From positions 1 to 64,000 of the forward strand of contig JAFGIN010000156.1 in assembly GCA_016929595.1 (NCBI GenBank): a stretch of 64,000 nt of DNA, given 5' to 3'. The translations under genes and the position numbers were made by a program. This DNA comes from Chitinispirillaceae bacterium. Lineage in GTDB: Bacteria > Fibrobacterota > Chitinivibrionia > Chitinivibrionales > Chitinispirillaceae. Numbering within the stretch: the first letter of the stretch is position 1; every line of letters starts with the position of its first letter. Positions 1-64,000 of the stretch are shown here, one piece after another. Under the pieces are notes generated by a model. That model ran no database searches. It was given only the letters and a program-made list of their open reading frames with translations, and was not told the DNA's origin.

Positions 1-1
1 T

Positions 2-25
2 CCTTCCCCCGTTAACGGGGGAAGG
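2..25. repeat. Perfect 24-bp palindrome at the left edge
   Basis: Bases 2-25 form a perfect palindrome: CCTTCCCCCGTT followed by its exact reverse complement. It is followed by GGTGCCGAAGGCGGATGGGG, a G-rich flank of the type that accompanies dispersed extragenic palindromes. It is cut off by the window edge, so the full element may be longer. It lies just past the 3' end of the leftward STAS gene and could fold in that transcript, but there is no T-run to call it a terminator. Confidence 0.6.
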
Positions 26-86
26 TGCCGAAGGCGGATGGGGGAAAATCAGATCTATTCGCGATATACTATGTCGCTATGTATAA

Positions 87-584
87 TCACTGCTTCGCCT
101 TGTCTTCATCATCGATATTTTTAACAATCTCATTAAAAAGTTCACGGTTCTTTTCGTCTATGGTAACTAAGGCAAGATGCGTTTTTTTGACCAGAACGCC
201 AATTTCTTTAGGGGTATAGACTTTACTTGAAGGAACTGCATTCCCGGAGAACGGATGTCCTTTTGTACCTCGCTCTATTTCAAAAATCCGGGTCAGGCCG
301 ACATCATGCAGGTTTTTCAGAATCTCATCTGTCGGGTTTAAAATGATAAAGGCAACAGTATACTGTGAACCCAGGCGCTTAAAATGAGCCAGGACACCAA
401 GACTTGTACTGTCCATATATGAGGTAGCGGAAAGATCGAAATATACTTTTTTCAGTACAACTTCGTTTAAAACACAAGCAAGAAATGTATCAAGGTCAGC
501 ACTCACCTCCCAGGTGATAGCCCCGATAAGTTTCAGGTAACATGAGTCCTCTGTCAGTGAAAATTCAAGCGATCCCTTCAGCAT
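87..584 (-). CDS. STAS-domain protein (anti-sigma-factor antagonist type)
   Basis: A 165-residue protein whose first ~105 residues read as a STAS domain: beta strands (SLEFSLTEDSCYLKLIGAI), then the loop DLSATSYMDSTSLGVL, where SpoIIAA-type proteins carry the phosphorylated serine (here DSTSLG near residue 58). STAS proteins of this kind act in cytoplasmic partner-switching with an anti-sigma factor or serine kinase; the partner is not visible here. The last ~55 residues are a charged helical extension (ends EIVKNIDDEDKAKQ) not part of the STAS fold. ATG at 584 follows an AAAAGG ribosome-binding site by 9 nt. It stands alone, leftward, downstream of the DUF502 gene; whether the two are cotranscribed across the 140-nt gap is unclear. 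Domain call is firm, biological role unknown. Confidence 0.85.
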   Translation of the reverse strand: MLKGSLEFSLTEDSCYLKLIGAITWEVSADLDTFLACVLNEVVLKKVYFDLSATSYMDSTSLGVLAHFKRLGSQYTVAFIILNPTDEILKNLHDVGLTRIFEIERGTKGHPFSGNAVPSSKVYTPKEIGVLVKKTHLALVTIDEKNRELFNEIVKNIDDEDKAKQ

Positions 585-634
585 TCCCTGATACCTTTTA
601 GAATTAAAGTTTTTCAGTACATCACAATATTGTA

Positions 635-650
635 TTTGCCACCAGGCAAA
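635..650. promoter_or_regulatory. Short inverted repeat upstream of the STAS gene
   Basis: TTTGCC ACCA GGCAAA: two perfect 6-nt arms around a 4-nt centre, about 50 bp upstream of the STAS start. It could be an operator or a weak transcript hairpin. There is no T-run and no recognised regulator motif, so function is a guess. Confidence 0.3.
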
Positions 651-724
651 ACCACACTATTACTCTTAATTCAGCAGCATTAGAAAAAAATCACCCTGAA
701 AAACTGGGGTAAAACTCAGACCTC

Positions 725-1414
725 TCAATCCCTTGGATCGATTGCTCCATTCTTCATTATTGATTTTGATAACTTCCATTTTTTCAGTACCTCCGCAAGG
801 TTAACATCAGAGCTGTCGAAATTATTATCTTTTCCACTTGAGACCATACCGGCAGACACAATCGATTTAACCGCCATCTCAGGACTGATATCGAGTGGAA
901 TCACCTTTGATTCCGATGTGTAAACAAGAAACCCTGATGTTGGGTTTGGTGTTGTCGGAACATAAACAGTGATAACATCAGTGCCAATAGCCTTTGAAAT
1001 ATGAGGCAAGTCCCGTGATGTAACAAACCCAAGACACCAGCTCTCCTCTTTGGGGAACTCTACCAGCACTACCTTTCCAAAAACGTTCTTTTTCTGATTA
1101 ACGAGTACATCCATGATCTGTTGGACAGTCAGGAAGACCTTATTCAAAACCGGTACACTCACAATGATTGAATTTCCAAGCTTGATAATTTTCTTTCCGA
1201 TATAATTTTTTGCAACCATCCCGGTAACCAAGGTAATTGTGATTGTACAAAAGAATCCAACACCAAATGGAAGATCTATGCCTGTCAGGCTCGGAAATAC
1301 ATTATCAATCCAGACAATGAAGTTGTATATCAGGAAAATGGAAAGAATCACCGGTATAAGAGCAAATGCTCCGGCAACAAAATAGGATCTGAAATTTTTC
1401 ATTAATTTTTGCAC
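725..1414 (-). CDS. DUF502 family membrane protein
   Basis: A 229-residue protein with two N-terminal membrane segments (about 10-32, FVAGAFALIPVILSIFLIYN; and about 50-70, VGFFCTITITLVTGMVA) followed by the characteristic DUF502 core (PVLNKVFLTVQQIMD, then the VPTTPNPTSGFLVY loop near residues 150-165). The PNPTSG motif is the hallmark of the family. No biochemical role is established for DUF502 proteins in bacteria. GTG at 1414 is preceded by TGAGG at 8-nt spacing; an in-frame ATG at 1402 is the alternative start. The C-terminal ~40 residues (after EMAVKSIVSAGM) are a polar tail. Upstream is a 585-bp gap before the divergent lepA. Confidence 0.9.
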   Translation of the reverse strand: MQKLMKNFRSYFVAGAFALIPVILSIFLIYNFIVWIDNVFPSLTGIDLPFGVGFFCTITITLVTGMVAKNYIGKKIIKLGNSIIVSVPVLNKVFLTVQQIMDVLVNQKKNVFGKVVLVEFPKEESWCLGFVTSRDLPHISKAIGTDVITVYVPTTPNPTSGFLVYTSESKVIPLDISPEMAVKSIVSAGMVSSGKDNNFDSSDVNLAEVLKKWKLSKSIMKNGAIDPRD

Positions 1415-1999
1415 GAAAAAACCTCACAAAAAGCATTTAAAAATTCTATCATACTTTTTTCATTCTAAAAAGGTAATTCAAACGATTTTCAGTTCAAAAA
1501 CCTCTCAAAGTACGATTTCACTCCGGATAATAATATCATTTTTTCAACTCGTCATAACGGCTGCGATCCAAATGTCAATACAGGCAACACTTCAACACTA
1601 AGAAAAAAGTACTGTTTTAATTATTCTTCCCTTAATCGGTACTATAGTGAGCACTACACATCTCTGATTACGTATATACTGAAAACTATTCACGTAAGTT
1701 TTGCAATGCAAAAATACATCAGTTTATAATTTTGTGTACTATAATATTTGACGTTTCTTAAAAGAATTCTGGTCACTTCCATGAGATTCATTTTCTGCAT
1801 TATTGATTACGATTGCAATGGTTAATCCGTAGTATGAGAATGTATTCTATTCTAATTTCATACCAGTATAAACATGAAATTCTCAAAGCTCTATATCTAT
1901 TCAATGAACACTCACTCTGAGCATGAAGTATATTCTACGGCTATATTTTTTTAACCACTCGGCTGATTTGATCAACTTTTTAGTAATTCAGGAACACAA
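1415..1999. other. Divergent intergenic region, DUF502 / lepA
   Basis: 585 bp of AT-rich sequence between divergent genes. All frames are broken by frequent stops. I see no RNA gene, strong hairpin or sigma-54 site. It must carry promoters for both directions, but no -35/-10 pair stands out enough to mark. Confidence 0.4.
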
Positions 2000-3796
2000 G
2001 TGACAACAGAACTTATCCGAAATTTTTGCATAATCGCACACATCGACCATGGCAAATCAACTCTGGCTGATCGGTTTCTTGAGCTGACCAGTACCGTTTC
2101 CAGAGAAAAAATGCAGGCCCAGGTACTGGATGACATGGATCTTGAACGCGAACGTGGTATCACAATCAAATCACATCCTATCCGAATGATGTACAAGGCG
2201 GAAGATGGAAAACAGTATCAGTTCAATCTTATCGATACACCGGGACATGTGGACTTTTCCTATGAAGTATCACGCTCACTCGCAGCATGTGAAGGGGCGA
2301 TACTGGTAGTTGATGCATCACAGGGCATTGAAGCACAAACACTTACCAATATTTACCTTGCACTGGAAAACGATCTTGCGATTATTCCGGTAATTAATAA
2401 GATTGACCTCCCGTCAGCACGTCCCGATGAGATCAGAAAACAGGTTGCAGATCTTCTTGGAATCGATAACGAGACAATTCTGGCATGCAGTGCAAAAACC
2501 GGACTTGGTATCGCCCCTATTCTTGAACGGGTAATCGAGGAAATTCCTCCACCCTCCAGCAAGGCTGATGAACCACTCAAAGCACTGGTATTCGATTCCA
2601 AATTTGATGCATTCAGAGGTGCCGTAGCATATATTCGGGTTTTCGGAGGCACATTCAAACGAGGGGATTCTATACGATTCCTGTCAACCGGAAGAGAATA
2701 TGAAGCCGACGAGATCGGATTTTTCAGAATGGGACGGGTGCCAGTAGAAACTCTTAATTCTGGAGAGGTCGGATATGTTATCGCCAACATCAGGACTGTT
2801 TCAGACATCAAAACTGGTGACACAATAACTACGCGGCTCAAAGGTACCAATGAAGCCGTTGAAGGATACCGGGAGATTAAACCTATGGTATTCAGCGGAA
2901 TTTATCCTGTCGATAAAGTTGACTACGAAGATCTACGCTCATCACTTGAAAAATTAAAGCTCAATGATTCTTCGATCAGTTATGAACCCGAAACATCAGC
3001 AGCGCTCGGGTTTGGATTCAGAGCCGGCTTCCTTGGACTGTTGCACATGGAAATTGTACAGGAGCGCCTCTTCAGAGAATTTAATGTAAATATCATTACA
3101 ACTGTACCCAACGTCAAATATAGAGCTCTTTTGAAATCGGGAGAAGAGGTATACATCGAAAGTCCCGCTAAAATGCCATCGCCTCAGGAATGTGATGCCA
3201 TTTATGAGCCTATCGCAAAACTTCAGATAATCACGCCAACAGAATATGTCGGCTCTCTCATGAAGCTCTGTGATGAAAAGCGGGGTAAGATGGGGACTAT
3301 GGAGTACCTTGACACCACACGTGTGTGCCTCCATTACAGAATCCCGATGTCCGAAATGATCATCGATTTCTTTGATAAAATGAAAAGCCTTTCCAAAGGC
3401 TATGCATCAATGGATTATGACTTTGACGGATACGAAAGCGACACACTGATTAAACTCGATATTTTAATAAACGGCTCACCAGTAGATGCTTTTTCATCAA
3501 TAGTTCACAAGGATAACGCCTTTTACTATGGTCAGTCGATTACATCAAAACTCAAAGAACTAATTCCCCGTCAGCAATTTGAAGTAGCTATACAGGCTGC
3601 CATTGGAAATAAAGTTATTGCACGTACAACCGTTAAACCTTACCGTAAAGATGTTACCTCCAAGTGCTACGGCGGAGATATCTCTCGTAAACGAAAACTG
3701 CTCGAAAAACAGAAAGAGGGTAAAAAGCGGATGAAACAGGTGGGAAATGTGGAGATCCCGCAGGAAGCGTTTCTTGCGGTCTTGAACAGGGAGTAG
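2000..3796 (+). CDS. lepA: Elongation factor 4 (LepA) GTPase
   Basis: A 598-residue translational GTPase matching LepA/EF4 in length and order. The G1 motif [13 protein letters not shown] lies at ~14-26, the switch-I region [15 protein letters not shown] at ~47-60, G3 DTPGHVDF at ~80, and G4 NKIDLP at ~134. Domains II and III follow, then the EF-G domain V-like segment ([20 protein letters not shown]). The LepA-specific C-terminal domain ends with the basic stretch [19 protein letters not shown]. LepA acts on the ribosome, aiding 30S assembly and elongation under stress. GTG at 2000 has AGGAA six bases upstream. The gene heads an apparent operon with the signal-peptidase-like gene two bases after its stop; a lepA-lepB neighbourhood is classical in many bacteria. 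Confidence 0.97.
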
Positions 3797-3798
3797 TA

Positions 3799-4740
3799 AT
3801 GGTGTCAAATGCTCATTTAAACAGTGCTATTGACATAAAAACTCTTTTTGTCAGGTTAATCATCAGGATAGTCATAATTGCCGGGATCGCCTTACTTGTC
3901 AAATATTGTTTTATTGATTCAACAGTCATCCAAAGTGACCAGATGGTTCCATCGATCTATTCCGGCGACCGTACCCTTGTTTTTAAAACATTTTCACTAC
4001 CGCTGTTCAGATCAATTTTCCACCCCGGGTTGCATCAGCCGGTGCTTTTCAAACAGCCCATAAATCCAGGGCTGCGTAACTGTCTTCGAATCGCAGGTAT
4101 TGCGGGAGACACAATTTCAATAGACAGCGCTTTATTCAGAAACAAAAATTCCGGATACAAAACAGACCAGACACAAGTCACTTTTGATCTTATTCCCGGA
4201 GAGTTTTCACCCAGAGATTTTTTGGAAGAGTATTCAATTCCTTCAATTGGCGATACCCTGGTATTGGACAGCCTTAAAATCCGGGATTACTTTTTTGCAT
4301 TTTCGCTGATCAGGCAGGAAACAGGAAAAGAACCGATTCAATTTTCGGCAAATGTGATGATAGACGATTCTACTTGCAACGATTATATTATAAAAGGGTT
4401 TTCTCTTTATTCGGGAGCTTTGGGAGAATTACCCGATAATCTTCGAAACTACTGGTTTTTCTGGATTCAGCTTGAGAATTATCTCAAAAACACTCGTCCT
4501 GATAACCACATTTCGATAAAGTTCACCACAATAAAAAAGGGTACTGTATTACACAGATATATCGTTAAAGAACGTCATTATTTCCTTCTCGCTGATAACT
4601 GGCTCTCAGGATACGATTCCAGGTATTTCGGACTTGTGAATGAGAAACATATTATTGGCAGACCTTTTATGATCTGGTGGTCAACGGCAAAAGCGAAGGG
4701 AATCAAATCAATTTCGAGAATTGGCAGAATGGTTTTATGA
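3799..4740 (+). CDS. Signal peptidase I homologue lacking the catalytic Ser and Lys
   Basis: A 313-residue S26-type protein with one N-terminal membrane anchor (~20-40, [17 protein letters not shown]). The family boxes can be aligned. Box B, normally PSxSMxPT, reads [13 protein letters not shown], so the nucleophilic Ser before Met is Gln. Box D, normally KRVxGxPGD, reads LRIAGIAGD, so the general-base Lys is Leu. Box E is well kept: [14 protein letters not shown]. About 150 residues are inserted between boxes D and E, as in many Bacteroidetes-like LepB proteins. By these residues it should not cleave signal peptides. The ORF is intact, has AGGGAG 5 nt before ATG 3799, follows lepA by 2 nt and overlaps trpB by 4 nt (ATGA), so it looks maintained. 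It is perhaps a periplasmic-face binding or regulatory protein. Family call firm; inactivity inferred. Confidence 0.85.
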
Positions 4741-5939
4741 ATGAGAGCAAAATGAAAAAAGGATATTTCGGCAAATTTGGTGGCATGTTTGCACCAGAGA
4801 CATTGATGCCAGCCCTTGAGGAAGTGGAACGCGCTTTTAAGGCATTTACAAATGACACTTCATGCATGCAGCACTACGCATCACTTTTGAAAGAGTACAA
4901 TGGTCGTCCAACACCACTGTATTTTGCTTCCCGACTGACAGAGTCACTTGGTGGAGCAAAAATTTATCTCAAAAGAGAAGATCTTAACCACACCGGTGCC
5001 CACAAAATTACCAATGCACTCGGGCAGGCTCTTCTGGCCAGATACATGGGAAAAACACGGCTCATTGCAGAAACCGGTGCAGGACAGCATGGAGTTGCAA
5101 CTGCGACCGCAGCAGCATTACTGGGAATGGAATGCAAAATTTATATGGGAACCGTTGATATTGCCAGACAACGTTCCAATGTTTTCCGGATGAACCTTCT
5201 TGGCGCAAAAGTTGTCCCTGTTGACAGTGGAGGCAAAACACTTAAGGATGCTGTCAATGAAGCAATGAGAGACTGGACAAAAACAGTCAGAAACACTCAT
5301 TACGTTTTTGGTTCTGCGCTTGGCCCCTACCCTTTCCCGACCATGGTTCGGACATTCCAGTCGATCATTGGAAAAGAAACCCGACAGCAGATTCTTGAAA
5401 AGACAGGGTCACTCCCGCATGAAGTTATTGCATGTGTCGGAGGAGGATCTAACGCTATCGGTATTTTCAGTGCATTTATTGAAGATAAAGATGTAATACT
5501 CACCGGGGTAGAAGCTGGTGGTCACGGGATTGATGGAAAAAAGCATGCGGCACGTTTGTGCAAATCGAAACATTCTCGTCCAGGAATTCTCCATGGTTCC
5601 TATTCGTATGTTCTTCAGGACGAAAACGGTCAGATCGCCGACACTCACTCGATCTCTGCAGGTCTTGATTATAGTGGAATCGGCCCTGAACACTCCTACC
5701 TCAGTGGCATAAAGCGGGTAAACTATACTTACGCAACTGATGAAGAAGCGATCAGGGGATTTACAGCGTTATGTGAACTCGAGGGAATAATCCCGGCGCT
5801 GGAGTCTTCACACGCTGTTGCTTATACACTCAAACGTTCACCACAACTTGCAAAAAACCAGACTATCATTATAAATCTCAGCGGTCGTGGAGACAAGGAT
5901 ATTTTCTCTGTCGCTGATTACCTTGGAAAATCAATATGA
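4737..5939 (+). CDS. trpB: Tryptophan synthase beta chain
   Basis: A ~400-residue PLP enzyme that condenses indole with L-serine to tryptophan. All landmarks are visible: N-terminal [18 protein letters not shown] lysine in [28 protein letters not shown], phosphate-binding GGGSNAIG, and the TrpB1-type [14 protein letters not shown] stretch. I place the start at ATG 4737, which overlaps the upstream stop as ATGA; ATG 4752 is the alternative and gives the usual N-terminus. A far-upstream in-frame start at 4677 would overlap the previous gene by 64 nt and is unlikely. It is coupled to trpA by another ATGA overlap. No other trp genes are in the window, so the pathway is split over the genome. Confidence 0.97.
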
Positions 5940-6742
5940 ACAGATATCAAAAAACGTTTCAACTACTCAAAGAAAGAAATGAAGCTGCGTTTATTCCATT
6001 CACGGTGGCAGGAGATCCTGATTTAGACAGAAGTGAAGCAATCCTGAAGGCCTACATCGATGGTGGAGCCGACATTCTTGAAATAGGGTATCCGTTTTCA
6101 GATCCGGTTGCCGATGGTCCGGTAAATCAGCGAGCCGCAATCCGGGCAATTAATGCAGGCCTCAAACCAGATACATTCTTTTCCCTGATATCAAAGGTCC
6201 GTAATTATTCAGAAATACCATTTGGTTTACTTCTTTACGCAAACATAATAGAACATGTTGGAGTCGAAATATTCTGCCGTAAAGCCGCAGATGCAGGAAT
6301 TGACAGCCTCTTAGTTGCGGATCTTCCGCCAGAAGAATCGGACACACTTGCAAAAGCTATGAAAGACACAGGCCTTGGAAGAGTGTTTATCATCTCAGAA
6401 TTGACTCCACCAGAAAGAACATCAATAATATGTAAACACGTTGATTCGTTTATCTATGTCGTTAGCAGACTGGGAGCGACGGGAACTAATAGCGCACCGA
6501 GCGATTCTATCAAAGAAACCATAACGAAAATAAAATCGGTTTCAAACAAACCTTGTGCAGTGGGATTTGGAATATCTACGCCGGAGCATGTACGGCAAAT
6601 CACAGCGACCGGCGCAGAAGGTGTTATTGTAGGCAGTGCACTTGTTTCTCTAATCGAACAGAGTAAAGATAACACCGATCTTATCAATAAAATGAAACAG
6701 ACGGTCAAAGCTTATAAGGACGGTACCAGAAAAACGCAGTAA
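5936..6742 (+). CDS. trpA: Tryptophan synthase alpha chain
   Basis: A 268-residue TIM-barrel subunit that releases indole from indole-3-glycerol phosphate and channels it to TrpB. The catalytic pair is present: Glu in [15 protein letters not shown] and Asp in the ADGP end of the same motif (~residues 48-62). The phosphate-binding ends VGFGIST and [12 protein letters not shown] are also intact. Length is standard. ATG 5936 overlaps the trpB stop (ATGA). The 77-nt gap after it holds only a weak imperfect hairpin (CTACCCAC/GTGAGTAG) without a T-run, so readthrough into tyrA is possible. Confidence 0.97.
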
Positions 6743-6819
6743 ATCTCTTTTCAATGTAATTAAAAATGAACTACCCACACCGTGAGTAGTACTCTACCTG
6801 ATAACGGCAGCATTAACGA

Positions 6820-7728
6820 ATGATCAATAACCCCTCATGTATCGGCATCTTTAGCACAGGCCTACTTGGAGCGTCAATTGGCCTTTCTCTTAAAGCATCT
6901 GAATTTCCGGGCACAATTGTCGGTTTCTCCTCGGCTGAAGGTATTTCAGTTGCTCTCAATTCAGGGGCTATTGACATCGGATTCCGTTATGAGCAACTGG
7001 AAGAGCAAATTGATAAAATAGACATTCTGTTTCTTTGTTCACCAATTAAGACAATCATCAATGCAATCATCAGGCTTTCTGATTGCAAACTCAAAGATGG
7101 GTGTATCATCACTGATGTCGGCAGTACAAAAAGAGAGATTCTCTCGGCATCTCTGGAATTACCCCCACATGTCCGTTTTATTGGCGCCCATCCAATGGCC
7201 GGATCAGAAAAAAGCGGCCCATCAGCAGCCACCTCTGATCTCTTTCAAAATGCACTTTACGCTCTTACACCCCGCAATAATGTCTCAGAACAAGAGATTA
7301 ATAAATTTGCAGAATTTCTTCGGAACAACCTGGGGTGCCGTACGCTTATCATAGATGCACAGAGCCATGATTTTATTGTAGCAGCAACCAGTCACATTCC
7401 ACACCTTCTTTCTGTGATGTTAGTTAATCATGTCAAATCAGTAGAAAACCGTTTTCCCGAAACACTCAGTTTAACTGCCGGTGGTTTCAGAGATATGACC
7501 AGAATCGCAACTTCACCATATACAATGTGGAAAGATATTTTCGAAACCAATCATGACAATATCGAATCTCAGATTGATGACTGCATTAACATACTCAAAG
7601 AAATCAAGCTGCGGCTCAACAACAATACCATTGGAGATCTTTTTGAAACAGCAAGAGATACAAAATCAAGGATAGCTGCAGATAATGGTGGATTTCCATC
7701 GAATGAAAGGAACCGATTCAATTGCTAA
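6820..7728 (+). CDS. tyrA: Prephenate dehydrogenase
   Basis: A 302-residue NAD(P)-dependent dehydrogenase making 4-hydroxyphenylpyruvate from prephenate for tyrosine synthesis. The N-terminal nucleotide motif reads GIFSTGLLGASIGLSLK (first Gly of GxGxxG replaced by Ser-Thr, then LLGxSIG as in TyrA). The catalytic His region FIGAHPMAGSEKSGP is at ~120-135, and the helical dimerisation domain with HIPHLLSVMLVNH follows. There is no fused chorismate mutase or ACT domain. No clear Shine-Dalgarno precedes ATG 6820. Its 3' end overlaps the next gene, the EPSP-synthase-like gene, an arrangement (tyrA-aroA) common in aromatic amino-acid operons. Confidence 0.93.
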   Translation: MINNPSCIGIFSTGLLGASIGLSLKASEFPGTIVGFSSAEGISVALNSGAIDIGFRYEQLEEQIDKIDILFLCSPIKTIINAIIRLSDCKLKDGCIITDVGSTKREILSASLELPPHVRFIGAHPMAGSEKSGPSAATSDLFQNALYALTPRNNVSEQEINKFAEFLRNNLGCRTLIIDAQSHDFIVAATSHIPHLLSVMLVNHVKSVENRFPETLSLTAGGFRDMTRIATSPYTMWKDIFETNHDNIESQIDDCINILKEIKLRLNNNTIGDLFETARDTKSRIAADNGGFPSNERNRFNC

Positions 7729-9068
7729 CTGTAAAACCGGCCAAATCAATGAAAGGTACCTGTCAGCTCCCACCAAGCCCGGATCTCTTTGTTCTTGCAG
7801 TGATTGCATCTCTTCTGTCGCGCAGACCGATCACACTCTCTCCTTTTACAGATACACCACTTGTACATTTCTGGATTGATACCTTCAAGGGCTGTGCACA
7901 GTTTGAGCAGTCTGAAAATTGCTGGAGTGTTACCCCATTGCTGCAGGATCCGGTACAATTTATCAATATCACCACACCGTCAATTCCCTATCGGGAACTT
8001 GTTGTGTTCTCTCTGCTTGGCATGGGCAAAACAATCGCATTTTCTTCAATAGCAAATAAACGACTTCAATCCTGGAAAACCAGGGCCAGGCGCTACGGCA
8101 TCGAGATCAGCATTGATGATTACAGCGGCAGCACCGGTATCTCGATTGTCGACCCGCCTGGACTTTTCGCTATCAATAAGCTGCATGATGAAAATGATAT
8201 CACAATGCTTCTGGGCCTGGCATCGGGCTTACATGGAACACTCTCGTTTTTGATAAATACTCCATTCTCAAGTCCATTTCGAACAATCGCATCGCTTTTT
8301 GGATTTGACATATCAGTAAAAAGTACCGTTGAAAAGGAAACTGATCCTCTTGCACGACGGATAAAAATGCTTCAGAAAAAACCTGCGACATCTTCGGGTA
8401 TGCAGTACTCTTTTACCGCAGATTTTGCACAAAAAGAACATGATGGATCAGTCATTCCCGTAACATTACCGGGAGACGAGGTGCTCGGTGCAATTTTGTT
8501 AACGGCCCGGTGCCTCATCCAGAAAGGATCATTTGTACTTGGTAATTTACCGCTGGAAACATGGAGTGCACCGGTTCTCAATTTTATTCGTAAAATGGGT
8601 ACAAAAATTACAGCTCAGGAGACCGGAAGGACATCATTCGGGTCAACCGGCCTTCTGACTATGCAGAAAATCGAACTTATGGGCAGAAAACTTGAATGTA
8701 AACCATTAATCACTTTTAAACCTTATTTGCCATCCCTAACGATTCTTGCAGCATCCGCAAAGGGGCAGTCTGTTTTCAGAGGCCTTGAAGACCTTCGAAA
8801 TGATGAACCTGACGGGATAGATCTCATCGAAAGTTGTATCCGTCGTTTAGGTGCCCGCCATGGAGAGATGCCTGATGGGATTGTGATGGAGGGTGGTAAG
8901 GATTTCGATGGGTTTGATTTTGAATACGCATATCATGCTGAATTGGCTGCCGCATTTGCCATCGCAGGACTTCACTGTATCGGAACCACGACAATCAACG
9001 ACGAGTTTATCTTGCACCGCTGGCCCGATTTTGAAACCATTCTCTCAACATTATTTGAACTCAGGTGA
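7722..9068 (+). CDS. EPSP synthase (AroA) fold protein with eroded active site
   Basis: A 448-residue protein alignable along its whole length with 3-phosphoshikimate 1-carboxyvinyltransferase, but nearly every substrate-binding motif has changed. The P-G-S-K-S-x-x-x-R segment reads LPPSPDLFVLAV (Lys and Arg gone). GNSGTxxR reads DENDITMLLG. The GDxSLxxRPM loop reads INTPFSSPFR. The LRxKESDR motif reads LRNDEPDGI (only Glu and Asp remain). DHR near the end reads YHA, and the K-S-x-P motif reads HRWPDF. Structural signatures such as LPGDEVLGAILL and LPSLTILAASAKG remain. It is therefore probably not an EPSP synthase; a retained non-catalytic or repurposed role is possible. TTG 7722 has AAAGG upstream and overlaps tyrA by 7 nt; ATG 7749 is an alternative. 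nadK follows directly. Confidence 0.8.
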   Translation: MLTVKPAKSMKGTCQLPPSPDLFVLAVIASLLSRRPITLSPFTDTPLVHFWIDTFKGCAQFEQSENCWSVTPLLQDPVQFINITTPSIPYRELVVFSLLGMGKTIAFSSIANKRLQSWKTRARRYGIEISIDDYSGSTGISIVDPPGLFAINKLHDENDITMLLGLASGLHGTLSFLINTPFSSPFRTIASLFGFDISVKSTVEKETDPLARRIKMLQKKPATSSGMQYSFTADFAQKEHDGSVIPVTLPGDEVLGAILLTARCLIQKGSFVLGNLPLETWSAPVLNFIRKMGTKITAQETGRTSFGSTGLLTMQKIELMGRKLECKPLITFKPYLPSLTILAASAKGQSVFRGLEDLRNDEPDGIDLIESCIRRLGARHGEMPDGIVMEGGKDFDGFDFEYAYHAELAAAFAIAGLHCIGTTTINDEFILHRWPDFETILSTLFELR

Positions 9069-9070
9069 TT

Positions 9071-9961
9071 ATGAACCCTGTTACGTCATTCGGTATTGTC
9101 GCTTATAAAGAAACCCCGGAGATTAAAAATGTCCTTGAAAGGATACATGCCTGGTCTTTAGAAACAAGTGCTAAAGTACACTTTCATCCTTTTACAACAT
9201 CACAACTCCCGCCACGTGTCGCTCCGTGTAAATCAGAATGTGATTTTCTTGAATTATCAGAAGCGCTTGTTTCAATTGGCGGTGATGGCACATTTTTATC
9301 TGTTGCACACATGTGCCGTTTTGTTCAGAAACCTGTTGTTGGTATCAATCTTGGTGGATTAGGGTATCTTACCGACATTGGTCCAGAGGACATCGAAATA
9401 AGCCTGACGCAAATTAGTAAAGGTAATTACCGCACAATCAGCAGAATGGTGCTTGAGGCGTCAATTTACAGAGAGGGTAATAAAATCGCTTCATACCAGG
9501 CACTCAATGATATATTTATCAACAGAATTAACACAACCAGAATGACGGCAATCTCAGCCTGGTATGGTAAGGACTTTATAACCGATTTTTTTGCAGATGG
9601 TATAATAGTGGCAACACCAAACGGTTCAACGGCATACTCTCTGGCCGCAGGCGGTCCTATTGTTGAACCTAATGTCAAAGCACTTCTACTTACTCCCATC
9701 TGCCCGCATTCTCTCACTGAACGCCCGATAATTTTACCAGCTGATAATTTTGTTAAACTTGTCGTAAGTGAAACAAACTCTGAGTGTCTCTTGAGCGCAG
9801 ATGGTCTGGAATCCATTCAACTCCAATACAATGATGAGGTTATTGTCAGTTATGGTGGTGCTCAAACCAACCTTATCCAACTGGCTGAACGGTCATATTT
9901 TGCTCTCCTGAGAAAAAAACTTGACTGGGGAAAAGCATATAAAAAGCGATTGTCACGATGA
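9071..9961 (+). CDS. nadK: NAD kinase
   Basis: A ~296-residue ATP-NAD kinase that makes NADP. Diagnostic motifs are SIGGDGTFLSVAH (catalytic GGDGT, ~residue 70), the NE/D-like region LNDIFINR, and the glycine-rich DGIIVATPNGSTAYSLAAGGPIV loop (~175-195), written here in two overlapping halves: DGIIVATPNGSTAYS and SLAAGGPIV. The C-terminus keeps LSADGLESI. ATG 9071 has CAGG five bases upstream; an in-frame GTG at 9065 overlaps the previous stop (GTGA) and is the alternative start. The 3' end overlaps recN as ATGA. The nadK-recN pairing is widely conserved. Confidence 0.96.
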   Translation: MNPVTSFGIVAYKETPEIKNVLERIHAWSLETSAKVHFHPFTTSQLPPRVAPCKSECDFLELSEALVSIGGDGTFLSVAHMCRFVQKPVVGINLGGLGYLTDIGPEDIEISLTQISKGNYRTISRMVLEASIYREGNKIASYQALNDIFINRINTTRMTAISAWYGKDFITDFFADGIIVATPNGSTAYSLAAGGPIVEPNVKALLLTPICPHSLTERPIILPADNFVKLVVSETNSECLLSADGLESIQLQYNDEVIVSYGGAQTNLIQLAERSYFALLRKKLDWGKAYKKRLSR

Positions 9962-11634
9962 TACAGGAACTTCACATCAAAAATCTTGCACTGATCGATG
10001 AACTCAGTCTCGAGCTTGAGGATGGGCTTACCATTTTCACTGGTGAAACAGGGGCTGGTAAATCGATTTTACTTGGAGCGATCGGCCTTTTACTGGGAGA
10101 AAGGGCTTCAGCAGATATGATTCGCAGCGGATTTGATGAAGCTACCGTATCTGCAACATTCTGTATTAAAAATATATCATCTGCAATAATTGACGAACTT
10201 AACGAACTGGCGATTGTACCTGAAGAAAACCAGCTTATTATAAGAAGAAAAATTACACGAAGCGATAGAAATAAAATTTACATCAATCAGATCCCGATTC
10301 CATTGGGTACTCTGAAAAAACTTGGCGATCGTCTCATAGATCTTCATGGCCAACACGAACATCAATCTCTTCTCAATGAAGAAACACACATTTCGGTAAT
10401 TGACGCGCTTCCCGGAGTAAGTAATCACAAAGCTGCATATGATGAAGCATTCCGTGAACTGGAAAAAGCACAATCAGAACTTGAATCACATTGTAATAAA
10501 ACCAAAAAGCTCCTTGAACGTAAAGATTTTCTCGAGTATCAACTCAAAGAGATACACTCAATCGATCCTCATCCGGGAGAGGAGGAAAAGCTTGAAACCG
10601 AATTGTCGTTATTGTCATCAGGCATCGAACGTTCAACCTGTACATCAGAGATTATGGCCCTGCTCAGTGGCAACAGCGAATCGATTCTCAAATTAACTGC
10701 CCGGCTGAGGAAAAAATTAGATACGCTCTCAAAATATGACTCAAGTGTCGAAGCCTGGTGTGAGGAGCTCGACAATGCAAATTCGGTGTTGAACGAACTG
10801 GACTCTTTTTGCAGTTCGTATCTTACCAGAATAGAAGAAAAAAGCGATCCTTCAAGAATCGAATATATCAATTCCCGTCTTTCTAAAATTCAACGTCTTA
10901 AAAAGAAATATTCAGCCACGCTGGAGCAACTGGTTTCTTTGAAGGTCAATCTTGAAAAGGATCTCGAAGATATCTCCAATTCGCAAAGTGATGCGTCTCA
11001 GCTGCAGCATGCTGTTGATTCCTGCAATAAAAGATGTATGGAGCTGGGTAAAATATTAAGTGAGGAACGTCGCAAAGCAGCCACTGATTTTGACCTGAAA
11101 ATCTCCGCGCTGATCTCAAGGCTTGGAATTACTGATGGCAGACTCATTACCGTATTTAATCCCCTGGCTCAACCATCCTCTCAAGGTCTGGAAACGATTC
11201 GCTTTTTTTCACAGACAAATCCAGGCGAACCTCATCTTCCACTAAGTAAATCAGCATCCGGTGGTGAAATATCCAGAATTATGCTTGCCATAAAAACAGT
11301 TCTTGCCGAAAATGATAATATTCCTGTCCTGATTTTCGATGAAATTGATACCGGTATTGGTGGTTTGATCGCGTCAGAGGTTGGAAGTGCTCTTCAGAAT
11401 TTAAGTAAATCACATCAGGTTCTGTGCATCTCTCATCTTCATCAGGTAGCCTCAATGGGTGATCATCATTTTAAAGTTTACAAAACAAAACAGACCGATC
11501 GCACGGTAACTCTGGTCGAAAAACTGGATCGCGACGGAAGAGTCGCGGAGCTTGCCAGAATGCTTGGCGGGGTTTCAGATATTACCATTAAACATGCTGA
11601 ATCACTTCTTGATAATAGTTCCAGTCCTTTGTAA
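9958..11634 (+). CDS. recN: DNA repair protein RecN (SMC-like ATPase)
   Basis: A 558-residue SMC-family protein. The N-terminal half-site has Walker A TGETGAGKSILLGAI (~29-43) and the RecN-typical LLGERASADMIRSG. A central coiled coil spans ~155-380. The C-terminal half-site has the ABC signature LSKSASGGEISRIMLAIK, Walker B VLIFDEIDTGIGG and the SHLHQVASMGDHHF H-loop. It acts in double-strand break repair with RecA. Last gene of the tyrA-nadK-recN run; ATG 9958 overlaps the nadK stop. No LexA box was sought within the operon. The following 700 bp contain no intact gene. Confidence 0.96.
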   Translation: MIQELHIKNLALIDELSLELEDGLTIFTGETGAGKSILLGAIGLLLGERASADMIRSGFDEATVSATFCIKNISSAIIDELNELAIVPEENQLIIRRKITRSDRNKIYINQIPIPLGTLKKLGDRLIDLHGQHEHQSLLNEETHISVIDALPGVSNHKAAYDEAFRELEKAQSELESHCNKTKKLLERKDFLEYQLKEIHSIDPHPGEEEKLETELSLLSSGIERSTCTSEIMALLSGNSESILKLTARLRKKLDTLSKYDSSVEAWCEELDNANSVLNELDSFCSSYLTRIEEKSDPSRIEYINSRLSKIQRLKKKYSATLEQLVSLKVNLEKDLEDISNSQSDASQLQHAVDSCNKRCMELGKILSEERRKAATDFDLKISALISRLGITDGRLITVFNPLAQPSSQGLETIRFFSQTNPGEPHLPLSKSASGGEISRIMLAIKTVLAENDNIPVLIFDEIDTGIGGLIASEVGSALQNLSKSHQVLCISHLHQVASMGDHHFKVYKTKQTDRTVTLVEKLDRDGRVAELARMLGGVSDITIKHAESLLDNSSSPL

Positions 11635-11704
11635 CTTCGAAATTACAAGATGACCAATGGGATTTTCACCCTCTTTCGTTTAAACTTCAGAGGGCAGGCG
11701 AGTA

Positions 11705-11750
11705 GCCGGTTTGGTAGAGTGTCTGCGAGCATAAAGCTGATTCAACCGGC
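11705..11750. repeat. Inverted repeat downstream of recN
   Basis: GCCGGTT (11705-11711) pairs exactly with AACCGGC (11744-11750) around a 32-nt loop. It lies 70 bp after recN with no T-run, so it is more likely part of a structured or mobile remnant than a classical terminator. Confidence 0.4.
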
Positions 11751-11774
11751 ACTGTTGGGAGATTCGCGGGTGTA

Positions 11775-11830
11775 AGTTTGCCGTTTTATAACCACTGTCC
11801 TTCGAAGTGGCCTATTACAAACGGTAAACT
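11775..11830. repeat. Long imperfect hairpin downstream of recN
   Basis: AGTTTGCCGTTT (11775-11786) pairs with AAACGGTAAACT (11819-11830) with one mismatch, and inner arms CCACT (11792-11796) and AGTGG (11806-11810) extend the stem to a loop of about 9 nt. It could form a stable hairpin RNA, a degraded MITE-like element or an attachment-type site; it lacks the core bases of an integron attC site. Confidence 0.45.
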
Positions 11831-11879
11831 AAAACTTGCTAAAATTGAAAATGCAGACTTACCTGCTTATTCTTTATCA

Positions 11880-12310
11880 ACGTGATTTTGATTTTAAATG
11901 GTTGGACGGATGATCGCGGGACGGGGAACAATCCGGTTGCGAATTTGGATTCTCGTTCCGTTTCCGATGGTAATTGTGATTGTAACGTTGATGGTAATAA
12001 CGCCGATACCCCATATATTCCCGGTATTCCCATCGGTAGAGACAAGGCATGCCTTGTCTCTACCGATGAAACGAACGCCGACGAAACCACCGACGATATT
12101 GATTACGACGACGTCGATAGCGCCACCATCGTATTCGGGGAAAACCACGCGGATCCCACAGACCCCACCAATCCCGCACCAAAACAACCACCCCTGACAA
12201 TACCCCAGAAACGTTTCCGCAACCAGGGGAAAAATACCGTTTCATCAATGGTTGACGGGTACGTATCTGCCGTTACGCACCATGCGCACCGCGCAGGATA
12301 AGGCACGTGC
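11880..12310. repeat. GC-richer low-complexity repeat region without a convincing gene
   Basis: About 430 bp whose base use differs from the neighbouring genes: strings such as GATGGTAATTGTGATTGTAA on the left and GACGACGTCGATAGCGCC on the right, roughly mirrored about the 38-bp palindrome in its middle. Open frames run through on both strands, but the translations are low-complexity D/N/T- or I/V/G-rich with no recognisable domain, so I treat them as chance. A GGCACGTGCC palindrome sits at 12302-12311. A GTAGTGC direct repeat (12327-12333, 12348-12354) with 21-bp periodicity lies just beyond its right end. Confidence 0.45.
12031..12068. repeat. Perfect 38-bp palindrome
   Basis: CATCGGTAGAGACAAGGC (12031-12048), a central AT, and the exact reverse complement to 12068. 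Because it is perfectly symmetrical both strands read the same peptide (GRDKACLVST). Such perfect dispersed palindromes are typical of REP/MITE-like elements; only this one copy is in the window. Confidence 0.75.
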
Positions 12311-12354
12311 CACACCCTTTTTTAAAGTAGTGCGTGACCATTTTGATGTAGTGC

Positions 12355-12573
12355 ATTAAAAATAAAAAAGATAGAATTCCCAGCCTGAAAAATGTAATCG
12401 TCCTACAAAATAAAGGACTTGCCTCTATTGATAGCACCCCGGGAATTATCGCTGAAGATTCCTCAATTACAATCAATACCGATTCAGCTCTTGGAGGTGC
12501 AATCGCTTTTCTGCAGAAGGATTCCACATTGAAATTGCGGCTGCTGGCGGGTGGAAAAATTGACTTATATTAG
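12355..12573 (+). pseudogene. Remnant of a secreted (beta-helix-like) protein
   Basis: A 72-codon open stretch with no start codon, beginning right after a TAG and ending at TAG 12571. It reads NVIVLQNKGLASIDSTPGII, then SITINTDSALGGAIAFLQ and a Leu-rich end, a Ser/Thr/Gly/Asn-rich alternating pattern as in extracellular beta-helix or adhesin proteins. With no start and no neighbours in frame it is best seen as a broken piece of a larger gene, possibly the same one as the BNR fragment 6 bp downstream (different frame). Confidence 0.45.
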
Positions 12574-12578
12574 AATCT

Positions 12579-13163
12579 TTGCAATATGTATACTTGTTTT
12601 TCAAACTGTTTTACGGACAATGGAAACAAATCGACGGGTTTTGCGGAGGGTATTTCGTCGATATCGGATTTGGAGAAAACGAGACTGTCTTTGCAGCAAC
12701 AACCTCTTCTATTTACAAATCTACCGATAATGGCCTGAACTGGTCCATTGTTGATACGGTAACTGGAATTACTGCACTGGCGGCAGATGCAGATGGTGAT
12801 ACATTTTATGCAGGTGTCAGTACATAGGTTCATATTTCTACTGATGGCGGAGTTCACTGGGAAAAATGTGCACGCTTTACAGAAACGGCACACGGACAGA
12901 TTACCGGTATTTTCATAAAAGAAAATAAGATAATGGTATCTACAGTATTGGGAAATTTTGAGTCCACCGACAGAGGTGCCACCTGGAATCCGGGTACATT
13001 TCCCGAAAGAGCCAACTGCTTCACACAAGTTAATGATACGATTTTTATCTGTGTCAATAACAGCGTCTCACATTACACAGACAACGGCATGCACTGGGAA
13101 AAGTTCAGGGACTTTTGCTGGGGCTTAATTTCTTTGTCGAGGGGGGGTTTTGTTCTTTTTTGA
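12579..13163 (+). pseudogene. BNR-repeat (sialidase/Vps10-like) protein remnant with in-frame TAG
   Basis: One reading frame of 195 codons interrupted only by TAG at 12825-12827. Both sides carry the same repeat type: YKSTDNGLNWSIVD before the stop, then HISTDGGVHWEKC, FESTDRGATWNPG and HYTDNGMHWEKF after it. These are BNR/Asp-box repeats (S/T-x-D-x-G-x-x-W) found in secreted beta-propellers. The frame opens at a TTG without signal peptide and its 3' end runs into a G/T-rich tract where similarity stops, so both ends look lost. A degraded gene is most likely; amber readthrough or a sequence error at 12825 would be the alternative. Confidence 0.7.
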
Positions 13164-13250
13164 AGGGATTTTGTATTTTTTGCAAAACGCTTTTTTGTTT
13201 GTTGGGGCTGTTTTTTTATTTTTGAGGGGGCTTTTTTGTTTATTTAGGGT
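13139..13250. repeat. G/T-rich low-complexity tract
   Basis: By hand count, of bases 13141-13250 about 92 of 110 are G or T on the plus strand, with six C. GCTTTTTTGTTT occurs twice (13189-13200, 13230-13241), giving a 41-bp partial direct repeat. The complementary strand encodes a Lys-rich nonsense ORF. The sharp strand asymmetry abuts the broken BNR gene and is unlike any other part of the window. Confidence 0.6.
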
Positions 13251-13334
13251 CTGTAATGCATACTTAAAAGAAAAAACAAACACCCCCTGTTGCGCCAAAA
13301 TGAATCCTCTTTTACTATAAAGATGGGCCAACTC

Positions 13335-13523
13335 TTAAGCTTGTGTAACCAGTTCCGGTGCAGATTCCTCTGTGATGCTGGTTGATGATTTTTTCTTCTG
13401 AAGAAAATCGATATAATAGAGTTCTTCGATTTGTGGTTCAGAATTACAGCTACTTACAAATTTTATTTTATGCGTTGTTTTAAACAAAAAAGAAAATCGC
13501 CGCCCTGAGAAAAATATGTTCAT
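13335..13523 (-). CDS. Possible small protein coupled to treY
   Basis: A 62-codon ORF whose ATG shares a base with the treY stop (TAATG), so translational coupling is possible. The sequence (starts MNIFFSGRRFSFLF, ends EESAPELVTQA) has no domain I recognise and no clear signal peptide. It may be chance; the coupled start is the only evidence. Confidence 0.25.
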   Translation of the reverse strand: MNIFFSGRRFSFLFKTTHKIKFVSSCNSEPQIEELYYIDFLQKKKSSTSITEESAPELVTQA

Positions 13524-16318
13524 TAGCTATCTGCAATTAGTAGAGCACAGGGAAACAAGTCAAGGATCTGTGCAACAGGTAACATTTTTTGATTTTCAAT
13601 CCTTTTTTCAGTGATACAATCCCACCACGACGATGTCAATATTTGAGGCATTTCGATACAGGTATCCAGCCACAAATTGTCTTTCAAAGGAAATGTTGTA
13701 AATGATTTCACCGATTGTAACTTTCGTGATGCAACAATAATTACCGTTTTCCCGTTTACAATTCTTGCGAATGAAATAATTGAATCACTGTACGTGCCCT
13801 TTGCAGTTAATGGAACATATTCACCATCAATAAAAAGTTCTCTGTTCTCTTTCCTGAATTCCAGAACACGTCTGATCAGAAACAGTTTTGATATGCCAGA
13901 CGAGAGGTCTTCCAGAAGCCAGTTAAAAAAACTGCGATTTATTATTAGAGACTCAGTAAATACATCTCTGTTGACAGCGCCTCTTTTTTTAAAATCTATT
14001 GTTTTTCGATTGTCTGGATCTACCATTGTGAGATCCCAGAATTCACACCCCTGATAAAAATCAGGTATTCCAGGTGAGGTCATTTTCAACAAACATTGAG
14101 ATAAGGAGTAAAATGTTCCAAATTCTGCAACAGTTTTTACAAAAGGTATAAATGATTCAAAAAATGCAACATTGAATTTTTCATCGGTTGCAGAATCAAT
14201 AAAAGACAGTATACCCTGCTCGTATTCCTTATCATATTCGATCCAGGCAGTATGAATTTTCGCTTCCCTGACAGCTTTGAGCATATATTCCCGCATCCGC
14301 TTTTTGTAAACAGTATAATCATCAGAATTGATCGGCCAGGTACCTGTCAGAGTCTGATAAAAAAAGTATTCGTCGTTACTATCAGGAATTTCAACACCAT
14401 ATTTCTGTTTTTTGAATTTTTTATTTATTTCTCTCCACTTCGTTGTAGACTGTTCCCAGAGCACGGGTATTTCGGAAAGGTAATTGATCCTCATTCTAAC
14501 ATCTTCACCCCGTTTGCTATCGTGAGTTGATGTTGTATTCATCGAGAGAGGAGACTGATCATGGCGTTTTTTACAAAAGCTATGAAATTTTTCAACAGTA
14601 GCTCCAAATGTCAGAGGATCCCCCCCCACTTCATTTAAAGATATTAACCTGTTGAAATCGTAGTATACAGTATCTTCAATCCCTTTAGCGCTCAGAGAAC
14701 CGGTAAACTGCTGAAACCTCATGACAACTTCAGTCCATTGTATTTTCTGCTCCTCAGATAACCCTGTATCGTATCGTAAAAACAGGAACCGTTCGATAAA
14801 ATCAAATTCTCTGCTCAAACCCGGCTCATCAGTTCGGGCCTTAACAATTGCTTTTTGAAGATTTTCACGGTCTTCATCACTGAAATTGGAATAATTGATA
14901 TATGAGCGATAGACAGGAAAATGTACCATCAGTTCAACGAGAGCAGTCCGAAGACCATAGAGCGTAATATCACTTCCCCAACGGTCGTGAGTACTGATAG
15001 TTTTTATCAGTGAAGCAAGATTATCGATATCACCAGCCATATTCTTTTTAAGTATCAGACGTTTTGCGTCCTTCACTGTTTTTTCAAAAGAGTTATAGTT
15101 ACCGCTGAATTTCTGATAAATTTGTGTAAACCTGGATTCATTTTCATTGCAACAGAAAAGTTGATTAACAATATTGCAGAAATCATATCCGGTCGTTCCC
15201 TGCACTGGCCAGCAATGTGGAACTGTTTCATTTGCCCCCAGAATTTTTTCAACCACAATATAGGCATCGGGTGCATTCTGTCTCAACCTCTGAAGATAAT
15301 TGAATGGATCATATAATCCATCAATATGATCTACCCGCAAGCCGGTGATCAATCCATCATTGTAAAGTTTAAATGCCAGTTCATGTACAATTTTAAACAC
15401 CTCCGGATCTTCAACCCGGACAGAAATTAGATCGTTTATAATGAAAAATCTCCGGTAATTTAACTCCTCATTGGCCACTTTCCAGTATGCCAATTTAAAA
15501 TTCTGTTCATTATGAATACTGTCCAGAAGTACAAACGACCTGGAATCACCTTTTTCACCATTATATTCCTTGAGAATGCTGTCAATATAGGAACTGATCA
15601 GAGCATTACTGCTATACAACTCCCACAGCATCTCTTTTGCAAAAGAGATTTCATCAGATCGTCCATCGGCTTTGCTGTCGGCAGGAAGATTCTTTATGAC
15701 ATATAAAACTCCGAGAAATTTAATTATTCCTGCACTCTCACGATCTGTAAGGTCAAGAAGTGTTTCAAGCCTGTGTCCAAGAACCGAAACGTATGACTCT
15801 ATTTTTAACGGGAAAAGGTAATTGTAATAAGCTAATGCAAAGCCATCTTTCTGGTAAGTTAATTGTATTTCGCGATTTTCAAGGCACGATGCATAAATAT
15901 TGCCCAGTATAGGCATCAGTAACTTTCCCTGAAGTGAAACATAATGATGATTCCAGTCGATGTCAAATTGTCTTATTTTAACATTATCAGGACCGTTTTC
16001 AAGTAATTCATTCAAAGATTTATTTTCTTTGTCAAAAGCCATATGATTGGGCACAATATCCTGAATCCATCCCATACCGTTACTCTTTACCTTTGCAACA
16101 AGTCGTTCAAACCCCTCCACCCCGCCGATCTCCTCATTAATTGTGCAGTAATCAACGATATCATATCCATGGGTGCTTCCAGAGCGTGCTTTAAATATGG
16201 GTGAAGAATAAATATGAGATATTCCAATCTCATGTAAATAATCGACAATTTCTTCAGCGTCTTCAAAGGTGAACTGGTTGTTAAACTGCAAACGATATGA
16301 AGCGTCTGGTATCTGCAT
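13523..16318 (-). CDS. treY: Maltooligosyltrehalose synthase
   Basis: A 931-residue GH13 enzyme that converts the reducing-end alpha-1,4 linkage of maltodextrins to the alpha,alpha-1,1 linkage of trehalose. The N-terminus IPDASYRLQFNNQFTFEDA and HGYDIVDY are TreY-typical. The GH13 nucleophile motif is LRVDHIDGLYDP (~residue 320), the acid Glu is in IVVEKILGANE, and TSTHDSKRGEDVRMR is the TreY-specific conserved region IV. Length fits the upper family range. It normally works with TreZ, but no treZ, glgX or other glycogen gene is in the window. ATG 16318 begins the canonical MQIPxxTYRLQ form. It is divergent from the MFS gene, 226 bp apart. Trehalose here would serve as osmoprotectant or reserve. 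Confidence 0.95.
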   Translation of the reverse strand: MQIPDASYRLQFNNQFTFEDAEEIVDYLHEIGISHIYSSPIFKARSGSTHGYDIVDYCTINEEIGGVEGFERLVAKVKSNGMGWIQDIVPNHMAFDKENKSLNELLENGPDNVKIRQFDIDWNHHYVSLQGKLLMPILGNIYASCLENREIQLTYQKDGFALAYYNYLFPLKIESYVSVLGHRLETLLDLTDRESAGIIKFLGVLYVIKNLPADSKADGRSDEISFAKEMLWELYSSNALISSYIDSILKEYNGEKGDSRSFVLLDSIHNEQNFKLAYWKVANEELNYRRFFIINDLISVRVEDPEVFKIVHELAFKLYNDGLITGLRVDHIDGLYDPFNYLQRLRQNAPDAYIVVEKILGANETVPHCWPVQGTTGYDFCNIVNQLFCCNENESRFTQIYQKFSGNYNSFEKTVKDAKRLILKKNMAGDIDNLASLIKTISTHDRWGSDITLYGLRTALVELMVHFPVYRSYINYSNFSDEDRENLQKAIVKARTDEPGLSREFDFIERFLFLRYDTGLSEEQKIQWTEVVMRFQQFTGSLSAKGIEDTVYYDFNRLISLNEVGGDPLTFGATVEKFHSFCKKRHDQSPLSMNTTSTHDSKRGEDVRMRINYLSEIPVLWEQSTTKWREINKKFKKQKYGVEIPDSNDEYFFYQTLTGTWPINSDDYTVYKKRMREYMLKAVREAKIHTAWIEYDKEYEQGILSFIDSATDEKFNVAFFESFIPFVKTVAEFGTFYSLSQCLLKMTSPGIPDFYQGCEFWDLTMVDPDNRKTIDFKKRGAVNRDVFTESLIINRSFFNWLLEDLSSGISKLFLIRRVLEFRKENRELFIDGEYVPLTAKGTYSDSIISFARIVNGKTVIIVASRKLQSVKSFTTFPLKDNLWLDTCIEMPQILTSSWWDCITEKRIENQKMLPVAQILDLFPCALLIADS

Positions 16319-16544
16319 ACAGCTCCGATTTATATTGGGGGTAGTAGACTTGATTCAACAGTTCTGTTTTCATGTATATTTTGAAAAAGTATTCAGTTTT
16401 ACTCAGAGATGCAAACTACACACCATTTTTCAGGGATCTGTTTTCTTTGTTACACTGTAAAAGATTTCTTCGCAGAATCGTGGATTTTTATGTTCCAATA
16501 CGGCAATATATAATAGTAAAAACCGAAATCAGCCATGTATATAT

Positions 16545-17969
16545 ATGCAAAATCCTACTGCCGAACCATCCGCATCTTCAACCTCAGACGAAGTAAGTTT
16601 AACTGGTCACAGACCATCAGATAATGAGTCGGCAATCGCCATTGGTGGAATATGTGTCGACAGTTATGAGACACGTACAGCTCTCAGGTATAGTCTCTGG
16701 GATGGGATTTTTTCAAATGCCATGCTCGCTCTTACAGAAACCTTCTCGATAGCTGGTGCAGTTTTTTTAAACGCTCCAGCCATTCTAATTGCGATGCTTG
16801 GCAGTTTTCCATTACTACTGAGTTCTTTCGGACAGATTATCCTTCCATATATTATTCACCCATCAAAGGGGCGTAAACATTATGTACTGCAGGGCACTCT
16901 TTTTCAAAGTTTCTTTCTTACCGTACTTGCATTTTGCGGATGGTTTCCGGAACTGATCCGTCCATGGTCGTATGTCTTTATTTTTTCATTATATGGCTTC
17001 AGTGGAAATGTTGTATCCGGTCTTTGGATTGCATGGATGGGAGATCTTGTTCCCCAGAATATCAGAGGTCGTCACTTTGCATGGAGGAATCGTCTTTTTT
17101 CCTTTACTCAACTGATTTGCGCTCTTTTTGCAGGCTTCTTTTTAAAAGAGTATTCCGCAGGAAATGCTACCTGGATTGTATTTACCATAGTTTTCCTTCT
17201 TGCAGGATTCTTACGACTGTTTTCTTCCGGAATGCTCTATCGTCAGAAGGAACCTGTTATTACCAGATGCGGCACATCGTTAAACTTCAGGATGGTACTT
17301 AAAAATCGGAGTTTTGTCCACTATAGCCTTGCTGCTGCTTTGATGCAGGGTACGGTAGCTATCGCAGGTCCATTTTTTAATGTTTGGTATATAAGAGACC
17401 TGAAATTTGACTTCTTTACACTTTCAATAGCAACTGCAGCGACAATTCTGGGAACTATCTGTGCATTACCGATCTGGGGCAGATTTGCAGATACAATTGG
17501 CAATCGCAGAATTGTCCAGTTCAGTGGTTTTTTAATCTGCACTGTTCCACTACCCTGCCTCATTTCCAGTCTGCCATGGCATATCTGGCTCCTGAATTTT
17601 TACACTGGTTTCTGCTGGAGCGGCTACAATCTTGGTAATTTTAACTATCTTCTTTTAGCATCTGGTAAAACACGCCCTGAAATAAACATCTCTTTTTCTG
17701 TTGCTGTCAACGGAATCTTTGTATTTACTTTCAGTATGATCGGCGGTTACCTTTCTCAACATCTGCCGCAACTTTTTCAATGGAAGTTGCAATCGCTGTT
17801 CCTGCTTTCTTCATTTTTAAGATTTATCATCTTTGGTATCTTTTTCTTCAGATTAAAATCATTTGAAACTGAGCATGAGAAATCTTTAGATCTTTTCTTC
17901 CAAATTCCAGGATATCGTGGGGGAATGGGTGTTCTGCGCAATGCGTTCAGGGCTTTCAGGAATAAATAG
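16545..17969 (+). CDS. Major facilitator superfamily permease, substrate unknown
   Basis: A 474-residue polytopic membrane protein with about 12 hydrophobic segments in two halves. An unusually polar ~45-residue N-terminal tail (Ser/Thr/Glu-rich) precedes the first segment. The loop between segments 2 and 3 is GKHxxx-like (HPSKGRKHYVL), and the loop after segment 4 (WMGDLVPQNIRGRHFAWRN) resembles the conserved MFS motif found in a family of uncharacterised permeases. WGRFADTIGNRR at the start of the second half is a good MFS motif A. No substrate can be assigned. ATG 16545 lacks a clear ribosome-binding site, so the start may lie downstream. Its 3' end converges on the next leftward gene with 3 nt between stops. 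Confidence 0.85.
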   Translation: MQNPTAEPSASSTSDEVSLTGHRPSDNESAIAIGGICVDSYETRTALRYSLWDGIFSNAMLALTETFSIAGAVFLNAPAILIAMLGSFPLLLSSFGQIILPYIIHPSKGRKHYVLQGTLFQSFFLTVLAFCGWFPELIRPWSYVFIFSLYGFSGNVVSGLWIAWMGDLVPQNIRGRHFAWRNRLFSFTQLICALFAGFFLKEYSAGNATWIVFTIVFLLAGFLRLFSSGMLYRQKEPVITRCGTSLNFRMVLKNRSFVHYSLAAALMQGTVAIAGPFFNVWYIRDLKFDFFTLSIATAATILGTICALPIWGRFADTIGNRRIVQFSGFLICTVPLPCLISSLPWHIWLLNFYTGFCWSGYNLGNFNYLLLASGKTRPEINISFSVAVNGIFVFTFSMIGGYLSQHLPQLFQWKLQSLFLLSSFLRFIIFGIFFFRLKSFETEHEKSLDLFFQIPGYRGGMGVLRNAFRAFRNK

Positions 17970-17972
17970 CCA

Positions 17973-19535
17973 TCAGAACTCTTCATCAAATTCGAATGGA
18001 TAGTTTATAGTCAGGGATCCAAGAGTGTCAGGAATTTGATTGAACCGCCAGGTTCTTATCCTTTCAATCACTTCTTTTTCAAATGTCTGGTCTCCAATGT
18101 TTGACTGCAGGACATTAAGCGATCCTACCGAGCCATCAGCTTTTATTGCCATTTCCACAAGTATGCGTCCTGAAAGTTTGATACCCATCCTCAATCGTTT
18201 GTTGTAGATATACCGTAATTGTTGAGAGTTGTTATCAATAATCTCTTTGAGATATGCAGGTCTCCTGTATGGATTCTGGTTTAAGAGCTGTTTTCTTTCA
18301 AGTTCTTCGAATTCAGCTTTAGACATTTGATTACTGTTAGGCTTTACAGTTTTAATTACAGGATTTTTTTCCACCGGTTCGTTATTTTTCCCCTCCAGAT
18401 TAAAAGAACCGATCCTGTCGATCATCTGTAAAATGCTGTCATTCCCCTTGTCAACTGCTGATTTTCTATTATTTGCGAGCAGCTCATTTTTCAAAGACGA
18501 CTGAGGCATAATGCTGGAATATACTTCCATATTTTTCAGGAATTGCTGATCCTGATATTTTTCAAGCTGTCTTTTTGCTTCATCAGCGATACTCTTCTGT
18601 TTTTCGTAGAATTCTCCCAGCATCAGAAGCCGCCGGTTAGCCTGGCGTGCCCAGTTCTGTTTATTATCCATCTTCGCAACAAGTTTATATTCAATAATAG
18701 CATCTTCTGTTTCACCAAGCTCTTCATGCGCTCTGCCTTTATAGAAATGTATCTCAGCAGACTGAGATGCCCCTGAAGAATGATCTATCAGTTTCGAATA
18801 TTGTATTATGGCGTTTTTAAAATCCATTAACAAATAGTATTGTTTCGCTTTTTCCAGACCATTAATATTTGATTTTGCAACATTGAGCCTTTCTTTCTCC
18901 ATTGTCTCTATAAAATCGAGAAGTTTCCAGGCAAGAATACCAGCCTCAGTATCCTGATAAAGATTAATAACATTTTCGTAAATAGTTTTTGCTCTGTCAT
19001 AGTTGCTTATCATTGAATAACAGAAAGCCTGATGAAGCATAATCGCTGCACGCAGCGAATTTTGTAGTGTAGCAGCAGTAGCGAGAATATCTTCGTAAAT
19101 CTTTAATGCTTCGGTATATTTCCGGTTTCTTTCCCAAAGATAAGCTATTTCAAGTACTTCAAATATTTTATCATCCTCTTTTGGATTGATAATTTTTTTG
19201 CCAAGAATGATTCGTATTCCATTGAGAAATATTCTTACAGGCGTTTTGAAAAATGATGATTTGATTTCTGTTCGTTTCAGTTGAGAAGCTACAATGGTCT
19301 GCATTTTTGCTTCGAGCTCGAAGTTACCGATATTTTCTTCCCCAAACTGCATTCTTCGTTTAACAAGCTCATATTTTGCAATAATACCTGAGGTATTTGC
19401 TGCCTCATTCTCAGATGCAATTGTTCCCAGGAGATAATTGATATCCTCGAAGCGGATATCTATCAATCCAATGTTAAAAAGTATTGTCAGAATAAACAAT
19501 ACTATAACGGGTGAAAATTTAAGAATTGCTCTCAT
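17973..19535 (-). CDS. Membrane-anchored TPR protein with AgmX/TonB-type C-terminal domain
   Basis: A 520-residue protein. An N-terminal hydrophobic segment (~8-25, PVIVLFILTILFNIGLID) anchors or exports it. The middle (~105-310) holds TPR-like repeats (AYLWERNRKYTEALKIYEDI, EIHFYKGRAHEELGETEDAI), then a polar linker. The last ~90 residues match the AgmX/PglI C-terminal (TonB-like) domain: LSGRILVEMAIKADGSVGSL and IERIRTWRFNQIP. Such domains occur in Myxococcus gliding/motility and other cell-envelope complexes. It is the last gene of the leftward signalling run, 3 nt after the GGDEF gene, so it may be an output or partner of that pathway. Specific role unknown. Confidence 0.8.
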   Translation of the reverse strand: MRAILKFSPVIVLFILTILFNIGLIDIRFEDINYLLGTIASENEAANTSGIIAKYELVKRRMQFGEENIGNFELEAKMQTIVASQLKRTEIKSSFFKTPVRIFLNGIRIILGKKIINPKEDDKIFEVLEIAYLWERNRKYTEALKIYEDILATAATLQNSLRAAIMLHQAFCYSMISNYDRAKTIYENVINLYQDTEAGILAWKLLDFIETMEKERLNVAKSNINGLEKAKQYYLLMDFKNAIIQYSKLIDHSSGASQSAEIHFYKGRAHEELGETEDAIIEYKLVAKMDNKQNWARQANRRLLMLGEFYEKQKSIADEAKRQLEKYQDQQFLKNMEVYSSIMPQSSLKNELLANNRKSAVDKGNDSILQMIDRIGSFNLEGKNNEPVEKNPVIKTVKPNSNQMSKAEFEELERKQLLNQNPYRRPAYLKEIIDNNSQQLRYIYNKRLRMGIKLSGRILVEMAIKADGSVGSLNVLQSNIGDQTFEKEVIERIRTWRFNQIPDTLGSLTINYPFEFDEEF

Positions 19536-19538
19536 GAA

Positions 19539-20927
19539 CTACCGACCATAATTATTGTCAATCGGTCTTCTGTTTTCTGTTTGACTTACAGTCTGAGTTG
19601 GGCTGACCGAACCGTTTCTACGGTCAATGGCATAACATGACCCATCCTGTTTTTTGACAAATTTTTTTACTTCTGCCGCAACAGATATCATTTCAGCGTG
19701 CCTTCGATATGGTCTGATCTTGTTTCCAACAACAGCCACAGAAACACTCATCAGAGGAAAGCGCTGCCTCTCTCCTTTACGATTAACTGATTCTATGAAT
19801 CCGTTACGAGCATCAACACTGTTATAAAACTGGAAAACGCCTCTATCAAATGTAGTTATGAAAGCCTTTGCTAAAATTTCCCAGTAATCATATTCGATAA
19901 CTACAACGAAATCATCGCCTCCCTCATGCCCCACAAAAACGTTTTTAACATCTCTTCTTTTCGAAGCAGCCACAAGACAATCACGAGTATATAACAATGC
20001 ATCATCACCTCGTGTAAACCCATACTTATCATTGTACGCTTTAAAGTTATCAAGATCACAGTATAATACAGCAATGAATTGCTGAGCATTAAGGCAATCA
20101 TCGATATACTTTGCGATCGTAATGTTTCCCGGAAGTCCGGTAAGCGGATTGGCCCCTTTCATTTCATCCCGCATTCTCTGCAATGCAACACTCATTTCAT
20201 TGAATGAAGAGGCAAGATGACCGATTTCATCATCACGTACAATCGGGATTCGTATTTCCAGTTGACCTTGTGATATTTGATGCGTAGCCTCATTGAGCTT
20301 ACGAATTGGGAAAAGTATCATTTTTGAAAACAGCATGGCAAATACAAGGTGAACTATGACAACCAGCACTCCGATAAGCAAACATTGTTTATAAAGAAGG
20401 TTCATCTGTCTGTCAATATCAATCATGATAATTTTAATTGCTGCAACTGCGGTGTTCTCTTGCTCATAAACGAATGGGATATAAAGAGAAATAGATTTCT
20501 CTTTTCTATTAACATTATGATAAAAAAGTTTATCTTCGAATCCCTGCCGTGTTATTGCTGTATTTATCATTTTGAGTTCTTCAATATCGGCATCGCCTCT
20601 GGAAACTGTTTCGTTATTGGCGACACTGGCAAAAACCTTTCCACCTTCACTAAACAGAATTATGTCAGTGATTCCCAGAGCTGAGCATTCTTTGAGAATT
20701 TTGTTAATATTAACAACTGACAAATCTTTTGTTGATTGTAATATGTTTTCTATCCTGTATTTCAACCCTGAACCTTTATGCTGACTTGTAAGTATTGCAT
20801 TTTCAGCAATTAAATCGAGCTGGTTTTCAAACACCATTATTACGAAGATTGAAACATTTAAAATACTTAGGAATACGTAAATGACCGCAGTTTTGAATAA
20901 AATCGATTTTGTACTAATCCCTTTCAT
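19539..20927 (-). CDS. Transmembrane HAMP-GGDEF protein (putative diguanylate cyclase)
   Basis: A 462-residue protein with a membrane segment at ~10-30, a ~150-residue extracytoplasmic sensor region, a second membrane segment at ~180-205, and a HAMP linker (FPIRKLNEATHQISQGQLEI). A GGDEF domain follows from ~265 (GANPLTGLPGNITIA, then DLDNFKAYNDKYGF). The active-site motif is HEGGDDFVVV: Asp replaces the usual Glu of GG(D/E)EF, and no RxxD inhibitory site is visible at the expected spacing. It may therefore make cyclic di-GMP weakly or only bind GTP. ATG 20927 has GAGG at 8 nt. It follows the NtrC-like gene by 15 nt in the same run. Confidence 0.88.
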   Translation of the reverse strand: MKGISTKSILFKTAVIYVFLSILNVSIFVIMVFENQLDLIAENAILTSQHKGSGLKYRIENILQSTKDLSVVNINKILKECSALGITDIILFSEGGKVFASVANNETVSRGDADIEELKMINTAITRQGFEDKLFYHNVNRKEKSISLYIPFVYEQENTAVAAIKIIMIDIDRQMNLLYKQCLLIGVLVVIVHLVFAMLFSKMILFPIRKLNEATHQISQGQLEIRIPIVRDDEIGHLASSFNEMSVALQRMRDEMKGANPLTGLPGNITIAKYIDDCLNAQQFIAVLYCDLDNFKAYNDKYGFTRGDDALLYTRDCLVAASKRRDVKNVFVGHEGGDDFVVVIEYDYWEILAKAFITTFDRGVFQFYNSVDARNGFIESVNRKGERQRFPLMSVSVAVVGNKIRPYRRHAEMISVAAEVKKFVKKQDGSCYAIDRRNGSVSPTQTVSQTENRRPIDNNYGR

Positions 20928-20942
20928 AGATATAACCTCAGT

Positions 20943-22313
20943 TCATTCTTCACAACTGACTTCGCCTGAATCATCTGAAAAAGCCCCATACTCATGAAGC
21001 TTATTTCGTAAGGTACGTATTGAGATGCCCAGCATTTCAGCCGCTTTGGTACGATTGCCGTCACATGATTCAAGTGTTTTAAAGATCAGTACCTTCTCCA
21101 TCTCTGCAACGGTCATACCAGCCTGAAGATCACAGGAATGATTGGCCGATGATGAGCTGAACTTGAATTTTGAGTGCGGGATAATTCCTGTACGTGTCAG
21201 AACTACAGCCCTTTCAATCGCATTTTCCAGTTCTCTGATATTACCGGGCCACTCATATTGAGCCAGAGTCTTCACAGCTTCATCAGAGAGCGCCTGAACG
21301 CTGAATCCATTCTCGTTATTATATTTACTAATAAAGTACTCTACCAGTCCGGATATATCGTCTTTTCTGTCACGTAACGGCGGCAGATGAACCCGGAAAA
21401 CGTTAAGGCGATAAAAAAGATCCTCCCTGAATTTCCCATCAGCAACATCTTTTTCCAGATTTCTGTTGGTGGTAGCAATCACCCGCACATCAATTTCTAC
21501 GGGTTGATCTCCGCCAACCTTATCAATTTCACGTTCCTGAAGTACCCGAAGAAGTTTTGCCTGCATCAACATGGGCATTTCACCGATTTCATCGAGCAGA
21601 AGTGTCCCCCCGGAAGCTGCTTCAAATTTGCCAAGTTTTCTGCTGATAGCTCCTGTGAATGCACCTTTTTCATGTCCAAACAATTCAGACTCGATAAGCC
21701 CCTCAGGAAGGGCGGCACAGTTAATCTTGACAAATGGGCCATTGCACCGTTTACTCTGGTAATGAATAAATCGAGCAACCATTTCCTTACCAGTACCTGA
21801 TTCCCCTGTGATAAGAACTGTTGACCTGCTCTCTGCCACTGATGCAGCCAGATCACGGATTTCATTCATTCGGCTTCCATTGCCTATGAAATTCCATTTC
21901 TCTCTGAGGGCCGTTTTCAATCTTCGATTTTCCGAGACGAGCGACTGATACCGCAAAGTCCGGTCAACAGTTATTTCAAGTTGATTTATCAGATTATCGG
22001 ATTTCTGAATAAAATCAAAAGCCCCCTTTTTCATCGCTTCAACAGCAGTTTCTATTGCACCATAAGCAGTAATTATAAGAAACGGAATTTCCGTATTGAA
22101 CTTACGGATCTGCTCCAGAAGTTCAATACCTGTCATACCAGGCATTTTCATATCGGAAATGACCAGATCAAAATCGTTTTCTTTCAACAGCTCCAGCGCT
22201 TCATGACCGTCCTTTGCAGAAAGAAGCCCGTATCCTTTCCGGCTTAACGTTTCTACAATTGACTCACGGAACAGATCATTATCATCAACAACAAGTATCC
22301 GTTTGTTATCCAT
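20943..22313 (-). CDS. NtrC-family sigma-54 response regulator
   Basis: A 456-residue three-domain activator. The receiver (~1-120) has acidic pair VVDDND and phospho-acceptor Asp in DLVISDMKMPGMTG. The AAA+ domain (~140-370) has Walker A GESGTGKEM, the sigma-54 contact loop GAFTGA, Walker B GGTLLLDEIGEMP and the arginine-finger region [12 protein letters not shown] Fis-type helix-turn-helix lies at the C-terminus (NRTKAAEMLGISIRTLRNKL). It sits 8 nt after the cognate kinase gene, the usual NtrB/NtrC-type pair. The FlgN-like gene upstream suggests flagellar or surface-structure targets, by analogy with FlgR and FleR; that is an inference. Confidence 0.95.
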   Translation of the reverse strand: MDNKRILVVDDNDLFRESIVETLSRKGYGLLSAKDGHEALELLKENDFDLVISDMKMPGMTGIELLEQIRKFNTEIPFLIITAYGAIETAVEAMKKGAFDFIQKSDNLINQLEITVDRTLRYQSLVSENRRLKTALREKWNFIGNGSRMNEIRDLAASVAESRSTVLITGESGTGKEMVARFIHYQSKRCNGPFVKINCAALPEGLIESELFGHEKGAFTGAISRKLGKFEAASGGTLLLDEIGEMPMLMQAKLLRVLQEREIDKVGGDQPVEIDVRVIATTNRNLEKDVADGKFREDLFYRLNVFRVHLPPLRDRKDDISGLVEYFISKYNNENGFSVQALSDEAVKTLAQYEWPGNIRELENAIERAVVLTRTGIIPHSKFKFSSSSANHSCDLQAGMTVAEMEKVLIFKTLESCDGNRTKAAEMLGISIRTLRNKLHEYGAFSDDSGEVSCEE

Positions 22314-22321
22314 AGACGCAA

Positions 22322-23635
22322 TTACTCTTTCAGCAATGGAAGGAATACTTTTATCAATGTTCCCTCATCCTTTTGACTATTAATATCAATATATCCTGAA
22401 TGTGAATCAACGACCTTTTTAACGATAGCAAGTCCCAGCCCGGTTCCGTTTTCTTTGGTTGTAAAAAACGGATCGAAAATTTTGCACATATTTTCCTTTT
22501 CAATGCCACACCCGGTATCCCCTATAGTAAAGCAAGCATATCCAGCGACATTTTTCCTGTCCATAGACACCGAAACCGATAGTACCCCCCCCTGCTGCAT
22601 CGCCTGCATCGCATTGAGACAGAGATTAAGTATGACCTGATTGAGTTTTTCCGGATCAGCCAGAACCACAGCATTTTCATTTGAATAAGTTTTTTCTATG
22701 ATGATTTTGTAGCCGAGCCGTTCAATTTCAATTTCAACAAACGAAACTACTTCATCAAGTATACTACTGAGTATTACTTTCCGAAATTCAGCCCGTACCG
22801 GCCGTGTGTAAACGAGCAGATTTGAAACAATTTTATTCAGCCGGGAAAGTCCTTCAGTGATTTTTCCAAGTATCGTCCTTCGTGGATCATCAGTTGAAAG
22901 ATCCCGCTCGAGTAAACCAGCCCACATTCCCATTGCACCAAGAGGATTTCTGATTTCATGTGCAACAGTAGCAGACATTTCTCCAAGAACCGCCATAGTT
23001 CTTGTCTGTTGCATCTCCTCTTCCAGGGCTTTTAATCTGGATACATCACTGAATATTTCAACCGCTCCAAGATTGCGTCCGTCCCGATCTCTCAATAAAG
23101 CGGTTTGAAACGAAACCGGTACCGGGTGACCATCCTTGTGCCACAGCACCTTTTCATCTCTGCGCATTTCAAGTCCGGTACGTATTACATGGAGTAAAGG
23201 CATTTCATCATTAGCAGAACATCTGAAAATATCTGTAATCTTTCGCCCCAGCACATCTGATTCATCATAGCCACTTATCAATGAAGCAGCTCTGTTAAAA
23301 TGAGTCACAACCGCATTCATATCAATTCCGATAACGCCATTTTCCATACTTTCAAGAATACTGTCGAGATATGTTCTTGTTTCCTCCTGAACAGCAAGAC
23401 TCTCAGCCAGTTCAAGATTTTTACTTTCAAGTTCAATATTTACTTTTTTAAAATTCTCCTGCATTGATGCATATGCGTGACTCAATTGTTCAGCCCTTAC
23501 CTGAAAATCGGTAAAAGCCCTTTGAAGGACCGACAGTGTCTCAGAGGTGATTCCGCTGATGTTTTTCCCCTCTTCACCACCGGAGGCACCCGTATTCATT
23601 TCGTGAGGCAGAAGTGATTCTTCAGTTATCACCAT
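22322..23635 (-). CDS. Soluble PAS histidine kinase (NtrB/AtoS type)
   Basis: A ~437-residue cytoplasmic kinase with no membrane segment. An N-terminal coiled coil (~35-100) leads into a PAS domain (~100-215; ILESMENGVIGIDMNAVVTH, RDGRNLGAVEIFSDVS). The HisKA H-box is TVAHEIRNPLGAM. The ATPase domain has the N-box EKLNQVILNLCLNAMQAM, GDTGCGIE, FFTTKENGTGLGLAIV. I choose ATG 23635, preceded by AGGAAGAG at good spacing and 4 nt after the previous stop, over the upstream ATG 23665, which would overlap the FlgN-like gene. It presumably phosphorylates the NtrC-like regulator encoded next; the signal is unknown. Confidence 0.94.
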   Translation of the reverse strand: MVITEESLLPHEMNTGASGGEEGKNISGITSETLSVLQRAFTDFQVRAEQLSHAYASMQENFKKVNIELESKNLELAESLAVQEETRTYLDSILESMENGVIGIDMNAVVTHFNRAASLISGYDESDVLGRKITDIFRCSANDEMPLLHVIRTGLEMRRDEKVLWHKDGHPVPVSFQTALLRDRDGRNLGAVEIFSDVSRLKALEEEMQQTRTMAVLGEMSATVAHEIRNPLGAMGMWAGLLERDLSTDDPRRTILGKITEGLSRLNKIVSNLLVYTRPVRAEFRKVILSSILDEVVSFVEIEIERLGYKIIIEKTYSNENAVVLADPEKLNQVILNLCLNAMQAMQQGGVLSVSVSMDRKNVAGYACFTIGDTGCGIEKENMCKIFDPFFTTKENGTGLGLAIVKKVVDSHSGYIDINSQKDEGTLIKVFLPLLKE

Positions 23636-23639
23636 TTTT

Positions 23640-24011
23640 TCAACTCTTCCTGATGCATTTTTCAAGATAAATTTTCAATTGTTCTTCTTCATCGATAAAA
23701 TCCCGAATAGCACATCCGGTGCACTCCAGAACTTTTTCAAGCACACCAACCTCAGGAGACATTGTAACATTATTTTTTTTTAATTGCCATTGCATAATTG
23801 CATCAGAATGGCGGGAACGTTCGCTCTCGATGGATTCAATAATCTTTTGTTTCTGTTCCATTGATGAAAGTAATCCGGACATATCGCCCCTGCTTATGAC
23901 TAGTTTTCCGATCATCTTCTGTACCAATACTTTCAGTTCACGATACATCTGCATCTGATAATTGAATGTATCTGTTAACTCTTTCACAAGCAATGAATCA
24001 CCATTCTCCAT
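23640..24011 (-). CDS. FlgN-like helical protein
   Basis: About 123 residues, predicted almost wholly alpha-helical. It opens with an LTDTFNYQMQMYRELKVLVQ helix, then MSGLLSSMEQKQKIIESIES, the kind of E-K-Q/I-E pattern seen in FlgN, the export chaperone of flagellar hook-associated proteins. I favour ATG 24011, 31 nt after the TPR gene stop; in-frame ATGs at 24068 and 24122 would overlap that gene. No other flagellar gene is in the window, so the FlgN assignment rests on pattern and on its place before an NtrB/NtrC-like pair. It could be an unrelated coiled-coil adaptor of the kinase. Confidence 0.5.
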   Translation of the reverse strand: MENGDSLLVKELTDTFNYQMQMYRELKVLVQKMIGKLVISRGDMSGLLSSMEQKQKIIESIESERSRHSDAIMQWQLKKNNVTMSPEVGVLEKVLECTGCAIRDFIDEEEQLKIYLEKCIRKS

Positions 24012-24042
24012 ACGTTCGATTCTCTCTGATACGTAAACAATA

Positions 24043-26070
24043 CTAACGAATGACAGTTCTGTACTCATTTTCCCAGATGGAATCTTCCATTTTCCACTGA
24101 GCCTGTTTCGCCCAGTAATCATCAGGATACCGTTTCATCAGGTCCTTGAATATTTTCACTGCAGTCTGGTACTCTTTTAGATTTTTATAAACGCTTCCGA
24201 TCTGAAATAATCCCCATGGTGTTTCCTGGAATGCAGGATATTTACGAGTTACCTTTTTGTAATAATCCTGTGCTCCTTTAAAATCTTTAGCCCTGAATTT
24301 TTCATCTGCAATGCGATAATACGAATCGGGCACTCTTACGTAGACATTATATTTTTCGCCAGTTTCAATAACATTCTGGAATGCCTGTATCGCCCTTGAC
24401 TGGTTGCCTGTTTGTAAACATGCAATGCCAAGTTTGTACGAAGCAAAAACGCGGTCAGCATACCCGGCAATGGATTTTTGTGCCGCACGGGTATATGCAT
24501 CGATTGCCTTCTTTGGTTGATCCATATCCATATATGCATCGCCCAGCATTTCAAAAGCTTTTCCAGACAATGTATGATAACGGTATTCCTGAATAAATTT
24601 ACGTAAAAGTTTTTCCGCAATCTGGGCATTGCCACGATTAAGATAGGTCATTGCTTTCAGAAAAAGACACTGGGGTGCGGCTGGTTGCCCCGGGAATCGT
24701 TCCAGAATCTGTTGAAACTGATTTTCAGCATCCCGGAATAAACCAAGTTTGAAATAGCATACGCCTGTATTGTAAATACAATGCATCGCCGGGGTACCGT
24801 TGGGCTTTAAGGCCAGTACTTCCCGGAAAACCTTAACAGATTTATCGTAATCACCACTTTTGAAAAGTCTGATACCCTTTAAAAGCTGTTGCCCCAGATC
24901 ACTCAATGTATCAACGGAAAGCATAGTCAGAAGAGAATCGATTCTGATCTCTACTTCATTGTATTTTTCTGGTGGAATCACAACCTGTTTTGGTACAGGA
25001 GATTTAACCGATACCTTCCCTGCCTTGATAACAGAGTCTATCATTTCGGGCACCAAAGCTTTTCTGTACATTTCAATCTGAGCTTGTGCTTCTTTCTTCC
25101 CTGCATCATACGTGGTTTTTGAAATATAGAGGTTTAATTGGCGTATAGCTTCAGAATAATTTTTTTCATCCCCGTAGATTTTTCCAAGATAAAAATGAGC
25201 ATTATGACCCAGCTCCGGGAAATTTACAGACTTCTGAAAATTGATCTTTGCCATTTTCGGCTGTCCTTTTTTCAACCGTAAAAGGCCTGCATAGTAATAA
25301 GCTCCATCATGAGAAGGATTTTTCTGAAGTACTTTTCTCAGTAAAATAACCGCATTATCAAGGTGACCTTCGTTATAAGCAGCCACAGCATCATTGAACT
25401 GATCATCGACAGCACCGGAAATTGCAATGTCAGATCGTTTTTTTTCACTATTAACAGATTTTCCATCTTTTTTCCCAGGGGCAGTTTCGCTGCTTTTTTC
25501 GGAAACACGCCGGCTTACAGTATCATTACTCTTTGCTCCGGAAGTATTCTTGCCACTATCAGTAAAATCAGCCTTATCACCGGAACTGCCACGATTATTG
25601 ACCGCTAATATTAATCTGTCTATCTGATTCTGGAGACTGTCCCGCTCTGCCGGATCGCTATATTGAAGATACTGCTGCAATTCAACAATTGACCTCTGTA
25701 TCTGCCCGTCGTTCTCATAAGCAACAGAAAGTAATTTATGTGCTTTACCCCAGCCTGGATTGTAATTTAAAGCTTTTTTTAAATTATAAATTACAAGCCG
25801 CGGTTTATTCTCATATGCCCGTATCTCGGCAATATGCATATATGCGTTGTAGTTGTCCGGATACGCAGCCAGAACTTTACGGAACTCATCAATGGCAACC
25901 TCGTACTTTTTTTCATTTTTATATTTTACTCCCAGCCTGTAATGAATGTAGTCGCCTGTTTCGTTTTCAGCAGCACTCATTAAACTTATCATAACAAGTA
26001 GTAGAAGCAAAAAAAATTTGTGGGCTATAATTTTGTAAAAAAATGTAAACAGCATATCAGATTCACTCAA
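24043..26070 (-). CDS. Exported TPR-repeat protein
   Basis: A 675-residue protein with an N-terminal hydrophobic segment (~18-34, FFLLLLLVMISLMSA), probably a signal peptide or anchor. TPR block one spans ~40-150 (HYRLGVKYKNEKKYEVAIDE). A Ser/Lys/Asp-rich linker spans ~165-225, block two ~225-335 (YYYAGLLRLKKGQPKMAKIN), and a third, longer block ~385-665 ends in BamD/YbgF-like repeats (YYKKVTRKYPAFQETPWGLF). It is likely a periplasmic scaffold. First gene of the leftward signalling run; the next start lies 31 nt after its stop. ATG 26055 (MLFTFF) is an alternative start. Specific partners unknown. Confidence 0.8.
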   Translation of the reverse strand: MSESDMLFTFFYKIIAHKFFLLLLLVMISLMSAAENETGDYIHYRLGVKYKNEKKYEVAIDEFRKVLAAYPDNYNAYMHIAEIRAYENKPRLVIYNLKKALNYNPGWGKAHKLLSVAYENDGQIQRSIVELQQYLQYSDPAERDSLQNQIDRLILAVNNRGSSGDKADFTDSGKNTSGAKSNDTVSRRVSEKSSETAPGKKDGKSVNSEKKRSDIAISGAVDDQFNDAVAAYNEGHLDNAVILLRKVLQKNPSHDGAYYYAGLLRLKKGQPKMAKINFQKSVNFPELGHNAHFYLGKIYGDEKNYSEAIRQLNLYISKTTYDAGKKEAQAQIEMYRKALVPEMIDSVIKAGKVSVKSPVPKQVVIPPEKYNEVEIRIDSLLTMLSVDTLSDLGQQLLKGIRLFKSGDYDKSVKVFREVLALKPNGTPAMHCIYNTGVCYFKLGLFRDAENQFQQILERFPGQPAAPQCLFLKAMTYLNRGNAQIAEKLLRKFIQEYRYHTLSGKAFEMLGDAYMDMDQPKKAIDAYTRAAQKSIAGYADRVFASYKLGIACLQTGNQSRAIQAFQNVIETGEKYNVYVRVPDSYYRIADEKFRAKDFKGAQDYYKKVTRKYPAFQETPWGLFQIGSVYKNLKEYQTAVKIFKDLMKRYPDDYWAKQAQWKMEDSIWENEYRTVIR

Positions 26071-26275
26071 AAAAAGTGGATAGAATTGATAAAAACAAAC
26101 AGGACAATCAGGTCAGGTTACTAAAAGATTACACCTTTATATCTCTTTGATTTTATCGTTTTAACGTATATTTTCGCAAGGATTATTTTAGGTATGAGCG
26201 AAGAGAGCAGGTATTGTCTGGATTGATGAACAGAATACACCAGCAACTCATTTTTTCCCAACAGAAATTGTATTA

Positions 26276-27253
26276 TCAATCTCCCAGGTATCGCTGTGGT
26301 ATCAGATAGTTCTGTACATAATCTGCAACCGCATCATTTAATGGCATACAGTTATGATTACATCCCGCTTGCCGTAAATGCTGAAGATCAGCCTGGGTAA
26401 AATACTGGTATTTTCCCTTCAATTCCTCGGGCATGGAAATATACTCGATGAGAGGTTTTTTGCCAGTGGCAGAAAATATGGCTTTAGCGCAGTCATTCCA
26501 GGTCTGCGCCTTTCCAGTACCTATATTAAAGATTCCTCCAGTGTTTCTATTGTCGAAAAAAAATAGTGTCATCTCCAGCGCATCTTTAATATAGATAAAA
26601 TCACGTAATTGATCTCCATCGGCATATAATGGATTATAAGATTTGAATAGTGAAATTTTACCTGAATCACGCACATCCGGCCATGCTTTATTAATAACAC
26701 TCCTCATAGAATTTTTATGGTACTCATTAGGTCCGAATACATTAAAAAACTTTAGACCGACTATTTTTTTAAGCCATCCTTTCCGTCGTGCATAAAGGTC
26801 AAAAAAATGTTTTGAATACCCATACATGTTCAAAGGGCGAAGATCATCCAGTCCGGATATGTCGTCTTTATACCCCTTCTCTCCATCACCGTACGTTGCA
26901 GCGCTTGACGCATAAATTAATCGGGTATCTTGATGGTTTTCCCACCATGTCCCGATGCGTATTGTGTAATGAATATTATTATTCATCAGATAGTCTGCAT
27001 CTTTTTCAGTTGTTGCAGAACATGCTCCGAGGTGAAATATCGTATCAATAGAGTCTCCAAAAAAACCTGATTCAAGTTTGTCCAGAAATTCATATTTTTC
27101 ATAAAACATGCTATAACGAAGCGCCACCAGATTACGCCACTTTTCTGCAGAACCAAGACGATCTACAATTACGATATCATCAATTCCACGCTGGTTTAAT
27201 TTCCATACTAGTGCACTACCAATAAAGCCTGCACCACCAGTAACTACGATCAT
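26276..27253 (-). CDS. hldD: ADP-L-glycero-D-manno-heptose-6-epimerase
   Basis: A 325-residue short-chain-type epimerase making the ADP-L,D-heptose used in LPS inner core. It shows NAD-binding VVTGGAGFIGSALVWKLN, the catalytic triad pieces YASSAATYGDG and MYGYSKHFFD (Tyr-x-x-x-Lys), the HldD-typical GLKFFNVFGPNEYHK and DQLRDFIYIKDA. This is good evidence for an outer membrane with heptose-containing LPS. It is monocistronic by spacing: 329 bp upstream and about 205 bp downstream lack clear genes. Confidence 0.94.
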   Translation of the reverse strand: MIVVTGGAGFIGSALVWKLNQRGIDDIVIVDRLGSAEKWRNLVALRYSMFYEKYEFLDKLESGFFGDSIDTIFHLGACSATTEKDADYLMNNNIHYTIRIGTWWENHQDTRLIYASSAATYGDGEKGYKDDISGLDDLRPLNMYGYSKHFFDLYARRKGWLKKIVGLKFFNVFGPNEYHKNSMRSVINKAWPDVRDSGKISLFKSYNPLYADGDQLRDFIYIKDALEMTLFFFDNRNTGGIFNIGTGKAQTWNDCAKAIFSATGKKPLIEYISMPEELKGKYQYFTQADLQHLRQAGCNHNCMPLNDAVADYVQNYLIPQRYLGD

Positions 27254-27380
27254 TTAAAAACTCCCGGGTATAGTATTCTGAAAATCGCAATAGATTGAAG
27301 CGTTTTTCAGGAGCATAACACTTTTAAATCTAATTAAAATTTAATCGTTAAGCAATCCTAATTCCCTGTCATTTAATGAG

Positions 27381-27401
27381 AATACAAATACGGTTTGTAT
27401 T
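27381..27401. promoter_or_regulatory. Inverted repeat upstream of hldD
   Basis: AATACAAA TACGG TTTGTATT: perfect 8-nt arms, 5-nt centre, about 130 bp before the hldD start and 180 bp after the tandem STAS gene. It could be an operator for hldD or a hairpin ending the upstream transcript. Confidence 0.4.
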
Positions 27402-27418
27402 TTGCTGGATAAAACCTC

Positions 27419-27547
27419 TCAACAAAGAATCATTCTCTTCTGGAGATCAACAATAAGCATGGAAAAGTTACTATTCAGAAGACATTTTCTTTCAAGTCCG
27501 CAAAGAATATCCATGTTCCCGTCATAGATATCTACCACTTCATTCAT
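27419..27547 (-). CDS. Possible 42-residue small protein
   Basis: A short ORF (starts MNEVVDIYDGNMDILCG, ends LQKRMILC) in the gap between the tandem STAS gene and hldD. Its composition is protein-like and the open frame extends upstream of the ATG to near the STAS stop. There is no strong ribosome-binding site and no recognised family. It may be a real small gene or the remnant of a longer one. Confidence 0.25.
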   Translation of the reverse strand: MNEVVDIYDGNMDILCGLERKCLLNSNFSMLIVDLQKRMILC

Positions 27548-27582
27548 GTCGTATAATGAGCTGTTAAATGATGTCTTTTTTA

Positions 27583-28308
27583 TTAACTGATTATCGGATT
27601 ATTTCCATTGAATGCAGACTGCTCATCATTATAAAATGAGGTGTACCCATCCGCACCTAAAAGACATATTGTATCATGGATTTTTTCACTTGCACCAAAG
27701 CCCCGACAGATGCCGCCCCCACCTGATATCCTGAATGTAAGTTCTCTGAAAGCTATGGCGCCCTGCATATCAATGAGCTCAAGATTGGAAAGATTTATCA
27801 GATAAAGTCCGATACCTGCCTGAGGTCTGAATACATCACATGGTGTCAGATCATTATCACAAGTCATCTGACCTGACAGATGAATATGATAAATTTTTTT
27901 CTCGATTTGTGACACCAGGATAAACCCGGATTGTTTTTCTGCGCATTTTTGCTGCCAGACATCGTTCTGATAGATCTCAAATTCGACATCGGTAGAAAAT
28001 ATCGGGAATACTTTATCCAGTTTCAAACTGGTAAACAACTCTGAATGTTTTGCAGACACATTGACAAGACACACAGTGCCGGATTTTTCAAAAACATGTT
28101 TTCTTATTTTAATAAAAAGCCCCAGACCGGCACTGAAAATATTGTTTGTTTTGGACAGATCGAGTACAACACTTTTAGTATCTGTAATTTGAGATAGCAC
28201 AGCCTGTTCAACAGCTTTACTATTGTACATTGAGACCGCATCAGGTAACGTTATCCACAAATATCCCGACCGTTTTTCAACAACAGGTGTATCGTCATTC
28301 ATATTCAT
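27583..28308 (-). CDS. Tandem STAS-like protein
   Basis: A 241-residue protein with two STAS-like modules. The first (~8-110) is clear: SVVLDLSKTNNIFSAGLGLFIKI places Ser at the position of the SpoIIAA phospho-site. The second (~125-225) is weaker but repeats the pattern GLYLINLSNLELIDMQGAIAF, here split as GLYLINLSNLELID and MQGAIAF, where no Ser/Thr follows the Asp, so it is probably not phosphorylated. The start shares a base with the stop of the FapA gene (TAATG), so the two are translationally coupled and likely function together. It is a cytoplasmic partner-switch type component; partner unknown. Confidence 0.75.
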   Translation of the reverse strand: MNMNDDTPVVEKRSGYLWITLPDAVSMYNSKAVEQAVLSQITDTKSVVLDLSKTNNIFSAGLGLFIKIRKHVFEKSGTVCLVNVSAKHSELFTSLKLDKVFPIFSTDVEFEIYQNDVWQQKCAEKQSGFILVSQIEKKIYHIHLSGQMTCDNDLTPCDVFRPQAGIGLYLINLSNLELIDMQGAIAFRELTFRISGGGGICRGFGASEKIHDTICLLGADGYTSFYNDEQSAFNGNNPIIS

Positions 28309-30020
28309 TATCCTTCACAATGGATTGTATTGTTTACGAGAGAATATTTCTGAGCAGGCATGAGTTTCGTGACAGGAAATTTTACCCCATATAAGTCACA
28401 TTCCGTTCCCGGGAAAATTTTCCCGCTCACTTCAATATAGCCTGAATATTCAAATGTACCACTTAGCGCTGCTCTGATCTCTTTAATTTTTTGCTGCACA
28501 TAGCTAATTTTCTGATTTAACCCGTTATATGTATCAACCCATTTTTTAATTTCATCTTTCACCCTGTCGCTTACCTCTTCTGTGCGTTTTTTTAAGAGGG
28601 CAGCTTTTGTCCTTAATTGACGTTCAACTGGTTCCAGCTCAGATTTCAATTTTTTTTCAAGTACACCGAGTTCCGTTACTTTTTCTTCGAGTGAACTCTT
28701 TTTTTTATCAAACAGGCAAAGTTTAGTAGAGCTGACAGTCTCATTTCCTACCTGTCGGGCAAGAATATATTTTTCCGCCCGGATCTCACCTCCAATGATC
28801 TGTGCACCATGAGCGTTTGCCTCCAGGTTTTCACAAATGCAACTACAATGAAGCAGGTACTGACGAACAAACATGGGTCCTTCGGTAATAAAAGTGGTAT
28901 TCTGAGCAAATGCAACCTGTATTCCTTTTTTGGCGCTTATCGTTGTTTCCCCTTTACCATGGATACCTTTTTCGATCACTACGGTACTGTTTCTGGAAAT
29001 TATCCTGGCTGATTCAACTTCCCCCTGAATGTGAATAAGGCCATCCGCTTCAATTGTAAATCCCGGCAGCACATTTCCTTTAATATAAACATCACCGGAA
29101 TACTTAACATTACCGACACTGAAATCAATATTGGAATTAATATGAAGTACTTCTACTATATGAAGTACACCGTTTTCCTGATAGATTATACCACTTTTTG
29201 CAGCAGTAAGTTTCATACCATTTTCGTCTGCATCTGTGTTTCTGCCTCCCGGAAGAGCTACATCCATTCCTGAATTTGGCGGAATAGCCTCACCGGTAAC
29301 TGCTATGCCAGGCTTCCCTTTTGTCAGCGGTATCTTGACTGCAAGGAGCTGCCCCTTGGCTACGGACGTAAACGATTGAATATTTCTGTAATCAACACCA
29401 CCATCATTACGCAGCTGCGGTTTCAGATCTGGATTGAGTGAAATTTTCAGTTCAATTTTTGCATCAAGCCCATTTGCCGGAGGTGTCGATTCTGCAACAT
29501 CAAATACGGTATCATAGCGTTCGTTGGCCAGCATATCCTCAAGGACTTCCGTCTTCAAACCGTGCTTGACTCCTTTTCTCTTGAGATAGTAGGCAAGGCT
29601 TGCAAAATCAATTTTTTTTCCTGCGTAAGCAAAGGATGAATTGATTTTGCAGCTGGCTTTATGCGGATTTATGAAAGCCTGAATGTAAAGCTCAAGGTCT
29701 GGATCAAAATAGAGAAAATGCGGGCCGATTTTTTCAAACAACCCTCTACCTCGATGTACAACATCGGTAAAGCGTTCAAGGTCAAAATTCATTACACCAG
29801 CATCATCAAGTGATCTCTGGACCCAATCAGGGTGAATTGCATCTTTCTGTTCCCTCGGCACTTTAATGTATAACCCATCAGGTCGATCTTCAACAGCACA
29901 GTATTGTTCGAGTGGATTCTTCACGATGTGAGCACTTTCATTAAAATGCAGATAGTTTATTCCTATTATAGTACCATTGTTTTCCCATTTCAAGTGATTA
30001 TTTAATACAGAGATACTCAA
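28308..30020 (-). CDS. FapA (DUF342) family protein
   Basis: A 570-residue cytoplasmic protein of the FapA/DUF342 type. The N-terminal globular part (~1-210) is followed by the family core (~215-300: DYRNIQSFTSVAKGQLLAVK, TGEAIPPNSGMDVALPGG). A parallel beta-helix follows (~300-430; SGDVYIKGNVLPGFTIEADG repeats), then a charged coiled coil (~430-515) and a short terminal strand pair. The family includes Bacillus YlxM-region and Vibrio polar-landmark-like proteins with roles in flagellar or polar assembly and sigma-D activity, but no single function is agreed. It is coupled to the tandem STAS gene downstream and follows the glycosyltransferase gene by 85 nt. Confidence 0.85.
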   Translation of the reverse strand: MSISVLNNHLKWENNGTIIGINYLHFNESAHIVKNPLEQYCAVEDRPDGLYIKVPREQKDAIHPDWVQRSLDDAGVMNFDLERFTDVVHRGRGLFEKIGPHFLYFDPDLELYIQAFINPHKASCKINSSFAYAGKKIDFASLAYYLKRKGVKHGLKTEVLEDMLANERYDTVFDVAESTPPANGLDAKIELKISLNPDLKPQLRNDGGVDYRNIQSFTSVAKGQLLAVKIPLTKGKPGIAVTGEAIPPNSGMDVALPGGRNTDADENGMKLTAAKSGIIYQENGVLHIVEVLHINSNIDFSVGNVKYSGDVYIKGNVLPGFTIEADGLIHIQGEVESARIISRNSTVVIEKGIHGKGETTISAKKGIQVAFAQNTTFITEGPMFVRQYLLHCSCICENLEANAHGAQIIGGEIRAEKYILARQVGNETVSSTKLCLFDKKKSSLEEKVTELGVLEKKLKSELEPVERQLRTKAALLKKRTEEVSDRVKDEIKKWVDTYNGLNQKISYVQQKIKEIRAALSGTFEYSGYIEVSGKIFPGTECDLYGVKFPVTKLMPAQKYSLVNNTIHCEG

Positions 30021-30105
30021 AACCAGTGCATTACCGGACTGATCGGATAGTAAAATTCAGTGAAACTTCAGTATTCTTTTTCATTCAAACACTATCAGAT
30101 GTCAT

Positions 30106-31164
30106 TCAAATACTCAGGATTTCCTTAACACATACCTCAACCCCATCAGTTTCGACAGGGCAGGGTTTCTCTCTGCGTATTATAGAATTAAGACGATCTA
30201 TCCATTCACACGAAGAAAGTTCTTTTTCGCTGATCTGATAGCCGCCACCCCAGGCATCAATAGCGGCTTTCAAAACCGGATATTCGGCAAAATTCATTCT
30301 ATGAATATAAAAAAAAGGTGTGCCATTGAGAAAACACTCTGAAACCACACCATAGCCCGGTTTGCTTATTACAATATCGGCTGAAGCCATCAGGTCCTCA
30401 TATCTGAACCATTTTTTATTCACGACATGAAAATTTGATGGTCTGTTGGCAACATCATAAAGACTTAAAAATTCCCAGTCGGACAGACGTCCAAGCCTTT
30501 CCCAGCTCACATTGTTCAATCCATAACAGCCAATGTATATCAAAGCGATCTTCTTTTTTTCATTAAACCCATATCGTTTTGCTATCTGTTCCCTTACAAG
30601 AGTACCCTTGCGTCCGATCAATGAAACATTTTTCTTTTTTTTGATATATTCCATCGGATTAGCCGGAAACATTGAAAGAAACAGATCCGCTTTATTATAC
30701 TGGGCAGCGATTTCGTCCAGATACGGTTTGAAACCATCCCCATCCGCGAGGTATTCACGATAAATATCATACCATGTGAAATTGGATAGTGCGATTGAAG
30801 GTAAGCGAGCTTTATCTGCAACATCAAACGCAAATGGTGTGATATCTCCCAGAATACAGGTAACCCGTTGTTTCAGACACCATTCAACCTCCCGATCGAT
30901 GAGCGTTCGGTTTCTATCTGCAATACGCCTGTAAGAAGCCAGCGTCTGTTCAACATTAACTGTCACACCATCGACCTGAACACAGCCACAGTCAAAGGTG
31001 CCCTCGTACCATGAAAAATCTCTCCGCATCTCATCCATAAAGAATGATTCCGGTAATGATGTCCTGAATGTAACATCTACGTTTGATGGCAATGCATTGG
31101 CAATGACTGTAGACCTGACACCGTGTCCGTATCCATGACCAGTTATATAATAAAGTATATGCAA
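30106..31164 (-). CDS. GT-B fold glycosyltransferase-like protein
   Basis: A 352-residue protein with the N-terminal glycine/histidine-rich loop ITGHGYGHGVRS (~7-18) and the C-terminal donor-site-like SKPGYGVVSECFLNGTP (~275-291), as in MurG/GT28-type enzymes and the N-terminal domain of plant L-arabinokinases. It has no membrane segment. Such proteins are found widely as uncharacterised glycosyltransferases; donor and acceptor are unknown. The ATG at 31164 begins MHILYYITGHGYGHG, typical for the family. It is the first gene of the leftward GT-FapA-STAS run. Confidence 0.7.
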   Translation of the reverse strand: MHILYYITGHGYGHGVRSTVIANALPSNVDVTFRTSLPESFFMDEMRRDFSWYEGTFDCGCVQVDGVTVNVEQTLASYRRIADRNRTLIDREVEWCLKQRVTCILGDITPFAFDVADKARLPSIALSNFTWYDIYREYLADGDGFKPYLDEIAAQYNKADLFLSMFPANPMEYIKKKKNVSLIGRKGTLVREQIAKRYGFNEKKKIALIYIGCYGLNNVSWERLGRLSDWEFLSLYDVANRPSNFHVVNKKWFRYEDLMASADIVISKPGYGVVSECFLNGTPFFYIHRMNFAEYPVLKAAIDAWGGGYQISEKELSSCEWIDRLNSIIRREKPCPVETDGVEVCVKEILSI

Positions 31165-31700
31165 AAATTTTTTCCTTTCCGAATCGAATATCTACCGTGT
31201 CGGGCGTTGAATGTTTATTTAAAACCGTAAATTCACCCTGAATCCGGCTGATGAAATATACGTTCTGAATTAAACAGGAATGGTACCCCGGTTGTTACAA
31301 TTATTTCGCCCATAAAGGCAAAAACCGCTGCAGGTTATATCAAACGTTGAAGTATTGAACATTTAGGGGTATAATGGTAATCATCATTATCAATCCGGTT
31401 TTTCACTTATTAAATATCGCAGATAATATTTCCATTAAATATCCGGAAATTAACAACTTAAAATTTCGATTGAATTTTTTATAGACATCACGTATCGCAC
31501 ATACTATTTTAGTCCGCCGTTGGGATTGTCTGGGGAACCATCAAAACTGGTTATAACAACAACCCTGACGTTTGAGAATATGTAAACTCCCTGGAAGCAC
31601 CATCTTACGATCAGGCATTAGAGGGAGATAATCTGTTTACCGGAAGTTCAATTTATTCCGTAAGTAAACTTGTTTTATTAATCGTGAAACGTTTTCATAG
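31165..31700. other. Divergent intergenic region, glycosyltransferase / fusA
   Basis: About 540 bp between divergent genes, AT-rich on the left. Apart from the gene remnant at 31513-31698 I see no ORF, RNA gene or strong hairpin. It should hold the fusA promoter, but no clear consensus stands out. Confidence 0.4.
31513..31698 (+). pseudogene. Possible short gene remnant upstream of fusA
   Basis: A frame reading SAVGIVWGTIKTGYNNNPDV, TGA at 31573, then EYVNSLEAPSYDQALEGDN and LFTGSSIYSVSKL. Both sides look protein-like in one frame, interrupted by a single stop, with no start or family match. It may be a decayed gene; chance is not excluded. Confidence 0.25.
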
Positions 31701-31718
31701 GTGGAAGGTTTTACAGGT

Positions 31719-33812
31719 ATGACTTACAACATTGCAAAAATGCGAAATATCGGCATTAGTGCACACATCGACTCAGGAAAAACGACCCTTTCTGAGCGTA
31801 TTTTGTTTTACTGCAACAAAATTCATGCAATCCATGAAGTAAAAGGGAAAGATGGCGTTGGCGCCACGATGGATTCAATGGAACTGGAGAGAGAGCGCGG
31901 TATCACGATTGCATCCGCAGCAACAAATGTCGACTGGAAAGACATTACGATAAATCTTATCGATACCCCGGGGCACGTTGACTTCACTATTGAGGTCGAG
32001 CGTTCGCTACGCGTTCTTGATGGCGCAATTCTGGTTCTTTGCTCTGTTGGTGGTGTACAATCTCAATCAATTACAGTTGATAGGCAGCTTAAAAGATACA
32101 AGGTACCAAGGCTTGCTTTTGTCAACAAGTGTGACCGCTCCGGTGCAAACCCTTTCAGGGTTACCCAGCAGCTACGTGAAAAACTTGGACATAATGCTGT
32201 CATGATTCAGATTCCTATCGGTCTTGAAGAAAAACTCGAAGGAGTTGTTGACCTGGTAACGATGAAAGCGCTCTATTTTGATGGAAAAAGTGGTGAAACA
32301 ATCAGAGAAACTGAAATTCCTGCAGAACTTATCGACCAGGCAAAAGAAAAACGTGACGAACTGCTTAACGCAGTTTCAATGTTTTCTGATGAATTAGCGG
32401 AGTCATATCTGGAAGGTACCGAGACGGTTGAACAGATCCGAAAGGCAATTCGTACAGGAACCCTTTCACTTGAACTCACCCCGGTCTTAATGGGATCGGC
32501 ATATAAGAATAAAGGTATCCAGCCTTTACTTGACAGTGTAGTTTCGTATCTTCCCTGTCCCTCAGATATTGAATACACAGCTTTAGATGTTGATAAAAAT
32601 AATGAGGAATTCCTTATTAAACCAGATCCGGCAGCCCCTCTTATCTCCCTTGCATTCAAGCTCGAAGACGGGCAGTATGGGCAGTTGACTTACATACGCA
32701 TTTATCAGGGCTCGATTAGAAAAGGTCTTGAACTGGTGAATACCCGTACACAAAAACGTTTTAAAGTGGGTCGACTGATCAGAATGCACTCCGATTCAAC
32801 GGAAGATATCAACGAAGCCTTCTGTGGAGATATCGTTGCTCTTTTTGGTATTGATTGCGCTTCTGGTGACACTTTTACCGATTCAAGCATCAATGTTTCA
32901 ATGACATCGATGTATGTTCCGGAACCAGTTATTTCTCTGGCAATTAACCCAAAAGATAAGAAATCGGCTGATAACCTCTCAAAAGCTCTCAACAGATTTA
33001 CAAAAGAAGATCCGACATTCAAAACATATGTCGATGCAGAATCGAATCAGACGATTATACGCGGAATGGGTGAGTTACATCTGGAAATCTATATCGAGCG
33101 TATGAAACGAGAGTATAAAATCGAACTTGAAACAGGTATGCCGCAGGTTGCGTATCGCGAAACAATAACTCAGCCTGCACGGTTTGATTATACACATAAG
33201 AAACAGACCGGTGGTAGTGGTCAGTACTCGCGAGTTGCCGGAATCATGGAACCATACGCTGAAAATGATTATCTGTTTGTCGATAATATTAAAGGTGGTG
33301 TCATCCCCAACGAATTTATCGGTTCCTGTGATAAGGGATTCAAACAGTGCCTTCCCAAAGGACGAATTATTGAGTTCCCTATTGTCGGAGTAAAAATGAC
33401 TATCGATGATGGTAACTTTCATCCTGTTGACTCATCAGATATCGCTTTCCAGCTGGGCGCGATAGGTGGATTCTGGCAGGCATTTGAAAAGGCAAAGCCT
33501 GAAATTCTTGAACCGGTCATGAAAGTCTCTGTTGAGGGACCAACTGAATTTCAGGGAAATATTCTCGGGAGTATAAATCAACGTCGTGGTATGATAGTCG
33601 CCACTACGGAGGAAAGTAATTTTACACGTGTTGATGCAGAAGTTCCATTAAGTGAGATGTTCGGGTATTCAACAGTTCTCCGTTCTCTTACACAAGGTAA
33701 AGCCGAGTTTACTATGGAATTTCTTAAATATGGTAAAGTTCCCAACTCTATCGCAGAACAATTGAAAAAAGAATATGATGAACGAAAGAAAAACGAGGCA
33801 AAAAAGAAATAA
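31719..33812 (+). CDS. fusA: Elongation factor G (EFG1/spirochaete-mitochondrial type)
   Basis: A ~697-residue translocase GTPase. It has G1 [17 protein letters not shown], the switch region [21 protein letters not shown]3 [16 protein letters not shown] and G4 NKCDRSGA. Domains II-V include [19 protein letters not shown] and the C-terminal [21 protein letters not shown]. The [21 protein letters not shown] stretch (written in part as [17 protein letters not shown]) is typical of spd-EFG1/mitochondrial EFG1 rather than canonical EF-G, which suggests a second EF-G for recycling elsewhere in the genome. ATG 31719 has ACAGG directly upstream; the longer GTG 31701 form is less likely. The RecA-like ATPase gene follows after 13 nt. 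Confidence 0.95.
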
Positions 33813-33825
33813 AGGAGACGGGTCA

Positions 33826-34533
33826 ATGGTTAAAAAAGAGCTTATTACCAGAAGCCCCTTGAGAATTCTGGAAAAATCTACAAGCGGTGGCGTCGGAAAA
33901 GGCAACATCGGGGTCATTACTGCCAGAAAGGGTGTTGGTAAAACAGCATGCCTTGTTCACATCGCTACTGACCAGCTTTTTCAGGGAAAACATGTCATTC
34001 ATGTTTCATTTGCAAATGACACAAGTCATATTGTTGCCTGGTACGAAGACATTTTTCATGAAATTTCTCACAGGTATAACCTTGAAGGTGCTATGGATGT
34101 TCATAATGAACTGACTAAAAACAGGGTCATTATGAATTTTAAGCAGAATGGAATTTCTAATGAGCAAATCATACGAAGCCTTCGCTCTATGATCCAGGAC
34201 GGCCACTTCATGGCAGACATGATCATTGTTGATGGGTTTGACTTCTCAAAAATCAGCGCAGAGGAGTTCCACCCCTTTAAAGAATTTGCAGAAGAATTAA
34301 AAATCGAGATCTGGTTCAGTTCTACACTGCGTAAGGAAGGCCAGACTTACGACAGCAAGGGTATCCCAACCCTTCTGTCTCCGTTTTCCACACTATTATC
34401 AATTATAATTCATCTGGAACCAAAAGAAGAGCATATCCATTTGAAGCTGATCAAAGATCATGATCTTTTTCCTACTCCAGAATTAAACCTGAAATTAGAT
34501 CCTCAAATACTTCTTATTGCAAAAGAAGACTGA
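33826..34533 (+). CDS. RecA/KaiC-like P-loop ATPase of unknown function
   Basis: A 235-residue protein with Walker A TARKGVGKTACLVHIA (~30-45) and Walker B-like MIIVDGFDFSKI (~134-145), in the RecA/DnaB-C/KaiC layout of a compact single ATPase core. Nothing is fused to it. ATG 33826 is preceded by AAAGGAG at ideal spacing; an upstream in-frame ATG at 33775 would overlap fusA. It lies 13 nt after fusA and before a strong terminator, so the two are almost certainly cotranscribed. A translation-linked role is therefore tempting but is only inferred from position. Confidence 0.8.
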   Translation: MVKKELITRSPLRILEKSTSGGVGKGNIGVITARKGVGKTACLVHIATDQLFQGKHVIHVSFANDTSHIVAWYEDIFHEISHRYNLEGAMDVHNELTKNRVIMNFKQNGISNEQIIRSLRSMIQDGHFMADMIIVDGFDFSKISAEEFHPFKEFAEELKIEIWFSSTLRKEGQTYDSKGIPTLLSPFSTLLSIIIHLEPKEEHIHLKLIKDHDLFPTPELNLKLDPQILLIAKED

Positions 34534-34538
34534 TCTTT

Positions 34539-34570
34539 AACAGGACAGTTTCACTGTCCTGTTTTTTTTT
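34539..34570 (+). terminator. Intrinsic terminator of the fusA operon
   Basis: AACAGGACAGT (34539-34549), loop TTC, ACTGTCCTGTT (34553-34563), followed by a run of T to 34570. Perfect 11-nt stem with T-tract, 6 nt past the stop codon of the ATPase gene. Confidence 0.95.
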
Positions 34571-34735
34571 GATTCCATTTCCAGTTTCTAAGTGTATAAT
34601 TAATATTGTTTGGTTATTAAACAGTTCTGCCTTTTACTTAGTTTAAGGTTAGCAGCTGTTTTAATATCTTAATACCAATAAAATTTCACAGTATAGCGTT
34701 CTAAAATCACATCTCTTATTTTCCTTAGCTGATTT

Positions 34736-35500
34736 ATGTCTCTAACATACCAAAATTTAATCAGAACTATCTTTCTTTTTCTTGTTGTACTCTGCTTTCG
34801 TGGCAATACACTTGAAAAACGGCAGGAATTTTCAGTTCCCCTTGCAAAGATAAGCATTGGTACCGACAGTATCACAGGAAAATATATCCGTGTAAAAGTT
34901 TTTTATGCTGATGAAAAAGAGCATGCTGTCATTACTGGAGATAATGATATCCTTATTAAGACAACCAATAGAGGAACAGTAAAAACCTTACACAGAGAAG
35001 AATTTTCAAGAGCATTTCAGGTTTCAGAATTCGAAGCGCAGGAGTTAGCAAAAGTCTGCCGTGGTTTTATAGAGACCCTGGAAATCTTTGAACACGATCT
35101 TAAGGATGCAAAATTTGAAAGAATCAGGTATCTTGATGGGTTTCTTCCTAAATTTCTTAAAAGCTTTAAAATTATGCTTCTTCTTGTGAAAAATGAAAAT
35201 GATTACCGGCATATAAACATACTTCTTCCTGATACAGCGTATGATGTTTCTCTGAATTCTCCTAAAACAGATCTCCGGATTCTTACCTGGAAATTAAAAA
35301 AAGATTACATTTTGAAATTGCGAATTGTTACGAAAGAGCTTACTTATCAATTGAAAATATGGAAAACCAGAGAACTTTCAAAGCAACCGGTTGACGCAGT
35401 AAGATATACAACGATTGAAAACCTTCTTGACCTCTTCATTAAAGTATATTTCAATTTTCCTGCAGACACAAGAAACATAGAGGAAAAGCACCGGCATTAA
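34736..35500 (+). CDS. Hypothetical exported protein
   Basis: A 254-residue protein I do not recognise. The N-terminus (MSLTYQNLIRTIFLFLVVLC) looks like a signal peptide. The remainder is a charged alpha/beta protein with a helical middle (FEAQELAKVCRGFIETLEIF) and basic C-terminus. There are no repeated motifs or catalytic signatures. ATG 34736 has no good ribosome-binding site. It stands alone between the fusA-operon terminator and a 351-bp gap before the secretion operon, so it is likely monocistronic. Confidence 0.6.
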   Translation: MSLTYQNLIRTIFLFLVVLCFRGNTLEKRQEFSVPLAKISIGTDSITGKYIRVKVFYADEKEHAVITGDNDILIKTTNRGTVKTLHREEFSRAFQVSEFEAQELAKVCRGFIETLEIFEHDLKDAKFERIRYLDGFLPKFLKSFKIMLLLVKNENDYRHINILLPDTAYDVSLNSPKTDLRILTWKLKKDYILKLRIVTKELTYQLKIWKTRELSKQPVDAVRYTTIENLLDLFIKVYFNFPADTRNIEEKHRH

Positions 35501-35851
35501 CACTCCATTATTGACAAAAGATCATAATTATTCTGAAGAGATCGTTATTATCCAGATTCCTCTCTCTTGTTGTGAATTCCAACCTAAATGGTGTGATCGG
35601 TAACATATTTCATTATTTAAGTAGTATTAATTTTGATGGCAATAAGTTATTTTTGATATCGAACTTAAAAGTTAAATTGTTTTGGTGCATCGTAAAATAG
35701 TGATTATTTTTTACTCAAGTCCGATGTGACTCCAAGATAGTATCGCTTAAGGACCGGTCTTTTAAACCTGAAAATTTTCTGAGCGCTTAAATAAGATTTT
35801 AACATTCGGAATTGATGATTAGCCTTGGATCGATAATTCCGAACTTAAGGC
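35501..35851. other. Intergenic region before the secretion/pilus operon
   Basis: 351 bp without an ORF of note. It should carry the promoter of the long downstream operon. No sigma-54 match is present (a TGGCA at about 35638 lacks the -12 half). The only structured element is the inverted repeat at its right end. Confidence 0.4.
35805..35843. promoter_or_regulatory. Inverted repeat immediately upstream of gspE
   Basis: TTCGGAATT (35805-35813) and AATTCCGAA (35835-35843) are perfect 9-nt arms, with partial pairing (GAT/ATC) continuing inside. The right arm ends 9 nt before the gspE ATG and abuts the AAGG ribosome-binding site, so it could be an operator or an RNA hairpin that shields translation initiation. 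Confidence 0.5.
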
Positions 35852-37576
35852 ATGAAAAAAACAATGACTACAAAAATTGGATCCATACTGAAGCGAATGT
35901 ACCAGATTGATGATTCAATTCTTGATGCTGCGGAACAAACATCCAGGCTGCAATTAAAAAGAATCGGCGAGATCCTGATCTGCGAGCATCATCTGGAAGA
36001 GAGGCAACTTTATCAGGCTCTTGCGGAGCAGTTTTCGATGGATTTCATGCCGTTTATCGAAAATATAATCAATTTTGATCTTCTTCGGGATCTACCTTTC
36101 GAAATATTCAAAGATGGACGATGCATGCCGCTCAATTCAACCGGGGAGATCCTCAGCATTGCAATTAAAGATCCTTTAGATCTGGACATTATCAGTCTTG
36201 CTGAAATGCTTAGTGAATTACATATCGAGTCAGTTCTCTGTGTTCCCTCCGAAATGGATCGTTTGAGAGTAAAATTTCTTGAGGGTGACTCAAAATTCCG
36301 TCAATCGGCGGGAAAGATTTCCAAAGAATATGAACGGCAGCAATCTCTTGGTGATGATGCTCTTTCAGTCGAAGAGATCCGGCAACGGACTGAAGCGGAG
36401 CCTGTTGTCAAAATGGTATCTCTTATTTTTAACGAAGCTGTAAAACTTGGCGCATCAGATATTCACGTCGAACCATCAGAAAATAATGCCGTAGTCCGTT
36501 TCCGTATTGATGGCATGCTGCGGCAGCATACTGAATTATCAAAGTGGATGTACTCGCCGTTTACATCACGTATCAAAATTCTTGCAGATCTTGATATTGC
36601 AGAAAAACGAATTCCACAGGATGGTAGAATCAGGCACACCGTTGAAGGGGGTGTGTTTGATTTCCGTGTCTCCACACTTCCAACTCATTTTGGTGAAAAA
36701 ACGGTTATACGTGTACTCAAGCATGACATCGCTCTTTTAGACATTAGAAATCTCGGAATATCGCCTGATGATCAGGAATTAGTTTCCGAACTCATCGAAA
36801 AACCACAGGGAATGGTAATTGTAACCGGCCCGACAGGAAGTGGAAAAAGCTCAACACTTTTCGCGTGTTTAAACCGCATCAAGCATAAAGCGATCAATAT
36901 AACCACGATAGAAAATCCTATTGAGTATAAGCTTGACGGAGTTAATCAGGTTCAAATCAATGAAAAAGCAGGGGTTACCTTTGCTTCCGCACTGAGATCA
37001 ATCCTGAGACAGGATCCGGATGTAATCCTCATTGGTGAAATTCGGGATAATGAAACTGCACAGATTGCAGTTCAGTCGTCTCAGACCGGTCACCTCGTCT
37101 TTTCGACCCTGCATACAAATGATGCGTTATCTGCAATTACACGGTTAAAGGATCTGGGAATACCCGGCTTTCTTATTTCATCATCGATTCTTGCTGTAAT
37201 CGCACAGCGGCTGGTAAGAATTCTTTGCAGCCAATGCAAGGAAGAAGCTACTGTCAATGATGAACAACGCAGCAAATGGGAATCATTACTTGGAAATTAC
37301 CCTATGCCCAGATCATATATTGCCCATGGGTGTAAAGCCTGTAACAATGTTGGATATAAAGGACGTATGGGATTATTTGAAATTATCACCATAAATGAAA
37401 AAATCCGGACACTCATAGCTGAAAATGCTCCTGAAACGACTATCAGAAGAGTTTTAAGGGAAAATAGTTTCAAAACGATGCTATTGGATGGCATTAACAA
37501 AGTAGAAAACGGAGTTACCTCGATTGATGAACTCCTTCGCGTTGTACTCATAGAGGATATTATTCAACAGGACTGA
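35852..37576 (+). CDS. gspE: GspE/PilB-family assembly ATPase
   Basis: A 574-residue secretion/pilus extension ATPase. The N-terminal MshEN-like domain (~1-160) precedes the core: AEPVVKMVSLIFNEAVKLGA, arginine-rich IDGMLR, RIPQDGRI, Walker A GPTGSGKSSTLF (~330), the Asp box TIENPIEYKLDGVNQ, Walker B VILIGEIRDNETAQIA, and the His box THLVFSTLHT-like segment. A zinc tetra-cysteine (CSQC ... CKAC) is near residue 455-495, as in GspE and PilB. It heads the operon; the secretin gene follows by 5 nt. It cannot be assigned to secretion versus pilus extension from sequence alone. ATG 35864 is an alternative start. Confidence 0.93.
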   Translation: MKKTMTTKIGSILKRMYQIDDSILDAAEQTSRLQLKRIGEILICEHHLEERQLYQALAEQFSMDFMPFIENIINFDLLRDLPFEIFKDGRCMPLNSTGEILSIAIKDPLDLDIISLAEMLSELHIESVLCVPSEMDRLRVKFLEGDSKFRQSAGKISKEYERQQSLGDDALSVEEIRQRTEAEPVVKMVSLIFNEAVKLGASDIHVEPSENNAVVRFRIDGMLRQHTELSKWMYSPFTSRIKILADLDIAEKRIPQDGRIRHTVEGGVFDFRVSTLPTHFGEKTVIRVLKHDIALLDIRNLGISPDDQELVSELIEKPQGMVIVTGPTGSGKSSTLFACLNRIKHKAINITTIENPIEYKLDGVNQVQINEKAGVTFASALRSILRQDPDVILIGEIRDNETAQIAVQSSQTGHLVFSTLHTNDALSAITRLKDLGIPGFLISSSILAVIAQRLVRILCSQCKEEATVNDEQRSKWESLLGNYPMPRSYIAHGCKACNNVGYKGRMGLFEIITINEKIRTLIAENAPETTIRRVLRENSFKTMLLDGINKVENGVTSIDELLRVVLIEDIIQQD

Positions 37577-37581
37577 TAATA

Positions 37582-39753
37582 ATGAAATGTAGATATGTTT
37601 TGTTTTCACTGATAATTGTCCTTTTTACAGAATCTGCGACATTTTCTCAGCAGCAGTCAATATCACCGGACGAAGAAAAAAAATTATCCATTGATGTCAA
37701 GGACACTGATATTAAGGATGTTATCAGAATAATATCAAAAGGATATGATATCAATATTCTCCTGGACCAGGATATATCGGGTAAAGTGACTCTCCATCTT
37801 GTTGACGTTCCTATCATGGAAGGATTAAGAAGCATTGCAGCATCAAATGGTCTGGAAGTGGTGCAGGATGGTGCCGTTTTCAAGATCAGGAAGGCTTCAG
37901 AGGAACAACGCTCGATGATCCGGTATTCTAATGAAAAATTGACAGTTGACGTTCAGAATGTTGATGTAAAAGATTTCTTAAAAGAGCTTTCGTCCAAAAC
38001 GGCTGTAAGTATTGTTCCTGATGCAAAAGTTGAAGGTAAGGTTACCGGAAAGCTCTATGAGGTTTCCTTTGACAATGGGTTACGAGCAATTCTTGAAGGA
38101 AATGGTTTCAAGATAACACGGCGCCGTAATATTTACCAGGTTCTCAACAATACTGAAACAACAGCACCTTCGGGGCCCCGTTTCAACAGCCCCGGTTCAT
38201 CAGGCGGCACAAAGTTCATGGTTGACTTTAACGATGGAAAAGTTACCCTGGATATTTCCAACGGTGACCTTGAGGATGTTGTACGCGCGATAGCAGAACA
38301 GAGTGATGCTGAAATAATCACCTATGGAAGTCTCAAAAGTGAAATAAATGCAAAACTCAATGATGTGCCTCTCACTGAAGCACTTGCGCTCCTTCTTGGA
38401 GGCACACGTTTTACTTTTGTTCAAAAAGACAATGTACTTCTTATTGGCGACCGCAACACTGCCACCCCATCAGGACAAGCACTTTCCAAGTCTGAACTTA
38501 TTCACCTGCGGCATATCAAGGCAGATAATATACCCTCAATACTTCCAAAAGATATCCCGACAACTAATGTACGGGTTATAAAGGAACAGAATGCACTTCT
38601 TATCTCCGGGACTTCAGAAGACATCGTTCAGGCCCGTGAATTTCTTAAAACGATAGATATACCTACCCCTCAGGTCAGGATTGATGCAGTCATTGTTGAA
38701 TTTAAGGAAAACCTTGATAAAGAGTTCGGAATCCGGTCAGGTAAAGTTCCGGGCTTCAAAGACAGCTCTTTTGCAATCACCCCATTCCCGGAGCACAAAC
38801 ATTATAAAGGGTACCAGCATTTTGAACTCGGAATGAGCGGAAAGTTTATCAAGGAACTGTGGCAGGACATATTTCCCAAAAGTAACTGGAGTTTTATAAA
38901 GAAATCTTTACCTGATGATTTCTGGACAATTCTGCGTTTTCTCGAAACCCAGGATAAAGCAAAGGTTCTGGCTCAACCATCAATTCTTACATTGAACGGA
39001 AACAAGGCATCCATTGACGTTAGTGAAACACAATATTTTAAAGTGACAACAGGAGTAAATGAGAATCTTACATCACGATTTCAACCTATTAAATTTGGTA
39101 TTCAACTGGATATCGTCCCCTGGATTTCTCAAAGCGGTCAGATTACAGCTGAGATTACTCCAAATGTTTCTAACTCCGAAAAAACCAATAATGAAGGGTA
39201 TCCTAACGTTTCGACCCGCTCCATCACCACAACAGTACGACTCAATGATGGAGAGACGTTGGTACTTGGGGGGCTTGTAAAGAATCAGGAAACAGCATTT
39301 AATTACAAAATTCCGATTCTGGGAGATATACCGATTCTGGGAAAACTCTTTAAACATTCCGGAAAAACCAGAACAAAATCAAATCTTGTTGTTTTCATTA
39401 CTCCTCATGTCGTCACAGATAACCAGCGTATAGATCTTGAAAGGGAGATCGAAAAATACGATCTTCATGACAAAAATTTTATCGAACGTCAGATTCACAT
39501 GGGAATTAAAAAATTAAATAAAGTATTCGATAACTCATCAGACAGCACACTTGAGCTACTGCCATCTTCGATTTCAGAAAGTACCGGGACGCTCTCTGCT
39601 GAAGCGGATTCGTTGGTAATACCCGCTTTACCGACAAACCAGGTTCCGGATACTATTAAACCCACACCAGAGGGCACTGAAGAGAATAATACTAAAGTAA
39701 AAAAAAGACGTCGGAATCGCCAGGATGCTATTGAAAGAAAAGAGAATGAATAA
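37582..39753 (+). CDS. gspD: Secretin (GspD/PilQ family) with three STN-type repeats
   Basis: A 723-residue outer-membrane secretin with a signal peptide (~1-22). Three similar STN/N0-like repeats follow at ~30-110, ~115-190 and ~213-287, recognised by IDVKDTDIKDVIRIISKG, VDVQNVDVKDFLKELSSK and LDISNGDLEDVVRAIAEQ, each ending in an ILL/VPI type strand. Next comes an N3-like ring (LRHIKADNIPSILPKDIP). The secretin core has AKVLAQPSILTLNGNKA, VSTRSITTTVRLNDGETL and the end motif IPILGDIPILGKLF. One N0 domain is usual; three in tandem is uncommon. The C-terminal ~90 residues are a Ser/Pro/Lys-rich tail. It overlaps the next gene by 8 nt. Confidence 0.92.
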   Translation: MKCRYVLFSLIIVLFTESATFSQQQSISPDEEKKLSIDVKDTDIKDVIRIISKGYDINILLDQDISGKVTLHLVDVPIMEGLRSIAASNGLEVVQDGAVFKIRKASEEQRSMIRYSNEKLTVDVQNVDVKDFLKELSSKTAVSIVPDAKVEGKVTGKLYEVSFDNGLRAILEGNGFKITRRRNIYQVLNNTETTAPSGPRFNSPGSSGGTKFMVDFNDGKVTLDISNGDLEDVVRAIAEQSDAEIITYGSLKSEINAKLNDVPLTEALALLLGGTRFTFVQKDNVLLIGDRNTATPSGQALSKSELIHLRHIKADNIPSILPKDIPTTNVRVIKEQNALLISGTSEDIVQAREFLKTIDIPTPQVRIDAVIVEFKENLDKEFGIRSGKVPGFKDSSFAITPFPEHKHYKGYQHFELGMSGKFIKELWQDIFPKSNWSFIKKSLPDDFWTILRFLETQDKAKVLAQPSILTLNGNKASIDVSETQYFKVTTGVNENLTSRFQPIKFGIQLDIVPWISQSGQITAEITPNVSNSEKTNNEGYPNVSTRSITTTVRLNDGETLVLGGLVKNQETAFNYKIPILGDIPILGKLFKHSGKTRTKSNLVVFITPHVVTDNQRIDLEREIEKYDLHDKNFIERQIHMGIKKLNKVFDNSSDSTLELLPSSISESTGTLSAEADSLVIPALPTNQVPDTIKPTPEGTEENNTKVKKRRRNRQDAIERKENE

Positions 39754-40969
39754 ATTTCATGGTATAACGGTTGTAGCCGATGGAACATATGTTCAGATAA
39801 CAGCTGCAAAAACAACGGAAGGCTGGAAGCTGACAGGTAAAAAAAGCCGTGAGATCGCAGATGTTCTCAGAAACTCTCTTCAATTTACAAAATTGCTTAA
39901 CCTGGGAATTGAGTGTCACTGGATAAGAACACTTCCCGATGAATCAGAAGCTCTTGTCACATCCTCTGAAAGTTCTCATTTGTCTCCATGTATCCACCAC
40001 GCTCAACTGAGCATGCATAAACACTTACTGGAAAAAAATCTTGGAGGCTGCTATCCTGACGATGCATACCTATGTACACTACCTCTTCACATGTCAAAAA
40101 GTACACCACCCGATTCGTTCATTACAGTTTTCAAAGATGACAGTATCTTAAAAATAGGTATAATTACCAATAGGAAATTATCAGCTGTTTTCTCTCTCCC
40201 CTCACTTCTGTTTGCACAGCTCAGTGGTTTTCTCGAACGAATCCGCCGCTATTGGACAGATATTTCCAAAGGGAGTGAATTTCCTTCGAAAGTTTTTACG
40301 TTTAACAACCAGGATATTCATCCCGGTAACCAGTTCACTCTTCAGACAATTAAGCTGCCAGTGAGTCAAGCATCCGAAATTAAAGCTTTTGGTCTTGCTC
40401 TCTGTTCCCTGGAACCTGTTGTTCCCTCATTGTGCGGTGCAACAAAATCAAGTTATTATCGTTTTTTCAGAACAGCCGTTTATGCCATTTCAGCGTTGAT
40501 TGTAATTGCAACTCTTCTGTTTACCGGATATATGTATTATGATGTCTTTTCCAGCGGAAAAGCTGTCAGGAAATGTGAATCAGACTACAAGGATATATTG
40601 AATAACAATACCGATATCCGAACTCTTACACTGGCAGGCGAGTCCCTTGCGAAGAAACTCCTGCGTATAGAAAAATTCGCGGCGGCGCCTACTCACTGGA
40701 ACAGATTTTTTGAATTGATTGGCTCAATTCGCCCAAAACCACTTTATTTTGAACGCATGGCATCAGAACAAAAAATGGCCAATTCAGATGCAGTTAAAAT
40801 TGCAATTTCCGGATGGGCTGATTCAGAAACAACGGTAACAGATTTCATACAAAAATTAAACAAACCCGATTACGTGTCAAATGTGTCACTTTCGACACTG
40901 GAACGGGATAACAAAATTAACAAGATCAGATTCAAAATACTATGCAACGTAACATTATTGGGAAACTGA
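39746..40969 (+). CDS. PilM/PilN (GspL)-like inner-membrane protein
   Basis: About 407 residues. The N-terminal ~230 residues are a divergent actin-like/PilM region (GITVVADGTYVQITA at the start, no clear ATP motifs). A single membrane segment lies at ~245-265 (FRTAVYAISALIVIATLLF), and a PilN-like periplasmic part has HWNRFFELIGSIRPKPLYFE and a ferredoxin-like half (VKIAISGWADSETTVTDFI). The cytoplasmic-domain plus PilN-type tail order equals GspL of type II secretion. ATG 39746 overlaps the secretin stop by 8 nt; the 3' end overlaps the PilO gene by 28 nt. The family is inferred from order and topology, so moderate confidence. Confidence 0.7.
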   Translation: MNKFHGITVVADGTYVQITAAKTTEGWKLTGKKSREIADVLRNSLQFTKLLNLGIECHWIRTLPDESEALVTSSESSHLSPCIHHAQLSMHKHLLEKNLGGCYPDDAYLCTLPLHMSKSTPPDSFITVFKDDSILKIGIITNRKLSAVFSLPSLLFAQLSGFLERIRRYWTDISKGSEFPSKVFTFNNQDIHPGNQFTLQTIKLPVSQASEIKAFGLALCSLEPVVPSLCGATKSSYYRFFRTAVYAISALIVIATLLFTGYMYYDVFSSGKAVRKCESDYKDILNNNTDIRTLTLAGESLAKKLLRIEKFAAAPTHWNRFFELIGSIRPKPLYFERMASEQKMANSDAVKIAISGWADSETTVTDFIQKLNKPDYVSNVSLSTLERDNKINKIRFKILCNVTLLGN

Positions 40970-41496
40970 ATTCAGAAGCACTTCCGATATGTACATTCTG
41001 CCTTTCGCTGCTCATCTCTGCAGCGCTGGCAAATTATATCATTATCCCCAAGTGGCAGGAAGCTGTTAAGATAAAAACACAATTAAACAAATACAGACAA
41101 CTTATTTCCTCTGAAAACGGATTCGCTCAAATAAAGAATGAAATAGAAGCAAAAAACAGGTTACTTAACGAAAAACTCGAAAAGATCAGCGGAAGCCTTT
41201 CCAACACACAGGAGCTGGCTGGTTATCTGGAGCTTTTAATTGATAAAGCAAAATCGAATGAAATTAGATTTTCAAAAATGCAGCCTCAGGCAGAAATAAA
41301 AAATCAGGATTACACATTATTTCCTATTTTACTCGAAATGTCAACAACGTTCAATTCTCTTGGACGTTTTATTTCTGCACTGGAAAGACTCCCCTACTAT
41401 TTCAAAGTGGAAAGAATTTCAATTGAATCCGGGAAGTCTGACAAAATCGGCATCAAATTAATGGTAACCAGTATCATACCTAACAAGGGAGATTGA
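40942..41496 (+). CDS. PilO/GspM-like inner-membrane protein
   Basis: A 184-residue bitopic protein: a membrane segment at ~13-34 (LPICTFCLSLLISAALANYI), a coiled coil at ~42-85 and a ferredoxin-like periplasmic domain with ALERLPYYFKVERISIE, a PilO hallmark. It should pair with the PilN-like half of the preceding protein in the inner-membrane alignment complex. The overlap with both neighbours indicates tight coupling. Confidence 0.78.
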   Translation: MQRNIIGKLNSEALPICTFCLSLLISAALANYIIIPKWQEAVKIKTQLNKYRQLISSENGFAQIKNEIEAKNRLLNEKLEKISGSLSNTQELAGYLELLIDKAKSNEIRFSKMQPQAEIKNQDYTLFPILLEMSTTFNSLGRFISALERLPYYFKVERISIESGKSDKIGIKLMVTSIIPNKGD

Positions 41497-41990
41497 TGAA
41501 CGATCTTCTCAACAAGCCATTCATTCTTCTTTTATTATCTGTAACCGCACTTGGTGGAACATTCATGATGCTCCTTGAAATTTCTGATGCTGTTATTCAG
41601 ATAAATAATGCAACATCTGTCCATTCAACAAATATAGAGAATGAGAGTTTCAAGATCATCGATCAGGCACTCAAGGAAGTTGTCAATCAAAATTTTTTCA
41701 ACTACATTGGTGATTTCGGAAACCCTTTTCAAACGAAGGTTCTGTCATCAAATCAAAATAATAGATTTTCCAGAACAATGACAGCAGCCCCGGAACGTAT
41801 ACAACTTAAACTCAAGGGGATTCTCAGTAATGAACAGCCACTTGCTATTCTCGAAGACAACGATGGAAAAACATACATCAAAGGTGTTGGCGATAGTATA
41901 GCAAACCAGAAAATTTACTCCATTTCTGATAGTCGTGTCACGATTCTAGATGGCAAAAAGAGATATGAAATCATTGTCAAAGAAGAGTAA
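41496..41990 (+). CDS. PilP/GspC-like periplasmic link protein
   Basis: A 164-residue protein with an N-terminal membrane segment (~7-27, PFILLLLSVTALGGTFMML) and a C-terminal beta-rich domain: IQLKLKGILSNEQPLAILED, then YIKGVGDSIANQKIYSI and RVTILDGKKRYEIIV. This is the homology region of GspC/PilP that binds the secretin. ATG 41496 overlaps the previous stop (TGATG). In this operon it is the expected bridge between the PilO-type ring and the secretin. Confidence 0.78.
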   Translation: MNDLLNKPFILLLLSVTALGGTFMMLLEISDAVIQINNATSVHSTNIENESFKIIDQALKEVVNQNFFNYIGDFGNPFQTKVLSSNQNNRFSRTMTAAPERIQLKLKGILSNEQPLAILEDNDGKTYIKGVGDSIANQKIYSISDSRVTILDGKKRYEIIVKEE

Positions 41991-43464
41991 TGGCAAAGTT
42001 TTTCCGAAACGGACTCCTGGCAGCCCCACTTCCATTAACAAGCATTTCAAAGATTTGACAAATTTTCCATTCCTCACCGGCAGAAGCGGGAGCGCACTCC
42101 CTCTTGTCATCTTTTTCTCATCTATAGGGCTCATCATTGTCCTGAGCTACATTTCCCGTCAACTAATGATAACAAAGCCTTCTGTTTCATCAAGAACATC
42201 TATCCAGGCGTTATTCAATGCACGTTCGGGTATTTACAAAGCATTCGATATAATTACAAACGGCACCAGCAGCGATACACTTAAAACGATCGGTGCCACA
42301 GACTGGGGTGAAGATCTTTTTGACACGCTATCAGATGATCCGGAGGATCCTTTCAGTGAAATTCCGGCAGAACTTGATATTTACAGCAACGATTCTTTTG
42401 GCAATTGTGAGATTACACTCATCCCCTACGGAAGTTTTTATGAACTCAAAAGTGCTGGATTATACAGAGATTGCAAAAGAACTATTACCGCCCGTCTGGG
42501 AGGTAAAATTCCTGCATTACCCGACACTGTGCTGATCATCACCAATGCACTCCCCTGGGAAGGAAGTGATCCCCGGGGAACCGTGGTAAACGATCCTGTC
42601 CAGGACTCTGCATCAGATTCCAAAGCGCTTACTGAATTGCTTTCTGATTACAATGAGGCACTCATGTTTTTCGACAGCTTAACACCTGAAGCGCCTCTTA
42701 ATGTATTCGGCTCACGAGATCTTTACAAAATCAAGGATACGATAAACAGTGATCTTACCATTGATGGAAGAACTTCAAAATGCACATGGAACGCCAGTCG
42801 CACACTTTATATCAATGGAAAACTTACTTTGATAGGCGACGTAAAGTTAGATCAGGTTCGCTTCGTTGTTGCCGATGATATTATTTTTTCAGAAGGCGCA
42901 TCAATCAAAAACTCATCGGTATATACATCAAGAGGTTTATTTATCGAAAATAATTCTCAATTCAGCGGTGATGCAATAGCACTGCACAGTATATCTGTAT
43001 ACGATGAAGCTACAGTGATTAATAAGAGTTCACTTGTCGTTGCAGGTACCTCTTCTGCAGTTTCGAAGGACAGCTCATCAGCTGGCAAAAAGGATTCGCT
43101 TCGTTATTCTGTATACATAGAAAACCGGGCGGTTGTCGATGGTGTTATCATAGCACTCGGGCAGCCCGGTTCTGTAAAGAGTGGTCCGGAGACTGAAATT
43201 ACCGGCATTATATTGGCAAAAAACCATGTTTGTCATCAGGGACAGATGCAGGGATGCATTAAAGCAGGCAGAATGATCGACTGCAGCGTACCGGATGGAT
43301 CAAATCTGGAAGCCCTGGTACCTGGCCAGACGAAGCAGACTCAGACACAACCAGTTGGATACAACACCATGACCGGATCCATCAGACCACTCGAAACCAT
43401 TTCTCAATACAAAGTTCCCTGTTTTACAAACGATTTGGCAATTATCGAATGGATAGAGCAATGA
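41950..43464 (+). CDS. Large PilX/GspK-like protein with beta-helix-like C-terminal part
   Basis: A 504-residue protein. Its N-terminal hydrophobic segment (~50-72, GSALPLVIFFSSIGLIIVLS) is followed by an ARSGIYKAF helix, as in PilX/GspK minor pilins, but there is no canonical prepilin cleavage site with Glu5. The middle and C-terminal parts are unusual: strand-rich repeats (TLYINGKLTLIGDVKL, FVVADDIIFSEGASIKNSS, GLFIENNSQFSGDAIALH) that resemble a bactofilin or adhesin beta-helix. It may be a tip or cap subunit. The ORF overlaps the previous gene by 41 nt; ATG 41965 is the alternative start. It couples by ATGA to the next gene. Confidence 0.6.
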   Translation: MAKRDMKSLSKKSNGKVFPKRTPGSPTSINKHFKDLTNFPFLTGRSGSALPLVIFFSSIGLIIVLSYISRQLMITKPSVSSRTSIQALFNARSGIYKAFDIITNGTSSDTLKTIGATDWGEDLFDTLSDDPEDPFSEIPAELDIYSNDSFGNCEITLIPYGSFYELKSAGLYRDCKRTITARLGGKIPALPDTVLIITNALPWEGSDPRGTVVNDPVQDSASDSKALTELLSDYNEALMFFDSLTPEAPLNVFGSRDLYKIKDTINSDLTIDGRTSKCTWNASRTLYINGKLTLIGDVKLDQVRFVVADDIIFSEGASIKNSSVYTSRGLFIENNSQFSGDAIALHSISVYDEATVINKSSLVVAGTSSAVSKDSSSAGKKDSLRYSVYIENRAVVDGVIIALGQPGSVKSGPETEITGIILAKNHVCHQGQMQGCIKAGRMIDCSVPDGSNLEALVPGQTKQTQTQPVGYNTMTGSIRPLETISQYKVPCFTNDLAIIEWIEQ

Positions 43465-43883
43465 ACAGAGAACATCAATCATCTGAGTTTCTGAATTTCG
43501 CCATAAAGAGAAACGGCTTTACCGTACTTGAAGTTATTGTGGCGATTTTCATCTTTGGTTGTATTTCAGCAGCACTTGTTAAAACCCTCTCAACGGCAGA
43601 CCGCATCAGGGGCCGCGCTTCATTCATTTCAGAAACGACAATTCTGGCACAAAATGAAGCTGAACGTTTGAGAAACGCAGCCAGTTTCAAAACCGAAGTA
43701 CTTGACTGCACATACATCGCAACGGTAAATTCGAGAAGTTACAGCGTTGAACGACGTATTATTGATATAGAGACAGGAATTCTCGAAAATAAAAACATCC
43801 CCGAAATTGAACTGGCTATAAAGACAGAGCTTTCAGACAGCGGTTATATATATTTCAGATTTTTGCAGGGTTTCTCATGGTGA
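43461..43883 (+). CDS. Minor pseudopilin (GspI/PilV type)
   Basis: A ~140-residue prepilin with the cleavage/methylation motif RNGFTVLEVIVAI: Gly before the cut, Phe +1, Glu at +5, then the hydrophobic helix to about residue 40. The start I choose, ATG 43461, overlaps the previous stop (ATGA). The 16-residue basic leader fits a prepilin. The short globular C-terminus is beta-rich. A prepilin peptidase must be encoded elsewhere. Confidence 0.85.
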   Translation: MNREHQSSEFLNFAIKRNGFTVLEVIVAIFIFGCISAALVKTLSTADRIRGRASFISETTILAQNEAERLRNAASFKTEVLDCTYIATVNSRSYSVERRIIDIETGILENKNIPEIELAIKTELSDSGYIYFRFLQGFSW

Positions 43884-44413
43884 AATGTTTTGTAACTCTT
43901 GTACGCTGCAGACGCGCCCAAAACAGATCGATTAACGGCGTTACACTCATTGAGCTTATCATCGCACTCGCAATGACTGCATCGCTTACAGTATCTGTCT
44001 ACTATTTCTGGAACCATATCAATCGCCACACAATCACTTATACAGCCAAAACTCAGCTTACCAACGAGGCGAACAGGATTATCACATCAATAGTGTCCCA
44101 GGTAAGAAGTGCGAAGGAGCTGTTCTCTTTTGATTATAATTCGATCAATTTCATTTCAAAAAACGGCGATACACTCAACTACCGCTATGATGGAGACAGC
44201 TTATATTTGAACAACAATAGTGTAAAAATTATCACCAGCGGTGCACGAATCTCTCAATTTGAGATAAAAAACCTCAATGAGGGAAACGATTCAGAGGCCC
44301 GGTATGCATACCTTGAATTCACACTGACAATGCAGGGCGCTCAGAGAGATACTTCAACATTTTCACTATCAATCAACGCACCCAGACCAACTAACGGAGC
44401 ACAGTTCTGGTAA
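43877..44413 (+). CDS. Minor pseudopilin (GspJ/PilW type)
   Basis: A 178-residue prepilin with motif INGVTLIELIIALAM: Gly, then Val +1 and Glu +5, following a basic leader of about 20 residues (CFVTLVRCRRAQNR). The longer globular domain and its place after the GspI-like gene fit GspJ/PilW. It overlaps the preceding gene by 7 nt and is the last gene of the operon; its stop is 3 nt from the convergent flavin-reductase gene, so no terminator fits between them. Confidence 0.85.
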   Translation: MVKCFVTLVRCRRAQNRSINGVTLIELIIALAMTASLTVSVYYFWNHINRHTITYTAKTQLTNEANRIITSIVSQVRSAKELFSFDYNSINFISKNGDTLNYRYDGDSLYLNNNSVKIITSGARISQFEIKNLNEGNDSEARYAYLEFTLTMQGAQRDTSTFSLSINAPRPTNGAQFW

Positions 44414-44416
44414 GCC

Positions 44417-44935
44417 CTATTCAAACTGTTCATTTTTTTCAATCGTATAACAGAATGCAATTTCACCATAATAGATTGTGTGATAATCTTTTGCAGGATA
44501 AAGATGTTTATAGGGCTCTTCAAGATACAAAGGATCTACTGATGATTTGTACGCTATTTTGCACTCAAAATGGATCCCGGGGAGATCAAGAATCGGTGTC
44601 TTGATTTTTTGCGCTGGAAATAATTTCAGGTTGCATTCCTTGAGTTTATCTTTTTCCTGCCCGGATTCTGTTCCACAAAATTCCAGTTCCTTACTCATCT
44701 TTATACCAGTTGGAACACTTACAGTAAACTCTGAAGACCTTTCTATTAAAGAATGGGTATGCCGTGATTTCCTGACCATAATAGTCAACATTGGACGACC
44801 CCACATAAATCCGATAGAAGCCCATCCGATAGTCATAATATTCAGATCATCTCCAGCCTGAACGGTAAGGAATGCTCCTTTGGAGATCTGGTTCATTGCC
44901 TTTTCAGCAACTTTTAAATAATCAACCTGCTTCAT
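44417..44935 (-). CDS. Flavin reductase-like domain protein
   Basis: A 172-residue FMN-binding split-barrel protein. The signature is FLTVQAGDDLNIMTIGWASI near residue 21-40 and RPMLTIMVRKSRHTHSLIE, then FTVSVPT, as in the flavin reductase (DIM6/NTAB) domain family. It has no fused monooxygenase and no obvious electron partner nearby. ATG 44935 is preceded by GGGAGGCTT. A stand-alone leftward gene. Substrate unknown; many such proteins have no proven role. Confidence 0.85.
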   Translation of the reverse strand: MKQVDYLKVAEKAMNQISKGAFLTVQAGDDLNIMTIGWASIGFMWGRPMLTIMVRKSRHTHSLIERSSEFTVSVPTGIKMSKELEFCGTESGQEKDKLKECNLKLFPAQKIKTPILDLPGIHFECKIAYKSSVDPLYLEEPYKHLYPAKDYHTIYYGEIAFCYTIEKNEQFE

Positions 44936-45116
44936 TATTGAAAAGCCTCCCGTAAACCTGATTTATTTATTTAAACGCAGAAACATCTGCATGAATTCAT
45001 TATTAAATAACGTTTCCTATTGTAGATACCAGCCTTAATATAAAATGGTGCACAGGCAACTATTCTTTTTTTTTCGCACTGAGCTCCATCACGTCAAAAC
45101 AGTTATTTCCATCATC

Positions 45117-45132
45117 TGGCACTGCAGTTGCA
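45117..45132 (+). promoter_or_regulatory. Sigma-54 promoter of the exopolysaccharide export genes
   Basis: TGGCAC TGCAG TTGCA: an exact match to the RpoN -24/-12 consensus TGGCAC-N5-TTGC with the correct spacing, in the gap upstream of the export lipoprotein. Transcription should start about 45144, giving a leader of about 40 nt. Possible activator sites further upstream are GCAGA/TCTGC (44977-44990) and the palindrome ATGAATTCAT (44991-45000). A sigma-54 activator gene lies in the same run (49576-51156). Confidence 0.8.
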
Positions 45133-45186
45133 GTTTTCACTCTTTAGAGTATCCACTTTCGTTGGACACAAAAGGAGTACTGTGAG

Positions 45187-45867
45187 ATGAAGAGTGTATC
45201 ATTCACTATGCAACTGATACTTTTTTTTACACTATTTGCATTTTATTCATGCTCACCCAGAGCAGTACATTCTGCTGGTGAGATCCAGGGTGATAAAACA
45301 GGCCAACAGAGACCAATACAGGCAGATGCAATCAGAATTACAGTACCTCTGGATGATTCATCATTCCTTAATGGTATTTATCCGATAGATGACAATGGCA
45401 ACGCTTATATACCGGTTCTCGGGCTGATACATGTAAGGAACAGAACTGTTGATTCTCTATCTCAGGAGGTCCGCTCCTATCTGGAGCAGTACATGCCCTA
45501 TCCGGAGCTTCATATCAGACCCTTAATACGGGCAAGTGCTCAGGGCGGCTTTGTCTCCCCGGGGTTCTTTTATATAGAACCGGAATATTCAATGTGGGAA
45601 CTGATCGCTTTGGCAGGAGGCACAACCTGCGAGTCCGGATTGAAAAAAATTGTCTGGGAACGGGATAATGAGGTAATTGACAATAATATTATACCGTATA
45701 TCGAATCCGGCAGGTCTCTTGCAAGTATTGGATTTCGTTCTGGTGACCAGCTTTATACACCTGTTGATACCAGAGGTCTTGCAGAAATCTTTGTCGGGAC
45801 GGTTCTGCCGATTTTGACATTCGGTGTATCAGTTGTACTTGGGTCTATTGCCATTATACATGACTGA
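45187..45867 (+). CDS. Wza-type polysaccharide export lipoprotein
   Basis: A 226-residue outer-membrane export protein. The signal peptide ends in a lipobox-like FAFYSC (Cys ~22). The polysaccharide export (PES) domain is at ~48-110 (RITVPLDDSSFLNGIYPIDD, NGNAYIPVLGLIHV), an SLBB-like segment follows (QGGFVSPGFFYIEPEYSMWE), and a C-terminal membrane helix (~203-222, VGTVLPILTFGVSVVLGSIA) matches the amphipathic barrel helix of Wza-like proteins. It is shorter than Wza (one SLBB). The ribosome-binding site is AAAGGAG upstream. It is followed after 74 nt by the Wzc-like kinase, its usual partner. Confidence 0.85.
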   Translation: MKSVSFTMQLILFFTLFAFYSCSPRAVHSAGEIQGDKTGQQRPIQADAIRITVPLDDSSFLNGIYPIDDNGNAYIPVLGLIHVRNRTVDSLSQEVRSYLEQYMPYPELHIRPLIRASAQGGFVSPGFFYIEPEYSMWELIALAGGTTCESGLKKIVWERDNEVIDNNIIPYIESGRSLASIGFRSGDQLYTPVDTRGLAEIFVGTVLPILTFGVSVVLGSIAIIHD

Positions 45868-45941
45868 CAAGTAAATACAAGTATCGCATTGGAAGAGCGA
45901 AACCGATAGTAATCCAACACGAAAAAGAAAGAGAAAAAACT

Positions 45942-48272
45942 GTGAGTTTCAGAACACATACACAGGAACTTTCACAACCTGAAAATCATAAAAATTTTCA
46001 GTATTATCTTAGATTATTTCTTACCAATGCATGGTTTATTATTCCTGTAGCAACAGTTATTCTGACATTATGGGTACTGTTTATTTACCGTTACGGAATA
46101 CTAATGCCGGTACTCAAAGCCACCTCGGTTCTTCAGTTTGATAATCCGGATGATATCAGCGCCGTGACCGAACATGTGCCATTACAAGCTGACACACGTG
46201 CTGCATTAGTAAAAAGCCGCAGTTTTCTTGAGCAGGTTGCTCAGGAGCTCTCACTGCGATTACAGACCGAAAGGTATACCCGGTCAGAAATTTTTGATTC
46301 TGTGCATGTAGCAGACGATGCGCCATCATTCGATTTTTTAATGAAAGTAAATGACTCAGCCTATACCCTTCTCTATAGAGCGTACGAATCAGACAGCAGC
46401 TTCTCAAGTGTAGATTCCGGAAAATTATCAGAACTTCAGGATATAACATTCAACAATATTTCATTAGTCTGGAGTGAACAATACCATCAGGCACCCATCT
46501 CTTTCTCATTCAGCGTAATACCCTTAATTGATGCCGTTACCTGGATCATTGAGAACTTAAAAATCGATATCAGCGGTACAGAACTGGATATAATGTCAAT
46601 CACCATGCAGGGAAAAGATAAAAATCTCATCAGCGCCATTGCTAATTCAATTGCAGATAAATTTGTCTACACCCATTCTTTAACAAAGAAGATACGTCGT
46701 GATACCATTCTCAGTATTCTCGTAAAACAACTTCATGCTGCAAAAAAAGACATGCTTAATGCAGAAGCATCACTGCGAAGATTCAGGGAACAATACCCTA
46801 CACTTGGATTAGATAACGCATTTACAACACCAGTAGAAATATTGGATCTCAAAACATCAAATGCAGAAATACATTCAACCTTGAAAGAAGGACGTGAGCT
46901 TCTGAGAAGATATCAGACAGTAAATGATACCGGTCGAACAGGATTAATGTCGGAAATGGTGTCTTTTCTGAACCGTTACCAGACAGCTACAGCACAAGGA
47001 CTCCAGAGTGAGCTGACCATGTTGATAAATGAAACTACTACGTTCAAAGAACGTTACTCACCACACCATCCTGAAATAAAAAAGAACAGACGAAATCTCA
47101 TAATACTCGGTAGCAAAATTACAAACGCACTTACAGATCTTCTTCATGATCTGGAACGAAGAAGCAATGAAATTAATGACAAAATCGGGAAGATGAACCA
47201 GGAAATCAGCAGCCTCCCATCAAAACAATTACAGCTTTTCAATTTACAAAGACGCTACGAAGTCAATACCGAAATATACACAAGTGTTTTAACGAGATAT
47301 AATGAGGCACGGCTCGCAGAATCAGTGGTATCCGGTGATGTACATGTCGTTGACCATGCAGTACCTCCCGATGAGAAACCCGATATAAAAGTTGTAGTTC
47401 TTCTATTTACTATTGGTATGTTTATGGGTCTCAGCGCAGGATACGGTCCGGTCCTTTTACTTGATAGTACAAAAAAAACGGTTCATACACCTGATGAGCT
47501 GCACCGCATGACAAAGCTGCCGGTCCTGGAATCTATACCCGTAAAGGGAAAATGGATCAACAGCGCATCCGATGTATGGCTGGAAAAAGTGGATGATAAG
47601 ATCCGGGAATTTCAGGAAGAAACATATCGATCACTTCGTACAAAAATTCTTTTGAAACTTCACAATCAGACTCCCCGGCGCCTTTTGGTGACAAGCCTTG
47701 GAACCGATGAAGGGAAATCATTTACAACAATACACCTGGGAATAGCACTCTCTCAACTGGAAAAACCGACATTACTGATTGATGCAGATCTTCACAAAGG
47801 AACGCTGCACAGTTTTCTTAACATTTCTTCAAAACAGGGTCTGAGTGAACTTTTAACATCCGATAATACAATCGACTCAGAATTCTTCAATCAGACTGTT
47901 CAAACGACAAAATTTCCCTACCTGTGCTGCATATCCAACGGAAAACAGAATCAGAATTCTCATTACCTTCTCAATTCTGACAGGTTCAGACTCCTGCTTG
48001 ACTTTGCATCAAGCAGGTTCGAAACGATTCTTATTGACACTCCCCCATTTGCCGTCGTTACCGACGCGCTCAGTATGCAGGAGATCGTATCCAACTACCT
48101 TATTGTTGTGAGGTCAAGAAAAACCAATGTCGCAGAATTAAACAAAAAAATTGAAGAGTTTGCAGGATTCCGTAAAAAAATACTTGGAGTGGTTCTCAAT
48201 GGTGCGTCGTATAAACGTATGGAATATTACCATTATACATCATACCGGTCGAAAAAAGGTAACCGCTCCTGA
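45942..48272 (+). CDS. Wzc-type chain-length determinant / BY-kinase
   Basis: A 776-residue inner-membrane tyrosine autokinase. Wzz domain: membrane segment ~29-50, periplasmic coiled coil to ~480, second membrane segment ~485-508 after the PxxP-like VPPDEKPDIKV. The cytoplasmic kinase (~560-760) has Walker A TSLGTDEGKSFTT, Walker A' TLLIDADLHKGTLH and Walker B TILIDTPPF. The C-terminal Tyr cluster YKRMEYYHYTSY has six tyrosines, the autophosphorylation tail. It controls polymer length and export with the lipoprotein encoded upstream. The GTG start at 45942 follows AAAGAG. No Wzx, Wzy or glycosyltransferase for the polymer is in the window. Confidence 0.93.
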   Translation: MSFRTHTQELSQPENHKNFQYYLRLFLTNAWFIIPVATVILTLWVLFIYRYGILMPVLKATSVLQFDNPDDISAVTEHVPLQADTRAALVKSRSFLEQVAQELSLRLQTERYTRSEIFDSVHVADDAPSFDFLMKVNDSAYTLLYRAYESDSSFSSVDSGKLSELQDITFNNISLVWSEQYHQAPISFSFSVIPLIDAVTWIIENLKIDISGTELDIMSITMQGKDKNLISAIANSIADKFVYTHSLTKKIRRDTILSILVKQLHAAKKDMLNAEASLRRFREQYPTLGLDNAFTTPVEILDLKTSNAEIHSTLKEGRELLRRYQTVNDTGRTGLMSEMVSFLNRYQTATAQGLQSELTMLINETTTFKERYSPHHPEIKKNRRNLIILGSKITNALTDLLHDLERRSNEINDKIGKMNQEISSLPSKQLQLFNLQRRYEVNTEIYTSVLTRYNEARLAESVVSGDVHVVDHAVPPDEKPDIKVVVLLFTIGMFMGLSAGYGPVLLLDSTKKTVHTPDELHRMTKLPVLESIPVKGKWINSASDVWLEKVDDKIREFQEETYRSLRTKILLKLHNQTPRRLLVTSLGTDEGKSFTTIHLGIALSQLEKPTLLIDADLHKGTLHSFLNISSKQGLSELLTSDNTIDSEFFNQTVQTTKFPYLCCISNGKQNQNSHYLLNSDRFRLLLDFASSRFETILIDTPPFAVVTDALSMQEIVSNYLIVVRSRKTNVAELNKKIEEFAGFRKKILGVVLNGASYKRMEYYHYTSYRSKKGNRS

Positions 48273-48312
48273 CAGGAGAAAAACCTTCTTTGAAGGTCAG
48301 GTTGTATCTAAA

Positions 48313-49449
48313 ATGAACTGGATAAATGCCATAATCATCGCTATTGTCTTTTTTACCCTGATCATTCTGATCACCCGGGAATGTTATCGTTTCAGATGGC
48401 TGATACCGTATTTCAAAACATCCATCCGTTACCGGCATCAATCATATGTAAATAATATGGACAAACCTGTCGATATCTATATTGCCATGTGCGATCACTA
48501 CCGCCCATTTTCGGGAAATGTTTCACAGGAAATCGCAGAATTGCGTGTGGTAACCTGGTGTCGTGAATACGAACGTATCGCGCGTCAATACACAGATTCA
48601 TCAGGAAATCACCCTGTTCACACTATTTTTTATTCTGAATCTGATTATAATCCTTATTTTCTTGATACGATTGCACGCAGCTGTAGAAACGGTATTACTG
48701 ATGTGGAGATTCTTATCGACCACAATCGTGATAATCCCATAAATTTCAAACGAAAAATCGAAGAATACCGTGATGTACTGTTCCATCACCATGGTCTGCT
48801 TCGCAAAGATGATCAGGGTAAAATCACCTATGGATTCGTTCATGGAAAATGGGCCCTTGACAACGCACGCCCCGACGGCAGATGGTGTGGGGTATGCGAT
48901 GAGGTTTCAATCCTCAAAGAGACTAATTGCTATGCTGATTTCACCTATCCATCAGCCCCTGATATTACTCAACCGCCAATCATCAATTCAATTTACTTTA
49001 CGCATCCGTCACAGAAAAGACCCGTTTCTCACGAAAATGGCACACTGATTAAATCCGGCTGCTGGAATAATTCAAGTCTGCTCTGTATCCAGGGGCCGCT
49101 TGTGATACATCCTAATGCGATATTCGGTCTACCAGTAAAAATTGATAGAGGCGAGATAGGGTTCCGTAACGAGTTTTCAAGAAAGCGAATGGATAAATGG
49201 CTGCAGAGAGCACCTCAGATTGAAGGAATTTCCTCTTCAATTTTTATAAAACTCTACACTGCAGGAATGGTCGATCAGACAATTCGATATCTGTTCAGTG
49301 AAAGCGGCCTCAACCAGTTCTGGTCTTTTCTTGAACAGTGTTATAATGATGGTGAGCATTTTCGTATTCACTATGTATCAGCATGGGGTATGTACAATAA
49401 AATTCACCAGTTGTGTAATGAAAAATCGGCAATTAACCTCAATACATGA
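48313..49449 (+). CDS. Membrane-anchored protein of unknown function in the exopolysaccharide run
   Basis: A ~378-residue protein. The N-terminal membrane anchor (~2-21, INAIIIAIVFFTLIILITRE) is followed by a large soluble domain with many His/Asp/Trp/Cys: DIYIAMCDHYRPFSGN, FHHHGLLRKDD, GFVHGKWALDNARPDGRW then CGVCDEVSILKETNCYADFT. The layout (early Asp-His pair, later His clusters) is reminiscent of polysaccharide deacetylases, but no standard NodB motifs (TFDD, HxxxH-P) are present, so I do not claim the activity. ATG 48313 begins just before the anchor; a frame from 48151 overlaps the kinase gene by 122 nt. Most likely it modifies or processes the polymer. Confidence 0.6.
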   Translation: MNWINAIIIAIVFFTLIILITRECYRFRWLIPYFKTSIRYRHQSYVNNMDKPVDIYIAMCDHYRPFSGNVSQEIAELRVVTWCREYERIARQYTDSSGNHPVHTIFYSESDYNPYFLDTIARSCRNGITDVEILIDHNRDNPINFKRKIEEYRDVLFHHHGLLRKDDQGKITYGFVHGKWALDNARPDGRWCGVCDEVSILKETNCYADFTYPSAPDITQPPIINSIYFTHPSQKRPVSHENGTLIKSGCWNNSSLLCIQGPLVIHPNAIFGLPVKIDRGEIGFRNEFSRKRMDKWLQRAPQIEGISSSIFIKLYTAGMVDQTIRYLFSESGLNQFWSFLEQCYNDGEHFRIHYVSAWGMYNKIHQLCNEKSAINLNT

Positions 49450-49575
49450 CTTACTCTTTTACTGCCAGGGCAGTCAGAAAACAGCAAAATACTATCAATT
49501 AAAACTGAGGTAATCTTTGTCTGATCGCCTTCCATTAGGTATTTTATAGACTTTCAGGGTTGAAAAATAATAACG

Positions 49576-51156
49576 ATGATTGTATCTCAATTCCAAAACG
49601 AACTTAGTTTTAACGGACTGACAGCGCTCTACAAAATTGCCCATCTACTGGCTTCAGGGAAAGACCTCGAATCTATCATGTTATCGATTCTGGAGATTCT
49701 TGAACTTCAGGCAGGCATGAAGCGCGGTATTATCACGATTTTAAGTCCTGATAATGAGGAGCTTGCGATTGATGTAGCTCGCGGAATTTCCGAGAATGAT
49801 AAGAAAAAGGGAAAATATCGTATTGGTGAAGGTATTACCGGTCGTGTTGTTGCAACCGGGCGTCCAATAGCAGTTCCCACACTCGATTCTGAACCAACAT
49901 TTCTGGATAGAACCGGAGCCCGAAAGGGATTGAAACATTCGGATCTCTCATTTATCTGTGTACCTATTAAAGCAGGGGATCATTCCATTGGTGCCCTTTC
50001 TGTTGACCGGGTTGCAGTTGAAGATGAGGAAACACTTGATGGAGAGGTTCGATTTCTTGAGGCTGTGGCCGATTTGATTGCACAGGTAGTTCAGGAACGT
50101 CGAAGTCAATACGACAGAATTCATGCCCTTGAAACAGAGAACCTTAAACTGAGGCGTACCCTGGAAGAAAAAGGAAAACCTGACCAGATGATCGGAAACA
50201 GCAGCTCAATGCGTGATGTTTACCGTCAGATCGCTCAGGTTGCCCCATCAACGACATCGGTTCTCATCCGGGGAGAAACCGGCACAGGAAAAGAACTCGT
50301 TGCCCGTGCAATTCATCAGAAAAGTCCCTGCGCTCAAGGCCCCTTTGTTGCAGTAAACTGTGCAGCTCTTCCGGAATCACTTCTTGAAAGTGAACTGTTC
50401 GGACATGAAAAGGGCTCTTTCACCGGTGCGACATCAAAAAGAATCGGACGATTTGAAGCTGCCGATAACGGAACACTTTTTCTGGATGAAATTGGTGAAA
50501 TGACAATGTCAGCGCAAAGCCGCTTATTACGCGCAATCCAGGAGAAGGAGTTCCAGAGAGTCGGAGGAAGTGAATCGATTCATGTCAATGTCCGGCTTAT
50601 CTGTGCAACAAACCGGAATCTTGAACTCGACGTAAAGGAAAACCGTTTCAGGGAAGATCTCTATTACAGAATCAATGTATTTACAATTGCACTTCCGCCA
50701 CTGCGCGAACGTGGTGCAGATGTACTACTTCTGGCTGATTATTTTGTTAAAAAATACTGTCATCTGCGCGATAAAAACATTGAACGTATCTCCACTCCAG
50801 CTATTGATATGTTGAGTGCTTACCACTGGCCCGGAAATGTTCGTGAACTCGAAAATGTTGTCGAACGTTCTGTTCTTGTAGCTACATCCTCTGTTATTGA
50901 AGGACACGACCTTCCTCCCACGCTGCAAATCAAAGATATGGACCAGCAGGGTAACCGTCAAGACTCATTTGAGAACCTTGTTGAAGCTTATGAACGCGAA
51001 TTGATCATTGACGCACTTAAGGATACTCTGGGTAATCAGACTGAAGCAGCACGTGTTCTTGGCACAACCAAGCGAATCATTCAGTATAAGATCAATAAAT
51101 ACCAGATCGATTTCAGCCGATTCCGTAAAAACGGTGAGATGACAGAAGACGATTAA
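49576..51156 (+). CDS. GAF-domain sigma-54 activator (NifA-like)
   Basis: A 526-residue enhancer-binding protein. The GAF domain is at ~10-180 ([40 protein letters not shown]). The AAA+ domain (~205-435) has Walker [16 protein letters not shown], loop GSFTGA (Ser in place of the first Ala of GAFTGA), Walker [12 protein letters not shown] and [11 protein letters not shown]. The Fis helix-turn-helix is [20 protein letters not shown]. No receiver domain, so control is through the GAF ligand or a partner. It is in the same direction as the export genes, 126 nt after them, and is the natural activator of the consensus sigma-54 promoter at 45117. Confidence 0.94.
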
Positions 51157-51199
51157 ATCGATTTCGCGCGCTATTTGAAAGCCGCTCTGATGTTTCAGA

Positions 51200-52276
51200 C
51201 TATTGAGATGTCGTATAAAGGTCCGGCCAGCGATCATTACCGCTATGAAACGTTAGTCTTACAAATCCATTCTTTTTATCTGTATTGATATTCCATATAT
51301 ACACTTCATAATCGAACATATCATGTTCATGTCCGGTTTGAGTTGCACACCATACAAGCCAATTTCCTGTTTGATCAAGCTTTGGAAAATACTCATGAGA
51401 TCTTCTTCCAGGTAAATCCATGAGCCTCATATTCTTAGGAATACTCAACCCTGTGAATTTACCGACAGGTTTCCCATCAGCATCAACCGCAAAGGCAAGC
51501 ACTTCTGTACCGCCATTACCCTGCCCTTCATTCATTCTTAAAAGCTTTTTTCCATCAGGAAACCAGTCAATCTGACATCCGGCACCAGTTTTATACCACT
51601 CTTTCTTCTCAATATTCCATACCCCGGTTTCTCTTGAAGATCCACGAAGAGTGATCGCAATTTTTTTCCCATCAGGGGATAGTTGCGGCTGCTGTGAATA
51701 GGTGCCTTTTTTAATTGATACCTCGGCATCAAAAATCTCTGTTTCTGTATTCGATTTCAGATCTTTTATAAAAACCTTTGATCCCCGCGCAAACACAATT
51801 GAATCACCGCCAGGCCGCCATGTACCCCAGCATCCGTTCTCTGCCACTTTCTTTTCATCTGTGCCATCAATAGAAATTGAAAAAAGATCCCACCTGTCAA
51901 ATACATCAGCTTCGCTCTCCTTTTCCCAGCCAGCTTTACTTCTTGCAAAGAGCACGGTCTTTCCGTCCGGAGAAAAACGCGAAAACCAGTCGACATTGTC
52001 ATTTTTTGTCAATTGTTTCTGATCGGTACCATCCGCGTTCATTATCCAGATATCGTGCTTACTGTTGGAACGCGATGATGACCATACAATTTTACCGTGT
52101 ACTTTTCCTTTAATTGTCTCAAGTGCTTTTTGCTCCCTGCTCTGGGGTTGCACAGTTGAACCAGTCGGGGCTTCCTGAGCATATAAGAAACAGATAGCCG
52201 ATAAAACAACTGTAAAAAGTATCCTTACCATAGTATGATGACTCCCCGTTCTGATAAAAACCATGTCGTTTTTCAT
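51200..52276 (-). CDS. TolB-like beta-propeller exported protein
   Basis: A 358-residue protein with an N-terminal hydrophobic signal (~12-33, MVRILFTVVLSAICFLY) and WD40/PD40 TolB-type repeats: KIVWSSSRSNSKHDIWIMNA, DGTDQKQLT, FSRFSPDGKTVLFAR, QPQLSPDGKKIAITLRG, QIDWFPDGKKLLRM. Such proteins are periplasmic or secreted six-bladed propellers. It lies downstream of the AlgX-like gene in the same leftward direction, 62 nt away with a hairpin between, and may belong to the O-acetylation group. Its stop converges with the GAF activator, 43 nt apart. Confidence 0.82.
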   Translation of the reverse strand: MKNDMVFIRTGSHHTMVRILFTVVLSAICFLYAQEAPTGSTVQPQSREQKALETIKGKVHGKIVWSSSRSNSKHDIWIMNADGTDQKQLTKNDNVDWFSRFSPDGKTVLFARSKAGWEKESEADVFDRWDLFSISIDGTDEKKVAENGCWGTWRPGGDSIVFARGSKVFIKDLKSNTETEIFDAEVSIKKGTYSQQPQLSPDGKKIAITLRGSSRETGVWNIEKKEWYKTGAGCQIDWFPDGKKLLRMNEGQGNGGTEVLAFAVDADGKPVGKFTGLSIPKNMRLMDLPGRRSHEYFPKLDQTGNWLVWCATQTGHEHDMFDYEVYIWNINTDKKNGFVRLTFHSGNDRWPDLYTTSQ

Positions 52277-52325
52277 TGCGACATTATAAAATATACAATA
52301 TTATTCTCTTTCCTGAGACAATTCC

Positions 52326-52349
52326 TTCCCGAATGCATTCATTCGGGAA
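52326..52349 (-). other. Hairpin at the 3' end of the AlgX-like gene
   Basis: TTCCCGAATG CATT CATTCGGGAA: perfect 10-nt arms overlapping the stop codon region of the AlgX-like gene. No T-run follows in the direction of transcription, so it is better seen as an mRNA 3' structure that could separate expression of the two genes than as a full terminator. Confidence 0.5.
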
Positions 52350-54327
52350 ACTTTTCCCAATTCTGTGCATAATTGAACAGATCCCGCGCAACCATCATAT
52401 AGATCACCAATCGTTTTCCCGGCAGATTTTTTTCACGGTACCGCATCGCCTTTTTTCTAACCATGGGCCCCCCACCCCAACTGGTAACAATTTCTACCGG
52501 TATACCTGTTTTCTGTGCTATATGAGCCCCCACCCCGGCACCTTTACAATCCACTGATTCGAACACCCCTGTAAAGCTATCACCGATTAGCATAACCGGA
52601 GCATCTGAGTTGTTTCCTTTATAGAGTGTACTGTCGTCCTGATTATATATCTGTTGTGCCTTAATTTTAAGGTCCTGATACTTACTCTGGTTCTTTTCAG
52701 GAAGACGTGATACAATATCCCCCTCACGTTCGAAGGATGTATCCTTGACGGTATATGTCTTTTTCCCGATACCATTATACCAAGTATACTCTTTTATCCG
52801 ACCTGCTATCAAATCTGCTGCGATCTGTATTCCACGACTGGTCCAGTGTGTATCATGAAACTGATACACATTTTCGTCTGATGCACTGTCGTCTTCACGA
52901 GCCTCAAGAAAATGAGGCAGCAGGTCGATAACCTCAATACCGGCATTTTGAATATCTTCTAAAATTTTCCTGCTGTAGGGGTTTATAATACTTACTGAAG
53001 GTGAGGGGATACTCTTGCTTATTTTGTCATGGTAAACCTCTTCTTTGTTAGGAACGGCAACAAAGAGCAGATTCACATTTTGACTTTTCAGATAATTGTT
53101 AAAGTCAATAAGATGAGGAATTGGATTTTTTTCAGGGGCCTGAAGACTAAAATTTTTCCCAGTCATATACTCAAATGATTTCCGGAAAAATAACCAGCCA
53201 TCTGTACCCTCAAGCCCCATCTGCTCAGCAGGAAATGAGGCGAGCCATTTTGATGTGGCATCAAAAAATGCACTGTTTTTCCTGTACCATTCCTCGTGCG
53301 AACCGTATTGAGAAATTTCCAGTTTAAAACGATCTGAATTCTTGCGGTAATTTTCTGACAATAGTGTGTCCATGCATTTCAATGCATCCCTCTTCTTTTC
53401 CGCTGCCGGATCGTCAGCAATTTTTTCGATGTTCTTTTCGGTATCTACTATATAAACATTGTAAATTGGTTTATCAGCTGACACAGGTTTACCTTCAACA
53501 ACCGCGAGCGGATTCTCAAATTTCTGTCCGCGCAGCTCCCTGAGAACTTTTTTATGTGTTGATGCAACCGGCCACAACCTGGTCTCAGCCGGATCCAGAA
53601 TATCCGTATTTTTTGTAGGATACCAGTAGGATGCAAGATCAGTGATCCAATCGGTCATCTCCTCATGGTTCAGCGTTCTATTTGTATATTCATTCCTTAT
53701 CCAGTTGATAGATTTCTGTAACGAATCTTTATGTATTGATGAAACATCGAGCATTCCATAAATTTCCCTTAATCCATCCCTGTCCTCATCCTGAATGTTT
53801 TTTAAAAATGATACCCATTCTGAAAACTCTACTTTTACCCACAGTTCTGTCTGGTTATTTTCCTCATGAAGATATACTGTGGTAATTTCCTGATATGGAA
53901 TAAAAACATCGGGATCTGACCACTTATACGATGCTACCTTTGATCCCAGTTGCTGCAGCCGGTCATCCTTTACAGCATTCCACAACTTTCTGATAAGAGG
54001 TTTCCATGCAAGTGGTTCTTCCCGTTCCGCTGCGGTAAGCGGCGTTTCGTTCATGTTATCTTTTATATGAAAAAGAGTATTGTCGAATGTAATACTTTCA
54101 ACCGCAACAGAAGACACCTTTTTCCGGGGTTTTCCTTCAGTTACTTCTGCAAGTATTGGATTTTTATCATATGCCGCAAAATCCAGATTTGCAAGTGTCG
54201 GTCTTTCAATTTTTCGAACAGTTACTCTTGATTTAGATCTTTTGAATGACGTGTTAAGTTCATTGTATGGTTTACCCGAAACAGTAACCATCCCTGACAG
54301 CAGGACAAGAAGTACTTTTTTTATCAT
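52339..54327 (-). CDS. AlgX/AlgJ-like SGNH O-acetyltransferase, large form
   Basis: A 662-residue exported protein (signal ~1-18). The C-terminal ~270 residues carry the AlgX/AlgJ SGNH fold: DGWLFFRKSFEYMTG, VPNKEEVYHDKI, the Asp-x-His pair YQFHDTHWTSRG and the Ser block VMLIGDSFTG, followed by GAGVGAHIAQKTGIPVE. The ~390-residue N-terminal half is not part of the acetylase and I do not recognise it; it may bind the polymer. It follows the AlgJ-like gene by 21 nt. With AlgI and AlgJ homologues next to it, periplasmic acetyl transfer to an exopolysaccharide is the natural reading. Confidence 0.82.
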   Translation of the reverse strand: MIKKVLLVLLSGMVTVSGKPYNELNTSFKRSKSRVTVRKIERPTLANLDFAAYDKNPILAEVTEGKPRKKVSSVAVESITFDNTLFHIKDNMNETPLTAAEREEPLAWKPLIRKLWNAVKDDRLQQLGSKVASYKWSDPDVFIPYQEITTVYLHEENNQTELWVKVEFSEWVSFLKNIQDEDRDGLREIYGMLDVSSIHKDSLQKSINWIRNEYTNRTLNHEEMTDWITDLASYWYPTKNTDILDPAETRLWPVASTHKKVLRELRGQKFENPLAVVEGKPVSADKPIYNVYIVDTEKNIEKIADDPAAEKKRDALKCMDTLLSENYRKNSDRFKLEISQYGSHEEWYRKNSAFFDATSKWLASFPAEQMGLEGTDGWLFFRKSFEYMTGKNFSLQAPEKNPIPHLIDFNNYLKSQNVNLLFVAVPNKEEVYHDKISKSIPSPSVSIINPYSRKILEDIQNAGIEVIDLLPHFLEAREDDSASDENVYQFHDTHWTSRGIQIAADLIAGRIKEYTWYNGIGKKTYTVKDTSFEREGDIVSRLPEKNQSKYQDLKIKAQQIYNQDDSTLYKGNNSDAPVMLIGDSFTGVFESVDCKGAGVGAHIAQKTGIPVEIVTSWGGGPMVRKKAMRYREKNLPGKRLVIYMMVARDLFNYAQNWEKFPE

Positions 54328-54348
54328 AAACTATCCTTTGTTAAGCTA

Positions 54349-56004
54349 CTATTGTTTCACCTCTGCTGTAAAGTCAATTCTCTGCCAGCCCATATCTCCA
54401 AAACGTAAATCTCTCTCGACAAATTCCCATATCACCAGTTTCATTGTCCTGAGCAGCGGCTTATTTCTTGAGAGTGTCTGCCGTACAATGGTTGATGCTC
54501 CACCGTCATTGACAATTGATGCAACCGGTTCACCAAGCTGATACGCCACATGCGCTATCCATCCGGCACCCCGAGGTTCATCGGTTTGATAAATTCTCGA
54601 AAAGCTGTCGCCAAGAATCAATATCCGTGATGACCGGTAATCGTCTTTGTATAGTTTTTTTGAGATAACATTTCCAGAATCATCTCTATTGACAGAATAA
54701 ACCTGCCAGCATTTCGTTCTCTCGGGTAAAAAACGTATCTTCAGTTTTCCCAGCTGAAAATCACTCAGGTTAGTCATCTCAGCTATATCCCCTGCACGTG
54801 ACACCTCAACAGTATCCAGTACGTATTCCGCAGTTTTTTTATTATCCGAAAACCAGGATTTCTTCTGTATCCCGGCAGCCACAATCTTTGCAGCCAGTAC
54901 CGCACCTCTTGGTTTCCAGTGAGTATCTCTTTTAAGATACAGGGAATCGCCCAGAGACTGGTCGTTTTTCCGTTCTTCTGAAAATGGTCCGAAAAGATCG
55001 ACAACATCAACACCCCTTTGCCTTAACCCCCGCATGAATTTCATTGAATGTGAAGACATCCTGTACTTCTCAATATCCTGAATGCTACCTATCAGATCAG
55101 GATAAATGCTGGGTTTTCCAGGGACAACAACAACCAGTAATTCGATCCCCATGGAAGCCAACTGGTTCTTAAAATCGATAATTATTTCAAGTGGATCATC
55201 CGTTAATGCTTTATCATTGTAATCAACAACTATCGAACGGGGATCATCAGTTGAAGGGCGAAAAAGATATTCAACATCTGGTTTGTAAAATAGCCATCCG
55301 TTTTTTCCTGCAACAACCTTATCCCCGTAGTCTTTAAGAAGAGAATACCTCGCAAACTGAACCAGAGGTCTTACCGATGATGCAACAACGGAACTGTTTT
55401 CCATATCCTTCTCATACCCGCGAAGATATTTTTTGTTAAAAAAGGTATAATGGAAAAAATGTTTTACAGGCAGTAAAAGAAGGCAGCCTCCTGATCTCAC
55501 TGCCTTTTTTTGCGCGACCTTACTACTGGATACCAGACGTGTTATCATCGATGTATCAATTTCTTCGCCATTCTGCAGTGATACATCCAATAAATTCAAC
55601 TGCTCATCTATCGAGTCGAGATATTCTAATGTTTGAGCAGCTGAATCAGTGTAATAGCGATTTACACTGACCATCGATCTTTGAATATCTTCAAGGAAAG
55701 CCCGCGCCTCTTCAGTATGAAAAGAAATCTTTTCCATATCGTTTTCAACATTATACGAATCTGACGAAATGATTTCTTTGACAGAATCAAGTTGGGCCTG
55801 CATACTCCTGAACGTTTTGATTGTTCTTGAAACGCCGGTGAATGGTGTTATAAAGGTATCACTGAAAACGTTCAGGAATTGAACTGGTTCTTTTTTAGAG
55901 AGCTCAAAAACAGCCTGTATAACAGGAACAGATGTAATGAGTGCTATAATGACGATTGCAAAAATTTGTGAGTTTTTTATTTTCACTGATACATCCCTGT
56001 TCAA
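54349..56004 (-). CDS. AlgJ-like SGNH O-acetyltransferase
   Basis: A 551-residue membrane-anchored protein (segment ~11-30, IFAIVIIALITSVPVIQAVF). An extra coiled-coil region (~60-185) precedes the AlgJ-type domain: GKNGWLFYKPDVEYLF, VVVPGKPSIYPDLI, catalytic Asp/His in LKRDTHWKPRGAV, Ser in RILILGDSFSRIYQ. It is therefore longer than AlgJ by the N-terminal extension. Its start overlaps the stop of the MBOAT gene by 4 nt (ATGA), the standard algI-algJ arrangement. Confidence 0.86.
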   Translation of the reverse strand: MNRDVSVKIKNSQIFAIVIIALITSVPVIQAVFELSKKEPVQFLNVFSDTFITPFTGVSRTIKTFRSMQAQLDSVKEIISSDSYNVENDMEKISFHTEEARAFLEDIQRSMVSVNRYYTDSAAQTLEYLDSIDEQLNLLDVSLQNGEEIDTSMITRLVSSSKVAQKKAVRSGGCLLLLPVKHFFHYTFFNKKYLRGYEKDMENSSVVASSVRPLVQFARYSLLKDYGDKVVAGKNGWLFYKPDVEYLFRPSTDDPRSIVVDYNDKALTDDPLEIIIDFKNQLASMGIELLVVVVPGKPSIYPDLIGSIQDIEKYRMSSHSMKFMRGLRQRGVDVVDLFGPFSEERKNDQSLGDSLYLKRDTHWKPRGAVLAAKIVAAGIQKKSWFSDNKKTAEYVLDTVEVSRAGDIAEMTNLSDFQLGKLKIRFLPERTKCWQVYSVNRDDSGNVISKKLYKDDYRSSRILILGDSFSRIYQTDEPRGAGWIAHVAYQLGEPVASIVNDGGASTIVRQTLSRNKPLLRTMKLVIWEFVERDLRFGDMGWQRIDFTAEVKQ

Positions 56005-57425
56005 AACTGGAAATATAGAAATGGATTGAACGATTGTGCAAACATCATGGCAATAGCGACAATAAATACAGCTGTAAGCGTCGCGTATTTTGCATTAGTA
56101 AGGTTTTTTATCCACTCGTGAGCCTGAACCGGTTGCCATACAGCGATTGCGCAAAGAAGCATCCCCACTACATGTTTCGGGCTGAAAACCTCTGCCTGTA
56201 ACAGCAGTGATCCGGTTGACGGAGTTACCATTCCAATCATGGCTTTCCAATAGCCAATTGTCTGACCCAGATCCGGAGCCCGGAAAAGTACCCATCCGAA
56301 TAATACAATTATATTAGTAATGATAATCTGAGGAACCCGCGGCAGTTTCCCATAGATGCTGCTCTTACCCATAAACCGTTCAGTGATGAGAAAAAATGCC
56401 TGATACAATCCCCAGAAAATGAATGTAAGTTTTGCACCATGCCATAAACCACTGAGAAAAAAACAGATCATGAGATTTACATACGTGCGCCCGGTTCCTT
56501 TACGGTTGCCTCCAAGGGGAATATAGATATAGTCAAAAATCCAGGTGGAAAGTGAAATATGCCACCTTCTCCAGAAGTCAGTGATACTCACTGACCGGTA
56601 CGGCGCATTGAAATTCTTGATAAATTCAAATCCAAACATCCGCCCCAGCCCGACAGCCATATCTGAATAGCCACAGAAATCAAAATATATCTGAAAATGA
56701 TACCCAAGTATTCCCCACCATGCGGTAAGCGGCGTTGGAACATCAGCCGCAAATGCAGCATCAGCCACAAGCCCTGCCGGGTTGGCAAGGAGAATCTTTT
56801 TTGCCAACCCAGTGGTAAATATCGCCAATCCGGAGGCAAATTTATCAAATGTATGGTTTCTCCTTTCCAGCTGATCGGCAACATCGATATAGCGAACAAT
56901 CGGCCCTGCGATCAATTGTGGAAATAGAGCTACAAAACATGAAAATGTCGAAAAGTTCTTTACTGCCGGTGCTTTGCCGCGCCAGACATCGATCGTATAA
57001 CTCATCGTCTGAAATGTATAAAAAGAGATTCCTATCGGCAGCGTAACATTCATTATATAGAAAGTCCCCGGGCCACCACCAAACAAATCAATCAGACTAT
57101 TGAGCCCTCCCATGAAAAACATATAATATTTGAAAAAACCAAGCATCCCCAGGTTGCCCACACAGGAAAGGATAAGCCCGAAATTTCTATATCCCTGAGA
57201 AACGTTTCGATTTGATACGATTTTACCTGCAGCATAATCCAGGAATGTCGAAACCCACATCAGAATAACAAACCACGGCTCTGTCCAGCCATAAAAGATG
57301 TAACTCACAATGGTGAGAAATGAATTTCTGATATATATGTATTTTCCCTGAGAAGGAAGTAAATAGTACAGAAACAGTACGACCGGAAGGAAATAGAAAA
57401 GAAATATATGAGAGGAAAAAACCAT
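56001..57425 (-). CDS. algI: MBOAT acyltransferase, AlgI type
   Basis: A 474-residue membrane O-acyltransferase with about 11 hydrophobic segments. It has the AlgI-type start VFSSHIFLFYFLPVVLFLYY, the family motif RRWHISLSTWIFDYIYIPLG and the catalytic His in FLSGLWHGAKLTFIFWGLY. It passes acetyl groups across the inner membrane to AlgJ/AlgX-type SGNH partners, both encoded just downstream. First gene of this leftward operon. I found no sigma-54 promoter upstream. Confidence 0.95.
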   Translation of the reverse strand: MVFSSHIFLFYFLPVVLFLYYLLPSQGKYIYIRNSFLTIVSYIFYGWTEPWFVILMWVSTFLDYAAGKIVSNRNVSQGYRNFGLILSCVGNLGMLGFFKYYMFFMGGLNSLIDLFGGGPGTFYIMNVTLPIGISFYTFQTMSYTIDVWRGKAPAVKNFSTFSCFVALFPQLIAGPIVRYIDVADQLERRNHTFDKFASGLAIFTTGLAKKILLANPAGLVADAAFAADVPTPLTAWWGILGYHFQIYFDFCGYSDMAVGLGRMFGFEFIKNFNAPYRSVSITDFWRRWHISLSTWIFDYIYIPLGGNRKGTGRTYVNLMICFFLSGLWHGAKLTFIFWGLYQAFFLITERFMGKSSIYGKLPRVPQIIITNIIVLFGWVLFRAPDLGQTIGYWKAMIGMVTPSTGSLLLQAEVFSPKHVVGMLLCAIAVWQPVQAHEWIKNLTNAKYATLTAVFIVAIAMMFAQSFNPFLYFQF

Positions 57426-57527
57426 GATTATTCCGTAATGCCATTTTCATTAAGAACATTATAAAACTCAAAAATAGTATTTGTGGGCTGGACTGTCCCT
57501 TGAAAGTTTGATTCAGTTTCAGATTGA

Positions 57528-57560
57528 ACGGGAGGGAGGCATCCTGAATGGATGTCCCGT
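57528..57560. repeat. Bulged hairpin upstream of algI
   Basis: ACGGGA (57528-57533) pairs with TCCCGT (57555-57560), and inside them GCATCC (57539-57544) with GGATG (57550-57554), with a GGGAG bulge and a TGAAT loop. It resembles dispersed extragenic palindromes and lies about 105 bp upstream of algI. Confidence 0.45.
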
Positions 57561-57788
57561 CATTCGGCATGTTTCTCAAACAGTAACTATACTAATTTTC
57601 TTTTTAACGGTCGGATTATCGGGGCAAGGGATGAACAGTTCGGGAATCGGATTATTAAAATCAGGTATCAAAGCGGTAAAATCTCCGATTATAAGGTTCT
57701 AAAACAACCGGAACTGTATAGCAATTCGCAATATGAACCACTCTCAAATTTTTCTACTGTGATACCGGACAACGGCAGATCAATCTGA
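57552..57788 (+). pseudogene. Possible gene remnant between algI and the CoA-disulfide reductase gene
   Basis: A 78-codon frame whose second half reads like real protein (GRIIGARDEQFGNRIIKIRY, then QSGKISDYKVLKQPELYSNS and an end PLSNFSTVIPDNGRSI). Its start lies inside a hairpin and the N-terminal half looks random. I take it as a possible decayed gene; no family is recognised. Confidence 0.3.
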
Positions 57789-57849
57789 ATACCGTGTTTG
57801 CCATATGCGGTATGCGAGGTTAAAACAGGGTGCAATCTGTTAATTACCA

Positions 57850-57924
57850 TCGGGGTCGCTGTCGGCATCGGGATCGATCCTCAATTACTCTGATTTTCGA
57901 TACCGATACCAATACCGACCCCGA
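57850..57924. repeat. GC-rich imperfect inverted repeat
   Basis: Arms 57850-57877 and 57897-57924 (28 nt each) pair with about five mismatches around a 19-nt loop, e.g. TCGGGGTCG on the left against CGACCCCGA on the right. The texture (GGTATCGGTATCG-type) differs from the AT-rich surroundings and resembles the repeat region near 12 kb. It lies just downstream of the leftward CoA-disulfide reductase gene but has no T-run. Confidence 0.55.
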
Positions 57925-57966
57925 CTCCGAAATGAAAACCTGTTCATTGTAGTATGACAGTTAAGA

Positions 57967-60411
57967 TCAGATAAACAGGTTGAAGTTAGACTGATCGGCA
58001 ATCTGAAGATACGATGCAACGCCACCAATTTCAACACCATCGATCAACTCCTCGTTCTTTATACCCATCACATCCATTGACATTGAACATGCAACAAACC
58101 GGACCCTGTTTTTCATCGCCTGTTCCATCAGTTCCTCTAATGTAAAAACATTCTTCTTTTTCATTACATCCTGCATCATTTTGGTCCCGAAGCCACCCAT
58201 ATTCATTTTCGAAAGCGACACTTTTTTTGCACCACGAGGCATCATCATGCCAAACATTGTCTCAACGATATTCTTTTTTACAGGAACAGCAGTATCTTTT
58301 CTCAAAAGATTCAACCCCCAGAACGTAAAGAAAAGCGTTACATCAGAACCCATTGCAGCCGCTCCATTAGCAATAATAAAAGCGGCCATCATTTTGTCAA
58401 GATCATTTGAAAAAATCACCAGCGTTTTCTGGTTTGTACCTGATGAGGCAACGTTACATACATCTATGGCCTTACCTTTTTTTATAACAGCTTCAAAAAC
58501 ACCATCTTTGTTCCCCAGAGTCACCAGCGTATTTCCGGTTCTGCTGCACCATGACGGAACATCTGCTGTAAAGCCTTGATCTGTCGCGATAATTTTGATA
58601 TGCTGTCCGTTTTTTGCAGCGTCAACAGCAGTCTTGAGTTTCATAATTGGCCCGGGACACTGAAGACCGCATGCATCAACTATCACTGCATCCTGATCCG
58701 CCAGTGTCTGACCACTCGGTGATGAACAGACTGCCTGAGCAACAGGCTGAAGATATTCTACTTCAACCGCAGTTTTTTTGAATGATGTAAAGGTTTTATA
58801 TCCACCAGAAAGGTTCTTTGCTTTAAAACCATTCTGAATCAACATCCGTGATGCGGCATGTCCACGGAACCCAACCTGACAATACACCAGCACTTCCCTT
58901 TTTCTATCCAGTTCCCCCATGCGGCTTCTGAGTTCATCAACGGGTATATTTACAGCCTTGTCAATATACCCCATTTCGAATTCGGACGCAGTCCTTACAT
59001 CGAGGATCTGTGCATTTTCATCTTCAAAATCGTGCTCATCAGCATGCCAGACCGGCATTATACCTCGTATAATATTCTGCGCAACGAGTCCTGCGATATT
59101 GACAGCATCACGGGCACTTCCATACGGCGGTGCATACGACAATTCAAGATCGGTAAGATCATCAATGGTCAACCCATGGCGGATCGCAGTCGCGAAAACA
59201 TCAATGCGTTTATCAATACCAAGTTTTCCGATTACCTGCGCCCCAAGGAGCTTTCCCGTATCCGGAGCAAACAGGATTTTAACCGACATGGGGTACGATC
59301 CCGGATAATAGCCGGCATGACTTGCTGAATGAGTATACGATTTCTTATATGCAATTCCAAACCGTTTTGCATTTTTTTCATTCAACCCGGTAACAGCAGC
59401 AGTGATATCAAAAATTTTACAGATTGCGGTCCCCTGCGTATTTTTATAGGTGGAGTTGTATCCTGCTATTACATCTGCAACAATTCTTGCCTGACGGTTT
59501 GCTGGACCCGCAAGGGGCAGATGTACCTTCTTTCCGGATACAAAATCGGTTACTTCTATTGCATCACCCACAGCAAAAACATTCTCTGTATCAGTTTTCA
59601 TCTGATTATCGACAACGATGAGCCCTCGTTCATTCAGAGCAATGCCTGCATTCCTGACAAACTGAGTATCCGGCTTCACACCGATAGCGAGAATTACCAT
59701 ATCGACACTGACCCGGCTTCCGCCTTTGAGAATAATGTCAATAGTACCATCGTTTTTCTCATTGAACGCTTCCGCACCAACACCTAACATCAATCTCACA
59801 CTATTAAGCTCGAGGTGCTGATGCAGTATTTGAGCCATCTCGTTATCTGCCGGCATAAACACCTGATCCGCCAGTTCGACAAGTGTTACATCAATATCCC
59901 GGTGACGAAGCGCTTCAGCCATCTCCAGACCGATAAATCCACCGCCAATAACAGCCGCCCGCCTGATATTATTACTGTCAACAGCTTTCTTAATTCTGTC
60001 CATATCAGGAATATTTCTTAAAGTGTAAATCTTTTCGCTGTCAATTCCCGGTATCGACGGACGAATCGGGGCAGCCCCCGGTGAAAGTACAAGATAGTCG
60101 TACGATTCATCATACGTTGACGATGCAGTTTTTACCGTCACACTCTTTTTCTGCTTATCAATCGCTATAACCTCAGAACCGGTCCGCACATCGACATTAA
60201 AGCGGGCCTTAAACATCTCCGGAGTTTGAATGATGAGATTGTCCCGATCGGGAATAGTCTCTCCAATATGATATGGTAAGCCACAATTAGCAAAAGAGAT
60301 ATACTCACCTTTTTCGAACATGATAAGATTCGCCGCTTCATCCAGTCGTCTCATTCGTGCAGCAAAACTGGCTCCACCTGCCACCCCTCCTACTATCAGT
60401 ATCTTTTTCAT
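57967..60411 (-). CDS. CoA-disulfide reductase-rhodanese-TusA-DsrE fusion
   Basis: An 814-residue four-domain flavoprotein. Residues 1-445 are a CoA-disulfide reductase/NADH oxidase core (FAD motif VGGVAGGASFAARMRRLD, redox Cys in SFANCGLPYHIG, second nucleotide site AAVIGGGFIGLEMAEALRH). Residues ~455-540 are a rhodanese with active Cys VYCQVGFRGHAA, ~570-640 a TusA domain with DACGLQCPGPIMKLKT, and ~650-814 a DsrE-type domain with FVACSMSMDVMG. This chain can reduce CoA disulfides or persulfides and relay sulfane sulfur between Cys of the tail domains. It follows trxA by 89 nt in one sigma-54-type operon. Domain calls are firm; the substrate is inferred. Confidence 0.93.
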   Translation of the reverse strand: MKKILIVGGVAGGASFAARMRRLDEAANLIMFEKGEYISFANCGLPYHIGETIPDRDNLIIQTPEMFKARFNVDVRTGSEVIAIDKQKKSVTVKTASSTYDESYDYLVLSPGAAPIRPSIPGIDSEKIYTLRNIPDMDRIKKAVDSNNIRRAAVIGGGFIGLEMAEALRHRDIDVTLVELADQVFMPADNEMAQILHQHLELNSVRLMLGVGAEAFNEKNDGTIDIILKGGSRVSVDMVILAIGVKPDTQFVRNAGIALNERGLIVVDNQMKTDTENVFAVGDAIEVTDFVSGKKVHLPLAGPANRQARIVADVIAGYNSTYKNTQGTAICKIFDITAAVTGLNEKNAKRFGIAYKKSYTHSASHAGYYPGSYPMSVKILFAPDTGKLLGAQVIGKLGIDKRIDVFATAIRHGLTIDDLTDLELSYAPPYGSARDAVNIAGLVAQNIIRGIMPVWHADEHDFEDENAQILDVRTASEFEMGYIDKAVNIPVDELRSRMGELDRKREVLVYCQVGFRGHAASRMLIQNGFKAKNLSGGYKTFTSFKKTAVEVEYLQPVAQAVCSSPSGQTLADQDAVIVDACGLQCPGPIMKLKTAVDAAKNGQHIKIIATDQGFTADVPSWCSRTGNTLVTLGNKDGVFEAVIKKGKAIDVCNVASSGTNQKTLVIFSNDLDKMMAAFIIANGAAAMGSDVTLFFTFWGLNLLRKDTAVPVKKNIVETMFGMMMPRGAKKVSLSKMNMGGFGTKMMQDVMKKKNVFTLEELMEQAMKNRVRFVACSMSMDVMGIKNEELIDGVEIGGVASYLQIADQSNFNLFI

Positions 60412-60500
60412 ATCAGATCCTTTTTATTTATCAATTGAAATCATATCCCTGAAAGAGATGTCACTCCCATCATCAGATCAGAAATGTGCATAACAAACAG

Positions 60501-60812
60501 TTATGCACCCAAAGCATTAAGATATACCTGCTCCGGCTGTACACCGACAAACTGCCTGTCAACTTTACCATCGCGATAAATGATGACCGTTGGAATTCCG
60601 GTGATACCATATTGACTTGCAGTCACCGGATTATCATCTACATTGAGTTTATAGACGTCCACTTTATCATGCAATTTTTCACTGATCTTATCAATGATTG
60701 GCCCCACCATTCTGCAAGGCCCACACCAGGGAGCCCAGAAATCAACAAGTACCGGTTTTCCTGATTCGAGTACATCTTTTTTAAATGTTGCATCAGTTGT
60801 TGCGTTTGCCAT
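60501..60812 (-). CDS. trxA: Thioredoxin
   Basis: A 103-residue thioredoxin with the active site DFWAPWCGPCRMVGP and the cis-Pro loop GITGIPTVIIY. I start at ATG 60812 (MANATTDATF), which gives standard length and follows a GGCTGAT purine stretch; the frame to 60872 would include the promoter. It is the first gene of the operon with the CoA-disulfide reductase fusion, whose disulfide or persulfide chemistry it could support. Confidence 0.96.
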   Translation of the reverse strand: MANATTDATFKKDVLESGKPVLVDFWAPWCGPCRMVGPIIDKISEKLHDKVDVYKLNVDDNPVTASQYGITGIPTVIIYRDGKVDRQFVGVQPEQVYLNALGA

Positions 60813-60854
60813 AATCAGCCTCCATTGTTTGTGTTTTTGTTTTCTACTGCAATT

Positions 60855-60871
60855 AAGCAACTGCCATGCCA
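60855..60871 (-). promoter_or_regulatory. Sigma-54 promoter of the thioredoxin / CoA-disulfide reductase operon
   Basis: On the minus strand, TGGCAT GGCAG TTGCTT: the -24 and -12 elements with canonical spacing and one change (T for C) from TGGCAC-N5-TTGC. A start near 60846 leaves a leader of about 34 nt to the trxA ATG. A divergent sigma-54 activator gene begins about 290 bp away. Confidence 0.7.
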
Positions 60872-61069
60872 CAATACTCCAACAAAGATACTTCTAATAG
60901 CATCATATCATTTTCAAATCTTCATCAAATACGAATTTCTGTTTAAAATCGTTTAAATGGTTCATTTTAAACGCTTTATATTTTTACCGTATCCACCGGA
61001 AATTGAAATTTTCAGTACGCCACCTATATGAATTTTAAATATTGGTAAGTTTTTGACAGTAATGATATT

Positions 61070-61118
61070 GTTGCAGAACAATGATGCAACAGCTATATTG
61101 CAACATATGTTGTGCAAC
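61070..61118. promoter_or_regulatory. TGCAAC inverted repeats, probable activator binding sites
   Basis: GTTGCA (61070-61075) and TGCAAC (61085-61090) form one inverted pair. TTGCAACA (61099-61106 region) and TGTTGTGCAA (to about 61117) form a second, centred on AACATATGTT. They lie about 220-270 bp upstream of the predicted trxA start point and just before the divergent activator gene, the place expected for an upstream activating sequence and for autoregulation. Confidence 0.55.
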
Positions 61119-61158
61119 ACATTTTCTTTTCTACACTAACGACAGGATAGATTTTTTA

Positions 61159-62550
61159 ATGGAATGTTTTATGAGTAAAAAGTTGTCTGCAGAGTGTCTT
61201 GAATCGATACTTCAAACGCTTGCAGAAGGATTATTCATAATAGATACAGAGGGAGTCATTCAGTATTGCAACAGTGCGCTTCTGGAGATGACAGGTAAAA
61301 GCCGTGATGAAATACTTGGTCAGAAATGCTGTAGTCTCATGAGCGAACGGTGCAGTCCACCCCCGACCTGCAATCTCTTCAAAGCTGGCAGACTTATCAA
61401 TGCAGAGTGTGAAATAGCACAACGCAGCGGTAGTACTGTTCCGGTACTTAAAAATGCAAAAGTACTTTTTGACAAAGATGGAACTGCTGTTGGCGCAGTC
61501 GAAACCCTTACCGATATCTCTTCCCTCCGTATCTCTGAGAACCGTGTACAGGAACTTGAAAATAATCTCAAAAGCAGAGAGCGGATGGGAAATATCGTTG
61601 GTAAAAGCCATGCGATCAAAGAGATTTTCAATCTTATAGAACTCGCCTCCGCATCAAACGCCACCATTCTTATCACTGGTGAAACAGGTACCGGTAAGGA
61701 GCTTGCCGCGGCCGCAATTCACCAGAACAGCCCGCGTAAGGATGGACCATTCGTAAAGTTGAACTGTTCAGCGCTTCCTGAAGCACTTCTTGAGAGTGAG
61801 CTTTTCGGTCATGCTAAAGGATCATTTACAGGAGCAATCCGGGATAAAACGGGTAAATTTGAGCTTGCCGACAAGGGAACCCTGTTTCTTGATGAAATAG
61901 GCGAGCTGTCGCCTCTTATACAGGTCAAATTGCTCCGGTTTCTTCAGGAGCGGGAGTTCGAACGTGTCGGTGATAATATCGTCCGAAAATCTGATGTCAG
62001 AATTATTGCAGCCACACACAGAGATCTGAGGAAAATGATCCATGAAGGAACTTTCAGAGAAGATCTTTTTTACCGGCTTAAAGTATTTCCCATCCATATT
62101 CCATCACTGCGTGAAAGAAAAGAGGACATCGGTATTCTTATCGAACACTTTATTAACAAATTTAATTCTGAAACAGGAAAACAGATTACCGGTCTCACTC
62201 ACGATGCAGCGATTACCATGATGGATTACTGCTGGCCGGGTAACATCCGCGAACTTGAAAATGCTATTGAACACGCATTTGTCACCTGTCAAGATACCCG
62301 TATTGACCTGTTTGACCTGCCTCTTGAAATCCGCAAAGTAGAGCTCAGAAAGGGTATCTGCTCTACCGGCACTGATAACCTCATACCACCACAACAATAT
62401 CCACTCCCAGTTAAGAAAACACAGCTCTCCGATGAAGAGTTCAAGCAGATACTGATAGAATGCAATGGTAACCAGAGTGAGGCTGCACGAAGACTTGGCA
62501 TTGACAGAACTACGGTGTGGCGTAAAATGAAAAAGATGGGAATCTTATGA
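61159..62550 (+). CDS. PAS-domain sigma-54 activator with Cys-rich sensor
   Basis: About 463 residues. The PAS domain (~10-125; [20 protein letters not shown]) contains a cysteine cluster [19 protein letters not shown], four Cys in 16 residues, suited to thiol chemistry or a metal/Fe-S site. The AAA+ domain (~140-370) has [15 protein letters not shown], loop [19 protein letters not shown] and [11 protein letters not shown]. The Fis helix-turn-helix is [21 protein letters not shown] start at ATG 61159; ATG 61171 with GGA upstream is equally possible, and the frame from 61081 would include the repeats. Divergent from trxA, so it is the likely regulator of that operon. Confidence 0.93.
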
Positions 62551-62866
62551 TATACAAGTAAGCTATTAATAACTCAGACCTGGTGTACTCTACTGAGCAG
62601 GAACTCAATAGAACCTGTACACGCTACTATGTTGACATCACCTCAAAATAGTGGTCTGTTTTTTTGCATTCAAAACTTTGTTAATCTTTTCAAACCAGAA
62701 TTTGGTTCCTAAAGACATTGCAATAGCTGTTGTAAACGTATGAGAACTGCTATTGTTATGATTGTATCCCTCTCGATTAATGCATTACATTGGATACATT
62801 TCATAGCTGAACAATACATCATTCATGTAGTTACTGTTTTTGTAACTGCCCGGCAGGTATCCGGAA
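62551..62866. other. Convergent intergenic region
   Basis: 316 bp between the activator gene and the leftward beta-helix gene. There is no ORF of note. A small hairpin AGTTAC/GTAACT lies at 62829-62847, after the beta-helix stop in its transcription direction, with no T-run. Nothing else is recognised. Confidence 0.4.
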
Positions 62867-64000
62867 CTATCTGACTACATTAACTAAAGTGGTGAATTTC
62901 TGAGCATCAGCAGTGTAATGTGCGATCAACCTGCAAGTTACCGGACAATTCTGATATACAATAAAGTGCTGATTACCTCTGCAAAAAACCGTCTCGATTT
63001 GTCTGCCGGATAGATCAAACAGGTTGAGTGTTCCACCACTTAGTGGCAACAATGCAACAAGCATGCCTCCACGCCTCTCGACTGCAAATCGACTTTGAAA
63101 TGCTTTTCCTTTCGAAGAATGGTTGACGTTTGAAGTTCTGTACTCATATGCCCCAATATCAATACCACTTCCCACCGGACGGATAAGTTCATCCCTGTCA
63201 ATCACAGGAGCACCATCAGATATCCCTGCGTCTATAGCCGCACATCCGTAACGAAGATGCAGATTGTTTAATCCATCGTTAATGAAATAATCCTCGTATC
63301 GTGTAACAATTATATTATGATCGATTGTCACGCCTGATGTATCGCAATTGATTTTAGTTGTCAGGTTATTGCGTACAATACATCCAACGGATTTTTGTCC
63401 ATTCTTGTGCGCACTGATCCGTATCCAGGGCGGGCCGGGAGTCATATCATTGATGTCTATAACGGTATTATTGACTATTCTACAATTTGTCGCACCGGAA
63501 AGAGTGATACCATGCCAGTGATCGGTAATGACTACATTATTTTCGACAACCCAGTTTTCAAACATCCCGTCAAAACAACCAATTCCCTGAAGTGTACCTC
63601 TGAATGGCTGATCAGGATTCTCATAGTTGATAATCGTATTGCCACGCAAAATAATTCCATACACCACCCCGGTGCCCACTTTTCCGCTATCACCCACCGA
63701 CCACGACTGGAACCCATCATCATGGTTCTCATTAACATCATAACAATTTTTAATAACATTGTACTGAAACACACCATGATCACCAAGCCCCCGCAATCCG
63801 TCACCTGCAAAGTTTTCAACCGTATTGTACTCGACAAGACATGAATCTCCAGTGACTCCAATTCCGAAATTAACATTCCTTAATACATTTCTTCGGGCAA
63901 CCATTGCATACCCCGGCAATGAAACGGCATTGCATGACAGTGTATCCCATTGTTCTTTTGTCCAGAAGGAAGCGTCAGCAACAGAATACCCGGTACACTC
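62867..64000 (-). CDS. Right-handed beta-helix secreted protein, 5' end cut by the window
   Basis: The reading frame stays open to the right edge, so the N-terminus lies outside. The visible ~378 residues have parallel beta-helix repeats (NVLRNVNFGIGVTGDSCLVE, GVFQYNVIKNCYDVNENHDD, GITLSGATNCRIVNNTVIDI), as in pectate lyase/alginate epimerase-type proteins. The DRDELIRPVGSGIDIGAYEY motif common at the end of such helices follows. The last ~75 residues include GGTLNLFDLSGRQIETV, similar to a T9SS-type C-terminal sorting tail. The closest functional guess is a polysaccharide-acting surface enzyme, fitting the O-acetylation locus nearby, but no catalytic residues can be named. Confidence 0.8.
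   Translation of the reverse strand, partial: ECTGYSVADASFWTKEQWDTLSCNAVSLPGYAMVARRNVLRNVNFGIGVTGDSCLVEYNTVENFAGDGLRGLGDHGVFQYNVIKNCYDVNENHDDGFQSWSVGDSGKVGTGVVYGIILRGNTIINYENPDQPFRGTLQGIGCFDGMFENWVVENNVVITDHWHGITLSGATNCRIVNNTVIDINDMTPGPPWIRISAHKNGQKSVGCIVRNNLTTKINCDTSGVTIDHNIIVTRYEDYFINDGLNNLHLRYGCAAIDAGISDGAPVIDRDELIRPVGSGIDIGAYEYRTSNVNHSSKGKAFQSRFAVERRGGMLVALLPLSGGTLNLFDLSGRQIETVFCRGNQHFIVYQNCPVTCRLIAHYTADAQKFTTLVNVVR

Follow-up and report, generated by a model that had tools for sequence, protein, structure and literature searches.

EPSP synthase (AroA) is the shikimate-pathway enzyme that is blocked by glyphosate, and for that reason it is among the most studied enzymes. The window analyzed here is a stretch of 64,000 nucleotides from a Chitinispirillaceae bacterium (GenBank assembly GCA_016929595.1, contig JAFGIN010000156.1), and it carries an AroA-like gene between tyrA and nadK (Table 1). 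The locus raises the question of what an AroA might do for the cell once the residues that bind its substrates are gone. An earlier note, made from the sequence alone, had proposed that nearly all of these residues are replaced in a protein that keeps the length and core of the EPSP synthase fold, and that the protein is either a repurposed AroA paralogue or a regulatory subunit linked to tyrA.

Table 1. Features of the locus, with positions in the window; domain limits in the 448-residue protein are presumed by homology with E. coli EPSP synthase.
Feature	Position	Strand	Basis or remark
lepA, upstream edge of the conserved gene string	2000..3796	+	named from sequence
lepB, signal-peptidase-like gene	3799..4740	+	named from sequence
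trpB	4677..5939	+	named from sequence
trpA	5936..6742	+	part of the conserved gene string
tyrA, prephenate dehydrogenase, without C-terminal ACT domain	6820..7728	+	most relatives have the domain
Ribosome-binding-like AAAGGAA	7706..7712	+	within the 3' end of tyrA; similar site before most orthologues
Catalytically degenerate class II AroA-like protein	7722..9068	+	448 aa, TTG start; profile scores, predicted fold, site alignment
N-terminal strands of EPSPS domain I, residues 1-20	7722..7781	+	homology with E. coli EPSPS
EPSPS domain II, residues 21-243, fold kept, weakly conserved	7782..8450	+	absent from some Latescibacterota homologues
Remaining EPSPS domain I, residues 244-448, most conserved part	8451..9065	+	motifs LRxDxPDG, RHGEMPDGIV, FDGFDL, RWPxF
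nadK, NAD kinase	9065..9961	+	start ATG 9071 more likely
recN, conserved downstream neighbor	9958..11634	+	named from sequence; relatives matched by phmmer

The gene had also been described as lying in frame overlap between its two neighbors. On the tyrA side this stands, given that the tyrA stop codon (TAA, 7726-7728) lies within a 7 bp overlap of two separate ORFs, which do not form a fused TyrA-AroA polypeptide. On the nadK side it probably does not, since an overlap of 4 bp needs nadK to start at the GTG at 9065, and the nadK genes of relatives start at an ATG just past the stop codon, so that ATG 9071 is the more likely start in the window. An Rfam scan of window positions 1-14000 gave no regulatory RNA near the operon. 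Downstream of recN, at 11839-12301, the peptide RDKACLVSTD occurs in ORFs of both strands that overlap each other, which points to an inverted repeat.

The 448-residue protein scores 46.7 bits with PF00275, above the gathering cut-off of 22.8, over residues 250-439. The aroA model TIGR01356 gives 67.8 bits over residues 203-445 only, below its cut-off of 287.25, and NF011381, the model for the bifunctional TyrA-AroA enzyme and among the top two NCBIfam matches, gives 67.6 bits where its cut-off asks for 902. A reading as MurA or another enolpyruvyl transferase was rejected, since the best matches are to class II AroA and the MurA model TIGR01072 gives 11.9 bits (cut-off 392.7). An AlphaFold model built with 24 sequences has a pLDDT of 88.4 and a pTM of 0.89, and its best matches in the PDB are the class II EPSP synthases of CP4 (2gg6) and Coxiella (3slh, TM about 0.76), with TM scores of 0.73-0.76 to the closed enzyme. 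The PF00275 score and the two-domain fold of the model place the protein in the enolpyruvyl-transferase superfamily, and the full-length fold of the model bears out the claim that length and core are kept.

The substrate site was scored in a MAFFT local-pair alignment that combined 28 degenerate proteins with intact AroAs and the E. coli enzyme, at 20 residues taken to form the S3P and PEP site of the latter. Two of these are kept in the window protein (R100 as R91 and E341 as E362), and the other 18 differ, much as the earlier note had read from the motifs. Relative to E. coli AroA, the replacements toward the N-terminus are K22 to P20, S23 to D21, R27 to L25, N94 to T85, G96 to S87 and R124 to K113; those in the middle are S169/S170/Q171 to D156/E157/N158, S197 to F182 and Y200 to P185; and those toward the C-terminus are D313 to P334, N336 to D357, K340 to D361, R344 to G365, H385 to A406, R386 to E407 and K411 to H432, with the alignment less certain in the N-terminal half than in the C-terminal half, where the HMMER alignments are clear. 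No alignment that restores the catalytic Lys/Arg/Asp set was found. Intact AroAs keep 74% (class II) or 88% (class I) of the site residues, compared to 11% for the full-length degenerate proteins of Latescibacterota, 5% for those of other Fibrobacterota families and 8% for the orthologues in the order of the window genome. Identity to E. coli AroA at the remaining columns is 17-41% across groups; for the orthologues in the order it is 17%, which places the loss mainly at the active site. At former substrate positions, the same orthologues have taken on a new conserved identity at D21, P185 and mostly R91, which could make up a new ligand site.

The genome (6.6 Mb in 224 contigs) encodes two further members of the superfamily, a MurA on contig C208 and an AroA on contig C30 (G000 C30:34175-35398). 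The latter scores 365-369 bits with TIGR01356, above the cut-off, and is presumably active, as judged by this family score. The lack of any other aroA, which had been named as evidence against a repurposed paralogue, is thus not what the genome presents. The C30 AroA (L074:1501-2724) has N, E and V at the positions of R100, S197 and K411 of E. coli AroA, which is unusual in its clade. An AroA above the TIGR01356 cut-off is encoded in 155 of the 168 Fibrobacterota genomes.

Orthologues of the window protein occur at 34-53% identity in most genomes of the order and, in a search of the 168 genomes, in nearly all families of Fibrobacterota. A degenerate AroA is found at the tyrA locus of Chitinispirillales and Chitinivibrionales relatives, of Fibrobacter-type genomes (f9) and of families f8 and f10-f14. 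The gene string lepA-lepB-trpB-trpA-(chorismate mutase)-tyrA-degenerate aroA-nadK-recN is common to Fibrobacterota, whole or in part, and the order from tyrA to recN is phylum-wide. The frames are open across the phylum, and invariant motifs persist among orthologues of 34-53% identity. The dN/dS ratios of related pairs are 0.09-0.22, the lower values being approximate given that several pairs have a dS close to or past saturation. In every pair dN is lower in domain I than in domain II, which is likewise under purifying selection, and the mean majority frequency per column is 0.65 in domain I versus 0.46 in domain II. The low dN/dS and the presence of orthologues across the phylum indicate that a function has been retained. 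The features by which a pseudoenzyme is recognized in sequence are present together: the fold is kept, the catalytic residues are lost, selection is purifying and a catalytic paralogue exists. The proposal of a repurposed AroA paralogue is supported by the same evidence.

The degenerate protein did not arise by a recent duplication of the AroA on contig C30. The 28 degenerate proteins all fall into a single clade (support 91/83), which lies next to intact class II AroA, and every intact class I-type AroA of Fibrobacterota and Latescibacterota that was tested falls with that of E. coli (100/99). A topology that places the Fibrobacterota degenerate proteins with the AroAs of their hosts is rejected by the AU test (p 3e-96). 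By its sequence relationships, the window protein is descended from a class II, tyrA-linked AroA. Long branches, psF12_L119 among them, make a single origin of the degenerate clade no more than likely.

The linkage to tyrA extends beyond one phylum. In Fibrobacterota, 113 of the 114 genomes with both genes listed have tyrA immediately upstream of the degenerate gene and on its strand, and in the exception the two are on two contigs. In Latescibacterota tyrA is directly upstream in 44 of 51 genomes, and four of the seven exceptions (G173, G174, G175 and G180) have an unlinked, intact or almost intact AroA. The neighbors common to both phyla are tyrA and trpBA only. A TyrA subunit would be expected wherever tyrA is present and nowhere else, and neither half of this expectation is borne out. 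In seven genomes, spread over three lineages, the degenerate gene persists with no convincing tyrA (g2: G001, G011 and G017; g15: G022 and G039; and G166 and G167); in genome-wide searches of these draft assemblies, PF02153 has no match in the first six and a weak one in G167. The operon of g2 and g15 runs from chorismate mutase to the degenerate aroA to nadK, such that the gene order itself shows the deletion of tyrA. Conversely, family f7 keeps tyrA-nadK-recN and has lost the degenerate gene, so TyrA can work alone. The gene is therefore of use without TyrA and is dispensable in one lineage. The suggestion of a regulatory subunit linked to tyrA remains plausible insofar as adjacency goes, but an obligate TyrA subunit is weakened by these losses, and a pure one is unlikely in view of the seven genomes.

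Some further features of these operons were observed. The loci from which tyrA is gone include L083 (G001), L009, L011, L095 (G039) and L022 (G022), and the genomes concerned gave no prephenate dehydrogenase match. In the window, the TyrA ends in a short tail that holds the downstream ribosome-binding site and replaces the ACT domain of most relatives; the TyrA of a termite-gut-type relative (L094) is short as well. In operons of the order, a chorismate mutase of the eukaryotic (plant and yeast) type lies between trpA and tyrA (L079:4057-4887, L083:5065-5961 and others), and both members that were scanned are above the TIGR01802 cut-off. The window genome has two chorismate mutase copies elsewhere (C113:85016-85753 and C101:40207-40932) and none in this operon. 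A tie between the degenerate protein and this mutase was considered and rejected, since almost the entire order has the mutase, f7 included, and it was not found elsewhere in the phylum, so that its presence does not follow that of the degenerate gene.

Degenerate relatives linked to tyrA were also common in a scan of named Latescibacterota genomes; one relative is labeled Gemmatimonadetes and was placed in the same phylum as the Latescibacterota records. Three states coexist in this phylum: an intact class II AroA unlinked to tyrA, a full-length degenerate protein linked to tyrA, and a tyrA-linked form reduced to domain I. The intact form is found away from tyrA in small genomes (L177, L178 and L179), and L181 and L190 keep most of the motifs. 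The reduced forms are encoded by open frames of 220-264 codons and retain only the N-terminal strand and the C-terminal part of domain I. Given that the EPSP synthase site lies between the two domains, such a remnant cannot hold it. The first three genomes examined (G168, G169 and G170) also encode an intact AroA, and G168 and G169 encode a MurA. Domain I is predicted to fold without domain II: the 214-residue form of L102 is modeled with a pLDDT of 87 and a TM score of 0.80 to 3rmt over its own length, in a prediction from three sequences only. A single clade for the three domain-I-only rows is rejected (p 0.0145), which makes two or more losses of domain II probable in Latescibacterota. A VPGD-like motif marks the beginning of domain II and a second one the return of the chain to domain I, as a comparison with L177 shows, and in L102 (about 5998-6070) and L188 the deletion joins the place of the first to the second. 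Recombination between the two motifs could have caused so clean a loss.

On balance, it is probable that the window protein is a conserved pseudoenzyme, a class II AroA that lost catalysis beside another AroA and that serves the aromatic pathway as a non-catalytic accessory or regulatory protein by way of domain I. A second AroA would have taken over the EPSP synthase reaction, in an order of events that we infer, and the operonic class II copy would then have lost catalysis and been kept for aromatic amino-acid synthesis. It would act by protein contact through domain I, with TyrA as its most likely partner where TyrA is present. Given that some lineages without tyrA keep the gene, at least one further target must exist. 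The absence of catalysis, the contact through domain I and the role in aromatic synthesis are each suggested by sequence comparison. As a more tentative extension, the family may have arisen once, before the split of Fibrobacterota and Latescibacterota, as a protein that controls or scaffolds aromatic synthesis in bacteria generally, with domain I as a stand-alone regulatory module.

A narrower role, as a specific subunit that regulates or stabilizes TyrA, for instance by conveying feedback or by channeling prephenate, is possible but rather doubtful. In its favor are the near-constant adjacency in two phyla, the NF011381 match together with the active TyrA-AroA fusions of gammaproteobacteria (PMC1173090), the window TyrA that lacks the ACT domain of its relatives, and the idea of Song et al. 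(2005, PMC1173090) that a truncated AroF on the TyrA of Pseudomonas syringae might become its regulatory domain. However, the gene outlives tyrA in three lineages and is lost in f7 where tyrA stays, and most relatives' TyrA still has an ACT domain of its own. An enzyme with a new reaction, its interdomain cleft remodeled in the Chitinispirillia lineage to take another substrate, stays among the rival explanations on account of the conserved residues at former substrate positions, and we consider it unlikely. In Fibrobacterota, domain II is kept, folded and under purifying selection. Within the order, D21, P185 and R187 hardly vary and R91 and K113 are common; Cys326, Cys372 and Cys419 are conserved as well. 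Against this, domain II was probably lost at least twice within the same clade, the substituted positions differ between Fibrobacterota families, and the catalytic Lys, Asp and Arg are gone.

The other explanations are less probable still. Service to NadK in NADP supply, rather than to aromatic synthesis, is very unlikely: nadK is directly 3' of the gene in most Fibrobacterota, including f13 and f14 loci without tyrA, but no nadK match lies beside the gene in the Latescibacterota loci read or at L098, and nadK remains in f7 after the loss of the gene. It is highly improbable that the gene is a decaying remnant of an old operonic AroA, kept by chance or for translation of nadK, as the lost active site and the disappearance of the gene from f7 might suggest, given that the phylum-wide open frames, the dN/dS values and the motifs invariant at 34-53% identity largely refute a decaying pseudogene. 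Least credible is a very divergent yet active EPSP synthase. The kept fold and the PF00275 score would agree with one, but the motif loss, with the catalytic Lys, Asp and Arg replaced, and the intact paralogue in the genome make it very improbable, and domain II is absent in relatives.

No description of an EPSP synthase pseudoenzyme or of a conserved non-catalytic EPSP synthase family was found in the searchable literature, and annotation pipelines may label these genes aroA. If the more tentative reading of an ancient regulatory family is true, the domain I module would show how the glyphosate target can pass from enzyme to regulator, a transition undescribed in the papers searched. The intact, full-length degenerate and domain-I-only forms of Latescibacterota make a natural series for the change from enzyme to non-enzyme, in which the regulatory-domain suggestion of Song et al. 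(2005) becomes directly testable.

Compared to the class II EPSP synthases of Coxiella (3tr1/3slh), Bacillus halodurans (3rmt) and CP4 (2gg6), the window protein has a similar full-length fold, with TM scores up to about 0.76, and these enzymes are the closest sequence relatives of its C-terminal half and share its ancestry in the tree; the identity is 14-19%, however, and the substrate-binding and catalytic residues are replaced. The genome's own AroA belongs to the same superfamily, but lies at another locus, exceeds the TIGR01356 cut-off and groups on the class I side with E. coli AroA. The bifunctional TyrA-AroA (TyrA-AroF) enzymes of NF011381/PRK14806 have the same order, with tyrA followed by the AroA-like part, whereas the window genes are separate and the AroA part is catalytically degenerate. 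The string hisHb>tyrA>aroF, where aroF encodes EPSP synthase, has been described as ancestral, and in P. syringae the TyrA-AroF fusion has lost about 200 N-terminal residues of AroF and a stand-alone aroF has been gained (Song et al. 2005, PMC1173090). By this published description, a tyrA-linked AroA lost its function there as well, and a stand-alone aroA was acquired. The P. syringae case is recent, fused and limited to one species, whereas the window family occurs in two phyla under selection, with both domains retained in Fibrobacterota. In short, the AroF remnant of P. syringae seems to have in the window family an ancient parallel of much wider distribution.
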